The notes under the pieces were generated by a model. It had not been told where the DNA came from, ran no database searches, and worked only from the letters and a program-made list of their open reading frames with translations. The translations under genes and the position numbers were made by a program. Below, in pieces: positions 1 to 52,203 of a stretch of DNA of 52,203 nucleotides (its first letter is position 1; each line of letters opens with the position of its first letter). This DNA comes from Spirochaetaceae bacterium (GTDB lineage Bacteria; Spirochaetota; Spirochaetia; Treponematales; Breznakiellaceae), in contig JAISLT010000035.1 in NCBI GenBank assembly GCA_031277165.1, positions 1 through 52,203 of the forward strand, written 5' to 3'.

Positions 1-212
1 CCAATGAAAGAATAAAATTCCAAACGTTGTTGAGCGCGAAGCGGATAATTAAGTTTCCTGTGTTTCACTATTTTCTCAACCATTGAAATAATGAAGATTT
101 GCACCGGTTCAAACAAAAGAGCAATACAGCCGATCAGACCCAATAGTACTATGCCGATTATAATTTTCTGAATCCTGAGAAATTTGTTTCTATTCGATAA
201 TGTATTGTTCAT
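1..212 (-). CDS. Small membrane protein, C-terminus cut by window edge
   Basis: An open frame starts at the ATG whose first base is 212 and runs off the window at base 1 without a stop, giving 70 visible residues. It begins MNNTLSNRNKFLRIQKII, and residues of about 17-35 form one hydrophobic membrane helix. A basic stretch (KIVKHRKLNYPLRAQQR) follows, so the visible part is probably cytoplasmic after one crossing. A GAGGA Shine-Dalgarno site lies about five bases before the start. The gene follows the 170-residue membrane-anchored gene by 31 bases on the same strand and is as AT-rich as its two partners, so it is probably the third gene of the ATPase operon. No family is recognised. The frame is open and has a ribosome site, but its function and full length are unknown. 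Confidence 0.6.
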   Translation of the reverse strand, partial: MNNTLSNRNKFLRIQKIIIGIVLLGLIGCIALLFEPVQIFIISMVEKIVKHRKLNYPLRAQQRLEFYSFI

Positions 213-228
213 ATCATTCCTCATTTAA

Positions 229-244
229 AGTCTGGGGACAGACT
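229..244. repeat. Short perfect palindrome
   Basis: AGTCTG and CAGACT are separated by GGGA, giving a 6-bp stem and a 4-base loop. It lies between the second and third genes of the left-edge operon and its last base falls in the stop codon of the 170-residue gene. It has no following T run, so it is more likely an intercistronic hairpin or dispersed repeat than a terminator. Confidence 0.5.
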
Positions 245-756
245 CACTCGTGATTTTTATGCGGCTTAGTTCCTCGCTTTATCCGAGAGCGTCCGACTTT
301 CATTACTTTATCCACCTCGGCGGACAAATCATCTTTCAGGGTTTTGACAGTATCTTTAAAATCGTCCGTAAGCATAGCGTTATCAATACGCCAGTTGTGC
401 AGCTTGTCATACAATGTTTCAAGTTTTTTCTCTATAGATTCATCATAAGGCATCATATTCCCGCTGGTCATCACCTCTTTAATTCTATGCCATATATAAT
501 CCAGGTTTTCAGTCACGTTTCCCTTTAAGCTGCCCCTCTTTATTCCTACCAGTTCAGGATATTTTTCCAATATGGTAACTAATTCTTTAAGCTTCAACGT
601 GATAACCTTATAACAGGAAGCGGTTTTCATCTTTTTTTCGTCTCTGATCTTTTTGAGATGACTTCCGCCCCATAAAATAACTGCCACCTGAATAATTTGC
701 AACGCAGTGTCAATGTCAATAATATCCTTTGCCAGTGTTATCAGTGCACTATTCAT
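244..756 (-). CDS. Membrane-anchored helical protein, partner of the ATPase
   Basis: The product is 170 residues. Residues of about 4-30 are hydrophobic (ALQIIQVAVILWGG) and look like one N-terminal membrane helix. The rest is charged and predicted to be largely helical, with a basic C-terminus (RSRIKRGTKPHKNHE). No known domain is recognised. The start ATG overlaps the last eight bases of the ATPase gene, and only a weak purine-rich stretch precedes it, so translation is probably coupled to the ATPase. The topology fits a membrane effector or anchor working with a cytoplasmic ATPase (inference). The composition is AT-rich like the flanking two genes and unlike the rest of the window. I see no catalytic motif. 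Confidence 0.75.
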   Translation of the reverse strand: MNSALITLAKDIIDIDTALQIIQVAVILWGGSHLKKIRDEKKMKTASCYKVITLKLKELVTILEKYPELVGIKRGSLKGNVTENLDYIWHRIKEVMTSGNMMPYDESIEKKLETLYDKLHNWRIDNAMLTDDFKDTVKTLKDDLSAEVDKVMKVGRSRIKRGTKPHKNHE

Positions 757-3286
757 CTTTTTTCTTCTGTCCGATTTTCATTGTGCCCATCTTATAAAGA
801 GTTTCTCCGGTTTCGGACGGAGCTGTTTCCAGTTTCTCTAATAATTTTTTAATGTCTTTTACATTCTGCCTATATTTGTCATAACGTTCGCCAATTTTTT
901 TAATTGTGCCGATGACAGACACATGCTCTCCGGATATATAATATATATCATTTTTAATTTCTCCGGTTAATTCTTCCATTTTTTTAATGAAGGCTTCTAT
1001 TTCTTCTATTATTAATTTTGAAAAATCACGACAAGTATCTACATCATTTTTGTTTTTAAGAATTACAAACCGGCGGTAACTATCCATGTAGGTAATAAAA
1101 TTATCAAGAATTCGCTGCGGGTGCGTTACGGTAGTAGTTGTGACGGCAGAATTCTGTGGTTCATTTCTCCACAGATAATAATTTTCCTTCCGGTGCAAAC
1201 CTCTTTCACCTGATGAATAATTTTCCCCACATTGGTTTTTGTCAAAATCAACGGCTTTATCAATACAGTCCAGCGCTCTTTCAGAAATTATCCTGATGGT
1301 GTCTGTTATTCTTTTTTTTTCGGCCTTAAAGTCATATAAAAAGAGAGCCGCGGGATAAGACACAGGCGTTCCGTTGGACTGCATATAGCGAATCGCAAAG
1401 TATTCAAATTCACATAGTATAAACGCAAGAAACTCGCCCGCGGGGGTTATTTTTAACTTACTGTCAGATATTTTTTCCGTATATTCATATTTTATCTGTT
1501 TTACCAAGCTGTCTTCATTAGTTATATCTTTGCTGGTTTCTATTTCAACAAGCTGTGTCCAAATGTTAAAAGTGCGATAACAATACATAGAATAAAGAAC
1601 CCTGCACAGATATTTAAAATGGTCTTCCCTATTTGTTTCCACGTATTCGCATAAATCTTCTTTAAATCGATAAAACGTTACTGTTTTGCCGTCCTTCGAC
1701 ATATTATACAAATACGTTAGAATTTGCCGTGCATAACTGTATCCAAGCTGACGTGGCTCACCGGCAGGTATAAGCTTCAATTCTGATAAAATATCATCAC
1801 GATCCAGCACTTTTGAAAATACCAGATTGAGGGCGGTCCTCCGCTGTATCCGTTTAATTTCCTCTTTATTTAAATACCCTAAATAATTATTTGGGGTTAA
1901 GCCCAAAAGCGCTCTATATTTATGTGAAACGGGATCCGATTCAACTATCTCGAATAAACGGTTTACAATTCTGCGTATATCGTAGTTGAACATTTTTTCA
2001 ATAGCCTGCTTAAAACTTCTCTCTGTTTTATCATCATCCATTAAGTTAATTATTATACCTACTTTTCCCAGTGTTTTTTCCACAATTTTTTTGCCGCCGG
2101 CATTCAGCCTGGAATCGCCGTTAAGCCGCTTAAAAAACTCGTACCGGTTTTCAATTATGTTTTTTGCAGTAACAAGGTCGTGAAGACCGCCCTGGTTTTT
2201 GGGTAAATCGGGCATCAAAAAGACCAGCAATGATTCCCGATGTGCGTCTTTTCTTTCAAAGATTTTGATATCATGGCTGGTGACATTCCGCACAACAAAT
2301 ATGACTTTTAACTGCTGTTTAACGCCATTATACGTGAATTTATCCTCGTGTTCCATACAATAATCTGAAAAGCTTTGTACATAATTGTAAATTTCCGCTA
2401 TTTCATTATTTGGAATCGGATATCCCTCCTTGTCAAGCGTTATAAAACGTTCAATATTGTCAAAAGTCCAATACAGGTTAATATCCGTAAAACCATCCTG
2501 TTTGGCATTATAGCAGGCAATAGAAAGTTGAAGATATAATATTGATTTCATGAGTGGAATAATATTATTCGTAGGTTCTTCTTCTTTAAAAAAACAATTT
2601 TTTATGTCTTGAAATATTTTGGCTTTGTTTATATCCTTGCTCTTTTTTATGAAATTTTCGAGATCACCCAGTATTTCACTGACCGATCCATCATAGCCAT
2701 TATCCGAATTTTTCTCCAATGCGTCAAAAAAAACTGAATTTTCGCTCCAAAAATCACCGGGCATACCCCTTGTCCTGTCCACTATTTCGCCAAATTTATA
2801 CAATAACAATACAATAAATTTTCCTATTGCGGCAGACACTTTGAGACCGAATTCCTGGACTATATTACGGTTAAATAATCCCAAATTTCCAAGGTCCTGA
2901 TTAAAATCAAAATTTATCCTGTCATATCCTTTCTTCTCCTTCGCGTTAGTTTCCTTAACGTTATAGAGCAGTCCATTCAAAAGTGTTGTTTTTCCCGTGC
3001 CTTCATACCCTTTTAAAAAAAATAAATTAGTATCAGAACGGGCCGTCAGCTTTTCAAGAGCCGTTAGCTTTTCAAAGAGTGTCAGCTCTTCATTGACATT
3101 CGTCCTGTCTTTTTTCTTATCCCAGGGTGATTTCCATATATGTTTATAAAACAGCGTTTCGTTCATGGTTTCGAGGCAATTTTTCTGATGGTTGTTATCA
3201 TTGGGATCGCACAGAAATAAATTGCCGAAGGCCGAGATCTTACGCTCGTTTAGGTACTTGATAAACGCATCAGCCTCTTTAAACAT
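749..3286 (-). CDS. Large P-loop ATPase of an unrecognised accessory system
   Basis: The product is 845 residues. A Walker A motif, GYEGTGKTT, is at about residues 93-101. A hydrophobic strand ending in acid residues (LYWTFDNIE, about 271-279) is a good Walker B, followed by a strand with an arginine (VIFVVRN, about 328-334) that could be a sensor. The arrangement resembles AAA/STAND or KAP-type ATPases. The middle and C-terminal parts look helical, with a winged-helix-like stretch around 590-660 and a probable coiled coil near the end. The longest frame starts at 3304, but the ATG at 3286 has GGAGG five bases upstream and is preferred. A promoter lies at 3356-3385. It overlaps the following membrane gene by eight bases. 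Lone large ATPases coupled to small membrane proteins in AT-rich islands are common in phage-defence loci, but that role is inference only. No nuclease or other effector domain is recognised. Confidence 0.75.
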   Translation of the reverse strand: MFKEADAFIKYLNERKISAFGNLFLCDPNDNNHQKNCLETMNETLFYKHIWKSPWDKKKDRTNVNEELTLFEKLTALEKLTARSDTNLFFLKGYEGTGKTTLLNGLLYNVKETNAKEKKGYDRINFDFNQDLGNLGLFNRNIVQEFGLKVSAAIGKFIVLLLYKFGEIVDRTRGMPGDFWSENSVFFDALEKNSDNGYDGSVSEILGDLENFIKKSKDINKAKIFQDIKNCFFKEEEPTNNIIPLMKSILYLQLSIACYNAKQDGFTDINLYWTFDNIERFITLDKEGYPIPNNEIAEIYNYVQSFSDYCMEHEDKFTYNGVKQQLKVIFVVRNVTSHDIKIFERKDAHRESLLVFLMPDLPKNQGGLHDLVTAKNIIENRYEFFKRLNGDSRLNAGGKKIVEKTLGKVGIIINLMDDDKTERSFKQAIEKMFNYDIRRIVNRLFEIVESDPVSHKYRALLGLTPNNYLGYLNKEEIKRIQRRTALNLVFSKVLDRDDILSELKLIPAGEPRQLGYSYARQILTYLYNMSKDGKTVTFYRFKEDLCEYVETNREDHFKYLCRVLYSMYCYRTFNIWTQLVEIETSKDITNEDSLVKQIKYEYTEKISDSKLKITPAGEFLAFILCEFEYFAIRYMQSNGTPVSYPAALFLYDFKAEKKRITDTIRIISERALDCIDKAVDFDKNQCGENYSSGERGLHRKENYYLWRNEPQNSAVTTTTVTHPQRILDNFITYMDSYRRFVILKNKNDVDTCRDFSKLIIEEIEAFIKKMEELTGEIKNDIYYISGEHVSVIGTIKKIGERYDKYRQNVKDIKKLLEKLETAPSETGETLYKMGTMKIGQKKKDE

Positions 3287-3355
3287 ATCTTCCTCCATAG
3301 GCATCCACTTTTTCGGCTAGATTTTGTTTTTAGGCATCACGGACTGTTATAGATA

Positions 3356-3385
3356 TTTATACATTATTTCATTAATTTTTGTCAA
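3356..3385 (-). promoter_or_regulatory. Promoter of the ATPase operon
   Basis: On the minus strand TTGACA (3385-3380) and TATAAA (3361-3356) are separated by 18 bases. This is a near-consensus sigma70-type promoter about 70 bases upstream of the ATPase start. The surrounding 3305-3418 gap is very AT-rich and holds no other recognisable signal. Confidence 0.65.
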
Positions 3386-3418
3386 CATATTTTAACCATT
3401 CAAGAAAAATGTTGCATG

Positions 3419-4414
3419 TCAGCCCCCTGTCCACGGTAGATTTGTACCGGTCTCGTTTTCCGGATCCGGCAAAAGGGCCCGGAGTATCATCACATCCCCA
3501 AAGCCCCAGGGTTTAGCCAGGGTATCGAAGATTTTCTTTATCCATCCCGGCGCAAGTCCCGCCGCCAGGCCGCCCCAGGTTACGATTCGTTCTACGCGGA
3601 ATCCCGCCCCTTCCAGCAGGAGCCGGAGGGTTCTAACGGAAAAAAGGTACAGGTGATCAAAGATGGCGGATCGCCAGCGGCCCCTAAAGAGCCGGGCCTG
3701 GAGGCCGCTTATATTCGGGGTGCTTATATACAGGCGGCCGCCGGGTTTTAGGATCCGCCCTGCTTCCCGGACAAAATTCCCAGGATCGTTCAGATGCTCG
3801 ATCAGGTGGGATGCCAGGATCGCATCGAAGGAACCGGCGGGAAACGAACATTCCTCTAAACGGCCGCTGTGGACATCCAGGCCCCGGCTTCTGCAGTACG
3901 CCGCCTGGGGACCGGAAAGTTCAACCCCCGTTGCGGTCCAGCCCCGGTTTTGCAGCATTTCAAGCAGTGCCCCGGTGGCGCAGCCCACGTCCAGCACCCT
4001 GCCGGGGCCGGCGCGGTCCGTTTTGCTGGAAGCGGATCCGCCCCGGGGGGGATTTGACCCGGTGTCCCCTGCCCCGGGCGGCGCCTCCGGGTCAAAAAAA
4101 CCGGCGTCTTTTAGGGCCAGTTCCTGGAGCCGCAGAAAGGCCCCTTCATTGGCCCGTTCATAGGCCAGGTAATCCCCTCCGTGGGCTTCGCCATACCGGG
4201 CCGCAATAGAAGCGGGGGAAGGCTGGGGGTTAATTTGTACCAGTCCGCAGTGCCCGCAGCGGACATAGCAAAAGGATCCTCCCCCTGCGGTCTCTGTGCA
4301 GATAAAATGGGGGACAAATTCCATGCCTCCGCAGAGCGTACAGGGAACAATACGGCCCTCTTCCTCTGAGACCGGGGTTGACCAGGTTTTTACCTCCATG
4401 GATTTTACGGACAT
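3419..4414 (-). CDS. Zinc-ribbon class I SAM-dependent methyltransferase
   Basis: The product is 331 residues. An N-terminal Cys4 cluster (CTLCGG, then CYVRCGHCG) is followed by QINPQPS. This is the layout of methyltransferases that carry a small zinc-binding head, such as C-methyltransferases of sugar and polyketide pathways. The Rossmann core starts with motif I VLDVGCATGALLEML, then an acidic motif II (VELSG), ILASHLIEHL and the GGRLYISTPN strand. The substrate cannot be read from the sequence. The longest frame begins with a TTG at 4429. The ATG at 4414 sits just after AGAAGGGG and is the more likely start. A Pro/Gly-rich insert before motif I suggests a flexible linker. It follows the degenerate M23 gene by about 50 bases on the same strand and may be co-transcribed with it. 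Confidence 0.8.
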   Translation of the reverse strand: MSVKSMEVKTWSTPVSEEEGRIVPCTLCGGMEFVPHFICTETAGGGSFCYVRCGHCGLVQINPQPSPASIAARYGEAHGGDYLAYERANEGAFLRLQELALKDAGFFDPEAPPGAGDTGSNPPRGGSASSKTDRAGPGRVLDVGCATGALLEMLQNRGWTATGVELSGPQAAYCRSRGLDVHSGRLEECSFPAGSFDAILASHLIEHLNDPGNFVREAGRILKPGGRLYISTPNISGLQARLFRGRWRSAIFDHLYLFSVRTLRLLLEGAGFRVERIVTWGGLAAGLAPGWIKKIFDTLAKPWGFGDVMILRALLPDPENETGTNLPWTGG

Positions 4415-4467
4415 GCCCCTTCTAAACAAAGATCATCCCGCGCCGCGCCCATGGGTTCGGGCAAGGA

Positions 4468-5514
4468 TCATTCCACGGTAAGCCCATAACTTAGGGACCT
4501 GGAATTTCCCGCCATATCCCGGGCCTCGATTGTCAGGGTTGCCTGCCCCCGGGTAAAACGGACCTCCCCCAGGCCAAAGCCGCTGGGATCGTAGACCTGG
4601 GAGGCGGGGACGGTTCCATTCCGGTACACCATCCGTTTTCCGTTCTTCGAGATCAGGGTTTCGAAACTTAAGGCGCCGGTTTCCATGCCGTTGATTGAGC
4701 AGACAATACGGTTGGGGGCAAGGCTTCTACCCCCGGCGGCGATGGTGTCCACCGCATCCACATAGATTGTATAAAGCCCCTGGGGGATGCTGCGGGTTAA
4801 GGCAGGATTATAGGGGGTACCCGCGGCGCTGCGCAACTCCACCTGGCGTATTACCGGCGGATAATTGTCCTCCAGGCTGGAAATAATAATCGAAGGGTTG
4901 ATCCACCTTCTTTCGCTGCGATCAAAGAAGGCAAAGTACAGTCCCCCTTCGCCGGCCCAGCCGGATTTACCCGCCATAGCCAGGATCGTATTTTTTTCTA
5001 CCATGGTAGGAATCGAGGCCTCCCCGGGGTCTTCGTAACGGCCGTATATTCCCACCAGGTTGTCCCCATGATCCAGGGCTGCCCAGGCGCCAAGGGGAGA
5101 AGGGAAGGGGGAAGATGAACCGGCGGGATCGTGGACAAAAATCAGTTTTCCCACATCCGAGGGGTGGATTACCCCGGAGGCGGCAAAGGAATCCCCCAGT
5201 ACGGGTATGCCGTCATCGGGGCTGGCAAAATTAGAAATCAGCGTCCCTTCCCCCACCGGCCAATCCAGGGAAAAGGCAAAGAGGGAAAACAGCAGGAACA
5301 GAAAAAGCATGCAGATTCGCCTGCCGCCGCGGGATAGGCTTCGGCGCCCCGTCGCCGGTGGTTTTTCCCGCGGGCCGGTCCATAGCCGGTAAGTACCAGG
5401 ATCCGCCGGAGGATCTTTTTTTTGGTTCATTCGCAGTGGGGTCTGATACCCAAGAACTCTCCTTTCGGCGGGGGAGGTTTGCGGCGGTTCAGAATTATTG
5501 CGTTTAGATAGCAT
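4468..5514 (-). CDS. Exported protein with degenerate M23/LytM-like domain
   Basis: The product is 348 residues. About 65 polar residues precede a hydrophobic segment (MLFLFLLFSLFAF, about 69-81) that anchors or exports the protein. Residues of about 85-210 resemble the lysostaphin/LytM fold: a strand with LDHGDNLVGIYGRY and later AMAGKSGWAGEGGLYFAF, matching where active enzymes have HGN.Y.T.YGHL and G..G.H.HFE. The second histidine and the HxH zinc motif are replaced by R and LYF, so the domain is probably catalytically dead, as in EnvC/NlpD-type activators. The C-terminal part (about 215-348) is beta-rich and Ig-like. The start at 5514 has GGAGGG nine bases upstream. A role in binding or regulating peptidoglycan enzymes is inference. 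Confidence 0.65.
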   Translation of the reverse strand: MLSKRNNSEPPQTSPAERRVLGYQTPLRMNQKKDPPADPGTYRLWTGPREKPPATGRRSLSRGGRRICMLFLFLLFSLFAFSLDWPVGEGTLISNFASPDDGIPVLGDSFAASGVIHPSDVGKLIFVHDPAGSSSPFPSPLGAWAALDHGDNLVGIYGRYEDPGEASIPTMVEKNTILAMAGKSGWAGEGGLYFAFFDRSERRWINPSIIISSLEDNYPPVIRQVELRSAAGTPYNPALTRSIPQGLYTIYVDAVDTIAAGGRSLAPNRIVCSINGMETGALSFETLISKNGKRMVYRNGTVPASQVYDPSGFGLGEVRFTRGQATLTIEARDMAGNSRSLSYGLTVE

Positions 5515-5535
5515 GGTAGCAAACCCTCCAGTTAA

Positions 5536-5564
5536 ATAATTTCCTTACAGAACGGACCTGTAAA
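5536..5564 (-). promoter_or_regulatory. Promoter upstream of the M23-like gene
   Basis: Minus-strand TTTACA (5564-5559) and AATTAT (5541-5536) are 17 bases apart and lie just upstream of the ribosome site GGAGGG. A GC hairpin (CCCCG/CGGGG) lies upstream at about 5583-5600 and could end the preceding propeller transcript. The -10 match is only moderate. Confidence 0.45.
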
Positions 5565-5605
5565 CAATGTAACGCCACAAGATACCCCGCCGTTGCCGGG
5601 GAGGT

Positions 5606-6685
5606 TCATTTTTTATCCAGCATAAATGCCGCCAGGGTCAGGCCGCCGCCTATAAAAAGCTTCTTGTCCTGGCGGGTTAGGAACGATGTTTCACTCTTAA
5701 AAGGAACGTTCAGGATCTCCGTGTCCGGCAGCTTCAACGCGATAAGCCGTTTTTCGCCGGTTTTTTCTCCGGTCACAAAGAAAAAAAGCCCGTCCCTGCC
5801 GTCTTCATCCAGGGCCTCCAGTTTGCCCGGCAGCGCCAAGGTGGCGGTGGACCGGGACCGGACATCGTAGATCCCCAGCCCCTCCTCCTGTTCAAACACA
5901 ACCCGGGAATCGTTGTCTATAAAGGCCATCCGTACTTCCCGCCGAAAGCCTTCCCCCTTAAGGAATTCATGGTGGGTCACCCGGTAATCGTTTTCGCCGT
6001 ACCATTCCAGAAAGAGAAACCGCTGTTTATCGATGCCCGACACTATGGCCAGCTTGGATCCGTCCGACGAAATTCGGCAGCCCAGGATAACGGGAATCGC
6101 CGATGCCCCCGGAGCATGGGATGGAAAAAGGGCGTTCCCCCGGCTGTCCAAAAGGTCTATCATCCCATCCAGGGTACCGGTAAGAACGAACTGGTCCGTT
6201 GCGTCAATGCAGGTAAGGGGGGCTTCATAATCGTACTTCCATAAAATTTCCCCGGTTTTATCAAGTTCCCCCAGGGTGGTCTGATCCTTGCTAATAATAA
6301 AGATCCGGCGCTTTAAAAAAAAAGGGTAGCCCCAGGGATCTTCCAGGCTTATGTCCGCCCCTGAACGGGGATCGTGGATCACAATTTCTTCCGGAACGGG
6401 ATCATATTCCGCCCAATAGCCGGTGGACAGGGAAACCGTTTTTTCCCGAATCCGGTTTAAAATAAGGGTTCCGTCTTCTGCGGCATAGCCAAAGCGGTTT
6501 CCCAGCGTAAACGGAATAAGCTCCCCCGCCGGGGCCGTTTCTTCCGCCGCCGTGGTATCCAGCCGCTTAAGCCAGTTGTTGGTTAGAATAATTTCCTGGG
6601 GTATGGGCTGGGCCGCCAGGAGCATATATGCTATAAAGGCAAAAGCTGCCAGAATAATAAGATAGACTTTTTTTCCCTTAATCAC
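5606..6685 (-). CDS. Membrane-anchored beta-propeller-like protein, leaderless GTG start
   Basis: From the GTG at 6685 the product is 359 residues and begins MIKGKKVYLIILAAFAFIAY, a textbook signal anchor with lysines before the helix. The rest is a series of beta-strand repeats (SADISLEDPWGYPFF, LDKTGEILWKYDYEAPLTCIDA, SSDGSKLAIVSGIDKQRFLFLEW) typical of a WD40/PQQ-like propeller facing the periplasm. The open frame continues upstream to 6808. That extension would read through a consensus promoter (6692-6720) and a palindrome, so it is probably not coding. With transcription starting about seven bases after the -10 box, the GTG would be at or next to the 5' end of the mRNA. Function is unknown. 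Such proteins often serve as scaffolds. Confidence 0.65.
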   Translation of the reverse strand: MIKGKKVYLIILAAFAFIAYMLLAAQPIPQEIILTNNWLKRLDTTAAEETAPAGELIPFTLGNRFGYAAEDGTLILNRIREKTVSLSTGYWAEYDPVPEEIVIHDPRSGADISLEDPWGYPFFLKRRIFIISKDQTTLGELDKTGEILWKYDYEAPLTCIDATDQFVLTGTLDGMIDLLDSRGNALFPSHAPGASAIPVILGCRISSDGSKLAIVSGIDKQRFLFLEWYGENDYRVTHHEFLKGEGFRREVRMAFIDNDSRVVFEQEEGLGIYDVRSRSTATLALPGKLEALDEDGRDGLFFFVTGEKTGEKRLIALKLPDTEILNVPFKSETSFLTRQDKKLFIGGGLTLAAFMLDKK

Positions 6686-6691
6686 GGGGGC

Positions 6692-6720
6692 ACTATAGCC
6701 CAAAAAAGGGGGATAGTCAA
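6692..6720 (-). promoter_or_regulatory. Promoter giving a leaderless mRNA for the propeller gene
   Basis: On the minus strand TTGACT (6720-6715) and TATAGT (6697-6692) are exactly 17 bases apart. Only six bases separate the -10 box from the GTG at 6685, so the expected transcription start is the start codon itself. No Shine-Dalgarno site precedes the GTG. Confidence 0.65.
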
Positions 6721-6741
6721 TGTTTTGGTATGATGGTTTTT

Positions 6742-6759
6742 CCAAAACGTTAGTTTTGG
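6742..6759. repeat. Dispersed hairpin, copy 1 (CCAAAAC/GTTTTGG)
   Basis: CCAAAAC and GTTTTGG are separated by GTTA. Related hairpins occur at 24590-24618 and 34507-34529, always in a gap just upstream of an envelope or secretion gene. The gap between the arms varies between copies, which argues for an RNA hairpin or mobile repeat over a fixed protein-binding site. Confidence 0.55.
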
Positions 6760-6784
6760 GGTTGGCCCATGAATATGGGTACTT

Positions 6785-6813
6785 TTGGAAACTTCGGTTA
6801 GGTTCCATATATC
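6785..6813 (+). promoter_or_regulatory. Possible promoter of the cytidine deaminase gene
   Basis: TTGGAA (6785-6790) and TATATC (6808-6813) are 17 bases apart and about 33 bases upstream of the cdd start. Each box matches consensus at four positions, so the call is tentative. Confidence 0.35.
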
Positions 6814-6845
6814 AATCAGATATCCCGTGGATATAGGAGGAAACC

Positions 6846-7250
6846 ATGGACATGGACACCCTGTTTACCATAGCCCGGCAGGCGGCGGAGGCCGCATATG
6901 CCCCCTATTCCCGGTTCCGGGTGGGGGCGGCGCTGCTGGCCCAGGACGGTACGGTTTTTTCCGGCTGTAACGTGGAAAACCGGTCCTTTGGCTTGACAAT
7001 CTGTGCGGAACGGAGCGCCGTCGTACAGGGGGTAAGTGCGGGACACCGGTCTTTCCGGGCCCTGGCCATAGCGGCCCCCGATTCTCCGGTTCCGGTGGGG
7101 CCCTGTGGGGCCTGCCGCCAGGTCCTAAGCGAATTTATGGCCGCGGAAGCGCCGGTTTTCTTTGGCGGGTCCGGCCCCCGGCGGATTGATACCACCATCG
7201 GTGAACTCTATCCCTACGATTCTCTCCATGAATTGGCTGGCACTACTTGA
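6846..7250 (+). CDS. cdd: Cytidine deaminase
   Basis: The product is 134 residues, the normal length for the small homotetrameric enzyme that deaminates cytidine and deoxycytidine to uridine and deoxyuridine in pyrimidine salvage. The zinc site is intact: CNVEN near residue 41, CAE with C53 and the proton-shuttle E55, and PCGACRQ with C87 and C90. AGGAGG lies eight bases before the ATG. The gene is divergent from the propeller gene. A new promoter begins inside its last codons (7247-7275), so the following HTH-EIIA gene is transcribed separately. Confidence 0.93.
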   Translation: MDMDTLFTIARQAAEAAYAPYSRFRVGAALLAQDGTVFSGCNVENRSFGLTICAERSAVVQGVSAGHRSFRALAIAAPDSPVPVGPCGACRQVLSEFMAAEAPVFFGGSGPRRIDTTIGELYPYDSLHELAGTT

Positions 7251-7275
7251 CATATCTTGCGGTATAGTGTACTAT
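7247..7275 (+). promoter_or_regulatory. Consensus promoter giving a leaderless HTH-EIIA mRNA
   Basis: TTGACA (7247-7252) and TACTAT (7270-7275) are exactly 17 bases apart. Seven bases separate the -10 box from the ATG at 7283, so transcription should begin at or one base before the start codon. No Shine-Dalgarno site is present. The -35 box overlaps the last codons and stop of cdd. Confidence 0.75.
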
Positions 7276-7282
7276 TCTTGTA

Positions 7283-7933
7283 ATGACTGAAGAAGAAATT
7301 CTAACAATAGAAGAAGTTGCAAAGTACCTGCGGGTTTCTGAACGGACCGTCTATGACTGGGCGCAAAAGGGGGAAATTCCCTGCGGCAAGATCGGCACGG
7401 TGTGGCGTTTTAGAAAGGTCGAAATAGAAAACTGGGTTAATACCAGACTTTCCAACCACCATATAGGGGCCAGTTACCACGCCGTCCAGATCGAGTCCAT
7501 CGTTTCCCCGGACCGGGTGCTTTTTCTAAATTACGAGACCAAACGGGACGCCCTAATGGCCCTGGCGGACAACCTTGCCACCGCACCGCAGGTTAAAAAC
7601 CGCCAGGAACTGGTGGAAGAGATCATCCGCCGGGAAGAGCTTATGAGTACCGCCATTGGCCGGGGAATTGCCATACCCCATGTGCGCCTGTCTTCGGTGA
7701 CGGATCTGGTTATTTCGGTGGGAATCAGCAAGACCGACATTGTTGACTTTCAACCCCTGGACGACGAACCGGTCCGGCTCCTTTTTATGATCGCCGCAGC
7801 CTATAACCAGCACGCCTACTACCTGCAAACCCTGTCTTTTTTCAGCGCCCGGCTTAAAAACAAGGAACTGCGCCGGTCCCTGCTGGATTCCCAAACCGCC
7901 GGGGATGCATACCACCTGCTGGTAAAAGTCTAA
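7283..7933 (+). CDS. Helix-turn-helix / PTS EIIA (PtsN-like) fusion regulator
   Basis: The product is 216 residues in two parts. Residues 1-55 are an excisionase/MerR-like DNA-binding domain (LTIEEVAKYLRVSERTVYDW, then GKIGTVWRFRKVEIENW). Residues of about 70-215 are a fructose/mannitol-type EIIA domain of the PtsN class. The phospho-accepting histidine is kept in IAIPHVR (H133), followed by the usual VGISKTDIVDFQ and the LL.MIAA strand. The protein probably links PTS phosphorylation state to DNA binding (inference from domain joining). The gene has its own consensus promoter and appears leaderless. No PTS transport genes are adjacent. Confidence 0.85.
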   Translation: MTEEEILTIEEVAKYLRVSERTVYDWAQKGEIPCGKIGTVWRFRKVEIENWVNTRLSNHHIGASYHAVQIESIVSPDRVLFLNYETKRDALMALADNLATAPQVKNRQELVEEIIRREELMSTAIGRGIAIPHVRLSSVTDLVISVGISKTDIVDFQPLDDEPVRLLFMIAAAYNQHAYYLQTLSFFSARLKNKELRRSLLDSQTAGDAYHLLVKV

Positions 7934-8079
7934 CAGCCTGCGGCACTTGTAGGTTTTGATAGCTTTTTTCGTTGAAAAGCCACCAAAATCACGATTATCG
8001 GGCTGCTGCGGACCTTTGGTCCGATGCAGTTTGCAGGGTAAAAAATCGCCCGATCCTGCGGTTTTTTAAGGGTTTTATG
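7934..8079 (+). repeat. Dispersed intergenic repeat, copy 1, interrupted by a MITE
   Basis: The left part (7934-7982, starting CAGCCTGCGGCACTTGTAGG) is nearly identical to 9108-9157 before nusA. The right part holds the palindrome CGGACCTTTGGTCCG (8009-8023) and the sequence GGTAAAAAATCGCCC. Both recur at 8499-8540 and, inverted, at 41535-41574. The same element therefore occurs at least three times in the window in full or partial form. Its T-rich hairpin (GCTTTTTTC/GAAAAGC) may act as a weak terminator after the HTH-EIIA gene. A short open frame at 7972-8214 is this repeat read through and is not a gene. Confidence 0.7.
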
Positions 8080-8228
8080 CACTGTCAACCGATTAAGAAT
8101 TATGTCCACAAATTACAGGGATTTTCACGGATTCAGAGGGGATTTTGTACAAAAATCCGTGTAATTTGTGTAATCAGTGGACCTTTTTTATGTCTTATTT
8201 GTTTAACCTGTTGACAGTGGGTTTTATG
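8071..8228. mobile_element. MITE-like element with 9-bp target duplication
   Basis: Inverted 10-base ends CACTGTCAAC (8080-8089) and GTTGACAGTG (8210-8219) bound a 140-base unit. It is flanked directly by identical 9-base copies of GGTTTTATG (8071-8079 and 8220-8228). The interior is an imperfect palindrome in which GTCCAC, AATTAC and ATCCGTG elements pair across the centre. It has no coding capacity. This is the structure of a small non-autonomous transposon inserted into the older dispersed repeat. The transposase that moves it is not in the window. Confidence 0.75.
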
Positions 8229-8249
8229 TGCGAAACGCCACAGGTTCCC

Positions 8250-8323
8250 GGCAGTTTGCTGCGCTTTGTGCTTCAACTGTATAAAAATTCACTTCCGTGA
8301 ATTTTTATACAGTACAAACTGCC
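8250..8323. repeat. Nested inverted repeats with a 16-bp perfect stem
   Basis: CTGTATAAAAATTCAC (8277-8292) pairs perfectly with GTGAATTTTTATACAG (8297-8312) across the loop TTCC. It is flanked by an outer pair GGCAGTTTG (8250-8258) and CAAACTGCC (8315-8323). The whole can form a large cruciform. No T run follows, so it is probably not a terminator. Confidence 0.7.
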
Positions 8324-8372
8324 ACGGAAGCCGGATAATCCGTAGTACCAGAGGCTCCTACGGATGCCGTGG

Positions 8373-8401
8373 TTGACAAAAAAAAATTCCCGGGGTATAG
8401 T
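8373..8401 (+). promoter_or_regulatory. Consensus promoter ahead of rimP-nusA
   Basis: TTGACA (8373-8378) and TATAGT (8396-8401) are separated by 17 bases that include a long A run. Transcription should start near 8408. The next signal is an intrinsic terminator only about 20 bases further on, so the first product would be a short RNA of about 47 bases unless the terminator is read through. Confidence 0.75.
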
Positions 8402-8425
8402 GCTTAAGACAGTCTAGCATCATAG

Positions 8426-8454
8426 AAAGGGGGCCGTTCAAAGCCCCTTTTTTT
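8426..8454 (+). terminator. Intrinsic terminator / candidate attenuator before rimP
   Basis: AAAGGGGGC and GCCCCTTT form a strong hairpin (8426-8450) with a seven-base T run (8448-8454). It lies directly downstream of the promoter at 8373-8401 and about 140 bases upstream of rimP. Between it and rimP are three tandem copies of GGGCTTAT and a second copy of the CGGACCTTTGGTCCG repeat (8499-8513). Terminators upstream of nusA are known in other bacteria as points of NusA autoregulation, so attenuation is a reasonable inference. Confidence 0.75.
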
Positions 8455-8470
8455 ATAGTGCCTTGGGCTT

Positions 8471-8560
8471 ATGGGCTTATGGGCTTATGGGCCTGTGGCG
8501 GACCTTTGGTCCGATGGGGTTTGCAAGGTAAAAATCGCCCGGTCGGCGGTTTTTAAGGGA
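8471..8560 (+). repeat. Tandem GGGCTTAT triplet and dispersed repeat, copy 2
   Basis: Three consecutive copies of the 8-mer GGGCTTAT run into GGGCCTGTGG. The palindrome CGGACCTTTGGTCCG (8499-8513) and the conserved tail AGGTAAAAATCGCCCGG then follow. The same order of parts is seen in copy 1 (8001-8066). A ribosome site is not obvious here. The rimP start at 8598 lies just beyond the repeat. Confidence 0.65.
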
Positions 8561-8597
8561 TTTGCGGCGAAGCGCAGCAAAAACCTGGGATTGCTCG

Positions 8598-9092
8598 ATG
8601 CAGTACAAGGCTAAAGAAGAGGATAAAGAAACCACCGCCGTGCGGCGGGATCTGGAGCCGGTCCTTGGGGGGCTTGGTTTTGTCCTGGTGGAGCTCAACC
8701 TATTCCGGGGAGGGAAGCGGGGATCCGTCCAAATACGGCTGGTGCTTACTAAACCGGGGGATCCGGGGCAGTTTGGTACGACGGAACTGGCGGGGGCGCA
8801 CCGGGCCATACTGCCCAGGCTGGAAACGGCCTTTCCCGGGGGGGATCTTCATGTGGAGCTTTCGTCCCCCGGTACGGACCGGCTTATTAAAGAAGGGGCG
8901 GAGTTTTGCCATTATCTGAACCGGGGGATCCGGGTTTACCGGACCGACACATCACAATGGCAGCGGGGAATCCTGCGTTCCTCGGATACGGAAAAAATTT
9001 TCCTGGAAACCGAAGGCGAGGGATCATCTTCGGAGACAAGAAGGATAGAACTGCCCTATGGGATAATCGCCAAGGCAAGGCTGGATGATTGA
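8598..9092 (+). CDS. rimP: Ribosome maturation factor RimP
   Basis: The product is 164 residues from the ATG at 8598. RimP assists late assembly of the 30S subunit. The family pattern is visible: an N-terminal domain with LGFVLVELNLFRGG and QIRLVLTKPG, an acidic VELSSPGTDRLIK (the conserved SSPG..R.L), a second domain with RGIRVYR, and a final strand IELPYGIIAKARL. The upstream in-frame TTG at 8562 has poor spacing from GGGA. The position directly before nusA and infB is the classic one and strengthens the call. A candidate attenuator lies upstream. Confidence 0.88.
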   Translation: MQYKAKEEDKETTAVRRDLEPVLGGLGFVLVELNLFRGGKRGSVQIRLVLTKPGDPGQFGTTELAGAHRAILPRLETAFPGGDLHVELSSPGTDRLIKEGAEFCHYLNRGIRVYRTDTSQWQRGILRSSDTEKIFLETEGEGSSSETRRIELPYGIIAKARLDD

Positions 9093-9107
9093 TCCGAAAA
9101 TGCCTGG

Positions 9108-9157
9108 CAGCCTGTGGCACTTGTAGGTTTTGGTAGCTTTTTTCGTTGAAAAAGCCA
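9108..9157 (+). repeat. Dispersed intergenic repeat between rimP and nusA
   Basis: The sequence starting CAGCCTGTGGCACTTGTAGG and ending GTTGAAAAAGCCA is nearly identical to 7934-7982. It is followed by a G/C-rich hairpin (CCGCGG/CCGCGG) and TTTTTTAGGG, like the end of copy 1. It sits inside the rimP-nusA intercistronic gap and produces a false N-terminal extension of the nusA frame. Confidence 0.7.
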
Positions 9158-9210
9158 TTAAATCCGCGGTTGCCGGGCCGCGGTTTTTTAGGGTACAGGA
9201 GGTAGCGGAC

Positions 9211-10671
9211 GTGGCAACGGATATGTCGGAAGCAATCCATCAACTTATTCACGAAAAGGGCATTTCGGAAGAATTGATCCTAAAAACCATAGAAAACACC
9301 CTGCTGGCGGCTTATAAACGCCGTTTTGGGAATGCGGACAATGCCATAGTACGGTTTAACGACGATAACAGAATGGTTTCAATCTATGCGCAGAAAAAAA
9401 TAGTTGACGGCGTGTACGATCCGGCGGCGGAAATTGATCTGGAAGAAGCCAAGGAATTAAATCCCGAGGCGGAACTGGGGGACGATCTGTTAATAGAGGT
9501 GGACCCCAAAGAATTCGACCGCATTGCCATTCAGAGCGCCAAACAAACGGCCCACCAGTCCATACGGGAAATTCAAAAGGACAGCCTTTATTCGGAATTT
9601 AAAGATAAGGTGTGGGAGATAATCATTGGCTATTACCAGCGGGAACGGAACGGCACGATTTATGTGGATCTGGGCAAGGTCGAAGGAATCCTCCCCAAAA
9701 AATACCAGTCCCCCTGGGAACTGTACCATGTAAACGACCGGATTAAGGCGCTTATTACCGAGGTTAACAAAACCCCCGCGGGGCTTCAGGTGGTGCTTTC
9801 CAGAACCCATACGGAATTTGTCCGGGCAATCTTCGAGTTGGAAGTGCCCGAGGTTTACGATAAGACCGTGGAGATCCACAAAATTGTCCGGGAGGCCGGG
9901 TACCGTACTAAACTGGCGGTGTATTCCAACCGGGATGACGTGGACCCCGTGGGCGCCTGTGTGGGGCTTAAGGGGGTGCGTATCCAGGCGGTAATCCGTG
10001 AACTGGAGGGCGAAAAGGTTGATATTTTAAAGTTCGATCCGGATGCAAAACGGTTCATCAAAAACGCCCTTTCCCCCGCGGAGGTGCGGGATGTGATCAT
10101 CCTTGACGAGGGTAAACACCAGGCCCTGGCGGTGGTGGCGGATTCCCAGCTTTCCCTGGCCATAGGAAAACAGGGCCTTAATGTCCGCCTGGCCAACCGG
10201 CTGGTGGACTGGAATATCGACGTAAAAACCGAAGCCCAGTTTGCGGAGATGGACATTGCCTCCGAATCCCGCCGGGCCGTGTCGGAACTTTTTGGCGATT
10301 CGGAGGAAATATCGAAAATTTCCGAACTTCCGGGGATCTCCAAAGAAACCGCCGAGGGGCTGCTTAAAAATAATATTGAGTTCATCGAAGACTTCCTTTC
10401 CCTTTCGGAAGAGGCCATATCTAACCTGGAAGGAATCAACGCCGCCCAGATAGACGAACTTCGCAGGCTTATAGAAGAATATGTTGAAATAGTGGAAGAT
10501 GAGGAACCTGTGGAAGAGACGGAAGGGACCGGTCCCGCGGAAGAAGAAACCGCGGAAGAAGAAGATGCGCCGGAAGAATATGAATGTCCCGAATGCGGCG
10601 CCCGGATTACCGTGGATATGACCAATTGTCCGAATTGCGGAATAGGCCTAAGCTTTGAGTACGAAGAATAA
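9211..10671 (+). CDS. nusA: Transcription termination/antitermination factor NusA with C-terminal zinc ribbon
   Basis: From the GTG at 9211 the product is 486 residues. AGGAGG lies eight bases upstream, whereas the longer frame (9130) runs through a dispersed repeat. An N-terminal RNA polymerase-binding domain (1 to about 125) precedes an S1 domain (YVDLGKVEGILP). Two KH domains (GACVGLKGVRIQAVIREL, LAIGKQGLNVRLANRL) and a helix-hairpin-helix-like region (LPGISKETAEGLL) follow. After an acidic Glu-rich linker the protein ends in a Cys4 zinc ribbon, CPECG...CPNCG (C459, C462, C473, C476). NusA normally lacks this ribbon. It modulates pausing, termination and antitermination. It is the second gene of the rimP operon. 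Confidence 0.95.
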   Translation: MATDMSEAIHQLIHEKGISEELILKTIENTLLAAYKRRFGNADNAIVRFNDDNRMVSIYAQKKIVDGVYDPAAEIDLEEAKELNPEAELGDDLLIEVDPKEFDRIAIQSAKQTAHQSIREIQKDSLYSEFKDKVWEIIIGYYQRERNGTIYVDLGKVEGILPKKYQSPWELYHVNDRIKALITEVNKTPAGLQVVLSRTHTEFVRAIFELEVPEVYDKTVEIHKIVREAGYRTKLAVYSNRDDVDPVGACVGLKGVRIQAVIRELEGEKVDILKFDPDAKRFIKNALSPAEVRDVIILDEGKHQALAVVADSQLSLAIGKQGLNVRLANRLVDWNIDVKTEAQFAEMDIASESRRAVSELFGDSEEISKISELPGISKETAEGLLKNNIEFIEDFLSLSEEAISNLEGINAAQIDELRRLIEEYVEIVEDEEPVEETEGTGPAEEETAEEEDAPEEYECPECGARITVDMTNCPNCGIGLSFEYEE

Positions 10672-10682
10672 CAAGGTGGAAT

Positions 10683-13142
10683 ATGACGGACGAATTAGAT
10701 AATGTGCAGAAACCCAAGGTTGAACTTATTAAGCATGCCAAGAGCGAAGAAACTGTCCCTAAGGCCGAAGAGGCTGTCCCCAAGGCCGAGCAGGGAGAAC
10801 GCCGCAAGGTAGTGGTGGTTAAAAAGAAGATCCCTGTTTCTGCGGGAACGGTAAAAAAAACCGTCCAGCCCAGGGTTGTATCGGTCCAGGCAGAACCACG
10901 GGTAAAGCCCCCGGAAGATCCCCCCCGGGAACCAAAAAAAGAACAGCCGCGGCCGGAACAATCCCTGCCCAACACCCGGCGTCCCATGGGAGCCGCCGGC
11001 AGGGTCGGGGGCCGCCCGGTGGGAAACCCCTCCTTTCAGCAGCGCCCCGCCGGAGCCGCCGGCAGGGTCGGGGGCCGCCCCGTAGGAAGGGGCGGAGAAA
11101 AACCTCCCTTCTCCGGCCGCCCCCCCCAGGGAAGGTCCCAGCCGCAAAGGCCCGGCGCCCCGCCCCGGCAGGGCGGAGGATTTTCCCCGCGGGGCGGGGG
11201 GGGCCGGCCCGGGGGCAATAAACCCGGCTTTGGTTCGGGATCTATGGAGCCGGTACTGGACAGCGGAAAGGGTACGGCTAAGAAATTCTTTAAGGCAAAA
11301 AAAACCGTCTACCAAAGAAAAGAACAGGAGATGGAGGAAAAACTCCTACAGACCAAAAAGAAGATCACCCATATTGCCAACCCCGTGCCAAAATCCATTG
11401 ACATTATGGAGGTTATTTCCGTCTCGGAACTGGCCCGGAAAATGAACCTAAAGGTGTCGGATCTAATTCAAAAACTAATGAGCATGGGTATGATGGTCAC
11501 GATCAATCAGCAGATCGATGCGGAAACCGCCTCTATCCTGGCGGCGGAATTTGGCGCCGAGGTAAATATTGTCAGCCTCTATGAAGAAACGGTTATTGAC
11601 GGCGGCGCCGACGATGTTTCCACCATGGAAGCCCGGCCCCCGGTGGTTACCGTCATGGGCCATGTGGATCACGGTAAAACCAAACTGCTGGACGCCATCC
11701 GCAGCGCCGATGTGGCATCGGGGGAATTTGGCGGCATAACCCAGCATATTGGGGCCTACATGGTTGACACCTCCCATGGCAAAATCGCCTTCCTTGACAC
11801 CCCGGGACACGAAGCCTTTACCCGTATGCGGGCCCGGGGCGCCCAGGTTACCGACATTGTGATCCTGGTGGTGGCCGCCGACGACGGGGTTATGCCCCAA
11901 ACCGTAGAAGCCATTAACCATGCCAAGGAAGCGGGGGTGCCGATCATTGTGGCGGTTAATAAGATCGATAAGAGCGAAGCCAACCCCGACAGGGTAAAGA
12001 CCCAGCTTTCCGATCTGGGCCTTATCCCCGAAGCCTGGGGCGGCCAAACCATGTTTGTGGAACTTTCCGCATTAAAAAAAGAGGGCATCGACAAGCTTAT
12101 CGACGCCATACTGCTGGAGGCGGAAATTCTGGATCTTAAGGCAAATTACCGGCGCAATGCCGAGGGAAAGGTGTTGGAATCCCGGATCGATCACGGCCGG
12201 GGCATTGTAGCCACGGTGATCATAGAGAAGGGCTCTTTAAAAATAGGGGACTCCTTTGTGGCGGGGATCTGGCCTGGAAAGGTCCGGGCCCTTTTTAACG
12301 ACAAGGGCGAAAAGGTAGAAACCGCCACCCCCTCCATGCCCGTGGAGGTCCTGGGCTTTGAGGGCATACCAAATGCGGGGGATCCCCTGCAGGTTGTCGA
12401 AGACGAGCGGGTTGCCCGGGGTATTTCTTCCAAACGCCAGGAATTAAAGCGGTTTGAAGATTCAAAGAATATTAAAAAGATCACCCTGGACAACCTCCAC
12501 GAAACAATCAGCGACGGAGCTATCCAGGAACTAAAGGTAAGTATTAAGGCGGATGTTCAGGGTTCCGCCGAAGCACTCCGTTCCAGCCTGGAAAAACTTT
12601 CCAACAACGAAGTCCGGCTCCATGTAATACAGGCCCTGCCTGGGGCAATTAACGAAGGTGACATAGATCTGGCCAGCGCATCCAACGCCATTATCCTGGG
12701 CTTCAACGTCCGGCCCACCCCAAAGGCAAAGGCCCTGGCGGATCAGGAACGGGTTGACGTGCGCAAATACAATGTAATCTACAAGGCCGTGGAAGAGATT
12801 CAGCAGGCTATGGAGGGGATGTTAAAGCCCGGTACCAAGGAAGAACTTATTGCCACAGTGGAGGTTCGGAACACATTCAAGGTCCCCAAGGCCGGTACCA
12901 TTGCGGGCTGCTATGTGCTTACCGGCACCGTCAAGCGCAGCGCCAACGTTAACCTTATCCGGGACGGCATTGTGGTCCATACCGGTAAGATCGGCAGCCT
13001 TAAGCGGTTTAAGGACGACGCCCGGGAGGTGGCCGCAGGCTTTGAATGCGGGCTGGGCATCGAAGATTACGATGATGTGCGGGTGGGTGATCAAATAGAA
13101 GTATTCGAGGTTATCGAAGTAGCGCGGAAACTTACCGGCTAA
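10683..13142 (+). CDS. infB: Translation initiation factor IF-2
   Basis: The product is 819 residues. It is the GTPase that brings initiator tRNA to the 30S subunit and promotes subunit joining. Residues 1-225 are a disordered Lys/Arg/Pro/Gly-rich region with a duplicated [12 protein letters not shown] block. That block is encoded by a perfect 29-base direct repeat (10989-11017 and 11052-11080). The IF2N-like domain ([19 protein letters not shown]) is at about 244-262. The G domain has GHVDHGKT (326-333), DTPGHEAF and NKID, followed by the EF-Tu-like, linker and C-terminal tRNA-binding domains. It starts 11 bases after the nusA stop. The GGTGG-type ribosome site is modest, so some coupling with nusA is likely. 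Confidence 0.97.
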
Positions 13143-13171
13143 GATGCGGCCGGTATTCTACAGGACTGCAC

Positions 13172-13543
13172 ATGGCCGGATTTAGAACGGATAGGGTGGG
13201 GATCCTTATTCAGGAAAAGATCGGAGAACTCATCGTGGGGGGCAAGATAAAGGATCCCAGGGTGGATTCGTTTCTTTCGATCACCAGGGTTGAAGTTTCC
13301 CGGGATCTTGCCTATGCGGACGTGTTTGTCTCCAGTTACAAAGCGGGCCTTTCCAAGGGAGTGGCGGGGCTTAAAAGCGCCGCGGGGTTTATCCAGGCCC
13401 AATTGGCCCACAGCATGCGTATCCGGGCCACTCCCCGGCTCCGTTTCCATGAAGATCCGGGAATACGGGAAGGGTTTGAAATCATACAGAAAATCGAAAA
13501 TTTGACGGAGGACCATGACAGCCGGCTATATTCTGCTGAATAA
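13172..13543 (+). CDS. rbfA: 30S ribosome-binding factor A
   Basis: The product is 123 residues, the usual RbfA size. RbfA is a KH-like cold-shock and 30S maturation factor. The family pattern is clear: RTDRVGILIQEKIGELI at the N-terminus, DPRVDSFLSITRVEVSRDLAYADVFVS, and IRATPRLRFHEDPGIREGFEI. It lies 29 bases after infB, with AGGA upstream of the ATG, and overlaps truB by 29 bases in another frame. The tail after EIIQKIENL is unusual only because it extends into this overlap. Confidence 0.95.
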   Translation: MAGFRTDRVGILIQEKIGELIVGGKIKDPRVDSFLSITRVEVSRDLAYADVFVSSYKAGLSKGVAGLKSAAGFIQAQLAHSMRIRATPRLRFHEDPGIREGFEIIQKIENLTEDHDSRLYSAE

Positions 13544-14393
13544 AGATCCCGGCCAAAGTTCCTTTGAAGCCCTGGGGCCGGTAAAAAAAGCCCTTGCCAC
13601 CGGCAAGGTCTGCCATACCGGTACTTTGGATAAATTTGCCCGGGGGCTCCTGGTTGTACTGGCGGGCCGGGGGGTAAAGCTGGCTTCGTGGTTTTCCCGC
13701 TGCGATAAGCGTTACCTGGCCCGGATTAAATTCGGCGAAGAAACAACAACCCTGGATCCGGAAGGAACGGTAATTGCCCGGGCCCCGGTTCCCCAGGGGC
13801 GGGCCCTGGAAGAGATCCTTCCCCGGTTTACCGGCGCCCTGCTTCAGTCCCCGCCGCCGTACTCCGCCGTGCATGTTAACGGAGAACGGGCCTACAAGCT
13901 TGCCCGGGCGGGGGTTCAGGTAGAAATGAAGCCCAGGCCCGTTACTGTGTACAGCCTTCGGCTGCTTTCCTGGGACCCTCCCCTGGGGGAACTGGAGGTC
14001 CACTGCTCAAAGGGTACGTATATCCGTTCCCTGGCCCGGGATATGGCCCTGGCCCTTTCCTCCAGGGCTCACCTGACCGCTCTTACCAGGACCGGGGTGG
14101 GGAATTTTTCTCTGGAAGGGGCGGTTCCTTCCGGCGCGGACCCGGACAGTATCCGGGCAGCCCTGGCGCCCCTGGATCCCCGGCTGTTTACGGCCCTGGA
14201 TATCCCCAGCCTCTCCGTGGACGGGGAGACCGCCCGGGAATTATCCCAGGGCAAGCCCCTGCAATCCCTCCGGGGACTTAACTTTCCGCCGGATACGGAT
14301 GCACTGGCCCTTTTTGGTCCCCGTTCCTTTTCGGCCTTAATCGAAAAAAAAGAACAGGGCTGGCAATACGGATATGTCAATGTACAAGATTAA
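13515..14393 (+). CDS. truB: tRNA pseudouridine(55) synthase
   Basis: The product is 292 residues. TruB makes pseudouridine 55 in the T loop of tRNAs. The catalytic aspartate is in HTGTLDKFARGLLVV (D39), with a K-F in place of the usual P-A after LD. Further motifs are KRYLARIKFGEETTTLDPEG, PPPYSAVHVNGERAYKLAR and CSKGTYIRSLARDMA. It starts inside rbfA (29-base overlap, GGAGG upstream) and ends inside ribF (20-base overlap), so translational coupling along the operon is expected. Confidence 0.95.
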   Translation: MTAGYILLNKDPGQSSFEALGPVKKALATGKVCHTGTLDKFARGLLVVLAGRGVKLASWFSRCDKRYLARIKFGEETTTLDPEGTVIARAPVPQGRALEEILPRFTGALLQSPPPYSAVHVNGERAYKLARAGVQVEMKPRPVTVYSLRLLSWDPPLGELEVHCSKGTYIRSLARDMALALSSRAHLTALTRTGVGNFSLEGAVPSGADPDSIRAALAPLDPRLFTALDIPSLSVDGETARELSQGKPLQSLRGLNFPPDTDALALFGPRSFSALIEKKEQGWQYGYVNVQD

Positions 14394-15018
14394 CTGGCAG
14401 GAACTGGAAAAGAACCCCTGGGAAAAATACGGGGGGGGGTATAAAACCGCCCTTACCGTGGGGGTCTTTGACGGCTTTCACCGGGGTCACCGGGCCCTCA
14501 TTACCAAAATAACCGAACAAGCCCCGGTATTGCTTCCGGTGGTGCTTACCTTCCGGGAAAATCCAAAGAAATGTTCGTTTATCCGGCGGCCTTCCCCGGA
14601 CAAGACCGGGGAAGGGTCCCCCCGGGATAGTCCTTTTGAGGATATTATAAGCCTGGACGAAAAGATTACCCTGCTGGAAGAATGGGGAGTGGCCTTCTGT
14701 GTGATCATTGACTTTTCGGAAAATTTCAGTAAAATAGACGGCGAGGGTTTTGTAAAAGCCCTCTACCGTTATTTAAACCCCGGGTATATCGCGGTGGGGG
14801 CCAATTTCCACTGCGGATACCGCCAGGATACCGGTGCGCCGCGCTTTAAGGCCCTGGCAGAGGGGATGGGGATTAGGACGGAAATAGTTGAACCGGTGTT
14901 GGAGGGGGGGCTTCCGGTAAGTTCAAGCAGGATCCGGGCCGCCCTGCGGGAGGGCCGGTACAAAGAAGCGGAACTGCTTTTGGGAAGACCCCTGGGATCT
15001 TCCCTGCAAAACCCGTAA
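14374..15018 (+). CDS. ribF: FAD synthetase domain of RibF, without the flavokinase domain
   Basis: The product is 214 residues. It has the nucleotidyltransferase motif TVGVFDGFHRGHRALI near residue 28. Later it has YIAVGANFHCGY and the PVSSSRIRAALREG helix that ends the adenylyltransferase domain. Normal RibF is about 300 residues with a C-terminal riboflavin kinase domain. Here the frame stops right after that helix, so only FMN adenylylation (FMN to FAD) is expected. No frameshifted kinase remnant was seen in the 68 bases before rpsO. The place between truB and rpsO/pnp is the usual ribF position. FMN would have to come from another kinase or from outside. Confidence 0.85.
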   Translation: MSMYKINWQELEKNPWEKYGGGYKTALTVGVFDGFHRGHRALITKITEQAPVLLPVVLTFRENPKKCSFIRRPSPDKTGEGSPRDSPFEDIISLDEKITLLEEWGVAFCVIIDFSENFSKIDGEGFVKALYRYLNPGYIAVGANFHCGYRQDTGAPRFKALAEGMGIRTEIVEPVLEGGLPVSSSRIRAALREGRYKEAELLLGRPLGSSLQNP

Positions 15019-15086
15019 GCCCGGGGGTATACATTCCTCCGGTTTTGTCCTATGCGGCGCTTAAAGAGTTTTCAAGGAGTGCATAC

Positions 15087-15356
15087 ATGGCTTTAAACAA
15101 AGAAGATGTAACTTCCATTATTACAAAGTTCGGTAAAAATGAAAAAGATACCGGCAATTCGGAAGTTCAAATCGCCCTGCTAACTAAGCGAATCAGCCAG
15201 TTAACCGAGCATTGTAAACAATTTAAAAAGGATAAATCCGGGCAGCGGGGACTTTTAATCCTGGTGGGCCAGCGCCGGCGGATGCTTAAGTATCTGCAGC
15301 GGGTAAATCTGGAAAAATACCGGTCTTTAATTAAGGAATTGGGCTTACGTAAATGA
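15087..15356 (+). CDS. rpsO: 30S ribosomal protein S15
   Basis: From the ATG at 15087 the product is 89 residues, the standard S15 length. AAGGAG lies seven bases upstream; the longer TTG frame from 15045 is not needed. The family signature is plain: FGKNEKDTGNSEVQIALLTKRI, LTEHCKQFKKDKSGQRGLL and VGQRRRMLKYLQ. S15 is a primary binder of 16S rRNA helices 20-22. It overlaps pnp by four bases, as in many bacteria where rpsO-pnp is one unit. Confidence 0.98.
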   Translation: MALNKEDVTSIITKFGKNEKDTGNSEVQIALLTKRISQLTEHCKQFKKDKSGQRGLLILVGQRRRMLKYLQRVNLEKYRSLIKELGLRK

Positions 15357-17548
15357 TGCAAACCGTCACATACACCATAGCCGGCAAGGAGCTTATCCTT
15401 GAAACCGGCAGAATGGCAAAGCAGGCAAACGGATCTGTCTTTGCCCAATACGAAGGCTCCGCCGTTATTGCCACAGTCTGCGCCTCCTCCGAGTCGGTGG
15501 AGGGGCTGGACTATGTGCCCTTGACGGTGGATTACAACGAAAAGTACTATGCCGCGGGAAAGATCCCCGGGGGCTTTATCAAACGGGAGGGGCGGCCCAA
15601 GGACAAGGAAATCCTTGTTTCCCGGCTTATTGACAGGCCCATGCGCCCCCTCTTTGATAAAAGCTTTGGCCGGGAGATTCAGGTGGTACCTACCACTATT
15701 TCTGCGGATCAGACCAATCCGCCGGATATTCTGGCAATTATCGCATCCTCCGCGGCGGTTCATATTTCCGACATACCCTTTAACGGTCCCATCGCGGCGG
15801 TACGGATCTGCGCCCGCGATGGCGGCCTGATTGTCAATCCCAGCTATACCGACATAGAAAATTGCCAGTTGGAAATTGTGGTGGCCGGCACAAAGGACGG
15901 CATTACCATGGTGGAAGGCGGGGGCAGTGAAGTAAGCGAAGAACTTATGGTGCAGGCCCTGGAAAAGGCTCAACAGACGATCATAGAACTCTGTGCCCTG
16001 CAGGACAAACTGCGGGAACTGGCGGGTAAAGAAAAACTTCCCCTTACGCTGGATGCCCATACCCTTGAAAACAGGGACGCCATTTATAACGAAGCCTATC
16101 CCCTGCTGGAAGCGGCGTGTTTTGAACCCTCCAAAACGGAACGGTACAACGCGGTCCAGAAAATAAAGACCGCCCTGGAGACCCGGTACGCCCCCCAGTT
16201 GGAGGATAAGTTCCAAAAAAAGCTCTTTGACGGATTGTTTGAGACCATGCAGTACCAGATCCTCCGGTCTTCCATTCTGGACCGGGGAAAGCGGGTGGAT
16301 GGCCGGGGTACCGAAGATATACGGCCCATTACCTGCGAAATCGGCCTGCTTAAACGAACCCACGGTTCAGCCCTTTTTACCCGGGGCGAAACCCAGTCCT
16401 TGGCGGTAACCACCCTGGGGACGGTCTTTGACGAGCAGATCTTTGATGACATAGAGGGGGATAAGCGGGAGAATTTTATCCTCCATTACAATTTCCCCCC
16501 CTATTCGGTGGGAGAAGTGGGCCGGATGGGAACGGGCCGCCGGGAAATTGGTCACGGCAATCTGGCCCGCCGTTCCCTGGCGGCGATGGTTCCTTCAAAG
16601 GAGGAATTTCCCTATACCATCCGGATCGTTTCCGAAATTCTGGAATCCAACGGATCCTCCTCTATGGCCTCCGTATGCGGCGGAACCCTGTCGATGCTTG
16701 ATGCGGGGGTTCCCATGAAAAAACCCGTGGCGGGCATCGCCATGGGGCTTATAAGCGACGGGGACAGGTATGCGATCCTCTCCGATATTTTAGGGGAAGA
16801 GGATCATCTGGGGGACATGGACTTTAAGGTGGCCGGCACCGAAGAGGGCATCACCGGTTTCCAGATGGATATTAAAATTACCGGGGTTAGTGCGGAAATT
16901 ATGCAAAAAGCCCTGGCCCAGGCCAAGCGGGGGCGGCTCCATATTCTTTCTATTATGAATAAGACCATCAGCAAACCCGCCCTGGCCATTAGTGAATATG
17001 CCCCCAAGATCCTAAGCTTTAAGATCGAGGTCGATAAAATCGGCGCCCTTATTGGACCCGGGGGCAAGAACATCAAGGCCCTCTGTGAGCAGTATGGGGT
17101 TACGATCAACACGGAAAACGACGGCACCGTTACCATCTACGGCAAGAACGCCTCCAATGCCGAAGAAGCCAAGACCGCCGTTATGGGAATTGTGTCGGAT
17201 CCCGAAACCGGCCGGATCTATAACGGCGTGGTAAAACGGATCATGGAATTTGGGGCCTTTGTAGAAATTCTGCCGGGCAAGGAGGGACTGGTCCATATTT
17301 CCAAGCTTTCCAGACAGCGCATAGCTCAGGTAAGCGACGTCCTTACCGAGGGCCAGGAAATACCGGTAAAGCTCCTCGAGATCGACAAAATGGGGCGGCT
17401 TAATCTTTCGTATATAGACGCCGTGGATCCCGATGGCGCTCCCGCCGGCCCGGAAAGGAGCGGCAGCTTTGACCGGGGCGGTGGTCCGGACCGGAGCGGC
17501 GGCCCGGAAAGGGGCCGGCGGGAAGACCGGAGCCGCCGGCGGTTCTGA
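15353..17548 (+). CDS. pnp: Polyribonucleotide nucleotidyltransferase (PNPase)
   Basis: The product is 731 residues. PNPase degrades RNA phosphorolytically from the 3' end. Two RNase PH domains flank a helical domain. The second carries the conserved FTRGETQSL, GRREIGHGNLARR and GVPMKKPVAGIAMGL with DILGEEDHLGDMDFKVAGT. A KH domain (KIGALIGPGGKNIKALCE) and an S1 domain (GVVKRIMEFGAFVEILPGKEGLVHIS) follow. The last 35 or so residues are a Gly/Arg/Ser-rich tail (RSGGPERGRREDRSRRRF) that may add RNA binding. The start overlaps the rpsO stop. Confidence 0.97.
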   Translation: MMQTVTYTIAGKELILETGRMAKQANGSVFAQYEGSAVIATVCASSESVEGLDYVPLTVDYNEKYYAAGKIPGGFIKREGRPKDKEILVSRLIDRPMRPLFDKSFGREIQVVPTTISADQTNPPDILAIIASSAAVHISDIPFNGPIAAVRICARDGGLIVNPSYTDIENCQLEIVVAGTKDGITMVEGGGSEVSEELMVQALEKAQQTIIELCALQDKLRELAGKEKLPLTLDAHTLENRDAIYNEAYPLLEAACFEPSKTERYNAVQKIKTALETRYAPQLEDKFQKKLFDGLFETMQYQILRSSILDRGKRVDGRGTEDIRPITCEIGLLKRTHGSALFTRGETQSLAVTTLGTVFDEQIFDDIEGDKRENFILHYNFPPYSVGEVGRMGTGRREIGHGNLARRSLAAMVPSKEEFPYTIRIVSEILESNGSSSMASVCGGTLSMLDAGVPMKKPVAGIAMGLISDGDRYAILSDILGEEDHLGDMDFKVAGTEEGITGFQMDIKITGVSAEIMQKALAQAKRGRLHILSIMNKTISKPALAISEYAPKILSFKIEVDKIGALIGPGGKNIKALCEQYGVTINTENDGTVTIYGKNASNAEEAKTAVMGIVSDPETGRIYNGVVKRIMEFGAFVEILPGKEGLVHISKLSRQRIAQVSDVLTEGQEIPVKLLEIDKMGRLNLSYIDAVDPDGAPAGPERSGSFDRGGGPDRSGGPERGRREDRSRRRF

Positions 17549-17549
17549 C

Positions 17550-18020
17550 GTGGGGGAGAACAATCCCGGCGCGCCCCGTGTCCGGGTTTTTAGAAAAAAC
17601 CCCGGCGCCGTTTTACCCCGGTATGCCACCACGGGGGCCGCGGGGGCCGATGTGGAGGCCCGTATAAACTCGGCCCTAACCATAGCCCCCGGGTCCTGGG
17701 CAAAGGTTCCCACCGCCCTGGTGCTGGAAATACCCCCGGGGTGGGAAGCCCAGGTACGGCCCCGTTCAGGCCTGGCCCTGCGCCATGGCGTTACGGTGTT
17801 GAATGCCCCCGGCACCATAGACAGCGATTACCGGGGAGAGCTGGAGATCCTATTGGTAAATTTGGGCAGGGAACCCTATACCGTACACAGCGGCGACAGG
17901 ATCGCCCAGTTGGTATTTGCCCCCGCCCCCCAGGCGGAGATAGAATATACGGAAAGCCCTTCCTCCACCGGACGGGGATGGGGGGGATTTGGCTCCACGG
18001 GAATGTCCGGCGGAAATTAG
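17550..18020 (+). CDS. dut: dUTP diphosphatase
   Basis: From the GTG at 17550 the product is 156 residues, the normal trimeric dUTPase length. The longer frame from 17433 lies inside pnp. All five motifs are present: AGADVEAR, RPRSGLAL, GTIDSDYRGEL, GDRIAQLVF and the C-terminal arm STGRGWGGFGSTG. The enzyme hydrolyses dUTP to dUMP, keeping uracil out of DNA and feeding thymidylate synthesis. It begins one base after the pnp stop, and no strong ribosome site is seen, so coupling to pnp is likely. Confidence 0.93.
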   Translation: MGENNPGAPRVRVFRKNPGAVLPRYATTGAAGADVEARINSALTIAPGSWAKVPTALVLEIPPGWEAQVRPRSGLALRHGVTVLNAPGTIDSDYRGELEILLVNLGREPYTVHSGDRIAQLVFAPAPQAEIEYTESPSSTGRGWGGFGSTGMSGGN

Positions 18021-18030
18021 GCGGTCCAAA

Positions 18031-19329
18031 GTGACGGATCGTGGAACCGGCCCCGCAGCGGGAGTTTTGCCGGTCTTAACCGGATCAAGGACGATCTTTT
18101 TTTATATAACCCGGGAAATCTTTTTTGCATTTTTTGTGTGCTTTCTTTTTTTCTTTTTTGTTTTTTTTGTGAACCAGCTTTTACTTATGGCCCGGGAAAT
18201 TCTTTCCAAGCGGGTTCCCCTGCCCCAGGTGGCGCTTTTGCTCCTGTATTCCCTGCCTTCGGTAATTGCCATGGCTTCTCCCTTTGCCTGCCTTACCGGA
18301 ACCCTTATGACCATAGGCCGCTTAAATTCGGATAATGAAATTCTTGTGTTTCTTTCTTCGGGACTTTCCTACCGGGCTGTTTTTTTGCCCGCCCTGCTGG
18401 TGGGACTTCTTATTTCTTTGTTTTCGTTCTTTGCCAACGACATACTGCTTCCCGCGGGGACGGTACAGTTTTCCCGGCTTTACCGGCGTATCCTTATTTC
18501 ATCCCCCGCCCTGGAATTGGAGACCAATTCGGTCAAACGGTTTAAAGATTCGGTGATAATCACCGGCCAGGTGGAAGCTTACACCATCCACGATATCCTT
18601 ATTATCGACAGGACCAGGGACGGGGAACGGCGGATTATCAGCGCCCGGGAAGCGGCCTTGGAAGATCTGGGGGATGGCCGCTTAAGTATTAACCTTACCG
18701 GGGCCTTTGTCCAATCGGGAAAGGAAAATCTTAAAAAAGATTACGACTATGCCCTGGCAGAAACCCTTTCGTACCGGATCTCCCAGGAGGACATGATGGA
18801 CACCGTTTATGTGGTGGGGCCCAGGGAAATGAGCTCGGTGGATGTAAAGAAAGAGATAGGCAAAAAAGAAAAAACCCTCTTTGACAATTTGGAAAACCAC
18901 TATCGAAAACTTGCCGAAGACGCCCTGGTTTTAGAGAAGGCCCTTAGAGAGGGAAACTCCGCCCCTAACCGGTTAGATTCGCTGGTTCTGGATTGGAAGA
19001 ATGCGGTAAAAACCGCCCAGGACATGCGGCAGGACAGGAGCCTTTCAATCTTTCGGCTTGAATATTACAAAAAATTTGCCATTCCCTTTGGGGGAATTTC
19101 CTTTACCCTGGCGGCGGTATCCATAGGACTTATGGCCCGCAAAAGCGGCCAAACCGTGGGATTTATCGCCGGGATATGCATCGCCGCCCTTTACTGGGCC
19201 CTGCTCCTTATCGGCCAGGCCCTTGGTACCAAACTGGATTTTTCTCCCTTTTGGTCCATGTGGTTTCCCAACATACTGTCCATCAGCCTGGGACTGGGCC
19301 TAAGCGCCGCCAGGATTTCCGCCAAATGA
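18031..19329 (+). CDS. LptF/LptG (YjgP/YjgQ) family permease, first copy
   Basis: The product is 432 residues from the GTG at 18031; the longest frame starts inside dut. The N-terminal helix is extremely Phe-rich (IFFAFFVCFLFFFFVFFVNQ). The family pattern follows: VPLPQVALLLLYSLPSVIAMASPFACLTGTLM, a periplasmic beta-jellyroll, and three C-terminal helices from PFGGISFTLAAVSIGLMARKSG. In Gram-negative bacteria these proteins extract LPS from the inner membrane with the LptB ATPase. Its partner copy follows with a four-base overlap (ATGA). Which of the two is LptF cannot be decided here. Many treponemes lack classical LPS, so the cargo may be another glycolipid (inference). Confidence 0.85.
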   Translation: MTDRGTGPAAGVLPVLTGSRTIFFYITREIFFAFFVCFLFFFFVFFVNQLLLMAREILSKRVPLPQVALLLLYSLPSVIAMASPFACLTGTLMTIGRLNSDNEILVFLSSGLSYRAVFLPALLVGLLISLFSFFANDILLPAGTVQFSRLYRRILISSPALELETNSVKRFKDSVIITGQVEAYTIHDILIIDRTRDGERRIISAREAALEDLGDGRLSINLTGAFVQSGKENLKKDYDYALAETLSYRISQEDMMDTVYVVGPREMSSVDVKKEIGKKEKTLFDNLENHYRKLAEDALVLEKALREGNSAPNRLDSLVLDWKNAVKTAQDMRQDRSLSIFRLEYYKKFAIPFGGISFTLAAVSIGLMARKSGQTVGFIAGICIAALYWALLLIGQALGTKLDFSPFWSMWFPNILSISLGLGLSAARISAK

Positions 19330-20387
19330 CCCTGGACCGGTATCTTTTAAAACAGTTTTTTCCAGTGCTTCTTTCTTCCCTGGCTCTTTTTATGATGCTG
19401 GTTTCTTTAATCGATCTTTTTGTCTACCTGGTCCGTTACCTTAATGCGGATGCGGCGGTGAAGGATATCCTTAGGGTTTCCCTCTATTATATGCCTAAAA
19501 GCTTTAGCTATGCCCTGCCGGTTTCCCTGCTCTTTGCCTCCGCCTATACCCTGGGGGACCTAAGCGCAAAGAACGAATTAACCACCCTGCTTGGCTCGGG
19601 CATGCCCTTTTGGCGCCTTTGCCGTTCCTTAATTCTGCTGGGAATTGCCGCATCGGTTTTTGCGTTTTTTTTTGACGATCTGGCGGTGGTTCCTGCCCTG
19701 CGGAATAAAAATCAACTAAGCCGGGAACTGCTGCACACCAATACGGAAAATCTTTCCAACATTGTGCTAAAGTTGAACGAAGGCAGGATCATCTACTCGG
19801 TGGATTATTACAACGGTGCCGACCAGACCCTTAACGGCCTTACGATCATCGAACTGGATACTGCCAAGCGCATCGTTTCCATAGTGTATGCCCCCCAGGC
19901 GGCCTGGACGGGAACTTTTTGGTCCCTTTCCAATCCCTTAATTTACCGGTGGAAAGAGGGTTTTTTTAAACCCCAGGAATACGGGGAAACAGAAACCTAC
20001 ACCGAAGATCCCCAGACCTTTGTAAGAAGCTCCGTATCCACGGCGGATCTGCGGGCCGCCGATGTTCTTCTGTTGATCCGGGATCTAAAACGGGCCGGCC
20101 TTCCGTCTGCTTCTGCCATGGCGGATTATCACCATCGCTTTTCTTTTTCTGCCGTACCCTTTGTGGTCATCTTTCTTTCCCTTACTATGAGTACCCGGTT
20201 TAAACAGAACATCCTTCTGTTAAGCCTTTTGGGAAGCCTGGGAACCGCGGTAATATACTATGTGATCGAGATGATCAGCATGATGAGCGCCCGGGTGGGG
20301 CTTTTACCGCCCTTCTTAGGGGCCTGGATCCCGGTCTTTGTCTGTACCGCGGCGGGTGTGCTTCTATTGTGGTATTCCCGGACATGA
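19326..20387 (+). CDS. LptF/LptG (YjgP/YjgQ) family permease, second copy
   Basis: From the ATG at 19326 the product is 353 residues, a normal length for the family. It begins MTLDRYLLKQFFPVLLSSLA, typical of the first LptF/G helix. YYMPKSFSYALPVSLLFASAYTLGDLS then gives the second and third helices. A jellyroll region (NIVLKLNEGRIIYSVDYYNG) and three C-terminal helices follow (FSFSAVPFVVIFLSLTMSTR). The ATG overlaps the stop of the first copy. The pair forms the two-permease core of a lipid exporter. No lptB or lptC is in the window. Confidence 0.85.
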   Translation: MTLDRYLLKQFFPVLLSSLALFMMLVSLIDLFVYLVRYLNADAAVKDILRVSLYYMPKSFSYALPVSLLFASAYTLGDLSAKNELTTLLGSGMPFWRLCRSLILLGIAASVFAFFFDDLAVVPALRNKNQLSRELLHTNTENLSNIVLKLNEGRIIYSVDYYNGADQTLNGLTIIELDTAKRIVSIVYAPQAAWTGTFWSLSNPLIYRWKEGFFKPQEYGETETYTEDPQTFVRSSVSTADLRAADVLLLIRDLKRAGLPSASAMADYHHRFSFSAVPFVVIFLSLTMSTRFKQNILLLSLLGSLGTAVIYYVIEMISMMSARVGLLPPFLGAWIPVFVCTAAGVLLLWYSRT

Positions 20388-21517
20388 GGGGTATTTTTTC
20401 TATTACCCGCAGGGATAACCGGGCCCGGTGCGGAATTATAAACCTTCCCCAGGGGCCGGTGGAAACCCCGGTCTTTATGCCCGTGGGCACCAATGGAACG
20501 GTCAAGGCCCTGAGCAACGAAGACCTGGAAGAAATAGGTTTTTCCATTATCCTGGCAAACACCTACCATCTGTACCTTAGGCCGGGGACGGAGATTATCC
20601 GCCGCGCCGGGGGACTGCGGAATTTTACCCGGTGGAAGGGAAATTATTTAACCGACTCCGGGGGTTTCCAGATCTTCTCCCTGGCGCCGTTTCGTAAAAT
20701 AAGCGGCGACGGGGTACAATTCCGGTCCCACATCGACGGCTCCAGCCATGTCCTAAGCCCCGAAAAGGTGGTGGACATCCAGGTAATTTTGGGCAGCGAC
20801 ATCCAAATGCCCCTGGATCTTTGTACCCCCTGGGGAATCCGCCGGGAAGAGGCAAAAAAGGCCCTGGACCTAACCGGGCAGTGGCTTGTCCGGGCCCATG
20901 CCGCATGGACCGCCGCGGCGGAACAAGGTTACGGGGGGGCGCTTTTTTCGATAGTCCAGGGGAATTTTTTTAAGGATCTCCGGCGGGAAAGCGTGGAGCG
21001 GACCCTGGCGGCGGAGACCCCCGGCATAGCCATAGGGGGCCTTTCCGTGGGGGAACCGGAAGATATATTCCGGGAATATCTTGGGTTTACCGCATCCCTG
21101 CTTCCGGAAGAAAAACCCCGGTATGTCATGGGCATAGGCAGTCCCGAATATATCCTGTGGGCCATAGAGGAGGGAATAGACATGTTTGACTGTGTACTGC
21201 CCACCAGGACGGGCAGAAACGGCCATGTCTTTACCCGCGACGGCCCCCTGGTATTAAAAAAGGCCGGCCATGCCCTTAGTTTTCGCCCCATCGATGAATC
21301 CTGTACCTGCCGGGTCTGCAGGACCTACAGCAGGGCCTACCTGCGGCATCTTTTTAAAACCAGGGAGATCCTTTGTTCTATCCTGGCCAGCTATCATAAT
21401 TTGTTCTTTCTTAACCAGCTTGTGCTTGATTCCCGAAGGGCAATCGGCGAAAATAGATTTAAAGAATTTAAAGAAAATTTTTTATACCGTTACCATAACG
21501 GGGGAGGAGAGGGATGA
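20384..21517 (+). CDS. tgt: Queuine tRNA-ribosyltransferase
   Basis: The product is 377 residues from the ATG at 20384, which overlaps the preceding stop (ATGA). A GTG at 20369 is an alternative. Tgt exchanges guanine 34 for the queuosine precursor in the GUN anticodons. Visible motifs are NTYHLYLRPG, LTDSGGFQIFSL with the active-site aspartate, SIVQGNFFKDLR, IAIGGLSVGEP, the nucleophile region MFDCVLPTRTGRNGHVFT and the zinc site CTCRVCRTYSRAYLRHL with a later H. The usual MAFDEC is MPLDLC here, a small deviation in the substrate pocket. It overlaps the HEAT gene by four bases. Confidence 0.95.
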   Translation: MRGIFSITRRDNRARCGIINLPQGPVETPVFMPVGTNGTVKALSNEDLEEIGFSIILANTYHLYLRPGTEIIRRAGGLRNFTRWKGNYLTDSGGFQIFSLAPFRKISGDGVQFRSHIDGSSHVLSPEKVVDIQVILGSDIQMPLDLCTPWGIRREEAKKALDLTGQWLVRAHAAWTAAAEQGYGGALFSIVQGNFFKDLRRESVERTLAAETPGIAIGGLSVGEPEDIFREYLGFTASLLPEEKPRYVMGIGSPEYILWAIEEGIDMFDCVLPTRTGRNGHVFTRDGPLVLKKAGHALSFRPIDESCTCRVCRTYSRAYLRHLFKTREILCSILASYHNLFFLNQLVLDSRRAIGENRFKEFKENFLYRYHNGGGEG

Positions 21518-23016
21518 TCAGGGGCGCCGCTTTATTTTGCTCCGTACTTATTGTTACCGGTCTTTTTGCCCAGGAAGTGCAGGATCTTCCCCCCCAGGAA
21601 CCGGAACTTCCCGCCGGGGCCCCTTCCCTTAGTTCCCAGGACGAACAGCGGCTGGCGGTAATCCGCTACGGCACCGATACGGAAATAGCCAATCTTATAA
21701 AAACCCTGCGGAGCGAACAAACCGGGGGCGCCGCGGAGGAACATCCCCTGGATTCGGAACTGTTTGCCCTGGCGGAAAAATCAAAAAACCGGGCGATCCT
21801 AACCGGCATATTCACCTACTACGGGGACCGGGAAAAGGCGGGGCTTGAGGATAAGGCCCTTAGGGTAATCGACGACAGGGATTATGAAGCGGCGGAAACG
21901 GTAAACGCCGCCATTGAGTATTTAGGTAAAATCCAGGCCGCCGGGGTAAACGCCGCCTTAATAAGCATCCTGGACGGGGAAGAGGGCCGTTTTTTATCCG
22001 GCGCCATCCGGGCCCTGGGAAAAACCGCGGCAAAATACGATGCCGGAAAAACCGCGGAATATTTAATCGATTACTATACAAACCGTGATCCCGGGGATGA
22101 AAACCGGCGGCTTATTATTTCCGCGGTGGGGGAAACAAAGGCAAAAGAGGGGACTTCCTTTCTGGTTTCTATTGTGGAAAACGAAGAAGAGCGGGTGCCG
22201 CTTCGTATCGCGGCCCTGGAGGGGCTTTCAAAGATCGCCGATCCCGGGGGGCTCCCGGCCATTGTGGGGGCCGTTTCTTCCAAGGATCCCAATGTCCGTT
22301 CTGCGGCGGTGGGGGCCCTGGGTCCCTTTGAGGGTGAACAGGCGGAGGACGCCATCATGGATTCCTTCCGCGATTCCTACTATCGAACCCGCATAGCCGC
22401 GGCAAAGGCCGCGGGGGAACGGAAACTTGCCAGGGCGGTGCCCTTTCTTCGTTTTCGCGCCGAAAACGACGATGTCCCCGCGGTCCGGGACGAGGCCGTA
22501 AAATCCATAGCCCTAATCGGCGGGGACGATGCGGACGCCATCCTGTGGGGACTTTTTTCCGAAAGAAAAAACAACGACCGGATCCGGATTAACGCGGGGG
22601 AGATGCTTCTAACTAAGGGTTCCCGGGATTATGCCCAGGAAGTAATTGTTGAACTGGACGAGGCAAAGGCAAAAAACCAGACAAACCTGTACGCCGGTCT
22701 TTTACGGATCCTGGGATCCGCCAAGTCCGATACCCTGGAAGACCTGGCCCGCCGCTTTTTTGCCCTGGGGGGGGTGGTAGAAAAATCCTACGCCATTGAC
22801 ATCTGTGCCAACAACAATTTCCGGAACCTTGCCGGGGAATTACGCCAACTCTCGGATCCTAAAAACGGAAGCCTTTCCCGAAAATCCCTGGCGCTCCTGG
22901 AAGAATGGGGACTCTCCGCGGAGGCTTCCCCGGAACCCGCCGCGGAAGAACCTATTCCTGAGGAACCGGAGGCGCCGAGGGAACCGATATTGAATGAAGC
23001 AGCTGATTCAGAATAA
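21514..23016 (+). CDS. Exported HEAT-repeat protein
   Basis: The product is 500 residues. It has an N-terminal signal peptide (AALFCSVLIVTGLFAQ) with likely cleavage near residue 20. An acidic Pro-rich linker and many HEAT/ARM-like repeats follow (VRSAAVGALGPFEGEQAEDAI, TRIAAAKAAGERKLARAVPFL, VRDEAVKSIALIGGDDADAIL). The C-terminus is Glu/Pro-rich. It is probably a periplasmic scaffold; the ligand is unknown. The start overlaps the tgt stop by four bases. The 3' end overlaps the convergent vWA gene by 65 bases. Confidence 0.8.
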   Translation: MIRGAALFCSVLIVTGLFAQEVQDLPPQEPELPAGAPSLSSQDEQRLAVIRYGTDTEIANLIKTLRSEQTGGAAEEHPLDSELFALAEKSKNRAILTGIFTYYGDREKAGLEDKALRVIDDRDYEAAETVNAAIEYLGKIQAAGVNAALISILDGEEGRFLSGAIRALGKTAAKYDAGKTAEYLIDYYTNRDPGDENRRLIISAVGETKAKEGTSFLVSIVENEEERVPLRIAALEGLSKIADPGGLPAIVGAVSSKDPNVRSAAVGALGPFEGEQAEDAIMDSFRDSYYRTRIAAAKAAGERKLARAVPFLRFRAENDDVPAVRDEAVKSIALIGGDDADAILWGLFSERKNNDRIRINAGEMLLTKGSRDYAQEVIVELDEAKAKNQTNLYAGLLRILGSAKSDTLEDLARRFFALGGVVEKSYAIDICANNNFRNLAGELRQLSDPKNGSLSRKSLALLEEWGLSAEASPEPAAEEPIPEEPEAPREPILNEAADSE

Positions 23017-24565
23017 TCAGCGGATCCTTGTACTGCTCAAAATGAAAGAAAATCTCGTAGTTTTTATCCGAAAGGATCCTGATTGTCTTTCCCAGACATT
23101 CATGTACCGGGGTGGAACCAATATCGGGAAAATACTTAGGCCGCAGGGGAGTAAAGGTACAATTATTTCCGTCAAAATAAAGCCGTCCGATTCTGGGTGG
23201 TATGGATACCAGGAAGATAAGAAAATCCGAATTTCCCCCGCCCACGGTATAGGTGTTTCCCTTTTTTAGGGCATGTACATTTCTCCGTCCTATGGCGGTA
23301 TTTTGTTCCTCCACAAAGATAGTAAGCATCGGCGGGTTGGTTAAAATTTGGGCTGCATCGTCCCTAAAATGATGGTACCGGCGGTGGGGGCCCTTAAGGG
23401 AGGCCGCCGCCTGCTGGCTGGCGAATCTGTTAAGAAGTTCCGCATTCTTAGCCGCCGTATCGTCGGTTGAACCGGCGGAGGCAATTACCTTATTGGGGGA
23501 TGACTGAAGGTTCCGGGCGATCACAATAATAATAAGGGCCAGCACAAGGAGCAGGAACAGTCCCCCGGCAATTAGGAGGGGCAGAGAAAGGGATCTGATA
23601 AAGGGGCCTATCCCGCCGGAGGCCGCATCTCCGGTGTTCTCCGTGCCGGCCGGGCTGTCGGTTCCGCCGGGGTTTGTCAAGCCGGTTCCTCCCTCCGCAC
23701 CGGGAACTGCGGCCTCCTCCGGATAAGGCGCCGCCTGTGATCCGGGGGAATTTCCGGTTCCGGGGTTTCCCGCCGCGATGGGAATTCCGCCGCCGCTTCC
23801 CGTTCCTCCGGCAGTTCCCGGTCCTCCGGCGGACACGGCCCTTCCGCCGGGAACCGGTTCTTCACCGGGTCTTGCCGCTCCACCGGGTCCCGTGACGGTT
23901 CCTCCGGCGGCTTCGGTCCTGCCGCCGGTCTCTGTTCCTCCGCCGGCGCTTACGGTGGGACCGGCGGTTCTTCCCCCGGGGGAAGAACCGCCCCCGGAGT
24001 TTTCGCCGCTGACTGGGGAACCGGAGGGGCCGGCCCCCAGGGTCTCGCCGGAGCTTCCCTTTCCGGGCGCCGCCGCAATGCCGCCGGAAGCCTTAAGGGA
24101 GAACAGTTCTGCCCCCCCCGAGCGGAACCGGTCTGCCATGGCATTTACGGCGCCACCGGCATCCTTGCTGCTCATAAAAAACACCACCTTGGGCCGGCCC
24201 GCCGGGAGGGTCCGCAGGTACTGTTCCGCAAACTGCAGGGCCGCCTCCGGGTTCGAGGTATTTTCCAGCGGATAGAGCAGCCATATTCTGCTGCTGACAT
24301 TTTCTATATCCCCCAGTCCAAGCACGGGCCGGGAAATTTCAACCCGGGGTTTTGTTCCAAAGGAAATTAGGTGGAAGGTGTCGGAAAAATGTACGTTTTC
24401 CGCCAGAAAGGGACCGGTAAGGTATGTCCCCGCTTCGTGATAATGGGGCAGCATACTTACGGAGGTGTCGACAATAAGTATCACATCCTTTTGCTGCTGG
24501 CCGGAAAGGACCAGGGCGCCCCATAAAAGTAACAATCCGCCGGCGGCGATCTTTTTCAAATTCAT
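22952..24565 (-). CDS. Exported vWA protein with long Gly/Pro linker, TM helix and FHA-like C-terminus
   Basis: From the ATG at 24565 (AGGA eight bases upstream) the product is 537 residues. A signal peptide (KKIAAGGLLLLWGALVLSGQ) precedes a von Willebrand A domain with a MIDAS motif DTSVSM (start of VILIVDTSVSM) and VVFFMSSKDAGG. Residues of about 165-310 are a low-complexity Gly/Ser/Thr/Pro/Ala-rich linker. A membrane helix (LLIAGGLFLLLVLALIIIVI) follows. The C-terminal domain (TIFVEEQNTAIGRRNVHALK, TYTVGGGNSDFLIFL, IGRLYFDGNNCTFTPL) looks like an FHA-type beta sandwich in the cytoplasm. This layout suggests signalling from an envelope-exposed adhesion domain to the cytoplasm (inference). 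A dispersed hairpin lies just upstream. Confidence 0.78.
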   Translation of the reverse strand: MNLKKIAAGGLLLLWGALVLSGQQQKDVILIVDTSVSMLPHYHEAGTYLTGPFLAENVHFSDTFHLISFGTKPRVEISRPVLGLGDIENVSSRIWLLYPLENTSNPEAALQFAEQYLRTLPAGRPKVVFFMSSKDAGGAVNAMADRFRSGGAELFSLKASGGIAAAPGKGSSGETLGAGPSGSPVSGENSGGGSSPGGRTAGPTVSAGGGTETGGRTEAAGGTVTGPGGAARPGEEPVPGGRAVSAGGPGTAGGTGSGGGIPIAAGNPGTGNSPGSQAAPYPEEAAVPGAEGGTGLTNPGGTDSPAGTENTGDAASGGIGPFIRSLSLPLLIAGGLFLLLVLALIIIVIARNLQSSPNKVIASAGSTDDTAAKNAELLNRFASQQAAASLKGPHRRYHHFRDDAAQILTNPPMLTIFVEEQNTAIGRRNVHALKKGNTYTVGGGNSDFLIFLVSIPPRIGRLYFDGNNCTFTPLRPKYFPDIGSTPVHECLGKTIRILSDKNYEIFFHFEQYKDPLIILNQLLHSISVPSAPPVPQE

Positions 24566-24589
24566 GCGTAACATCCTACATCTAAGCTG

Positions 24590-24618
24590 CTTTCCCAAAA
24601 ACTGAAGTTTTGGGAAAG
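24590..24618. repeat. Dispersed hairpin, copy 2 (CTTTCCCAAAA/TTTTGGGAAAG)
   Basis: CTTTCCCAAAAACT and AGTTTTGGGAAAG form a 13-bp stem with one bulged A and a GA loop. It lies in the gap between the greA stop and the vWA start. No T run follows on either strand. The right arm with GGGAAAGC also occurs at 34521-34533. Confidence 0.6.
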
Positions 24619-24623
24619 CTTCC

Positions 24624-27356
24624 CTATACAGGAACTTTTGTTATCTCCTTTACAGTATACACAAATTTTTCATCCCTGTTGGTCTTGTCAAAGAAAAATT
24701 CAAACTGTTCTCCTATTCTTTTGTTAAGCATGGCGCTGCCAAAGGGGGACAGATACGAGATAATATGGTTTTCCGGGTCCGATTCCCATGGGCCCAGGAT
24801 CGTATACTCCTCTTCTTCCCTGGAATGTATATTTACCAGGAGCGCCCGGGTTCCAAAGGAAATTCTGTCGGTATTAACCGTGGCGGGATCAAAGAGCTGG
24901 GCCCGCTCAATTTCGTCCTTTAGTTTTGCCACCGTGGAATTAAGAATTTCCTGTTTTTCCTTCGCCGCCTTATATTCGGCGTTCTCCCGCAGATCCCCCA
25001 GGGACAGGGCAAAGGCAATTTCTTTGGAATTGGCCGGTACCTCTTCGTCCATAATATGGGCCAGATGCCGCTGTTTTTCCTCGTACTTTGCCGCGGTAAC
25101 CATAAGCCCCCGAAAGGCCCTTTTTTCTGTTTCCCCGGTGAATTTAAAATTCGGGTCCTTTTCCTGTATAATTCCCCGGAGCTTAAATTTATCCGCCGGA
25201 TCCAGGTCTTTAACATCCTCGATCAGGGTGTAAATCCTAAGCAGGGTGTCTTCGTCGGCCTTTAGAATGAACGATTCAAGCAGGCCGTCCTTAAACAGCA
25301 GGGTATATACCTGTTTGTTTGTTTTGCGGTTTTCCACCGTATTCCGGTGGTTGTCTATATCCCGGTAGGTAATGTCCAGAATATAAATAAGGGTGATGAT
25401 CTTTTTTTCTTCGGTAATATTGGCGCCGGTAAACCATTGGGGGTTTTTTACGTTTTTATGGAACCAAACCACCGCTTCCCGGTAGTCGCGGTAATTTTCA
25501 AAACAGTTCTGTATCAATCCCACAAGTTTTTCTTCGTACCCCTCTTTTTCCAGGCTGCTAATAATTGAAGGCAGCATGGCATAGGGAAAAAGCCGTACAT
25601 AAATATCCGCCCAGTCATCGACGGTAAGTTTAATTTGCAAAAGGAATTCTTCCTTAATCTTTGGGTCCTTAAGGTTAAGGAACAGCGCGGGTAGATCCTC
25701 GATGTTATTAAAAATCTCCTGAAAATCGCCCTGGAGGTTCTTCCCCAGGTGAGGGTGCCTTCCGGCCATTTCCTTTACCAGCAGGTACGAAGCAATAACC
25801 TGCTCGTTAATCTGGCTATAGGAGCGCAGGTAACCGGTAAAATAGTTAAACATCTCGTTAAATAGTTCCGAATCCAGTTCCGCTTCTTTTTTTGCCTCCA
25901 GATCCCTAATGGTATTGATGCGGTCAAAGAAATTCTTCTGGGCCTTAAATTCGTTGTACAGCTTTTCTTCGATGCTGATGGGCCTGTCCCGGACGGTAAA
26001 CAGATCGATGTTATCCGGGCTTACCCCAAAGGTGGAATCGGTCTTAAGGATCTCCCGGGCCTTTGTTGTCCATCCCGTCCATTCCCCGGCGGAAAGTACC
26101 GAAGGCACCAGTTCCGCCTTAATCCGCTTAAGATCGCAGAAATTACCAAAACTTTTAATTACCGTTTTAAGGGCCCAGGCATGGTCGCTTTTTACCTGTT
26201 CATGGAGCTTCTCTTTCTTCCATGTGGCCTTAAGCACCCAGATATGGTTTTTTGAAAGGGTCTGCAGGGCATTTACCGCCATCTTAAGGGACATGGAATG
26301 GTTTCGCTTTTTTGCAAAGTCCACCGTAATCTCATCCCCCTGCATGGATGCAATCCGCCCAACCCCCCAGGTGCGGTGGAAAACAAAATTACCCTTGTCA
26401 AAGGCAATATGTTTTTCAAAATCGGTGATCGCCTCCTTAACATTCCGCCAGTTTTGGGTCAAATTGGACAGGCGGATATATTCTTCCAACTGGCTGTGAT
26501 CCGCATATTTAAGCCGGAAACATTCGGTTATTTCCCTGCGGGCCAGGGAATCCCGTTCATTGTACTGGAGGATTAGTTTTAGCAGTCCTATGGCGGTGTC
26601 GATTTCCCCCCTTTTTTTGCAGGAGGCAAACACGTCCTGAAGCAGCAGGGCGGCCTTATCGCTGCTGATGTTCTTGGCTATCCGTTTTTCCACATGAAGA
26701 AAAAAGTCTATGTCCTCCGGGCAGAATTCAATAAGCTTGGTCCAGATTTCCCGGACATTGGTAAACAGACCCTTGTTGATGTACCGGTGCAGGGCCTTTT
26801 TATAGTAGTCCACCGCGGTTTCTGCATTGTTTAGTTTTTCGTAATGTTCCGCCAGGGCCTTGGATATATCCGCCTCTTCATAGTCCACCTTTACAAGCCG
26901 TTCCCAAATGCCGGTTATAAGGTCCTCTTCGTTTTCGTTTTTATAACATTCCGCCAGGGTCCTAAGGGCAAATTTGGACTCCCCGTAATCCAGCACCCGT
27001 TCGCAAAGGTACCGTACTATGCCCCATTTCCGGTTGTCCACAAAGATCGTCACCAGGTTAACAAGCACCGCATCGTCAATAAGCTGCCGGGACAGGGCGA
27101 TCATTCCCGAAAGGTACAGGGCAATAATACTGTTCTTGGTATGGATAAGATGATCATCGCAGAGCTGTTTAAGGTCGTCGCAGCTCTTTCCTTCCCGGGC
27201 CTCTTTTAGAAGTACGTCCAGTTCTTTAAACTGGCCGGTGGAGTAGTTGCTTAAAGCTGCCCGGGTCCACTTTTCCTCGTTAAGCATTTCTTGAATTTTC
27301 GTTAAAAGCGGTGAGGCAACAACCGGTTCCGCCTGAATTTCAGCAACTTCTGCCAT
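24624..27356 (-). CDS. greA: Transcript-cleavage factor GreA fused to a very long N-terminal helical-repeat region
   Basis: From the ATG at 27356 (AGGAG six bases upstream) the product is 910 residues, against about 158 for ordinary GreA. The last 160 residues are a complete GreA: the coiled-coil tip with GDLRENAEYKAAKEKQ and the FKBP-like domain ending IGEQFEFFFDKTNRDEKFVYTV. About 750 residues precede it. They look like TPR-type and other helical repeats (YEKLNNAETAVDYYKKALHRYI, AIGLLKLILQYNERDSLA) plus a stretch with HRTWGVGRIASMQGDEITVDF, which resembles a small beta domain. GreA rescues backtracked RNA polymerase. The N-terminal part probably adds partner binding. Similar long GreA proteins are known from spirochaetes. 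Confidence 0.9.
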   Translation of the reverse strand: MAEVAEIQAEPVVASPLLTKIQEMLNEEKWTRAALSNYSTGQFKELDVLLKEAREGKSCDDLKQLCDDHLIHTKNSIIALYLSGMIALSRQLIDDAVLVNLVTIFVDNRKWGIVRYLCERVLDYGESKFALRTLAECYKNENEEDLITGIWERLVKVDYEEADISKALAEHYEKLNNAETAVDYYKKALHRYINKGLFTNVREIWTKLIEFCPEDIDFFLHVEKRIAKNISSDKAALLLQDVFASCKKRGEIDTAIGLLKLILQYNERDSLARREITECFRLKYADHSQLEEYIRLSNLTQNWRNVKEAITDFEKHIAFDKGNFVFHRTWGVGRIASMQGDEITVDFAKKRNHSMSLKMAVNALQTLSKNHIWVLKATWKKEKLHEQVKSDHAWALKTVIKSFGNFCDLKRIKAELVPSVLSAGEWTGWTTKAREILKTDSTFGVSPDNIDLFTVRDRPISIEEKLYNEFKAQKNFFDRINTIRDLEAKKEAELDSELFNEMFNYFTGYLRSYSQINEQVIASYLLVKEMAGRHPHLGKNLQGDFQEIFNNIEDLPALFLNLKDPKIKEEFLLQIKLTVDDWADIYVRLFPYAMLPSIISSLEKEGYEEKLVGLIQNCFENYRDYREAVVWFHKNVKNPQWFTGANITEEKKIITLIYILDITYRDIDNHRNTVENRKTNKQVYTLLFKDGLLESFILKADEDTLLRIYTLIEDVKDLDPADKFKLRGIIQEKDPNFKFTGETEKRAFRGLMVTAAKYEEKQRHLAHIMDEEVPANSKEIAFALSLGDLRENAEYKAAKEKQEILNSTVAKLKDEIERAQLFDPATVNTDRISFGTRALLVNIHSREEEEYTILGPWESDPENHIISYLSPFGSAMLNKRIGEQFEFFFDKTNRDEKFVYTVKEITKVPV

Positions 27357-27451
27357 GCTCTTCTCCTGGTAAAACAAAATGGGCCGTTAAAACCCTGGAC
27401 CCCTGGGGCCTTCTTCTTAATTAAGGAAACCCATAGGATTTTCCAGGGCCC

Positions 27452-28396
27452 TTAATTTCTATACCGTTCATAAACGGACGGATCCGTTATTTTTATCTTT
27501 AACATGGTTTCTTCAATAAGGGCCGGATCGGCCTGAACATTCTCGTAATGATCAATAAGCCACATATACCGGTTAATCAGCCGGGGAACCAAAAGCCCCG
27601 CCTTGCCGGCGTTCCCCCGAATCTCGTTCTCAAGAGTAAAGATTGACTGCTTGAGCTTGCCCAGCTCGGCCAGCTTTAATTCCCGGTTTACCGAAAAAAC
27701 CCCCAGGAGGACGCCGTAAATTGGAATCCATTCAAGCAGTTCCTGTCCTTCGTAGCCCATTTCCCGGACCCGGCCCGCCAGCCGTAGGATCAGCTCCGAA
27801 TCCATGTTCCTAAGCTCTATTCCCTGGGGATCAAGAAAAAAAGCTTCCCTGAACAGGGCCTTGGCGGCCCTGGGTTCTTCCAGCAGGGCATTCACATCCG
27901 CCAGCTCTGAAAGGGTTTCCCCGTCGTCCCGTTTAAACCGGGCGGCCTGTTCCAGGTATTTAAGGGCCTCCACAAAATTACCTACCCCTTTGTAACAACG
28001 CCCCGCCTGTAGGAGCAGCGCCGGATCGTACTGGTTTTCTCCATCCCCCAGAATGTCCCCAAAAAATCCCAGGGCGGTCGAAAACACAAAGTGCTTAACC
28101 GCGTAAAGGCAGGAATCAAATTCCCGCTGTTCCCCGATACGGTCCAGGAAGCTGTAAAAACTCTTCCACTGGGAAAGGACAAAGCCCCCCCGGTCATAGG
28201 GATCCTGGAGCTCCACAAGTTTTTGCAGCCTTTCCATCCACCAGGAAAGGCACTTTAGGGCGTACACAACCTCCGGATGCTCAAAATTGATTTTAAGAGC
28301 CTCGTTTAACGCACGTTTTGCTCCCTCTGCATCCGAGGCTTTAAGGCTGCCATAGGCTTTTTGAATAAGCCCTTCTACCGTTTTTTCAGCGTCCAT
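27452..28396 (-). CDS. TPR-repeat protein
   Basis: The product is 314 residues with no signal peptide. It begins with a TPR-like pair (EGLIQKAYGSLKASDAEGAKRALNEALKIN). Around residues 135-200 there are two clear TPRs (LLQAGRCYKGVGNFVEALKYL, LSELADVNALLEEPRAAKAL). The C-terminal 100 residues are helical. A promoter with TATAAT is 12 bases upstream, and GGCGG is the only ribosome-site-like sequence. It may be co-transcribed with greA 96 bases downstream. It probably serves as a cytoplasmic adaptor; the partner is unknown. Confidence 0.8.
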   Translation of the reverse strand: MDAEKTVEGLIQKAYGSLKASDAEGAKRALNEALKINFEHPEVVYALKCLSWWMERLQKLVELQDPYDRGGFVLSQWKSFYSFLDRIGEQREFDSCLYAVKHFVFSTALGFFGDILGDGENQYDPALLLQAGRCYKGVGNFVEALKYLEQAARFKRDDGETLSELADVNALLEEPRAAKALFREAFFLDPQGIELRNMDSELILRLAGRVREMGYEGQELLEWIPIYGVLLGVFSVNRELKLAELGKLKQSIFTLENEIRGNAGKAGLLVPRLINRYMWLIDHYENVQADPALIEETMLKIKITDPSVYERYRN

Positions 28397-28408
28397 TACC
28401 GCCTTTTT

Positions 28409-28436
28409 ATTATACTATTTTTAACATTCTTTACAA
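28409..28436 (-). promoter_or_regulatory. Promoter of the TPR gene (short leader)
   Basis: Minus-strand TTGTAA (28436-28431) and TATAAT (28414-28409) are 16 bases apart. The -10 is perfect and lies 12 bases from the ATG, so the leader would be only about six bases. It overlaps the divergent plus-strand promoter at 28430-28458. Confidence 0.55.
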
Positions 28437-28458
28437 GGGGGGTACATGGGGGTAAAAT
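28430..28458 (+). promoter_or_regulatory. Promoter of the exported-protein trio
   Basis: TTTACA (28430-28435) and TAAAAT (28453-28458) are 17 bases apart, each one mismatch from consensus. The -35 shares bases with the divergent TPR promoter, so the two may compete or be co-regulated. Confidence 0.6.
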
Positions 28459-28508
28459 CCCTATAGGAACCGCCCGGTACTACCGAAGATCGTAATGGAG
28501 GGGTAGTG

Positions 28509-29471
28509 ATGATACAAAAAATGTCCTTGGGACTCTTTGTGATCCTGCTTTTTTTTGGCGCCGGGGAGCTTTATGCCCAGGGCCGCCCCACATCGCCGGA
28601 GGAACTCCTTAAGACGGGAATTAGTTTTTACAGCGAAGGGAAATTCGGCGAAGCGGCCACCCTGCTGCGCCTTATAGGCCCCGAAACCGGCGGCCCCGTC
28701 TATGCCGAAGCCCTGTATTGGATATCCCTGGCGGAGCTTTCCCTGGGGGATTATGGCGGAGCCCTGACGGATCTGGATACGCTGGAAAAAACCGGCGGAG
28801 ACCGGGCCGGGGAAATTCCCTACCACCGGGCCCGGTGTTATTTCTACCAGGGCCGGTATGAGGATGCCCTGGTAAGCTTTAAGGGCTGCGTGGACACCCT
28901 GGAAGAAACGGATCCCCGAAAGGCCGCCTCCTATTATTGGATGGGGGAGTCCCTCTTTGCCCTGGGCCAGCTTGACAGCGCCGCGGATGTATTTTCGATT
29001 GTAGTAGAAAAATATCCTTCCAATGTAAAGTACGAAGCCGCCTCGTACCGGCTGGATCTGATAAATCAGAAAAAAATAGAGGCGGAACTCCTGGGAATTT
29101 TAAAATGGAGCCACGAAGAGTCCCTTAAAACCCTGGAGGAATACCAAACCAGGGAAAAGACCTACGATCAGGCCATTGTAAGCTACCAGCAGAAGGTGGC
29201 GGAAATGCTTGCGGATACCGAAGGATTGGCGGAATCGGACGAATCCTACAAAAGCCGGCTTGCCGCGGCGGAGCTGCGGATCGCCGCGTTGGAGGCAAGC
29301 CTTACCGAGGCCAATGCGGCCCTGATCGAACTCCAGGGCAGCGGTGTGCCATTTCCCGGCCTGGGGCCCTTGACAGAGACCGAACGGGCCTTAAAACTGC
29401 TGGAACTAAAAGCCGCGGCCCTGGAATTGAGCAATACCCTTAACCGGCGGCTCAATGGAGAAGAAAAATGA
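28509..29471 (+). CDS. Exported TPR protein
   Basis: The product is 320 residues from the ATG at 28509, with GGAGGGG five bases upstream; an in-frame GTG lies just before it. A signal peptide (SLGLFVILLFFGAGELYAQ) is followed by TPR-type repeats (LLKTGISFYSEGKFGEAATLL, YHRARCYFYQGRYEDALVSF, YYWMGESLFALGQLDSAADVF). A coiled-coil region (about 190-320) with Ala/Glu/Leu-rich heptads completes it. The plan resembles YbgF/BamD-like periplasmic TPR proteins, but the order of TPR and coiled coil is reversed relative to CpoB. Function is unknown. It overlaps the next gene by four bases (ATGA). Confidence 0.78.
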   Translation: MIQKMSLGLFVILLFFGAGELYAQGRPTSPEELLKTGISFYSEGKFGEAATLLRLIGPETGGPVYAEALYWISLAELSLGDYGGALTDLDTLEKTGGDRAGEIPYHRARCYFYQGRYEDALVSFKGCVDTLEETDPRKAASYYWMGESLFALGQLDSAADVFSIVVEKYPSNVKYEAASYRLDLINQKKIEAELLGILKWSHEESLKTLEEYQTREKTYDQAIVSYQQKVAEMLADTEGLAESDESYKSRLAAAELRIAALEASLTEANAALIELQGSGVPFPGLGPLTETERALKLLELKAAALELSNTLNRRLNGEEK

Positions 29472-30493
29472 AAAAGCTATTCCTTATATGTATCGTGCTG
29501 GGTTCTCTGTCTTTTTCCATTGGGGCCGCGGAGTACACCGACGGAAGGATCCGGCTGGTAATCAACGAAAATACCGGGCGGTTTTCCCTGTATTTTATGA
29601 CCGACATTGCCCGGGAACGGTACTTTCCGTTTTTTGTGGATCAGGATCCGCGGACCAGTTTTCTTGCCCTGATGGTCAATAATCGGAATTACCGGATGGG
29701 GGAATCCGCCTCGTTTAAAACAAAACTGGGGGGAACCCCTTCAAATCCCGCGCTGATCTTTGAATCTTCTTTTCTTACGGTGACCGAAGAATTTTCCTTT
29801 ATCAGAACCGGCTCTTCCTCCCTGACTAACGGCATCCGGCTTACCATCACCATCCATAACAGGGGCGAACAGCCCATAGAAGCGGGGGTCCGGTTTCTGA
29901 TCGATACGATCCTGGGGGAGGAGGATTCTTCCCATTTTAGTACGGATCGGCGGCAGATCCGGTCCGAGGCGGTGATCGACGCCTCTTCCGGAGACGCCTA
30001 CTGGATATCCCGGGGCAGCCTGCTTGCCCTTATGGGAAGCGTGGAGGCCCAGGGGACCCGGCCCGATTCTATCCACCTGGCCAACTGGAAGCGGCTCAAC
30101 GACACTCCCTGGAAAATCCCCCTGGTATCCGGCAGGAATTTTAACTTTCTGCCCTATTCGATCAACGATTCTGCGGTTTGTTATTACTATGAACCGGCGG
30201 TAATTAACCCGGGAGGGTTCAGGGCCATCTCCGTGGTACTTGCCGCGGAGGACGAGAACGGCTTTGCCCTAAACAACGCCGTTCCGGACGATCTTTCCCG
30301 GTTGATCCGGGACAGCACCGGCCTGGAAGGGACGGACCTGCGAGGGGCGATGCAGACCGATCTTATAACCCTGCGGGATCTGGTGGCCCGGCTGGATAAT
30401 TACTTATCCTCCGGTACTTCGGTGGCGGAGGAAGAACTGGCTGCCATGGGACTGCTCATTTCTAAGATAAAAGCAAAATACGGAATTCAGTAA
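29468..30493 (+). CDS. Exported protein of unknown function
   Basis: The product is 341 residues with a clear signal peptide (KKLFLICIVLGSLSFSIGAA). The mature part is beta-rich (RLVINENTGRFSLYFMTDI, SFLALMVNNRNYRMG, GIRLTITIHNRGEQPIEAGV), like an immunoglobulin-like or carbohydrate-binding sandwich. It ends in a helical tail. I recognise no family. It starts inside the preceding TPR gene (ATGA) and is followed after five bases by a membrane TPR gene, so the three form one operon. The location suggests a periplasmic or outer-envelope role. Confidence 0.7.
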   Translation: MKKLFLICIVLGSLSFSIGAAEYTDGRIRLVINENTGRFSLYFMTDIARERYFPFFVDQDPRTSFLALMVNNRNYRMGESASFKTKLGGTPSNPALIFESSFLTVTEEFSFIRTGSSSLTNGIRLTITIHNRGEQPIEAGVRFLIDTILGEEDSSHFSTDRRQIRSEAVIDASSGDAYWISRGSLLALMGSVEAQGTRPDSIHLANWKRLNDTPWKIPLVSGRNFNFLPYSINDSAVCYYYEPAVINPGGFRAISVVLAAEDENGFALNNAVPDDLSRLIRDSTGLEGTDLRGAMQTDLITLRDLVARLDNYLSSGTSVAEEELAAMGLLISKIKAKYGIQ

Positions 30494-30498
30494 GTTTC

Positions 30499-31587
30499 AT
30501 GGCAGGCGATCCCGTATTACGAAAGGCCATTATCCTTGCCCGGCGGCGAAAATACGATTCGGCCATAAAGATCCTTGAAGCGGAGGTATTCCGGTATCAG
30601 GATTCATTTAACTATTACTATACCCTGGGTATCAGCTGCCTCTATGCGGGGGATTTTGGCGGGGCCTTTACATATTTTAACAAAGCAAAAAATATAAAGA
30701 TGAGGGATCCCCATACCCTCCTGGCCCTGGGGGTTCTTTTTTTACGGCGGGGCGAAACCGACAGGGCCCTGGATCTGTACCTGGATGTGCAGGATCTGGA
30801 TCCGGCCAATTCTATTTCCAAACGGGCCCTGGCGGTAATACGCAGGCACGGCGGCACCGATTCGCTGGAAACATGGCTGGAAGGGGGAAAACTTGCTTCC
30901 CTCTATCCGCCCCTGCCCCGGGCGGGGTTCTCGTTTAACCCCCTTCCCCTGGGGCTCTTCCTGGGCATAGCCGCCCTGGGGACGGGAATTTTTTTGGGAA
31001 TAAAAAAAGCCCCGGTGATCCTCCGGGGGGGGATGGAACAGAGCGCCCTGGAAGAGGAGGAGAAAAAAAACCCCGTTGAAACAGGGGGGACCCACCGGTA
31101 TATCCTTACCCAGGATCAGGTAATTTCGTATTATGCCAACGCCCGCAGCCTTTTTAATCTGTACCGGGACGAAGCGGCAAAACGGGAACTAAACCGTATT
31201 TTAGAATCAAACGCTTCGGCGGCGGTAAAAAATAAAGCCCGGCTTCTTATGGGGTATACCGCCACTCCGGGTTTTGACACCCTAAAGGATCGCTTTAGCT
31301 ATGGGGAAGTTTCCCGGGAACCGGTGCTGTACCAAAACTGCTATGTCCTGTGGCGGGGCATGGCGGCCAATCTGGAAAGCGGGCCGGATAAAACCACCTT
31401 CGATTTTTTGATAGGCTATGACACAAGGCAAATTATGGAGGGGGTCGTACCGGTGGAACTGCATTTTCCCGCGGGTATAAACAGCGCCGAGCCCCTGGAG
31501 GTTTTAGGACAGATTATCCTTCTTCCGGAGGGCGATGGAAAGTTTAAGCTCGAAGCCGTGGCCCTCCACCAGGCCCCCGGATACTGA
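30499..31587 (+). CDS. TPR protein with one membrane helix
   Basis: The product is 362 residues. At least three TPRs fill residues 1-115 (AIILARRRKYDSAIKILEAE, YYTLGISCLYAGDFGGAFTYF, LLALGVLFLRRGETDRALDLY). A hydrophobic helix (PLGLFLGIAALGTGIFLGI) lies at about 152-170. An acidic linker and a C-terminal globular part with a further TPR-like pair (AKRELNRILESNASAAVKNK) follow. There is no signal peptide, so the TPRs are probably cytoplasmic and the C-terminal part external, or the reverse. It is the last gene of the 28.5-31.6 kb trio, five bases after the previous stop. Confidence 0.75.
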   Translation: MAGDPVLRKAIILARRRKYDSAIKILEAEVFRYQDSFNYYYTLGISCLYAGDFGGAFTYFNKAKNIKMRDPHTLLALGVLFLRRGETDRALDLYLDVQDLDPANSISKRALAVIRRHGGTDSLETWLEGGKLASLYPPLPRAGFSFNPLPLGLFLGIAALGTGIFLGIKKAPVILRGGMEQSALEEEEKKNPVETGGTHRYILTQDQVISYYANARSLFNLYRDEAAKRELNRILESNASAAVKNKARLLMGYTATPGFDTLKDRFSYGEVSREPVLYQNCYVLWRGMAANLESGPDKTTFDFLIGYDTRQIMEGVVPVELHFPAGINSAEPLEVLGQIILLPEGDGKFKLEAVALHQAPGY

Positions 31588-31659
31588 GGGAATTTCAAAA
31601 CCGGTTATTTTGAGATTGGCCCTTGCTGCCGGAGTTTTTCGGTACCCTCCGCAGGAACC

Positions 31660-34461
31660 CTACCTGCCGTGGCAGTGTTTGTATTTTTTCCCGGAACCGC
31701 AGGGGCAGGGATCGTTCCGGCCCACCTTGGGATCGTTTCGGACCACGGTGGCGTTTTCCGGCAGGGAACGGCTTGAAGGCCCCGCTTGTCCCCTGCCTCC
31801 GGCGGAGGCTCCGCCCCGGGCCGGGACGCCGCCCCCGCCGGGGGCGTCTCCAAAGCTCCCGGCGGACCTGTGGTTGGCGGAGTGGATCCGAACCCCCTGG
31901 CGGGCTTCCCGGTTTCCCTCGGCCTGGATCCTAACCAGGTGTACCCGGGATGCAATTTCTTCCCGGATGGTGTCTATCATGGTGTCAAAAATCTCAAAAC
32001 CCTCAAGTTTGTATTCGGTAAGGGGGTTTTTTTGGGCATAGCCCCGCAGGTACACCGCCTCCCTAAGGCCCTCCATGTTTTCCAGGTGATCCAGCCATTG
32101 GCGGTCTATAAACTGAAGATACTGGGCCCGGATAAAGGCGTTGATCGTCCCGCTCCCCAGAAGGGCTTCTTTGTCGCTGATGTCCTTTTCCAGATCCTGT
32201 AAAAGCTGCTTTTCCAGAAGTTCCGGGTTCTTTACCGTTCCCTCCGGGGAAATTGCCGAATCCCCCCCTATGGGGGCCGTGTGGTTAAATTTTTCTTTAA
32301 GAAAGCTCTGAAGGGTCTTAAGGGCCTCGGCGGGATTATGCCGCTGGGCAGAGACAAACCGTTCCACCCCGGCTTGGATCATCTCTGCGGTGGCCTCGTT
32401 GACCCGTTTTTTTAACTCCCCGTCGTTTAAGATGGCATCCCGCTGTTCATAGATAAATTTTCTTTGCTGGTTAAGAACGTCGTCATATTCCAGCAGGTGT
32501 TTGCGGATTTCAAAATTCCGTTCCTCAACTTTTTTCTGGGCCTTTTCTATGCTCTTATTAAGCCAGGGATGGTATATGGGTTCCCCCTCTTCCATGCCCA
32601 TTCTTGCCATGATCTTCTTAATGTTTTCGCCCCCAAAGAGCCGCATTAGATCGTCGTCCATGGAGATAAAAAATTTCGACCGCCCCGGATCCCCCTGACG
32701 GCCGGAACGGCCCCGCAGCTGGTTGTCGATGCGCCGGCTTTCGTGGCGCTCCGTACCAATAACGTAAAGCCCCCCCTGGGATTTTACTTCTTCGTAGTCG
32801 GCCTTCCATTTTTCGTACTCCGCTTCGTAGGCCGCGGCGTACTGTTCGGCGGAGGCGCCGGTTCCTGCCCGCTTGCGGGCCCGGTGTTCGGGGTTGCCCC
32901 CCAGCTTAATGTCCGTGCCCCGGCCCGCCATATTGGTGGCAATGGTCACCGCCCCCCTGGCCCCGGCTTCCGCAATAATCGCCGCCTCCCGGGCGTGGTT
33001 TTTTGCGTTTAGCACCTCGTGGCGTATGCCCCGGCGGGTAAGCAGGGCCGAAACTTTTTCGGATTTTTCTATGGAGACGGTCCCCACCAAAAGGGGCTGG
33101 CCCCTCTTATGGGCCGCCGCGATTTCGTCGCACAATGCGTTAAATTTGTCCCCCTCGTTCAGGTACACCACGTCGTCTTCATCGGCCCGGATCACCGGCA
33201 GGTTTGTGGGGATCACCACCACGTCCAGGTTATAAATCTTGTTAAATTCCACCGCCTCCGTATCGGCGGTTCCCGTCATGCCGGAGATCTTTTCGTACAT
33301 CCTAAAATAATTCTGAAAGGTTATGGTCGCCAGGGTACGGTTCCGCTGGGCTATCTTAATCCGCTCCTTTGCCTCGATGGCCTGGTGCAGGCCGTCGGAA
33401 TAGCGGCGGCCATGGAGGATCCGGCCGGTAAACTCGTCCACTATCTGAACCTGTCCGTCCTGGACCACATAATCCACGTCGATATGAAAGAGCTTGTGGG
33501 CCCGCAGGGCCTGGGTAAAGTAGTGAATATATTCAAAATTCTCTTCATCCACAATCTCGCCCGTAATAAGGCTGCGTTTTTTTAGTATCTCTTCTATTTT
33601 TGCAAGCCCCGCGTTGGTAAAAGAAATGTGTTTGTTTTTTTCGTTCATCTTATAGTCGCCGGTGACCTCTTCGCCCTGGGTTTCGTCGGGGTAGTCGCCG
33701 TTGTCTTTTTTACGGACCTCTTCCAGGGTGGAAAGAAGCTTATCTACCTCGGCGTACTTAAAGGTGTCGTCCTCGGCGGCGCCGGAGATAATAAGGGGGG
33801 TCCGGGCTTCGTCTATCAAAATTGAGTCGATTTCATCGACAATACAGAAGGGGTGCCCCCGCTGGACCCGGCCGGAAAGATCCCAGCGCATATTGTCCCT
33901 AAGGTAATCAAAGCCCAGTTCGTTGTTGGTCCCGTAGCTTATATCGCAGCGGTAGTTTTCTCTGCGCCGGTCGTTATCCATGTCGGAAAGGATGCTCCCC
34001 ACGGTTAAGCCCAGGGCGTTAAATACCGGCCGCATCCAGTCCGCATCCCTGCCCGCCAGGTAGTCGTTTACCGTTACCACATGGACCCCCTTGCCGGGTA
34101 TGGCGTTAAGGTATGCGGCGGCGACGCTCATAAGGGTTTTTCCTTCCCCGGTTTTCATTTCCACGATCTTACCCTGGTGGAGTACGATGGAACCCAGGAC
34201 CTGGACATCGTAGGGCCGCTCCCCCAGGATCCGCCGGCTTGCTTCCCGGGCCAGGGCAAAGGCCTCGGGCAAAAGGGAGTCCAGGGTCTCCCCCTCGCCG
34301 TAGCGGCGGCGGAATTGGTCCGTTATACCGGGGAATTCCCCCGTAGGAAGGGAGGCGGCCCAGCGTTCCTTTTCGTTTACCTGGTGAAGCAGGGGGAGCA
34401 GCCGTTTTAGATCCCGTTCATGCTGGGATCCGAACAGGGCCTTGACAAATTTATCTAACAT
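31660..34461 (-). CDS. secA: Preprotein translocase ATPase SecA
   Basis: The product is 933 residues, a normal SecA length. SecA drives export of unfolded proteins through SecYEG. Motifs are [23 protein letters not shown] with Walker A at 102-109, [19 protein letters not shown] (Walker B and DEAD-type helicase motif), [27 protein letters not shown] and [16 protein letters not shown] Gly/Ala-rich linker leads to the C-terminal zinc-binding SecB/lipid tail [18 protein letters not shown] (C919, C921, C930, H931). The start is preceded by GGAAG, but the -10 box lies only eight bases upstream of the ATG. The mRNA may thus have almost no leader. Confidence 0.97.
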
Positions 34462-34469
34462 TAGCTTCC

Positions 34470-34498
34470 AGTATAAGAAATTTTTCTAATAAAGTGAA
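34470..34498 (-). promoter_or_regulatory. Promoter of secA (near-leaderless)
   Basis: Minus-strand TTCACT (34498-34493) and TATACT (34475-34470) are 17 bases apart. Eight bases separate the -10 from the ATG, so the predicted leader is one or two bases. A dispersed hairpin lies nine bases further upstream. Confidence 0.55.
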
Positions 34499-34506
34499 GA
34501 GCCCAT

Positions 34507-34529
34507 CCCAAAACTCTGTTAGTTTTGGG
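34507..34529. repeat. Dispersed hairpin, copy 3 (CCCAAAACT/AGTTTTGGG)
   Basis: CCCAAAACT and AGTTTTGGG are perfect 9-base arms around CTGTT. It lies between the divergent promoters of secA and the lipoprotein gene. The following AAAGCATCC matches the flank of copy 2 (AAAGCTTCC). Confidence 0.65.
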
Positions 34530-34539
34530 AAAGCATCCA

Positions 34540-34570
34540 TTGAAAAAAAAACCAAAACCTTAAATAATAT
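34540..34570 (+). promoter_or_regulatory. Possible promoter of the propeller lipoprotein gene
   Basis: TTGAAA (34540-34545) and TAATAT (34565-34570) are 19 bases apart. The -10 ends five bases before the first possible GTG start (34576), again suggesting a leaderless or nearly leaderless mRNA. The long spacer makes this the weakest of the set. Confidence 0.35.
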
Positions 34571-34575
34571 ATGTA

Positions 34576-35799
34576 GTGGCAGTGATAAAAAAACCGTTTG
34601 CAGGGCAGGTTGCCCCGGTATTTTCCCTTGTGATCCTCTTTTTTTTGGGTTGTTCCCAGGGCCGTATTTCTTCGGTGGCCAGGATGGATCTGTTTAACCT
34701 GGAGATAGGACCCTTGGAAGATCAGGTGAATCTTTCAAGCATCGCCGCCGGCCAGTCCTCCAACAGGACCAGCCTGGCCATGAGGGATGGGCTTTTTTAC
34801 ATCTCCGACACCTCCGGGGGAAAAATAGTCCGGTACAATTCCTACGGGGATCTGCTCTTTGTTATCTACAACGAAGAAACCAGTCCGCCGCCGGTTACCC
34901 TGCGCCGGGGAATTGATGAAGAGGGGATGGTTACCCGCTGGTCCATAGCCTATCCCCTGCGGGAACCGGGGGCCCTGACGGTAGATTCCCGGAAGCATAT
35001 CTATGCCGCGGATAAGGTGGATAACGACAGAAAGTTTATGGATACGGAAACCAACAGCCTGCTGGATAATGTGGTGATCCACTTTAACGATTCGGGGCGG
35101 TTTGTTAATTTTCTTGGTCAGGAAGGGATAGGGGGTAAGCCCTTTTCCCGGATCATGGGGGTCTATGCTTCCCGGGACGACGAAATAGCGGTGGTCTGTC
35201 TTCTTTCTTCGGGGTGGAATATTTATTGGTTTAATTCCGAAGGGACCCTGCTGTACCTGGTGCAGCTGCGGAACGACGGCATCCCCATCCCCGCCGGTTC
35301 CACGGTCCACTATGCTTCCATGGATACGGTGACGGTTTCGCCGGACGACAGAAAGCTCTTTTTTAAGGTGGACTACTACCGGAATTCGGTGGACGAAAGC
35401 AGCAATTCCATCGCCATCCCCGATTCATCGGCGATCTGGATTATGGATGTGGAAACAGGCGCCTATGAGGAACCGGTTTTTGTTCCCTTTTTTGAGTACA
35501 CCACCACGGAAAACGAAAAAAAGGTAACCCAAAAGCTTCCCTATGCCATGCTGGGGGTTATTAAAGATTCCCGGATCTTTTTGTACTTTCCCGTGGACGG
35601 GGGGTATTCTCTGCTGGTATTAACCGCCGGATCCCGGGAACAGCGGCTGGGTTTTATCCAGGTCCGAAACGATGAACTTGAATACAATACCTTTAATCTT
35701 TCTGCCGAGGGGATCCTGTCGGGGCTTTTAGCCACCGAATGGGATGCCCGGCTGGTATGGTGGCGTACCGACCGGCTTTTGGGAGAAATGAGCCTGTGA
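34576..35799 (+). CDS. Lipoprotein with NHL/beta-propeller-like repeats
   Basis: The product is up to 407 residues. GTG codons at 34576 and 34582 are both possible starts and neither has a Shine-Dalgarno site. The second gives MIKKPFAGQVAPVFS, a more typical beginning. A hydrophobic segment ends in a lipobox (LFFLGC). The mature protein has repeated propeller-type strands (SLAMRDGLFYISDTSGGKIV, ALTVDSRKHIYAADKVDN, VTVSPDDRKLFFKVDYY). It is probably anchored to a membrane facing the periplasm or outside. Its function is unknown. The stop overlaps the GTG start of the NAD(P)HX repair gene. Confidence 0.75.
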   Translation: MAVIKKPFAGQVAPVFSLVILFFLGCSQGRISSVARMDLFNLEIGPLEDQVNLSSIAAGQSSNRTSLAMRDGLFYISDTSGGKIVRYNSYGDLLFVIYNEETSPPPVTLRRGIDEEGMVTRWSIAYPLREPGALTVDSRKHIYAADKVDNDRKFMDTETNSLLDNVVIHFNDSGRFVNFLGQEGIGGKPFSRIMGVYASRDDEIAVVCLLSSGWNIYWFNSEGTLLYLVQLRNDGIPIPAGSTVHYASMDTVTVSPDDRKLFFKVDYYRNSVDESSNSIAIPDSSAIWIMDVETGAYEEPVFVPFFEYTTTENEKKVTQKLPYAMLGVIKDSRIFLYFPVDGGYSLLVLTAGSREQRLGFIQVRNDELEYNTFNLSAEGILSGLLATEWDARLVWWRTDRLLGEMSL

Positions 35800-37379
35800 C
35801 CGGCGCCGGTTCGCCGCCGGAAGCCCTGGTTCTCTCCGAAAGCGCCGCGGCCCTGGACCAGGAAGCCTCCGCTTCCTGGGGGCTAAATCCCTTTGCCCTG
35901 GTGGAAGCGGCGGGCCGCTCCTGCGCGGCCGCGATCTTTCCCCTGCTTCGGCGGGGCGAAAGGATACTGGCCTGTGCGGGCCCGGGCAATAACGGCGCCG
36001 ATGCCCTGGTTATGCTCCGGTCCCTGTTGATCAAGGATCCTTCCCTTAGGACCGGGGCGGCGGCCCTGGTAAGCCGTTTTCCCGGACCGGGGGAACAGAG
36101 CCCCCGGTCCGGGGCGATCCGGGCCCTTACCGCCATGGGGACGCCGGTCCTTGCCTGGAACGGAGACGATGCCCCGCTGCGGGACGCTTCCTTAATTATA
36201 GACGGCATTGCCGGTACGGGGATCCGGGGGAGCCTGGAGGGGATCCCCCTGGAAATGGCCGGGGCCCTGGCCGCGCTGGAAGATAAGAACCGGATCCTTT
36301 CGATAGACATACCCTCCGGCGCCGGGGACCGGTGGCGGCCCGGATTCCCCGTGGTGGATTCGGGCTGTACCTTGGCGGTGGAGCCGGTCAAGGCGGCTCT
36401 CTATACCCCGGCTTTACGGCCCCGGTGCGGAACCATTATCCCGGTCCGGGGAATTTTCCCCCCGTCCCTGCTGGAACGGTACCGGGACGCGGATCTTTTG
36501 CACTGGGAGACGGTAAAGGGGACAATTCCTCCGGTACCGCCGGATGCATATAAGTACCACCGGGGGGTAACGGAGATCCATGCGGGGAGCCCCGGTTTTG
36601 CCGGCGCCGCCCGGCTGGCCGCCGCGGGAGCTTCCGCCGCCGGTGCGGGGTTGGTCCGGCTGGTGGTGGACGATGAACTCTACCCCCTCCTGGGCGCTTC
36701 CGCCGGGGGAACCATGGTGATCCCCGCGTCCCGGGCCGGCGGGGGCCGTTTTGCCTGTGACGCGGCACTGCTGGGACCGGGCTGGGGCAGGGAAGGGCGG
36801 CGGGAAGCCCTGGAAGCGGCCCTGGAGGCGGAAGGGACGGGGATTCCCCTGGTGCTGGACGCCGACGGCATAGGGCTGTTAAGCGCCCTCCCGAAGGGAT
36901 CCGGGGAACCGGCCTTTCACCACCGGGCCATCCTTACCCCCCATGTGGGAGAATTGGAGGCCCTTTCGGGGATCCCAAAGGAGCAGCTGCTTTCCGAACC
37001 GGCGCTGATCCAAGATCTGGCCCGGCGCTACCGGGGGGTAATTCTCTTTAAAAGCCATGTGATGGTTCTGGCCGGGGCCGAGGGCAGGCTTGGTTTTGTG
37101 GACGGGATGAACCCGGCCCTGGGGGCCGGGGGAACCGGGGATCTTCTGGCGGGGCTCTGCGCCGCCATTGCCGGACGGCTGCGGGCCGCGGAAAACCGGA
37201 ACGGGGGGAGCTTTGATCCCCGGACCGCCGCCGCCGCCGCCGCCGCACTCCTGGCCGCCGCGGCGGAAAAGAGGGGAAATGTCTTCTTTGATCCCCTGGA
37301 ACTGGCCGGGACCGCCGCAGCCCTGGCTGGAGAGGCCTGGCTGCCGGCCCCCGGCTGGCGAAGATCCGGCGGCGGGTAA
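35796..37379 (+). CDS. nnr: Bifunctional NAD(P)HX epimerase / ADP-dependent dehydratase
   Basis: From the GTG at 35796 the product is 527 residues. GGGAG lies ten bases upstream; the longer frame from 35739 lies inside the lipoprotein gene. The N-terminal YjeF_N domain has AGPGNNGADALVMLR and IIDGIAGTGIRG. The C-terminal YjeF_C (ribokinase-like) domain has AILTPHVGELEALSG, FKSHVMVLAG and the ATP/ADP site NPALGAGGTGDLLAGL. The enzyme repairs hydrated NADH and NADPH. It overlaps the lipoprotein stop by four bases (GTGA), so the two are coupled although functionally unrelated. Confidence 0.93.
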   Translation: MTGAGSPPEALVLSESAAALDQEASASWGLNPFALVEAAGRSCAAAIFPLLRRGERILACAGPGNNGADALVMLRSLLIKDPSLRTGAAALVSRFPGPGEQSPRSGAIRALTAMGTPVLAWNGDDAPLRDASLIIDGIAGTGIRGSLEGIPLEMAGALAALEDKNRILSIDIPSGAGDRWRPGFPVVDSGCTLAVEPVKAALYTPALRPRCGTIIPVRGIFPPSLLERYRDADLLHWETVKGTIPPVPPDAYKYHRGVTEIHAGSPGFAGAARLAAAGASAAGAGLVRLVVDDELYPLLGASAGGTMVIPASRAGGGRFACDAALLGPGWGREGRREALEAALEAEGTGIPLVLDADGIGLLSALPKGSGEPAFHHRAILTPHVGELEALSGIPKEQLLSEPALIQDLARRYRGVILFKSHVMVLAGAEGRLGFVDGMNPALGAGGTGDLLAGLCAAIAGRLRAAENRNGGSFDPRTAAAAAAALLAAAAEKRGNVFFDPLELAGTAAALAGEAWLPAPGWRRSGGG

Positions 37380-37414
37380 GTTCCGGAGGGTTTCTGACGG
37401 TTTTCGGAGGTTGT

Positions 37415-37984
37415 ATGGGCGAAACCCGGCAAAGTGCCGGTACCGGGAAAGAACCGGCCGCAGACGACGGAAGGCAGGTTTTTTACTATTCCCGAGAAGC
37501 GCGGTTACAAAGGGCTTCTCCGGCGGTACAGGATTTGAATAAAACCTCCCCGCCCTTTAAACCCACGCTCTGGAAAACCCTTACCGCGACCCCGCCGCTG
37601 GCCTTTCTGTTTATCTCGATAATAACCCTCTGCGTTACAATTGTTATCCTTTCCCGCATACTTACCGAAGGAACCACCGCAGTCATGGGGGGTAACGAAA
37701 TCACCATTTCCGCCCTGACCCTGGGTGAAAAATCCTATATCACCCTGGAAAAAAACGCCCGGACCGAAGATGCCTATACCGGGGGGGTGGACATGGCGGT
37801 TTCTCTGCCGGCGGAACCGGGGACGGCGCCGCCGGTACAGGGGGAACGGGTGTACTTTACCCTGGAAAACCCGGAATTGTTCCGGTTTTCCGTCCCCTTT
37901 ACGGGAAAAAAAATTCTGATTCTGGTGGAGGTAAAGGATGAGCGGACCCTTTTTACCCTTACTCCCGTTCAACGGGGCCGGTAA
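37415..37984 (+). CDS. Single-pass membrane protein of unknown function
   Basis: The product is 189 residues, with GGAGG a few bases before the ATG. A polar N-terminus of about 60 residues precedes one membrane helix (FLFISIITLCVTIVILSRIL). The outer part has beta-strands (EITISALTLGEKSYITL, RVYFTLENPELFRFSVPF). The N-in, C-out topology is likely. It resembles small envelope proteins common in treponemes, but no named family is recognised. It follows the nnr gene by 35 bases on the same strand. Confidence 0.68.
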   Translation: MGETRQSAGTGKEPAADDGRQVFYYSREARLQRASPAVQDLNKTSPPFKPTLWKTLTATPPLAFLFISIITLCVTIVILSRILTEGTTAVMGGNEITISALTLGEKSYITLEKNARTEDAYTGGVDMAVSLPAEPGTAPPVQGERVYFTLENPELFRFSVPFTGKKILILVEVKDERTLFTLTPVQRGR

Positions 37985-38017
37985 AAAAACACCCCGGAAA
38001 AAAACAATACAATGCGC

Positions 38018-38047
38018 TTGCGGATTCCGCGGCCCCTGTGGTATACT
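38018..38047 (+). promoter_or_regulatory. Promoter of the membrane protein/Nudix pair
   Basis: TTGCGG (38018-38023) and TATACT (38042-38047) are 18 bases apart. The -10 ends nine bases before the ATG at 38057, so the leader would be about three bases. The GAGGG ribosome-site-like sequence lies between -10 and start and would be mostly outside the mRNA. Confidence 0.5.
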
Positions 38048-38056
38048 GAGGGTACG

Positions 38057-38455
38057 ATGCTTCCGGTTTATTTGTTATCAATAGTTATAAATATCCTGGT
38101 GGGCTGTATTTTTGTTTTAGCCGGGGAAGGCTCAAATAAGGTGCTGTCCCTTAGCCTGGATAATGAAGCGGTCCGGCTTGGTCTGGGGCTTGTTTCGGTC
38201 ATAGTGGGGATCCTAAAGGTGCTTTCACCGGTGGCGGGAAATGTCCCGGTGGTGGGCGATCTGGTCCCCGCCTTGGCCAACCTGCTGGGGGGGGGCATTC
38301 TGGTTTTTGAATTCTACCGGAGCCACAGTACCATATCTTCCCCGGCGGCGGAACGGATCGGGGAGCTGGTCGAAAGAAACAAAAGGCTTGCCGGTTTTAT
38401 CTGCATCGTCGTTGCGGTGCTCCACTTTATCTTTTATTCAATCCTCTTTTTATGA
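38057..38455 (+). CDS. Small multi-pass membrane protein
   Basis: From the ATG at 38057 the product is 132 residues. Three to four hydrophobic helices are visible (VYLLSIVINILVGCIFVLA, LGLGLVSVIVGILKVLSPV, VPALANLLGGGILVF, GFICIVVAVLHFIFYSILFL). Upstream codons of the longest frame cross the promoter and are not used. No family is recognised. It overlaps the Nudix gene by four bases (ATGA). Confidence 0.7.
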   Translation: MLPVYLLSIVINILVGCIFVLAGEGSNKVLSLSLDNEAVRLGLGLVSVIVGILKVLSPVAGNVPVVGDLVPALANLLGGGILVFEFYRSHSTISSPAAERIGELVERNKRLAGFICIVVAVLHFIFYSILFL

Positions 38456-38838
38456 AGCTGCGGAACTCCGTGGCGGGGCTTGCCCTGCGGGGAAAGGAAT
38501 TCCTTATTGCCCGGCGGCTCCCCGGCGGAGACCAGGGGGAAAAATGGGAATTTCCCGGGGGTAAGGTCCGGGAAGGGGAGTCCGACGAGGATGCGCTTAT
38601 CCGGGAATTTGAGGAGGAGCTTGCCGCCCCCATACGGGTTCTTTCATACCTGGGGGGCGGGGAATTTGTTCACAGGGACACCCGCTTTACCCTCCGGGCC
38701 TACCGGGTCCAGCTGCTGTGCCGCTCCTTTACCCTTTCGGCCCATTCCCAATGGCGCTGGGCTTCCATGGCGGAGTTAGAAACCCTGGATTTTGCCGATT
38801 CGGACCGGCTGCTCTTTCCTGCCCTAAGCAGAGTTTAG
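38452..38838 (+). CDS. Nudix hydrolase (MutT-like)
   Basis: The product is 128 residues. The Nudix box is GGKVREGESDEDALIREFEEEL, written in two parts as GGKVREGESDED and ALIREFEEEL. The magnesium-binding REFEEE is intact, and the usual glycine after EE.L is alanine. FPGGK precedes it as in MutT, and the C-terminal half (FTLRAYRVQLLC, HSQWRWASMAELETLDF) also resembles MutT/CTP pyrophosphohydrolases. It probably removes damaged nucleotides such as 8-oxo-dGTP, but the substrate is unproven. A perfect 8-bp hairpin (CCGCCGGG/CCCGGCGG, 38867-38886) follows and may help end transcription, though without a T run. Confidence 0.85.
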   Translation: MKLRNSVAGLALRGKEFLIARRLPGGDQGEKWEFPGGKVREGESDEDALIREFEEELAAPIRVLSYLGGGEFVHRDTRFTLRAYRVQLLCRSFTLSAHSQWRWASMAELETLDFADSDRLLFPALSRV

Positions 38839-38894
38839 CGGTCCCTGCAAAACGGATCCCCCAGAACCGCCGGGGCCGCCCGGCGGGGGCCCGT

Positions 38895-38990
38895 GGGCTA
38901 TATGTGAATACGGGCTATGTGAGGATGCGGGCTATATGTGAATACGGGCTATGTGAGGATGCGGACTATATGCGAATGCTGCTATATGCG
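38895..38990. repeat. Minisatellite of a 34-bp unit built from two 17-mers
   Basis: GGGCTATATGTGAATAC followed by GGGCTATGTGAGGATGC occurs twice without change (38895-38928 and 38929-38962). Degenerate 17-mers starting GGACTATATGCGAATGC continue up to the end of the omptin gene. Perfect adjacent copies suggest recent slippage and possible length variation between strains. It lies in the gap between the convergent Nudix and omptin genes. Confidence 0.85.
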
Positions 38991-39986
38991 GATATTAAGG
39001 AAGATGCTTCCCTCAAAAAGTTCCATCCCCGCGCCGCCGCAGTCCAGGGCCACACCGTCGCTTTCATCATCGCCGTTTGATCCGTAGTACTCGACTATCT
39101 CGTTGCCCCTGGTTCCCTTGATACGGCGGTATGAAAAATCCGCTCCGATTCGGAACCGCCGGTTAAAATTAAAGGAAAGGCCCGCGGCCGGTTCAAGATA
39201 AAGGCCCCCTACCAGAAGATCGGTAAAAAGAATTTCCCGGACCATATGATCGTCGATGGCAATGGCGGCCACCAGGGGGCTTATTTTGAAAGAGGCGGAA
39301 AGGGTAAACCGGCCCAGGTTTGCCGCCAGAACAAGCCCGGGGCTTAGGATGAACCAGTGCTGGGAATAGCTTATGCCGCTGCCGTTAAAGGCCTTTTTGG
39401 GAAATGCGGGGTTCCAGGGCTGGTAGGAGCCGCCGGGCGGCGGTACCGATCCGTTTGGTCCGTATTGGGTATAGCCGTCCATGGCTACCATTTTTATAAA
39501 TTGATAATCGAAGGAAAGGGGCAGCTGTACAACAAGGACCTTCCACAGGGGAAAGGAAAAACCGCTGTTAAGATTAAAAAAGAATGCCCCCAGGGTTTTA
39601 TTGTCGTGCGCAGAAAAATGACTTAGGGCTGTTCCATCGGCGGCTATCCAGTCCCGGTCTTCCACCGATCCGGTTTGCATAGGAACAGCCGCCTTAAGGG
39701 ACGAACCTATGAAAAATCCCCAGTCCTGCTGGGGAGACCGGGGGCCAAAAAGAAAATCAAAGCCCTGGTACACCAGGGGTTTCTGTTCCCATTGCAGTTC
39801 ACTTAGGTACCGATCGGTTTCGCTGTTTTGGTATGCAATTTCGTAGAGTGTTCCATACATAAGCCCCGTCCGGGGGGTCAGGGTAAAGGCATAGGGCCGG
39901 TGGAAAAGTTGTATCTGCCCCTGACAGGGAAGGTTTACAAATATTCCAAGGATGACGAAACAGCAAAAAAAGGATAGAATCTTCAT
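38982..39986 (-). CDS. Omptin-like outer-membrane protease
   Basis: The product is 334 residues. A signal peptide (ILSFFCCFVILGIFVNLPCQG) leads into alternating beta-strands of an outer-membrane barrel. The catalytic pairs of omptins can be placed: DRDW (D110, D112) followed by SHFSAHDN, and DDHMVREILF (D245 and H247, a D-x-H pair). These match the Asp83/Asp85 and Asp210/His212 pairs of E. coli OmpT in order and local context. The N-terminal LSELQWEQKPLVYQG also fits the family. Omptins cut surface-exposed or host proteins between basic residues. The promoter ends six bases before the ATG, so the mRNA appears leaderless. The barrel extends about 30 residues beyond classical omptins. Confidence 0.75.
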   Translation of the reverse strand: MKILSFFCCFVILGIFVNLPCQGQIQLFHRPYAFTLTPRTGLMYGTLYEIAYQNSETDRYLSELQWEQKPLVYQGFDFLFGPRSPQQDWGFFIGSSLKAAVPMQTGSVEDRDWIAADGTALSHFSAHDNKTLGAFFFNLNSGFSFPLWKVLVVQLPLSFDYQFIKMVAMDGYTQYGPNGSVPPPGGSYQPWNPAFPKKAFNGSGISYSQHWFILSPGLVLAANLGRFTLSASFKISPLVAAIAIDDHMVREILFTDLLVGGLYLEPAAGLSFNFNRRFRIGADFSYRRIKGTRGNEIVEYYGSNGDDESDGVALDCGGAGMELFEGSIFLNIRI

Positions 39987-39989
39987 CGT

Positions 39990-40442
39990 ATGAGTATAGG
40001 GTCAAAGAAGCATACTAGTCAACAATTCCGCCGTAAACGGAGCCCCAGGGGGGGGGTCGGGGCAAAACAGGGTCCGCATCCGGCCGGCCTGGTTCGCCCC
40101 CTTTTTTTGGCGGCGCTTTTTGTCTTGCTCTGGGCATGTTCCCCCCGGGTGGAGATTCTTCCCCCCTCCACCCCCCCCCTTTCCCGGACCGTATTGGGTT
40201 ACGGGGTGGTAACGGTTTCATATACCAGGGTTTTTGACGAGCCCAGCAATAACGGGGTAGTCCTGGGATACGTGCGGGAACGGACCGTTCTTACAATTTT
40301 AGAGCGCCGCCTTATCCGGGAGGGGGACTCCCTAAACTACTGGGTTCTTACCGGGGGAAACTACCGGGGCTGGCTTCCGGAATCGGTACTTGAATTATAC
40401 GACAACGAGGGCAAGGCCGCCACCGCCGCATCTTCCCCCTGA
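39990..40442 (+). CDS. Lipoprotein with SH3-type domain
   Basis: The product is 150 residues from the ATG at 39990. About 30 polar, basic residues precede a hydrophobic segment ending in the lipobox VLLWAC. The mature domain (VTVSYTRVFDEPSNNGVVLGYVRE, YWVLTGGNYRGWLPESVLELY) is a bacterial SH3-like domain, usually a peptidoglycan- or protein-binding module. The N-terminus is long for a signal peptide and overlaps the divergent omptin promoter, so the true start may lie further in. The 3' end overlaps rlmN by 82 bases in convergent orientation. Confidence 0.65.
   Translation: MSIGSKKHTSQQFRRKRSPRGGVGAKQGPHPAGLVRPLFLAALFVLLWACSPRVEILPPSTPPLSRTVLGYGVVTVSYTRVFDEPSNNGVVLGYVRERTVLTILERRLIREGDSLNYWVLTGGNYRGWLPESVLELYDNEGKAATAASSP
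39993..40022 (-). promoter_or_regulatory. Promoter giving a leaderless omptin mRNA
   Basis: Minus-strand TTGACT (40022-40017) and TATACT (39998-39993) are 18 bases apart. Exactly six bases lie between the -10 and the ATG at 39986, so the start of transcription should be the A of ATG. It lies inside the first codons of the divergent SH3 gene. Confidence 0.65.
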
Positions 40443-41509
40443 GCCGGAAGGGTCCCCAGCTGTCCGCAGGCTCCGCAGATGCTCCGGCCCCGGCGGTACC
40501 GGGTGCTTACCCCTAGGCCCCGGCTTTCCAGCATGCGGCGGAATCGGGCGATTTCTTCCGGCGGGGGTTTTCTTAGGGCCTGTTTGTCAAAGTCCAGTCC
40601 TTCCACGGGGTTCCAGGGGATTAGGTTCACCACCACGGAAAGTCCCCGGGCAAAGTCCGCCAGGGCCTGGGCATCGGCCCCGGTGGTGTTAATTCCCCCC
40701 AGCAGCACCGCTTCCAGGGTGATCCGCCGTTTTATCTTTTTTTGATACAGTTCCAGGGCTTCTTTTATCCTGTCCAGGGGATCCCCCGCGGAACCGGGCA
40801 TAAGACGGCGCCGCAGTTCCTCCCTGGCGGTGGTAATGGAAAGGGCCAGATCTGTCCAGGGGCCATTTTTTGCCATATCCAGAATGCCCCGGTACACCCC
40901 CGAGGTGGACAGGGTGATCTTCCGCTTTGAAAAACCAAAACCCCGGGGATCGCAGAGAATGTCCAGGGCCTCTCGCAGGGCCGGAAGGTTAAGCAGGGGT
41001 TCCCCCATGCCCATTATCACCATCCGGGATATCCGCTTCCCCCTGTCCCGGACCAGATCCGAAAGGGCCAGCACCTGGTCTACGATTTCCCCCGTTTCCA
41101 GGTTTCTAAAAAAACCGATGGATCCGGTTTTACAAAAGACACAGCCCAGGGGGCACCCCGCCTGGGTGGAAAGGCAGGCGGTAAGCCGATCCCCCGGTTC
41201 AGACACAAGCAGCACCGTTTCTACCGATGCGCCGCCGGCAAGACCCATCCGCAGTTTTACGGTGCCGTCCCGGTCTTCCTGTTTTTCCAGGGTGGTACTG
41301 CCGCGGATACTGAACCGTTCCGCCAGTGTTTCCCGTAGGGGACCGGGAAGGTTTGTCATCTCCGCAAAGGAACGGGCCCCCCGGCTTATCCGGGAAAAAA
41401 TTTGTCCCGCCCTGTACGGGGCATCCCCCGGCAGACCCGCCAGGGTCCTTTCCAATTCCTGAATGTTCATCCCGGAAAGGGCCGGCCTAATGTGCTGCGT
41501 TTCACCCAT
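40361..41509 (-). CDS. rlmN: 23S rRNA (adenine(2503)-C(2))-methyltransferase RlmN
   Basis: The product is 382 residues. It is a radical-SAM enzyme that methylates A2503 of 23S rRNA and A37 of some tRNAs. The iron-sulfur cluster motif is CPLGCVFC (C119, C123, C126). GMGEPLLN, ITLSTSGV and LIPWNPVEG follow, and the C-terminal methyl-carrying cysteine lies in SICGACGQL. An AGGGG site precedes the ATG at 41509. About 30 residues after CGQL (ending SSTDSGSQPR) extend beyond the usual end and overlap the SH3 lipoprotein gene. Confidence 0.95.
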   Translation of the reverse strand: MGETQHIRPALSGMNIQELERTLAGLPGDAPYRAGQIFSRISRGARSFAEMTNLPGPLRETLAERFSIRGSTTLEKQEDRDGTVKLRMGLAGGASVETVLLVSEPGDRLTACLSTQAGCPLGCVFCKTGSIGFFRNLETGEIVDQVLALSDLVRDRGKRISRMVIMGMGEPLLNLPALREALDILCDPRGFGFSKRKITLSTSGVYRGILDMAKNGPWTDLALSITTAREELRRRLMPGSAGDPLDRIKEALELYQKKIKRRITLEAVLLGGINTTGADAQALADFARGLSVVVNLIPWNPVEGLDFDKQALRKPPPEEIARFRRMLESRGLGVSTRYRRGRSICGACGQLGTLPAQGEDAAVAALPSLSYNSSTDSGSQPR

Positions 41510-41534
41510 AAAACCCCTAGAATCTCCTGGCAGG

Positions 41535-41574
41535 CGATTTTTTACTCTTCAAATTCCATCGGACCAAAGGTCCG
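41535..41574 (-). repeat. Dispersed repeat, copy 3 (inverted)
   Basis: Read on the minus strand, CGGACCTTTGGTCCG (41574-41560) is followed by GATGGAATTTGAAGAG and TAAAAAATCGCC, matching 8009-8049 and 8499-8539. This third copy lies 33 kb away, upstream of rlmN, showing that the element is dispersed. Confidence 0.7.
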
Positions 41575-41638
41575 CGGCAGCCCCATAAGCTGCAAGCACA
41601 ACAGGACACTAGCAGCTTGATTCGAACACGGGTCCATA

Positions 41639-41668
41639 CCCCGCCCTTCAGGGCGAGGAGTGTCATTA
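41639..41668 (+). mobile_element. Possible IS200/IS605 right-end remnant
   Basis: A hairpin CCCCGCCC/GGGCGAGG with a TTCA loop (41639-41658) is followed by AGTGTCATTAG. Such a hairpin plus a TGTCA-like tail is typical of the right end of IS200/IS605 elements. The frame before it reads TRVHTPPF, reminiscent of a TnpB tail. No transposase core is present, so at most a scar remains. Confidence 0.35.
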
Positions 41669-41710
41669 GGCTAAAAAGCATTTTTAAGAATTTTACCACA
41701 AAGGCGAAGT

Positions 41711-41725
41711 CGAACCAAAGGTTCG
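41711..41725. repeat. Hairpin CGAACC/GGTTCG, compensatory variant of the dispersed palindrome
   Basis: CGAACCAAAGGTTCG has the same layout (6-bp arms, AAA loop) as CGGACCAAAGGTCCG at 41560-41574 but with a G-to-A change in one arm matched by C-to-T in the other. The stretch around it (41680-41760) is AT-rich and non-coding. Confidence 0.5.
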
Positions 41726-41790
41726 TTGGTGGTTTATATTCTTTTTCTCGTCTTTTTTCGCTTGTCACGTCATTTAGTGTAATCAAGCTG

Positions 41791-43035
41791 TTAGTTTCGG
41801 TACTGGTCCAGGAGTTCGGATATTTTTGCATTCCGGATTCCCTGTTTTTGGAAGCTCCCAAGAATTTCGATGGCTAGGTTTTTTTCTCCCCGACAGTACC
41901 AGCAGTCGGAAAGTTCAATATACAGCCGGTGGTTCCGGGGATCCTGCTGGATCAGCCGCTTAAGGGAATCGATGGCATCGATATACTTGTTTTGGGCCTT
42001 AGCCACCAAGGCAAGGCCCAGCACCGCATAGGTGTCAAATTCAACATTCAGGGCCCGCCGGTAGTATTCAACGGCGATATCGTATTTTCCCAGGCTGCGG
42101 TAGGCGTCTCCGGCCCGGGTAAGAATAACCTTATTCCGGGGATCCTGCTCCAGAATGCGATTCCAGAATTCCAGGGATTTTTCCTGCTGGTTCATGCCCC
42201 GGTAACAGTCCGCCAGGCCAAAGAAGGCGTAGAAGTTAAGGGGATCCCGCTTTAGGGCCATTTCAAAGTATTCAATCCCATCGCTGAAAGTTTTAAGCTT
42301 ACGGTAACAGTTCCCAATGGACGTAAGGACCCGGATATCCGCATCTTCCCTGTTCATGTCGAGCATTTTTTTCCAATAGAACAGGGCTTCCTGATATTCT
42401 TTAAAATCGTAGTGCAGATGCCCCAGTCCTATGATCGCATAGGGATTGGTCTCTTCCATTTCCAAGACCCTTAGGTATACCTCCTTGGAATGTTTAAAAT
42501 CCCGGACCTTGCGGTATGCGTCGGCCACCCTGGTAAGGACCGTGATGTTTTGATCGTCGTGCTGCAGGTATTGTTCCCAAATTTCAATGGCCTTATGAAA
42601 CTGGTTTAGGCTTTTGTAACAGTCCGCCAGGCCAAAGAGGGCGTAGTTGTTCCCCGGATGATGCTGAAGACAACGGCTGTAGTTGTGTATGGCATCCCGG
42701 TATCCCCCCCGTTTTCTGGCGGCGTCCCCCAGACCCACCAGGGCGTAATTATTGTTTTCGTCCACCGTTAAGATCTGGGCAAAGTAATCCTGGGCTTCTT
42801 CAATGCGGTTTTCCCGCAGCAGCTGGTATCCCCGTTTTGACCAGTCGGATATGTTTGGGGAAGGGTCTGTGCCGGACCGGGCTTCGGTTCCGTCCTGTCC
42901 TGCAGGACAGGGGGGACAGGAATGTTCCCCGGCCCCGGAGTCTTCTGCCTGGTCCGTCCTGGTGGAGCATTCCCGCACACCGGTGTTTATTAAAACATCG
43001 GCGCTTTGATTCCAGGGTTCAAAAGATTCATTCAT
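41791..43035 (-). CDS. Cytoplasmic TPR-repeat protein
   Basis: The product is 414 residues without a signal peptide. After about 65 polar residues it consists of roughly ten 34-residue TPRs (GYQLLRENRIEEAQDYFAQI, ALVGLGDAARKRGGYRDAI, YALFGLADCYKSLNQFHKAI, VLTRVADAYRKVRDFKHSK). Nearly the whole protein is thus a superhelical scaffold. The start overlaps the stop of the 131-residue upstream gene by eight bases (ATGAATGA), indicating coupling. It is probably an adaptor in a multiprotein complex; partners are unknown. Confidence 0.83.
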   Translation of the reverse strand: MNESFEPWNQSADVLINTGVRECSTRTDQAEDSGAGEHSCPPCPAGQDGTEARSGTDPSPNISDWSKRGYQLLRENRIEEAQDYFAQILTVDENNNYALVGLGDAARKRGGYRDAIHNYSRCLQHHPGNNYALFGLADCYKSLNQFHKAIEIWEQYLQHDDQNITVLTRVADAYRKVRDFKHSKEVYLRVLEMEETNPYAIIGLGHLHYDFKEYQEALFYWKKMLDMNREDADIRVLTSIGNCYRKLKTFSDGIEYFEMALKRDPLNFYAFFGLADCYRGMNQQEKSLEFWNRILEQDPRNKVILTRAGDAYRSLGKYDIAVEYYRRALNVEFDTYAVLGLALVAKAQNKYIDAIDSLKRLIQQDPRNHRLYIELSDCWYCRGEKNLAIEILGSFQKQGIRNAKISELLDQYRN

Positions 43036-43423
43036 GGATATCCTCTTCGTAAATAAAATGCCTGATTATTTCTGAAAGCTGTTGGATCATGGGATCTGCC
43101 TTGGGGTGATTCGGCGCAGCCCAGTACATCCGCAGGGCATCCAAGGGCCGTCCCTGGGATTTGTAATAATCCCCAACCCTGGAAAGACCGTCGGAATAAC
43201 CGGTGGTTAAAAAAATCCGTTTAGCCCCTTCCACATTCCCGGCGTTAAAAAGGGTGTTGCCCTTGCGGTTAAGGGCCGCCTTGGTTGTACCGTCCATGGA
43301 GGGGCGCACCGTGGTTTTAATAAAACCCCGGGGATCTTCAAACCGTTCAAAGAGTTTCCGGTAGTCCATTTTGTCTTGTCCTTGTATTGCCAATTCTACT
43401 ACGGATTTTAAAAGTCCAATCAT
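43028..43423 (-). CDS. Small TPR/helical protein
   Basis: The product is 131 residues from the ATG at 43423. A second ATG at 43369 has AAGGA upstream and is an alternative (113 residues). It contains one or two TPR-like helix pairs (ALNRKGNTLFNAGNVEGAKR, VGDYYKSQGRPLDALRMYW). It overlaps the large TPR gene downstream, so the two probably act together. A TATACT box lies 12 bases before the first ATG, without a good -35. Confidence 0.7.
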   Translation of the reverse strand: MIGLLKSVVELAIQGQDKMDYRKLFERFEDPRGFIKTTVRPSMDGTTKAALNRKGNTLFNAGNVEGAKRIFLTTGYSDGLSRVGDYYKSQGRPLDALRMYWAAPNHPKADPMIQQLSEIIRHFIYEEDIHE

Positions 43424-43468
43424 CGATCATCTATCAGTATATTTAACATACCAGCATCTATATAAAAA

Positions 43469-44023
43469 TCAAAGTATTTTTTTTTGCAAAAGAAAAAAAT
43501 CCACCGCGGAATTTCCGTACCGCTTAGTTTTTTGCAAATGAAATTGTTTGTCTTTTTTATGAAACTCCGCATCGGCGTTTTCCGCCGCGGGATGGTGAAG
43601 AAGAACCAGGGCTCCTTCGGCCGCCAGGGAAGATTCCGCCACGGATTGGAGCAGCTGGTATTTGTACCGGTACGAAAAGGGGGGATCGCAAAAAATAATA
43701 TTGAAGGATCTTTTTGCCCGTTTAATGTACAGTTCCGCCGGCATAAAGCGGCACAAAACAGGGGTGGGGGAGATCGCCGTATTTTTTAGGAGGGTCCCGC
43801 GCTTTAAGGGATCCGATTCAACCGCCTCCACCGGAGCGGCCCCCCGGGAAGCCGCTTCCAGGGCGATAATGCCGGAACCGGAAAAAAGGTCAAGAAAGGA
43901 AAGGCCCGTTAGATCTCCCAGGGCGGCAAAGATCGATTCCCTCATCCGTTCCATGGCGGGCCGTATGGTTCCCGGCGGAAGCCGGACGGTTCTGCCGGTT
44001 AGAACGCCCCCGGAGATCCGCAT
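43469..44023 (-). CDS. rsmD: 16S rRNA (guanine(966)-N(2))-methyltransferase
   Basis: The product is 184 residues. The N-terminus MRISGGVLTGRTVRLPPG and RPAMERMRESIFAAL are typical of RsmD. The SAM-binding FLDLFSGSGIIALEAASRG and the N-methyltransferase catalytic motif DPPF (IIFCDPPFSY) follow. The enzyme methylates G966 of 16S rRNA in the small subunit. Its start overlaps the stop of the preceding minus-strand gene by one base. Confidence 0.92.
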   Translation of the reverse strand: MRISGGVLTGRTVRLPPGTIRPAMERMRESIFAALGDLTGLSFLDLFSGSGIIALEAASRGAAPVEAVESDPLKRGTLLKNTAISPTPVLCRFMPAELYIKRAKRSFNIIFCDPPFSYRYKYQLLQSVAESSLAAEGALVLLHHPAAENADAEFHKKDKQFHLQKTKRYGNSAVDFFLLQKKIL

Positions 44024-44463
44024 CAGTGGCTTAACAGTTCATGAAGTTCGTCGTATCCTACCACGGGTTCCAATGTCATGTTCTTGGCTTCCATCATAAG
44101 ATTTTCGATGGATCGCTGCCTGTCCATGGAACGGCTTTGCAGGAACCCCACCCGTTCCCGCAGCTCCGGGTAATGGAGGCCGGAAATATTTCCCTCCCCG
44201 TGATCCAGCTCGCTTAAGACCTCGCAGAACATCTGTTCCGTTTCGGTTAAATTATGGAACTGTTCGTCCCGTTCAATCAGCCGTAAATTTTCCTTTAAGT
44301 TCATAAGCAGGCTTGCCAGGCTTGAATTGATAAAATCCAGGTCGTCCAAGGTTTTATTCAAAAAAAGATCCGTGTCCGTGTCAAGAATAAGCAGATCCTG
44401 GATCATCCGGATCCGTATGTTAAGGATAAAGATATTATCTTCAAAATTGATGTACTTATTCAT
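44023..44463 (-). CDS. Helical protein of unknown function
   Basis: The product is 146 residues, mostly helical and acidic, without signal peptide or membrane helix (DDLDFINSSLASLLMNLKEN, TETEQMFCEVLSELDHGEG). No family is recognised. It lies directly upstream of rsmD with a one-base overlap (TGATG). It is divergent from rpsF. Confidence 0.6.
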   Translation of the reverse strand: MNKYINFEDNIFILNIRIRMIQDLLILDTDTDLFLNKTLDDLDFINSSLASLLMNLKENLRLIERDEQFHNLTETEQMFCEVLSELDHGEGNISGLHYPELRERVGFLQSRSMDRQRSIENLMMEAKNMTLEPVVGYDELHELLSH

Positions 44464-44495
44464 ACCTATATTGTCGGCACCCCGGCCTTAAAAAC

Positions 44496-44530
44496 AAAGG
44501 GGGACTGTTTGACAGTTTTCCCCCTTTGTG
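44496..44530 (-). terminator. Strong hairpin between divergent genes, terminator-like on the minus strand
   Basis: CAAAGGGGGACTGT and ACAGTTTTCCCCCCTTTG form a long stem with a TTTG loop region. On the minus strand it is followed by TTTTTAAGG, as in an intrinsic terminator. No minus-strand gene lies upstream of it. It may block antisense reading out of the rpsF operon or act as an operator, since the rpsF -35 box lies in its loop. Confidence 0.55.
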
Positions 44531-44538
44531 ATAGTATA
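44509..44538 (+). promoter_or_regulatory. Promoter and leader of the rpsF operon
   Basis: TTGACA (44509-44514) and TAGTAT (44533-44538) are 18 bases apart. A leader of about 95 bases follows. It is G/C-rich with CCGTCCG, GGGGCGG and CCCGTGCGGGG segments that can pair. In other bacteria S6-S18 binds a structured rpsF leader, so autoregulation is possible. The leader was not matched to that motif in detail. Confidence 0.5.
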
Positions 44539-44638
44539 CCAGAACCTCTTTGTCTGCTGTCAAGCGGCAGACCGGCCGTCCGTAGGGGCGGTTATTGTCC
44601 CGTGCGGGGCAGGTAAACAAAGTCCGTAAGGAGGACCT

Positions 44639-44920
44639 ATGCGTCAGTATGAGCTGACGGTCATCTTCCCGCTGGAAGAAGACCAGTATCAGGCCGGAAG
44701 GGCGGCGGTTTTGGCGGATCTTGCCGCCCAGGGGGCGGAAATCGTCAAGGTCGACGAGACCGGGGACCGGGATCTGGCCTACGAAATCAAAAAAAAGCGC
44801 CGGGGCCGCTATGTGCTCTTTACCCTAAAGGCGGATCCCCAAAAAATCGCAAACCTTGACAGGGCCTTTAAGCTTAATGTTAAGCTGCTGCGGTATCTTT
44901 TTGTAAAAATCGAGGAATAG
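44639..44920 (+). CDS. rpsF: 30S ribosomal protein S6
   Basis: The product is 93 residues, the standard S6 length. The pattern is MRQYELTVIFPLEEDQYQAG, VDETGDRDLAYEIKKKRRGRYVLFTLKADP and NLDRAFKLNVKLLRYLFVK. S6 pairs with S18 on the 30S platform. AAGGAGG precedes the ATG. It is the first gene of rpsF-ssb-rpsR. Confidence 0.97.
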   Translation: MRQYELTVIFPLEEDQYQAGRAAVLADLAAQGAEIVKVDETGDRDLAYEIKKKRRGRYVLFTLKADPQKIANLDRAFKLNVKLLRYLFVKIEE

Positions 44921-44921
44921 T

Positions 44922-45398
44922 ATGGCGGATCTTAACCACGTGATGTTAATCGGCAGGTTAACCCGGGATGCGGAACTAAAGTACACCGCCGGCGGCCAGG
45001 CGGTATGTAAATTTTCTATTGCGGTTAACCGCCGGCGAAAATCGGGGGATCAGTGGGTGGACGAGGCGAGTTTTTTTGATATTGTACTCTGGGGCAGGCA
45101 GGGCGAATCCCTTAACCAATACCTTGTAAAGGGTAAGCAGGTGGGGGTGGACGGGGAACTGCGCCAGGACCGCTGGGAGCAGGACGGCCAAAACCGTTCC
45201 AAGGTTGAAATTGTGGCCAATAACATCCAGCTTCTGGGCGGTACCGCCGGGGGTGGAAACGGAGGATCCTATGCCGGCGGCGGCTACACCGGCGGCAGCG
45301 GCGCCCCCGCCGGCGGGGGCGCCGCCGGTCCCCGGCAGGAGGGCGGGTCCCCCGGCCCCGGCGGAAGCGACGATTTTACCGATGATATTCCATTTTAA
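44922..45398 (+). CDS. ssb: Single-stranded DNA-binding protein
   Basis: The product is 158 residues. An OB-fold domain ([56 protein letters not shown]) is followed by a Gly/Ala/Pro-rich linker. The acidic tip DDFTDDIPF that recruits repair and replication partners ends the protein. It starts one base after rpsF, as in most bacteria. Confidence 0.97.
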
Positions 45399-45409
45399 GG
45401 AGTTACCAC

Positions 45410-45730
45410 ATGTCAGATGAACAATATACCGAAGAAAGGCCCCCCAGACAGGAGCGGTCCGTGGAATCGCAGATAGACGGCCGGGACGGGGACGATAAGG
45501 GCGGCCGGGGCAAGGGCAAGGTTTTCTTTAAAAAGAAGGTCTGCCGGTTTTGTACCCAAAAACTTAAGATTGACTACAAGGACGGTGATGTGCTTCGTAA
45601 ATTTATCACCGAACGGGGCAAGATCCTTCCCCGGCGCATCACCGGAACCTGCGCAAAGCACCAGCGTTCCCTGGCAGAGGCCATAAAGCGGGCCAGAATT
45701 ATCGCCCTGCTGCCTTTTGTGGCGGATTAG
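45410..45730 (+). CDS. rpsR: 30S ribosomal protein S18
   Basis: The product is 106 residues. The core ([55 protein letters not shown]) is typical of S18. An extra acidic/basic N-terminal extension of about 35 residues is present. Cysteines at the CRFC and TCAKH positions are kept, so it may bind zinc. AAGGAG precedes the ATG. Confidence 0.97.
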
Positions 45731-46689
45731 TGGAATACCAGGACGAAGTTTCACCGCCGCCTTCCCCCTCTTCCTTGCTGATTTTTTCCGCCCTGGGGGC
45801 GGGGGCTTCGATCCTTTGTGTCAGAACAGGTTTTCTTAGTTTCTTTTTTCTGCTTCCCCTGGCCCTGGGGGCCTTTTTCGGGGGGCAAAGGGCCGCCTGG
45901 GCCGGGGGTATTCTGGCGGCGGCGGGTAATACGATCATTTCCCTCTGGCTCTACATGTACCGGGGTTCCGATCCAATCCCCTTGTTATGGTTTACCCTGT
46001 ACTATGCCATGATGGCGCTGGTTTTTACCTGGATTAACGCCCCCCTAAGCAGGTTTTGGGTGCTGCTGGAGACCCCCTACCGCATGGCCGCGGGGGCGCT
46101 GCTGTGTACCCTAATCGTGGGGGCGGCCCTTCTGTTTCTGCTGGACGATTCCCAGCTCCAGGGCTTTGTGGAACTTCAACTTACCGCACTGAACGGTCTT
46201 GCCGGTCAGGAGGGGGCCCCCACCGCCGCGGAACTTACCACATTGATCGTACACACGGGCCTTCGGGGGGGGATCCTCCTCTCCTGTATTTTCTTCTGGT
46301 GGATAAACCGGCAGATTGCCCTGGGGATTTTTCGGATTGTCCGGCGCCTCCCCCCGGGAGGAAGCCTCCTCTCTTTTCGGGTTCCCCCCTTTTTTATCTG
46401 GATCTTTTCCCTGGCCCTGGGGGCCGTGGTTTTTGGCCGGATAGGAAATGCGGAGATCCTCGAGATAGGCGGCTGGAATATCCTGGCCTTTTCGGGTATA
46501 CTGTTTTTTGTTCAGGGCGGAGCTATTGTTTTTTACTATTTGCTTAAAACGCCCCTTTTTTTCCGTGTGCTTGTAAACCTGGGAATTATTATTTTACTTT
46601 TTATTCCCGGAGCGATAACGGCCCTGTTGGGGCTGCTGCTGCTTCTGGGGATAGCGGAAAACTGGGTGTCTTTCCGGGTGCCCAAATAG
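45730..46689 (+). CDS. DUF2232/YybS-like polytopic membrane protein
   Basis: The product is 319 residues from a GTG whose first base is the last base of the rpsR stop. About eight hydrophobic helices are visible (ILCVRTGFLSFFFLLPLALG, AAGALLCTLIVGAALLFLL, FFIWIFSLALGAVVFG, VNLGIIILLFIPGAITALLG). Firmicutes often place a YybS (DUF2232) protein next to rplI and dnaB. The position and helix pattern fit, but the assignment is by context. Function in the family is unknown. Confidence 0.7.
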   Translation: MEYQDEVSPPPSPSSLLIFSALGAGASILCVRTGFLSFFFLLPLALGAFFGGQRAAWAGGILAAAGNTIISLWLYMYRGSDPIPLLWFTLYYAMMALVFTWINAPLSRFWVLLETPYRMAAGALLCTLIVGAALLFLLDDSQLQGFVELQLTALNGLAGQEGAPTAAELTTLIVHTGLRGGILLSCIFFWWINRQIALGIFRIVRRLPPGGSLLSFRVPPFFIWIFSLALGAVVFGRIGNAEILEIGGWNILAFSGILFFVQGGAIVFYYLLKTPLFFRVLVNLGIIILLFIPGAITALLGLLLLLGIAENWVSFRVPK

Positions 46690-46727
46690 AGGTTGCCGGA
46701 TCCGTTTCCGGTTAAGGAGCTTGGACT

Positions 46728-47438
46728 ATGAAGGTAATTTTAGACAAGGATCTGGCCCCCCTGGGCGAAGAGGGGGATGTTAAAGAAGTGGCCAAGGGCT
46801 ATGCCCGGAACTATCTTTTCCCCCGGGGTATAGCTCTTCCCTACAACGAGAAGACCGTTAAACTGTTCGAGGCCCGAAAAGATGCGATCGAGATGCGGAA
46901 GCAGCAAAAACGGCAGGACGCCGCGGGGCTTAAGGAAAAACTCGAAGCCCTTACCCTGGGACTTACCATGCCGGCGGGGGCAAACGGAAAACTCTACGGC
47001 TCCGTAACCGCCCAGACCCTGGCGGAGGAATTGGTCCGGCAGGGGTTCCAGATTGAACGGAAAAGAATAGAGATCCCCGGCAATACAATTAAGAGCGTGG
47101 GTAAATTTAAAGTAAGCGTCAAGCTCTACGAGAGCGCCGCCGCCGAATGTACCGTCCTGGTGGAAGGGCAGGAACTAAAGACCGAAACCAGAACCTCCGG
47201 CGTTCCCCCCAGGGGGAGGCGGCATTCCGCCCCCGGCGGGGACTCCGTGGCAGACGCTTCCGGCGTAGTTTCCGCCGTACCCGGCGGGGCTTCTGCGGCA
47301 GACGCCGCGGTCTCTACCGAAACTTCCGCCGCCCCCGATGGGGTGTCCGCCGGGACCCCGGTGGGGGAAGAAACAATTCCCGCCGAAACTTCCCCCAAAG
47401 AGGCGGCGCCTGAAACCGGGGAAACTTCGGAGCGGTGA
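46728..47438 (+). CDS. rplI: 50S ribosomal protein L9 with long C-terminal extension
   Basis: The product is 236 residues, about 85 more than usual. The N-terminal domain (MKVILDKDLAPLGEEGDVKE, VAKGYARNYLFPRGIALPYN) and the linking helix are normal. The C-terminal domain ends near FKVSVKLYESAAAECTVLVE. A low-complexity Ala/Ser/Thr/Glu/Pro tail (SAAPDGVSAGTPVGEETIP) follows and is probably disordered. An AAGGAG site precedes the ATG. Confidence 0.95.
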   Translation: MKVILDKDLAPLGEEGDVKEVAKGYARNYLFPRGIALPYNEKTVKLFEARKDAIEMRKQQKRQDAAGLKEKLEALTLGLTMPAGANGKLYGSVTAQTLAEELVRQGFQIERKRIEIPGNTIKSVGKFKVSVKLYESAAAECTVLVEGQELKTETRTSGVPPRGRRHSAPGGDSVADASGVVSAVPGGASAADAAVSTETSAAPDGVSAGTPVGEETIPAETSPKEAAPETGETSER

Positions 47439-47566
47439 AGGCGGAAAACCCCGGCGGCGCCGGCAAATTCACGGTATTGGCCTCTACTTTAGGCAAAACC
47501 GTGCGAGAGAGCTTTTGCCGGAAAAAAAGGTTCCATAGTAACCTGTCTTGGACGGAACACTAGACC

Positions 47567-48898
47567 ATGCCCCCGCTTAAAGATAAGGTTCCACCCCATA
47601 ACGAAGAGGCGGAACAGGCCGCTCTGGGGGCGATATTGCTGGACAACGATGTGATAGACACGGCCCTGCAATATATAAAACCGGAGGATTTTTACTCCAA
47701 CGCCAACCGCCGGGTCTTTCAGGCAATTTTAAACCTTAATAACCAGGGCCGGCAGAAGGCGGACATTATTACCGTGGTGGCGGAACTGCGCCAAATGGGG
47801 GAACTGGACGCCGCCGGGGGGCCCGCATATGTGGCGTCCTTAACCAATGTGGTTCCCTCCAGCAGCAACATAGACTATTACGCAAAGCTTGTGCAGGACT
47901 GTTCCCTTAGGCGGGCCCTGCTTAGGTCCTCGGCGGAAATTACCACCCGATCCTTCGACGAATCGGTGGAATCCAGGATAATCCTGGAAGAAACCCAGCA
48001 GCAGCTCTTTGAATTGGGGGAAAACCGCCGGACCCTTTCGTTTAAAAGTGCCCGGGATCTTATGCCCAGGGCCATTGAAATGATCGAAAACCTGTACCGG
48101 TCCAAGGAAGCCTATACGGGCATACCTTCGGGTTTTGATGATCTGGATGTCCAGACCTCGGGTTTTCAAAATTCCGAATTGATCATCATCGGCGCCCGGC
48201 CTTCGGTGGGAAAAACCGCCCTGGCCCTGACCATGGCGGCCCATATTTCCATCGGAAAAAAGATTCCCGCGGCGTTTTTTTCGCTGGAAATGTCCGACAT
48301 GGCCCTGGTTTTACGGCTCATTTCCGCCGAGGCCCGGATTGAATCGGAAAAGATCCGCTCCGGGCTTTTAAAACCCCAGGATTTCCAGGGCCTTATGGAA
48401 GCCGCGGGAAAGATATACGACGCTCCGTTTTATATTGTGGATACCCCGGGGATAAAACTGCTGGATCTTCGTTCCCAGGCCCGGCGGCTCCGGTCCCAGC
48501 AGGGGGTTAAGATCATCTTTATTGATTATTTAACCCTGATCACCTCGGATAATTATAACCTGCCCCGGCATGAACAGATTGCGGAAATTTCCCGGTCCCT
48601 AAAGAGCCTGGCCCGGGAATTGGACATACCGGTAGTGGCCCTTTCCCAGCTTCGCCGGGACGCGGAGGGCAAGCGGCCAAACCTGTCGGATATCCGGGAA
48701 TCGGGGTCCATAGAGCAGGATGCGGATCTGGTGATCTTTCTTCACCGGGACCGGGAATCCGATGCAAAGGCCGGCAGGGAAAACGACGGCAAGACCGAAT
48801 TGATCATTGCAAAACAGCGGAACGGCCCCGTGGGGACCATAGATATTGTTTTTTTGCCCCGGTATGTGCGGTTTGTGCCCTTTGCCAGGAACCGGTAA
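47567..48898 (+). CDS. dnaB: Replicative DNA helicase
   Basis: The product is 443 residues, normal for DnaB. The N-terminal helical domain (PPHNEEAEQAALGAILLD, VVAELRQMGELDAAGG) and the RecA-like domain are complete: Walker A GARPSVGKTA (209-218), Walker B IIFIDYLTLI, the arginine-bearing SQLRRDAEGKRPNLSDIRES and DLVIFLHRD. The start has little Shine-Dalgarno signal (GGACGG distant). It is the last gene of the rpsF block. A promoter for the next gene overlaps its end. Confidence 0.97.
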   Translation: MPPLKDKVPPHNEEAEQAALGAILLDNDVIDTALQYIKPEDFYSNANRRVFQAILNLNNQGRQKADIITVVAELRQMGELDAAGGPAYVASLTNVVPSSSNIDYYAKLVQDCSLRRALLRSSAEITTRSFDESVESRIILEETQQQLFELGENRRTLSFKSARDLMPRAIEMIENLYRSKEAYTGIPSGFDDLDVQTSGFQNSELIIIGARPSVGKTALALTMAAHISIGKKIPAAFFSLEMSDMALVLRLISAEARIESEKIRSGLLKPQDFQGLMEAAGKIYDAPFYIVDTPGIKLLDLRSQARRLRSQQGVKIIFIDYLTLITSDNYNLPRHEQIAEISRSLKSLARELDIPVVALSQLRRDAEGKRPNLSDIRESGSIEQDADLVIFLHRDRESDAKAGRENDGKTELIIAKQRNGPVGTIDIVFLPRYVRFVPFARNR

Positions 48899-48910
48899 TA
48901 GTAGTATACT
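48882..48910 (+). promoter_or_regulatory. Promoter of the ComFB-like gene
   Basis: TTGCCA (48882-48887) and TATACT (48905-48910) are 17 bases apart, each one mismatch from consensus. The -35 box lies in the last codons of dnaB. A normal GGGGAGG ribosome site follows. Confidence 0.65.
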
Positions 48911-48927
48911 TTTTAAGGGGAGGAACC

Positions 48928-49224
48928 ATGGCTTTTGTGGATCAATATGACTTTGACGTGTTAAAAAACGAATCGGAAAAGCTCGTTATCGAAGAATTGG
49001 AGCGCCAGCTTGCCGCGTATAAAGGATCAATTTGCCGCTGTAATGAATGTGTGGTGGACATGGCCGCCGTGGCGCTTAATACGGTAAAACCCCTGTACCG
49101 GGTTTCCCTCTTGGGCGCCCAATACGCCGCCCAGGCGATGAACGAAAAATCCTATGCGCGGTCCCTGACGGATGCGGTTTCCACGGCAATAGAGAGGGTA
49201 CGAAAAAACCCCGCCCACGATTAA
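48928..49224 (+). CDS. ComFB-family protein
   Basis: The product is 98 residues. It carries the family signature ICRCNECVVDMAAVALN (C36, C38, C41, D44), a likely zinc-binding turn, within a helical protein. ComFB proteins were named from the late competence operon of Bacillus but occur widely, and some bind cyclic dinucleotides in other phyla. GGGGAGG precedes the ATG. The gene has its own promoter. Confidence 0.85.
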   Translation: MAFVDQYDFDVLKNESEKLVIEELERQLAAYKGSICRCNECVVDMAAVALNTVKPLYRVSLLGAQYAAQAMNEKSYARSLTDAVSTAIERVRKNPAHD

Positions 49225-49485
49225 AAAACAGAGGGCAAATAGGGAAGAGTAGTTCTTGATTCCGCCCCTGGGGTACATACCCAAGAACCTGCTTACGCAG
49301 GGGAGCCTGGGGGCGGTTGATTATTGCAACGTCTACGAAATGTGGTATGTATCCCCACATACAATCACATTCCTCTCGGAACGAAGATACCCCGCTGCTT
49401 GCGCTAAACTTGACCCACAGAATGAAGAGCCCCGCCCGGACATACAGGGCCGGCGGAAAACTTCCCGCCGGCCCTGGGGGGCTTC
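49225..49485. other. Gene-free gap between convergent genes, with hairpins
   Basis: No gene is seen. CCTGC/GCAGG with a TTAC loop (about 49287-49300) and GTATGT/ACATAC around ATCCCC (about 49342-49359) are small hairpins. The large hairpin is listed separately. Confidence 0.6.
49445..49476. terminator. Probable bidirectional terminator hairpin
   Basis: CAGGGCCGGCGG and CCGCCGGCCCTG form a perfect 12-bp stem around AAAACTTC. It lies between the convergent ComFB-like and barrel genes. T runs are poor on both sides, so it may act by strength of the hairpin or with Rho. Confidence 0.6.
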
Positions 49486-50787
49486 CTAATTTTTGATGAT
49501 CACCGAGACCCTCGCGTTGGGCGAGATGGAAAAGGCTCCGGCGCTGGTAGAGGCGCTAAGGGCAAAGTCAAGGGCGGCCATGGGGTGGAACTGCAGGGTG
49601 CCGCCCAGCCCCACGGAGGGAGCTATGCCGCCCACCTGGGTGATGGCGGTGGAACTTTTGTCGTTGTCCCTGTTGGACGATTCCTTGATGTGGCTGACAG
49701 TAAACTCTGCCCCGGCATAGCCATGGAGGGCAAAAGTACCGGGGACAAACTGGTAGATAAAGCCCAGTTTGGCCTCGGGGATTAGAAAGAAATAGGCGAA
49801 GGTACCCCCCTTAACTTTAACATCGGGATTTTCCGTTTCCTGATCGGTATTGGCCGAACTGTAATAAAATCTCCCCCCGAGGTTCCAGGCCACAGAGAAC
49901 CGTTCGTCAACCTCGTAGGTTCTCTTAAAGCCCAGGGTTACCGTGTTGTTCCACTCCTTCCCCGTCCGGCGGCTGACCGTGTCGTTGAAGCTGTTCTCCT
50001 GGGCCGGATCCGGAAATATGTGGTACTCAAAAACGTTGGTGAAACTAAGCGCCGACTGGGCCGCGCCGTTCCGGGGGAATACGTAGTCCCCCCTAAGCAT
50101 CAGCTGCAGGGGAGCGTAACCGGTCCTGGTGGTTTGGCTATTACCGCCGGCGCCGGTTATTTCCGTTTCCGCCAGGTTAAAGCCGTAGAGGATCCCCGCT
50201 TCCGGTTTTAGGATCCCCGGGCCCAGGTCAAAATTTTTTCCCCAGATAAGGCTTAGGCCAAGTCTGCCGTCCTTCTCCGTTCTTGTTCCGTAGGAGCCCT
50301 CGTTTTCATCCTCGTCGCTGCGGAAATTACTAAGGACCCCAAGCTTAAACCCCCCCACCGGGGTTCCGATAAGGCCGTAGATCCTGTCGGTGACGGTAAA
50401 GCCGGTATCTGATCCCGTACCTGTAGCCGGATCGGCCCTGTCCCCCGCGGCGTTGGTCGTTTCTATTCCGGTGCCGCTTACCAGGCTGCCGGTATAGGAG
50501 AGCCCCAGGTAGATGCCGCCGAAATTTTTAGCAAAGCCCCCGGAGATGTACGGAGCTTCCCCGGCGCCTGTCCCCCCCGCCAGGAAGGCAAAGAATTTGT
50601 CAAATTCCACGTCCTGGTAATCGTTCACGTCCTGGGCATCGTCCATGGTATTACCCCAGAGTCCCCCGGTGGCATTATATTTCATGGACCGGATCGAAGT
50701 GGAAGCAATACTGCCTGCCGTCTGAGCCATAAGTCCGGGGATCAGTAGAGTCCCCAGGGTTATTCCCAAAAAAAACCTTTTCTTCAT
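49486..50787 (-). CDS. Outer-membrane beta-barrel protein
   Basis: From the ATG at 50787 (AAGGA upstream) the product is 433 residues. The frame continues to 51078 inside the FGE gene but that part is not used. A signal peptide (KKRFFLGITLGTLLIPGLMAQ) precedes alternating amphipathic strands rich in Gly and Tyr (NFGGIYLGLSYTGSLVSG, VGGFKLGVLSNFRSDEDE). The C-terminus FSISPNARVSVIIKN is strand-like, though it does not end in phenylalanine. It is probably a surface porin or adhesin. It lies 130 bases downstream of the FGE lipoprotein gene, with a perfect hairpin in between. Confidence 0.75.
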   Translation of the reverse strand: MKKRFFLGITLGTLLIPGLMAQTAGSIASTSIRSMKYNATGGLWGNTMDDAQDVNDYQDVEFDKFFAFLAGGTGAGEAPYISGGFAKNFGGIYLGLSYTGSLVSGTGIETTNAAGDRADPATGTGSDTGFTVTDRIYGLIGTPVGGFKLGVLSNFRSDEDENEGSYGTRTEKDGRLGLSLIWGKNFDLGPGILKPEAGILYGFNLAETEITGAGGNSQTTRTGYAPLQLMLRGDYVFPRNGAAQSALSFTNVFEYHIFPDPAQENSFNDTVSRRTGKEWNNTVTLGFKRTYEVDERFSVAWNLGGRFYYSSANTDQETENPDVKVKGGTFAYFFLIPEAKLGFIYQFVPGTFALHGYAGAEFTVSHIKESSNRDNDKSSTAITQVGGIAPSVGLGGTLQFHPMAALDFALSASTSAGAFSISPNARVSVIIKN

Positions 50788-50847
50788 TGTATATTCCTTC
50801 TTTTTTCCCTTGGCGGGATGGCCGCGGAGCCCCGGTTCAAAGACCTG

Positions 50848-50866
50848 CCCCGGATAACATCCGGGG
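50848..50866. repeat. Hairpin between the FGE lipoprotein and barrel genes
   Basis: CCCCGGAT and ATCCGGGG form a perfect 8-bp stem around AAC. It lies in the 130-base gap. It could reduce read-through into the barrel gene or mark an intercistronic processing site; no T run follows. Confidence 0.5.
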
Positions 50867-50917
50867 GACCGCCGGGTCCGCCCTTTGATGCGGAGGCTTC
50901 CGGGCCGGTAAACAATT

Positions 50918-51853
50918 CTAGGGGCACACCACCCGGAACCCAGTTTGGGTAGAGTAGTTCGTGATGTAATCCGTGGTATAATCTCTGAGAGACCAACCGG
51001 AGTAATTGTAAGGGCTACTCCGTGATTTCCGGATCGGATAATCGTCGTCCTGGCCGTAGTAATCCTGGCACCATTCAAATACGTTTCCGCTCATGTCGTA
51101 GAGCCCCAGGCCGTTGGGGGCCTTGGTTTTAACGGCGGCGGTTTTGTTCCCGCTGTTGTTGGCATACACCGCCACGGCGTCCGCGTCGCCGCTCCCCGCG
51201 TAGGGAAGGGACCACCGGGCGCTTTCCGGGTTTCCCCCCCGGGCCGCGTATTCCCACTGGATTTCCGTGGGCAGCCGGAAGCCGTCGGCGCCGGGGTCGA
51301 TCGCCGCGTTCTCCGCCTTTCCATCTCCGGCGCTGACGCTGCTGTTTTCGCTTTCCTTCAGCACCGCCCCCTCGTACTTGTAGGCCGGCTGCCTTCCGGT
51401 AAGCTCGCTGAACGCGTTACACCACACCACCGCATCCCTCCAGCTCATATTTGTTACCGGCTCCAGCTTGTCCGCCGTGGGGGCCGCCCCGGCCGTACCG
51501 TCATGGCCTTCCCTTCCCGCGGTGGGACTGGAGAAGGTATAGCTATTACTCGCCGCCCAGGTTTTTACCGTGTACCATAACTCGTAGCTTATTTCGGTCT
51601 CGCCGATAAAAAAGAGGGGAACGGTCACCGTTTTATTCCCGATAAAATAGAAGGGCTCGTCGTAATTGTTTGTCCCCGTGACCGTGCCGCCGGGGACGGG
51701 CATCATGGCATAGTCGACCCCCGACGCCGTCACGGTCAGGAAAACGGGCGCGTCGTCCCCCACTCCCGAGGGGTTGCTGCACCCCGCATAGAGTATTCCC
51801 GCCGTCAGGCAGACGGCGAAAACCATTTGCCGTACCAATGTACGTTTCTTCAT
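50918..51853 (-). CDS. Lipoprotein with FGE-sulfatase (C-type-lectin-like) fold
   Basis: From the ATG at 51853 (AGGAGT eight bases upstream) the product is 311 residues. A signal peptide ends in a lipobox-like LYAGC (C25). The FGE-sulfatase/SUMF1 pattern follows: MMPVPGGTVTGT, IGETEISYELWYTV, PVTNMSWRDAVVWCNAFSEL, FRLPTEIQWEYAARGG, GLYDMSGNVFEWCQDYY and the end GFRVV. Catalytic sulfatase activation is unlikely in a lipoprotein. Between EWCQDYY and GFRVV, where most relatives have RGGSW...CR..R, the sequence is unusual (YNYSGWSLRDYTTDYITNYS). In Treponema denticola the related TvpA varies in this position by a retroelement. Here no reverse transcriptase or template repeat is in the window. Confidence 0.8.
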   Translation of the reverse strand: MKKRTLVRQMVFAVCLTAGILYAGCSNPSGVGDDAPVFLTVTASGVDYAMMPVPGGTVTGTNNYDEPFYFIGNKTVTVPLFFIGETEISYELWYTVKTWAASNSYTFSSPTAGREGHDGTAGAAPTADKLEPVTNMSWRDAVVWCNAFSELTGRQPAYKYEGAVLKESENSSVSAGDGKAENAAIDPGADGFRLPTEIQWEYAARGGNPESARWSLPYAGSGDADAVAVYANNSGNKTAAVKTKAPNGLGLYDMSGNVFEWCQDYYGQDDDYPIRKSRSSPYNYSGWSLRDYTTDYITNYSTQTGFRVVCP

Positions 51854-51980
51854 AGAACACACTCCTTACTGTTGGATTTTATGGGCTTAGCCCTATAGGA
51901 ACGGTGTTGATGGGTCCGCGCAGATCTACAGTCCCCGGTCCGGGGTTGTGGGGGGCGCGGAATTTTTGGGAAGACGGAAA

Positions 51981-52003
51981 AAGAAACAGCCCCCTCCGGG
52001 GGC
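51981..52003 (-). terminator. Terminator-like hairpin in the leader
   Basis: On the minus strand GCCCCC and GGGGGC enclose GGA (52003-51989), followed by TGTTTCTTTTTCC. It lies between the candidate promoter and the lipoprotein start, so it could attenuate the operon. The tail is T-rich but interrupted. Confidence 0.45.
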
Positions 52004-52097
52004 AGAAACAGCGGGAAGACAGCGCTGCCGGCGAGGGATGAGATACCGTATATAGTGCCCTTCCGGGGCTTTTTGAAATTTTCTACGCTATATATAT

Positions 52098-52117
52098 GGG
52101 GGGGGGGGGGGGGGGGG
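52098..52117. repeat. 20-base poly-G tract
   Basis: Twenty consecutive G residues on the plus strand (poly-C toward the lipoprotein gene) end next to TATATATA. Such tracts change length by slippage. In Treponema pallidum poly-G tracts upstream of tpr genes set promoter activity. The exact count in this sequence could be affected by sequencing error. Confidence 0.85.
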
Positions 52118-52203
52118 AATTTAGAAAAACAAGGGGACCCGGTTTGTAAAACACAGGTTTTAAAAACAAGCAAAAAAATTGTATTTAAAACGCAAAATAA
52201 TTT

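Follow-up and report, generated by a model that had tools for sequence, protein, structure and literature searches.

The tract and the operon downstream of it

Is the 20-base homopolymer near the end of this contig a switch for surface-protein expression and, if so, which genes would it control? The stretch of DNA analysed here (the window) is the entire contig C63, 52,203 bases long, of G000, a 2.48-Mb draft MAG, 82% complete, from an uncultured Treponema-type spirochaete. The tract lies at 52098-52117 and reads G20 on the plus strand and C20 on the minus strand, the coding strand of a leftward operon. No other run of G or C in the window is longer than 9 bases, and extrapolation from the window's run-length distribution gives an expectation of 3e-5 runs of at least 20 per window. 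The G20 tract is real and is flush with TATATATAT at 52089-52097, as the earlier note had stated. A promoter-type contingency locus would have, ahead of a gene, a homopolymer far longer than chance allows; G20 is such a run and a candidate slippage switch.

The contig ends only 86 bases past the tract. These terminal bases (52118-52203, no strand) are 27% GC, with 43% of them in homopolymers of at least 4, and found no convincing match other than themselves in G000 or in its congeners G001 and G002. Because other contig-terminal tails after tracts look alike, we treated the bases past the tract as unreliable.

On the other side of the tract, the first gene of the operon (50918-51853, minus strand) encodes a lipoprotein of 311 amino acids with the lipobox LYAGC and an FGE-sulfatase domain (SUMF1-like, C-type-lectin-like; PF03781, E 3.7e-29), and its ATG is 244 bases downstream of the tract. 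The gene at 49486-50787 on the same strand encodes a 433-amino-acid signal-peptide protein, a putative outer-membrane beta-barrel with 60% identity to a protein of JAISBN010000002.1 (L146). This second protein has no Pfam match, and its AlphaFold model (three sequences) was strand-rich with a pLDDT of 32 and was not used for a fold search. The pairing of a lipoprotein with an outer-membrane barrel proposed earlier is thus borne out for the lipoprotein and for the signal peptide of its partner, but not for the barrel fold itself. The lipobox, the FGE domain and the signal peptide are predicted features of surface components. In G001 and G002 the barrel was absent or marginal only, and therefore no ortholog comparison of the tract at the window operon could be made in these congeners.

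A promoter, TTTCAA-18-TATATA, had been placed about 20 bases from the tract, and a leader terminator had been proposed as a second switch. Both hexamers are present on the minus strand (TTTCAA at 52078-52073 and TATATA at 52054-52049, with an 18-base spacer, 19 bases from the tract) and may form a secondary promoter (52049-52078), but they give only 7 of 12 matches to the sigma-70 consensus, and a scan of 51600-52203 for sigma-70 promoters with at least 9 of 12 matches found none. The leader does contain a terminator-like pattern, a GC-rich hairpin at 51989-52003 on the minus strand with the imperfect T tail TGTTTCTTTT; however, it folds no better than its shuffles (z -0.5), and we rejected the hairpin as a second switch because its folding energy is not unusual. 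Neither the proposed promoter nor the leader-terminator switch is supported beyond chance.

Long tracts upstream of lipoprotein genes in related genomes

A pattern search identified 17 tracts of at least 11 bases in G000, mostly 15-24 long, and runs of at least 14, of which about 0.9 would be expected in its 2.48 Mb, were observed at least 10 times. Such tracts are numerous in most genomes of G000's family and few in most genomes of sister families. For eight intergenic G000 tracts of at least 14, the gene on the C side is resolved: a lipoprotein in six cases (the window and contigs C67, C28, C27, C55 and C112), a sugar ABC permease in one and an epimerase-methyltransferase pair in one. In G046, a genome assembled as a single contig of 3,855,671 bases, three of the four long tracts likewise have a lipoprotein downstream on their C side, and the tracts are therefore not merely short-read artefacts. 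Seven contigs of G000 (C3, C11, C55, C63, C67, C104 and C112) have ends that coincide with G/C tracts, so that assemblies in this family seem to break at them.

The layout of the window operon recurs at homologs of both of its genes. The 60%-identical barrel of JAISBN010000002.1 (Treponema sp. MAG Gx481_bin22) has a C24 tract 169 nt upstream in the same orientation, a distant barrel homolog on G013:C77 has C15 at 82 nt upstream, and at the locus of another distant homolog, on G042:C50, C21 lies 123 nt upstream of the first gene. An FGE lipoprotein paralog on G000:C67 has C24-GTATTATATAGCGTAG 110 nt upstream, and in another genus (G021:C36) the N-terminal coding frame of an FGE lipoprotein contains C16-TATATATAGCGTA. 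The gene order of FGE protein, R1 element (described below) and barrel is also found in G110. Two permeases from different genera, 95% identical over 318 residues, have tract, TATAG box and gene arranged alike, with C21 in one and C18 in the other. No other direct sign that tract length changes was seen.

Tracts were also found in other settings. A glycan-type operon on G000:C103 (L084) has two tracts, at 1560-1574 and 2718-2734; a C17 run lies upstream of the epimerase, and a C15 run is found where the methyltransferase frame begins. On G000:C11 (L076, 7870-7889), G20 stands on the coding strand within the frame of a response regulator beside a sensor kinase, and this two-component system is possibly phase-variable. 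On G013:C71 (L071, 3803-3816), G14 falls in the part of a lipoprotein-like frame that encodes the signal peptide; a barrel homolog follows just downstream, and the G14 frame is apparently out of frame in the present assembly.

A TATAG box next to the tracts

Five bases downstream of the C tract in the window is a -10-like element, TATAGCGTAG, at 52083-52092 on the minus strand, which recurs elsewhere as C_n-N0-7-TATAG. The same ten letters follow the tract on C67, and TATAGCGTA follows that on G021:C36. Counted by genome, C12-N0-7-TATAG occurs in 43 of the 150 genomes of G000's family and its backward control in 21. Part of the TATAG signal could be due to composition, because TATA is enriched on both sides of the tracts (10 and 11 of 45), and the 34 aligned TATAG cases were in part selected by the motif itself. 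In 50 of 99 tracts the dinucleotide TA stands immediately before the C run, compared with a background of 8%; unlike many of its relatives, the window tract has no TA there, in a flank that is unreliable. A second conserved sequence, GATAGGTTTACYARG, stands directly after the C run in three genera (twice in G014, on G000:C112 and in G046; L206, L207, L086 and L102).

A structured leader RNA

We also found a structured RNA element, termed R1, at 50821-50900 on the minus strand, in the gap between the lipoprotein and barrel genes, just ahead of the start codon of the latter; the tract stands at the operon's head. The R1 segment closely resembles the leader that precedes the L146 barrel (L146 177-256). 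A covariance model built from six copies had matches in 43 of the 150 genomes and 27 of the 57 genera of the family. In most of the 32 copies inspected, R1 is positioned 20-40 bases upstream of a start codon, and the gene that follows usually encodes a lipoprotein or another signal-peptide protein. Three parts make up the fold: an interrupted outer stem, a GGAC-GUCC hairpin, and an apical hairpin in which a covarying pair closes a mostly constant GUU triloop. Of 22 pairs, 20 have changes on both sides. Cells with double changes number 114, compared with 31 in shuffles, and 94.7% of cells are paired, compared with 77.3% in shuffles; these counts lean toward the model because the alignment was fitted to it. 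The covariation signal was lost when the partners were slid. These compensatory base changes support the fold, as expected of a structured cis-acting leader. Rfam gave no match overlapping R1, either at gathering or at E up to 1.

R1 and the tracts tend to occur together. Among the copies with enough upstream sequence, 14 of 29 have a poly-C run of at least 12 or a CT repeat of at least 8 units within 450 bases upstream, compared with 1 of 142 control windows taken at these loci, and all 14 repeats read C on the coding strand. Three loci (L194, L244 and L245) have the CT repeat in place of poly-C. R1 was an unexpected by-product of the analysis and is a concrete new candidate cis-regulatory element, the more novel part of our findings than the tract.

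A putative contingency-locus switch

The tract probably belongs to a system that phase-varies surface proteins, and we lean towards regarding it as a contingency-locus switch for the leftward lipoprotein-barrel operon. A candidate phase-variable surface operon, as the earlier note had it, is the best-supported reading: tract orientation and gene class recur in the family, orthologous permeases differ as C21 and C18, and the barrel of L146 has its own C24. In the most economical version, the tract would cover the -35 and spacer region of a promoter, an arrangement known from opc and porA of Neisseria and from tp0126 of T. pallidum (PMC7864442). Slipped-strand mispairing there would lengthen or shorten C20 immediately upstream of the TATAG -10-like box, altering the distance of this box to upstream promoter determinants, and single cells would make much, little or no operon mRNA. 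In this scheme we infer where transcription starts, that the tract slips in a living population and that its length affects expression.

The direction of the tract bears on whether it belongs instead to a rightward gene lost past the contig end, next to a plus-strand -10 (GCTATATATAT). On the plus strand, CTATATATAT adjoins the G run; many tracts of G012 are followed by TATAAT-like boxes on the G strand; and two genomes (L006 and L007) have TTGACA-ATARCAC-G13-TATAAT, with G13 making up most of the promoter spacer. A gene past the contig end could also share the region with the operon, which, together with the motif inside a coding frame at G021:C36, speaks against a promoter switch. Yet in the eight resolved cases of G000 a gene start is reached in the C direction, whereas in the G direction it is often missing or comes with its own promoter; the barrel and FGE homologs have their tracts in the same C orientation, and so do the repeats upstream of R1, 14 of 14. 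The leftward operon is favoured over this unseen gene because its homologs repeat the tract layout, and we consider the rightward alternative unlikely. The tract may otherwise act at translation, since frame PPPPHIYSVENF extends from it to an ATGA overlap with the lipoprotein start, and frameshifts in this 107-aa leader frame (51850-52173) would alter coupled translation. Tracts do occur within coding frames in relatives, as the C16 of the G021:C36 FGE lipoprotein (PPPPPIYSV) and the G14 in the signal-peptide frame of the G013:C71 lipoprotein show, so that coding and promoter placements both exist. In the window, however, the lipoprotein gene comes with an RBS and ATG of its own; the leader ORF lacks an RBS and extends partly into the doubtful tail; and the tract of most relatives precedes, by 60-370 nt, a gene that has its own start. 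These points make a translational switch at this locus less likely still.

That the run was made by two-colour short-read poly-G or by a chimeric contig end would fit the position of 7 of the 17-18 G000 tracts within 100 bases of a contig end, the artefactual look of the C71 run at the start of contig C11, and the AT- and homopolymer-rich 86-base tail with no convincing match elsewhere. We find an assembly artefact improbable, given that tracts at other loci and in other genera match the flank C20-ATATATATAGCGTAG, that internal tracts and the single-contig genome G046 show real runs, and that long homopolymers are expected to break short-read assemblies. The abundance of tracts throughout the family could even point to neutral runs with no regulatory role in a genome tolerating long G/C runs, but the strong placement bias, in one orientation and upstream of lipoprotein/OMP genes and R1 leaders, makes this very improbable.

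Returning to the promoter switch for the leftward operon, the wider pattern, at the level of sequence comparison, suggests that these runs turn surface proteins on and off at random throughout this group of related spirochaetes, often together with a folded RNA leader. There is an even chance, in our judgement, that the family has a standard two-part module for a large set of lipoproteins and OMPs: a hypermutable poly-C (or CT) promoter repeat, often ending at TATAG, followed by the three-stem R1 leader with its conserved GUU triloop some 25-30 bases ahead of the start codon, combining random switching with RNA-level control on the same transcripts. Promoter-repeat phase variation is usually discussed for pathogens. 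If our reading is true, a family-wide system would exist in spirochaetes that look like gut symbionts, as we infer, and this would point to random surface switching being of use to non-pathogens too, perhaps against phages, hosts or neighbours. In the literature searched, we found no report of phase variation in termite-gut Treponema.

Comparison with known systems

The TvpA-type FGE/C-type-lectin lipoproteins of Treponema denticola resemble the window gene in being lipoproteins with an FGE-sulfatase domain. The window gene differs in having no reverse transcriptase or template repeat in cis; reverse transcriptase was found only on G000:C29, where the variable end of the lipoprotein had no match, and we rejected a diversity-generating retroelement acting on the window lipoprotein. 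The locus on that contig (L205, G000:C29:54500-58319) includes an FGE-domain variable protein, a reverse transcriptase and a VR/TR pair of 139 bases with 14 of 14 mismatches at template A, obtained with a pairwise aligner while blastn self-alignment gave no match, and is likely a diversity-generating retroelement.

Promoter repeats have been described in other bacteria. In Helicobacter pylori, the length of a promoter repeat tunes the adhesin gene sabA as a rheostat (PMC4081817). The window tract is alike in being a putative promoter repeat, without homology to that of sabA. The sabA repeat and its position in the promoter differ from the window tract.

Treponema pallidum, of a sister family in the same order, has poly-G promoters at tprE/G/J, tprL and tp0126; the coding-strand poly-G of tpr genes reaches up to the transcription start site, and the tp0126 tract lies between -35 and -10 (PMC7864442). 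The tpr analogy drawn in the earlier note is a loose one. It holds in kind, for a G/C homopolymer upstream of surface-protein genes. It fails in orientation and promoter layout: the coding strand of the window operon carries poly-C rather than poly-G, and the TATAG box comes after the tract. In addition, the tprL tract is 7-11 bases against 20 here, and the window proteins have no demonstrated Tpr or OmpW homology.

Homopolymers also drive promoter phase variation in Neisseria meningitidis, with poly-C at opc and poly-G at porA; the opc run lies over the -35 region upstream of the -10 and controls an outer-membrane protein (PMC7864442). Having a homopolymer in the putative promoter region, poly-C followed by TATAG, the window is closer to opc and porA than to tpr. 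The tracts of this family differ from the neisserial ones in their great length (14-24), in standing mostly before lipoproteins and in being accompanied by a TATAG box and, in many cases, a structured leader RNA.
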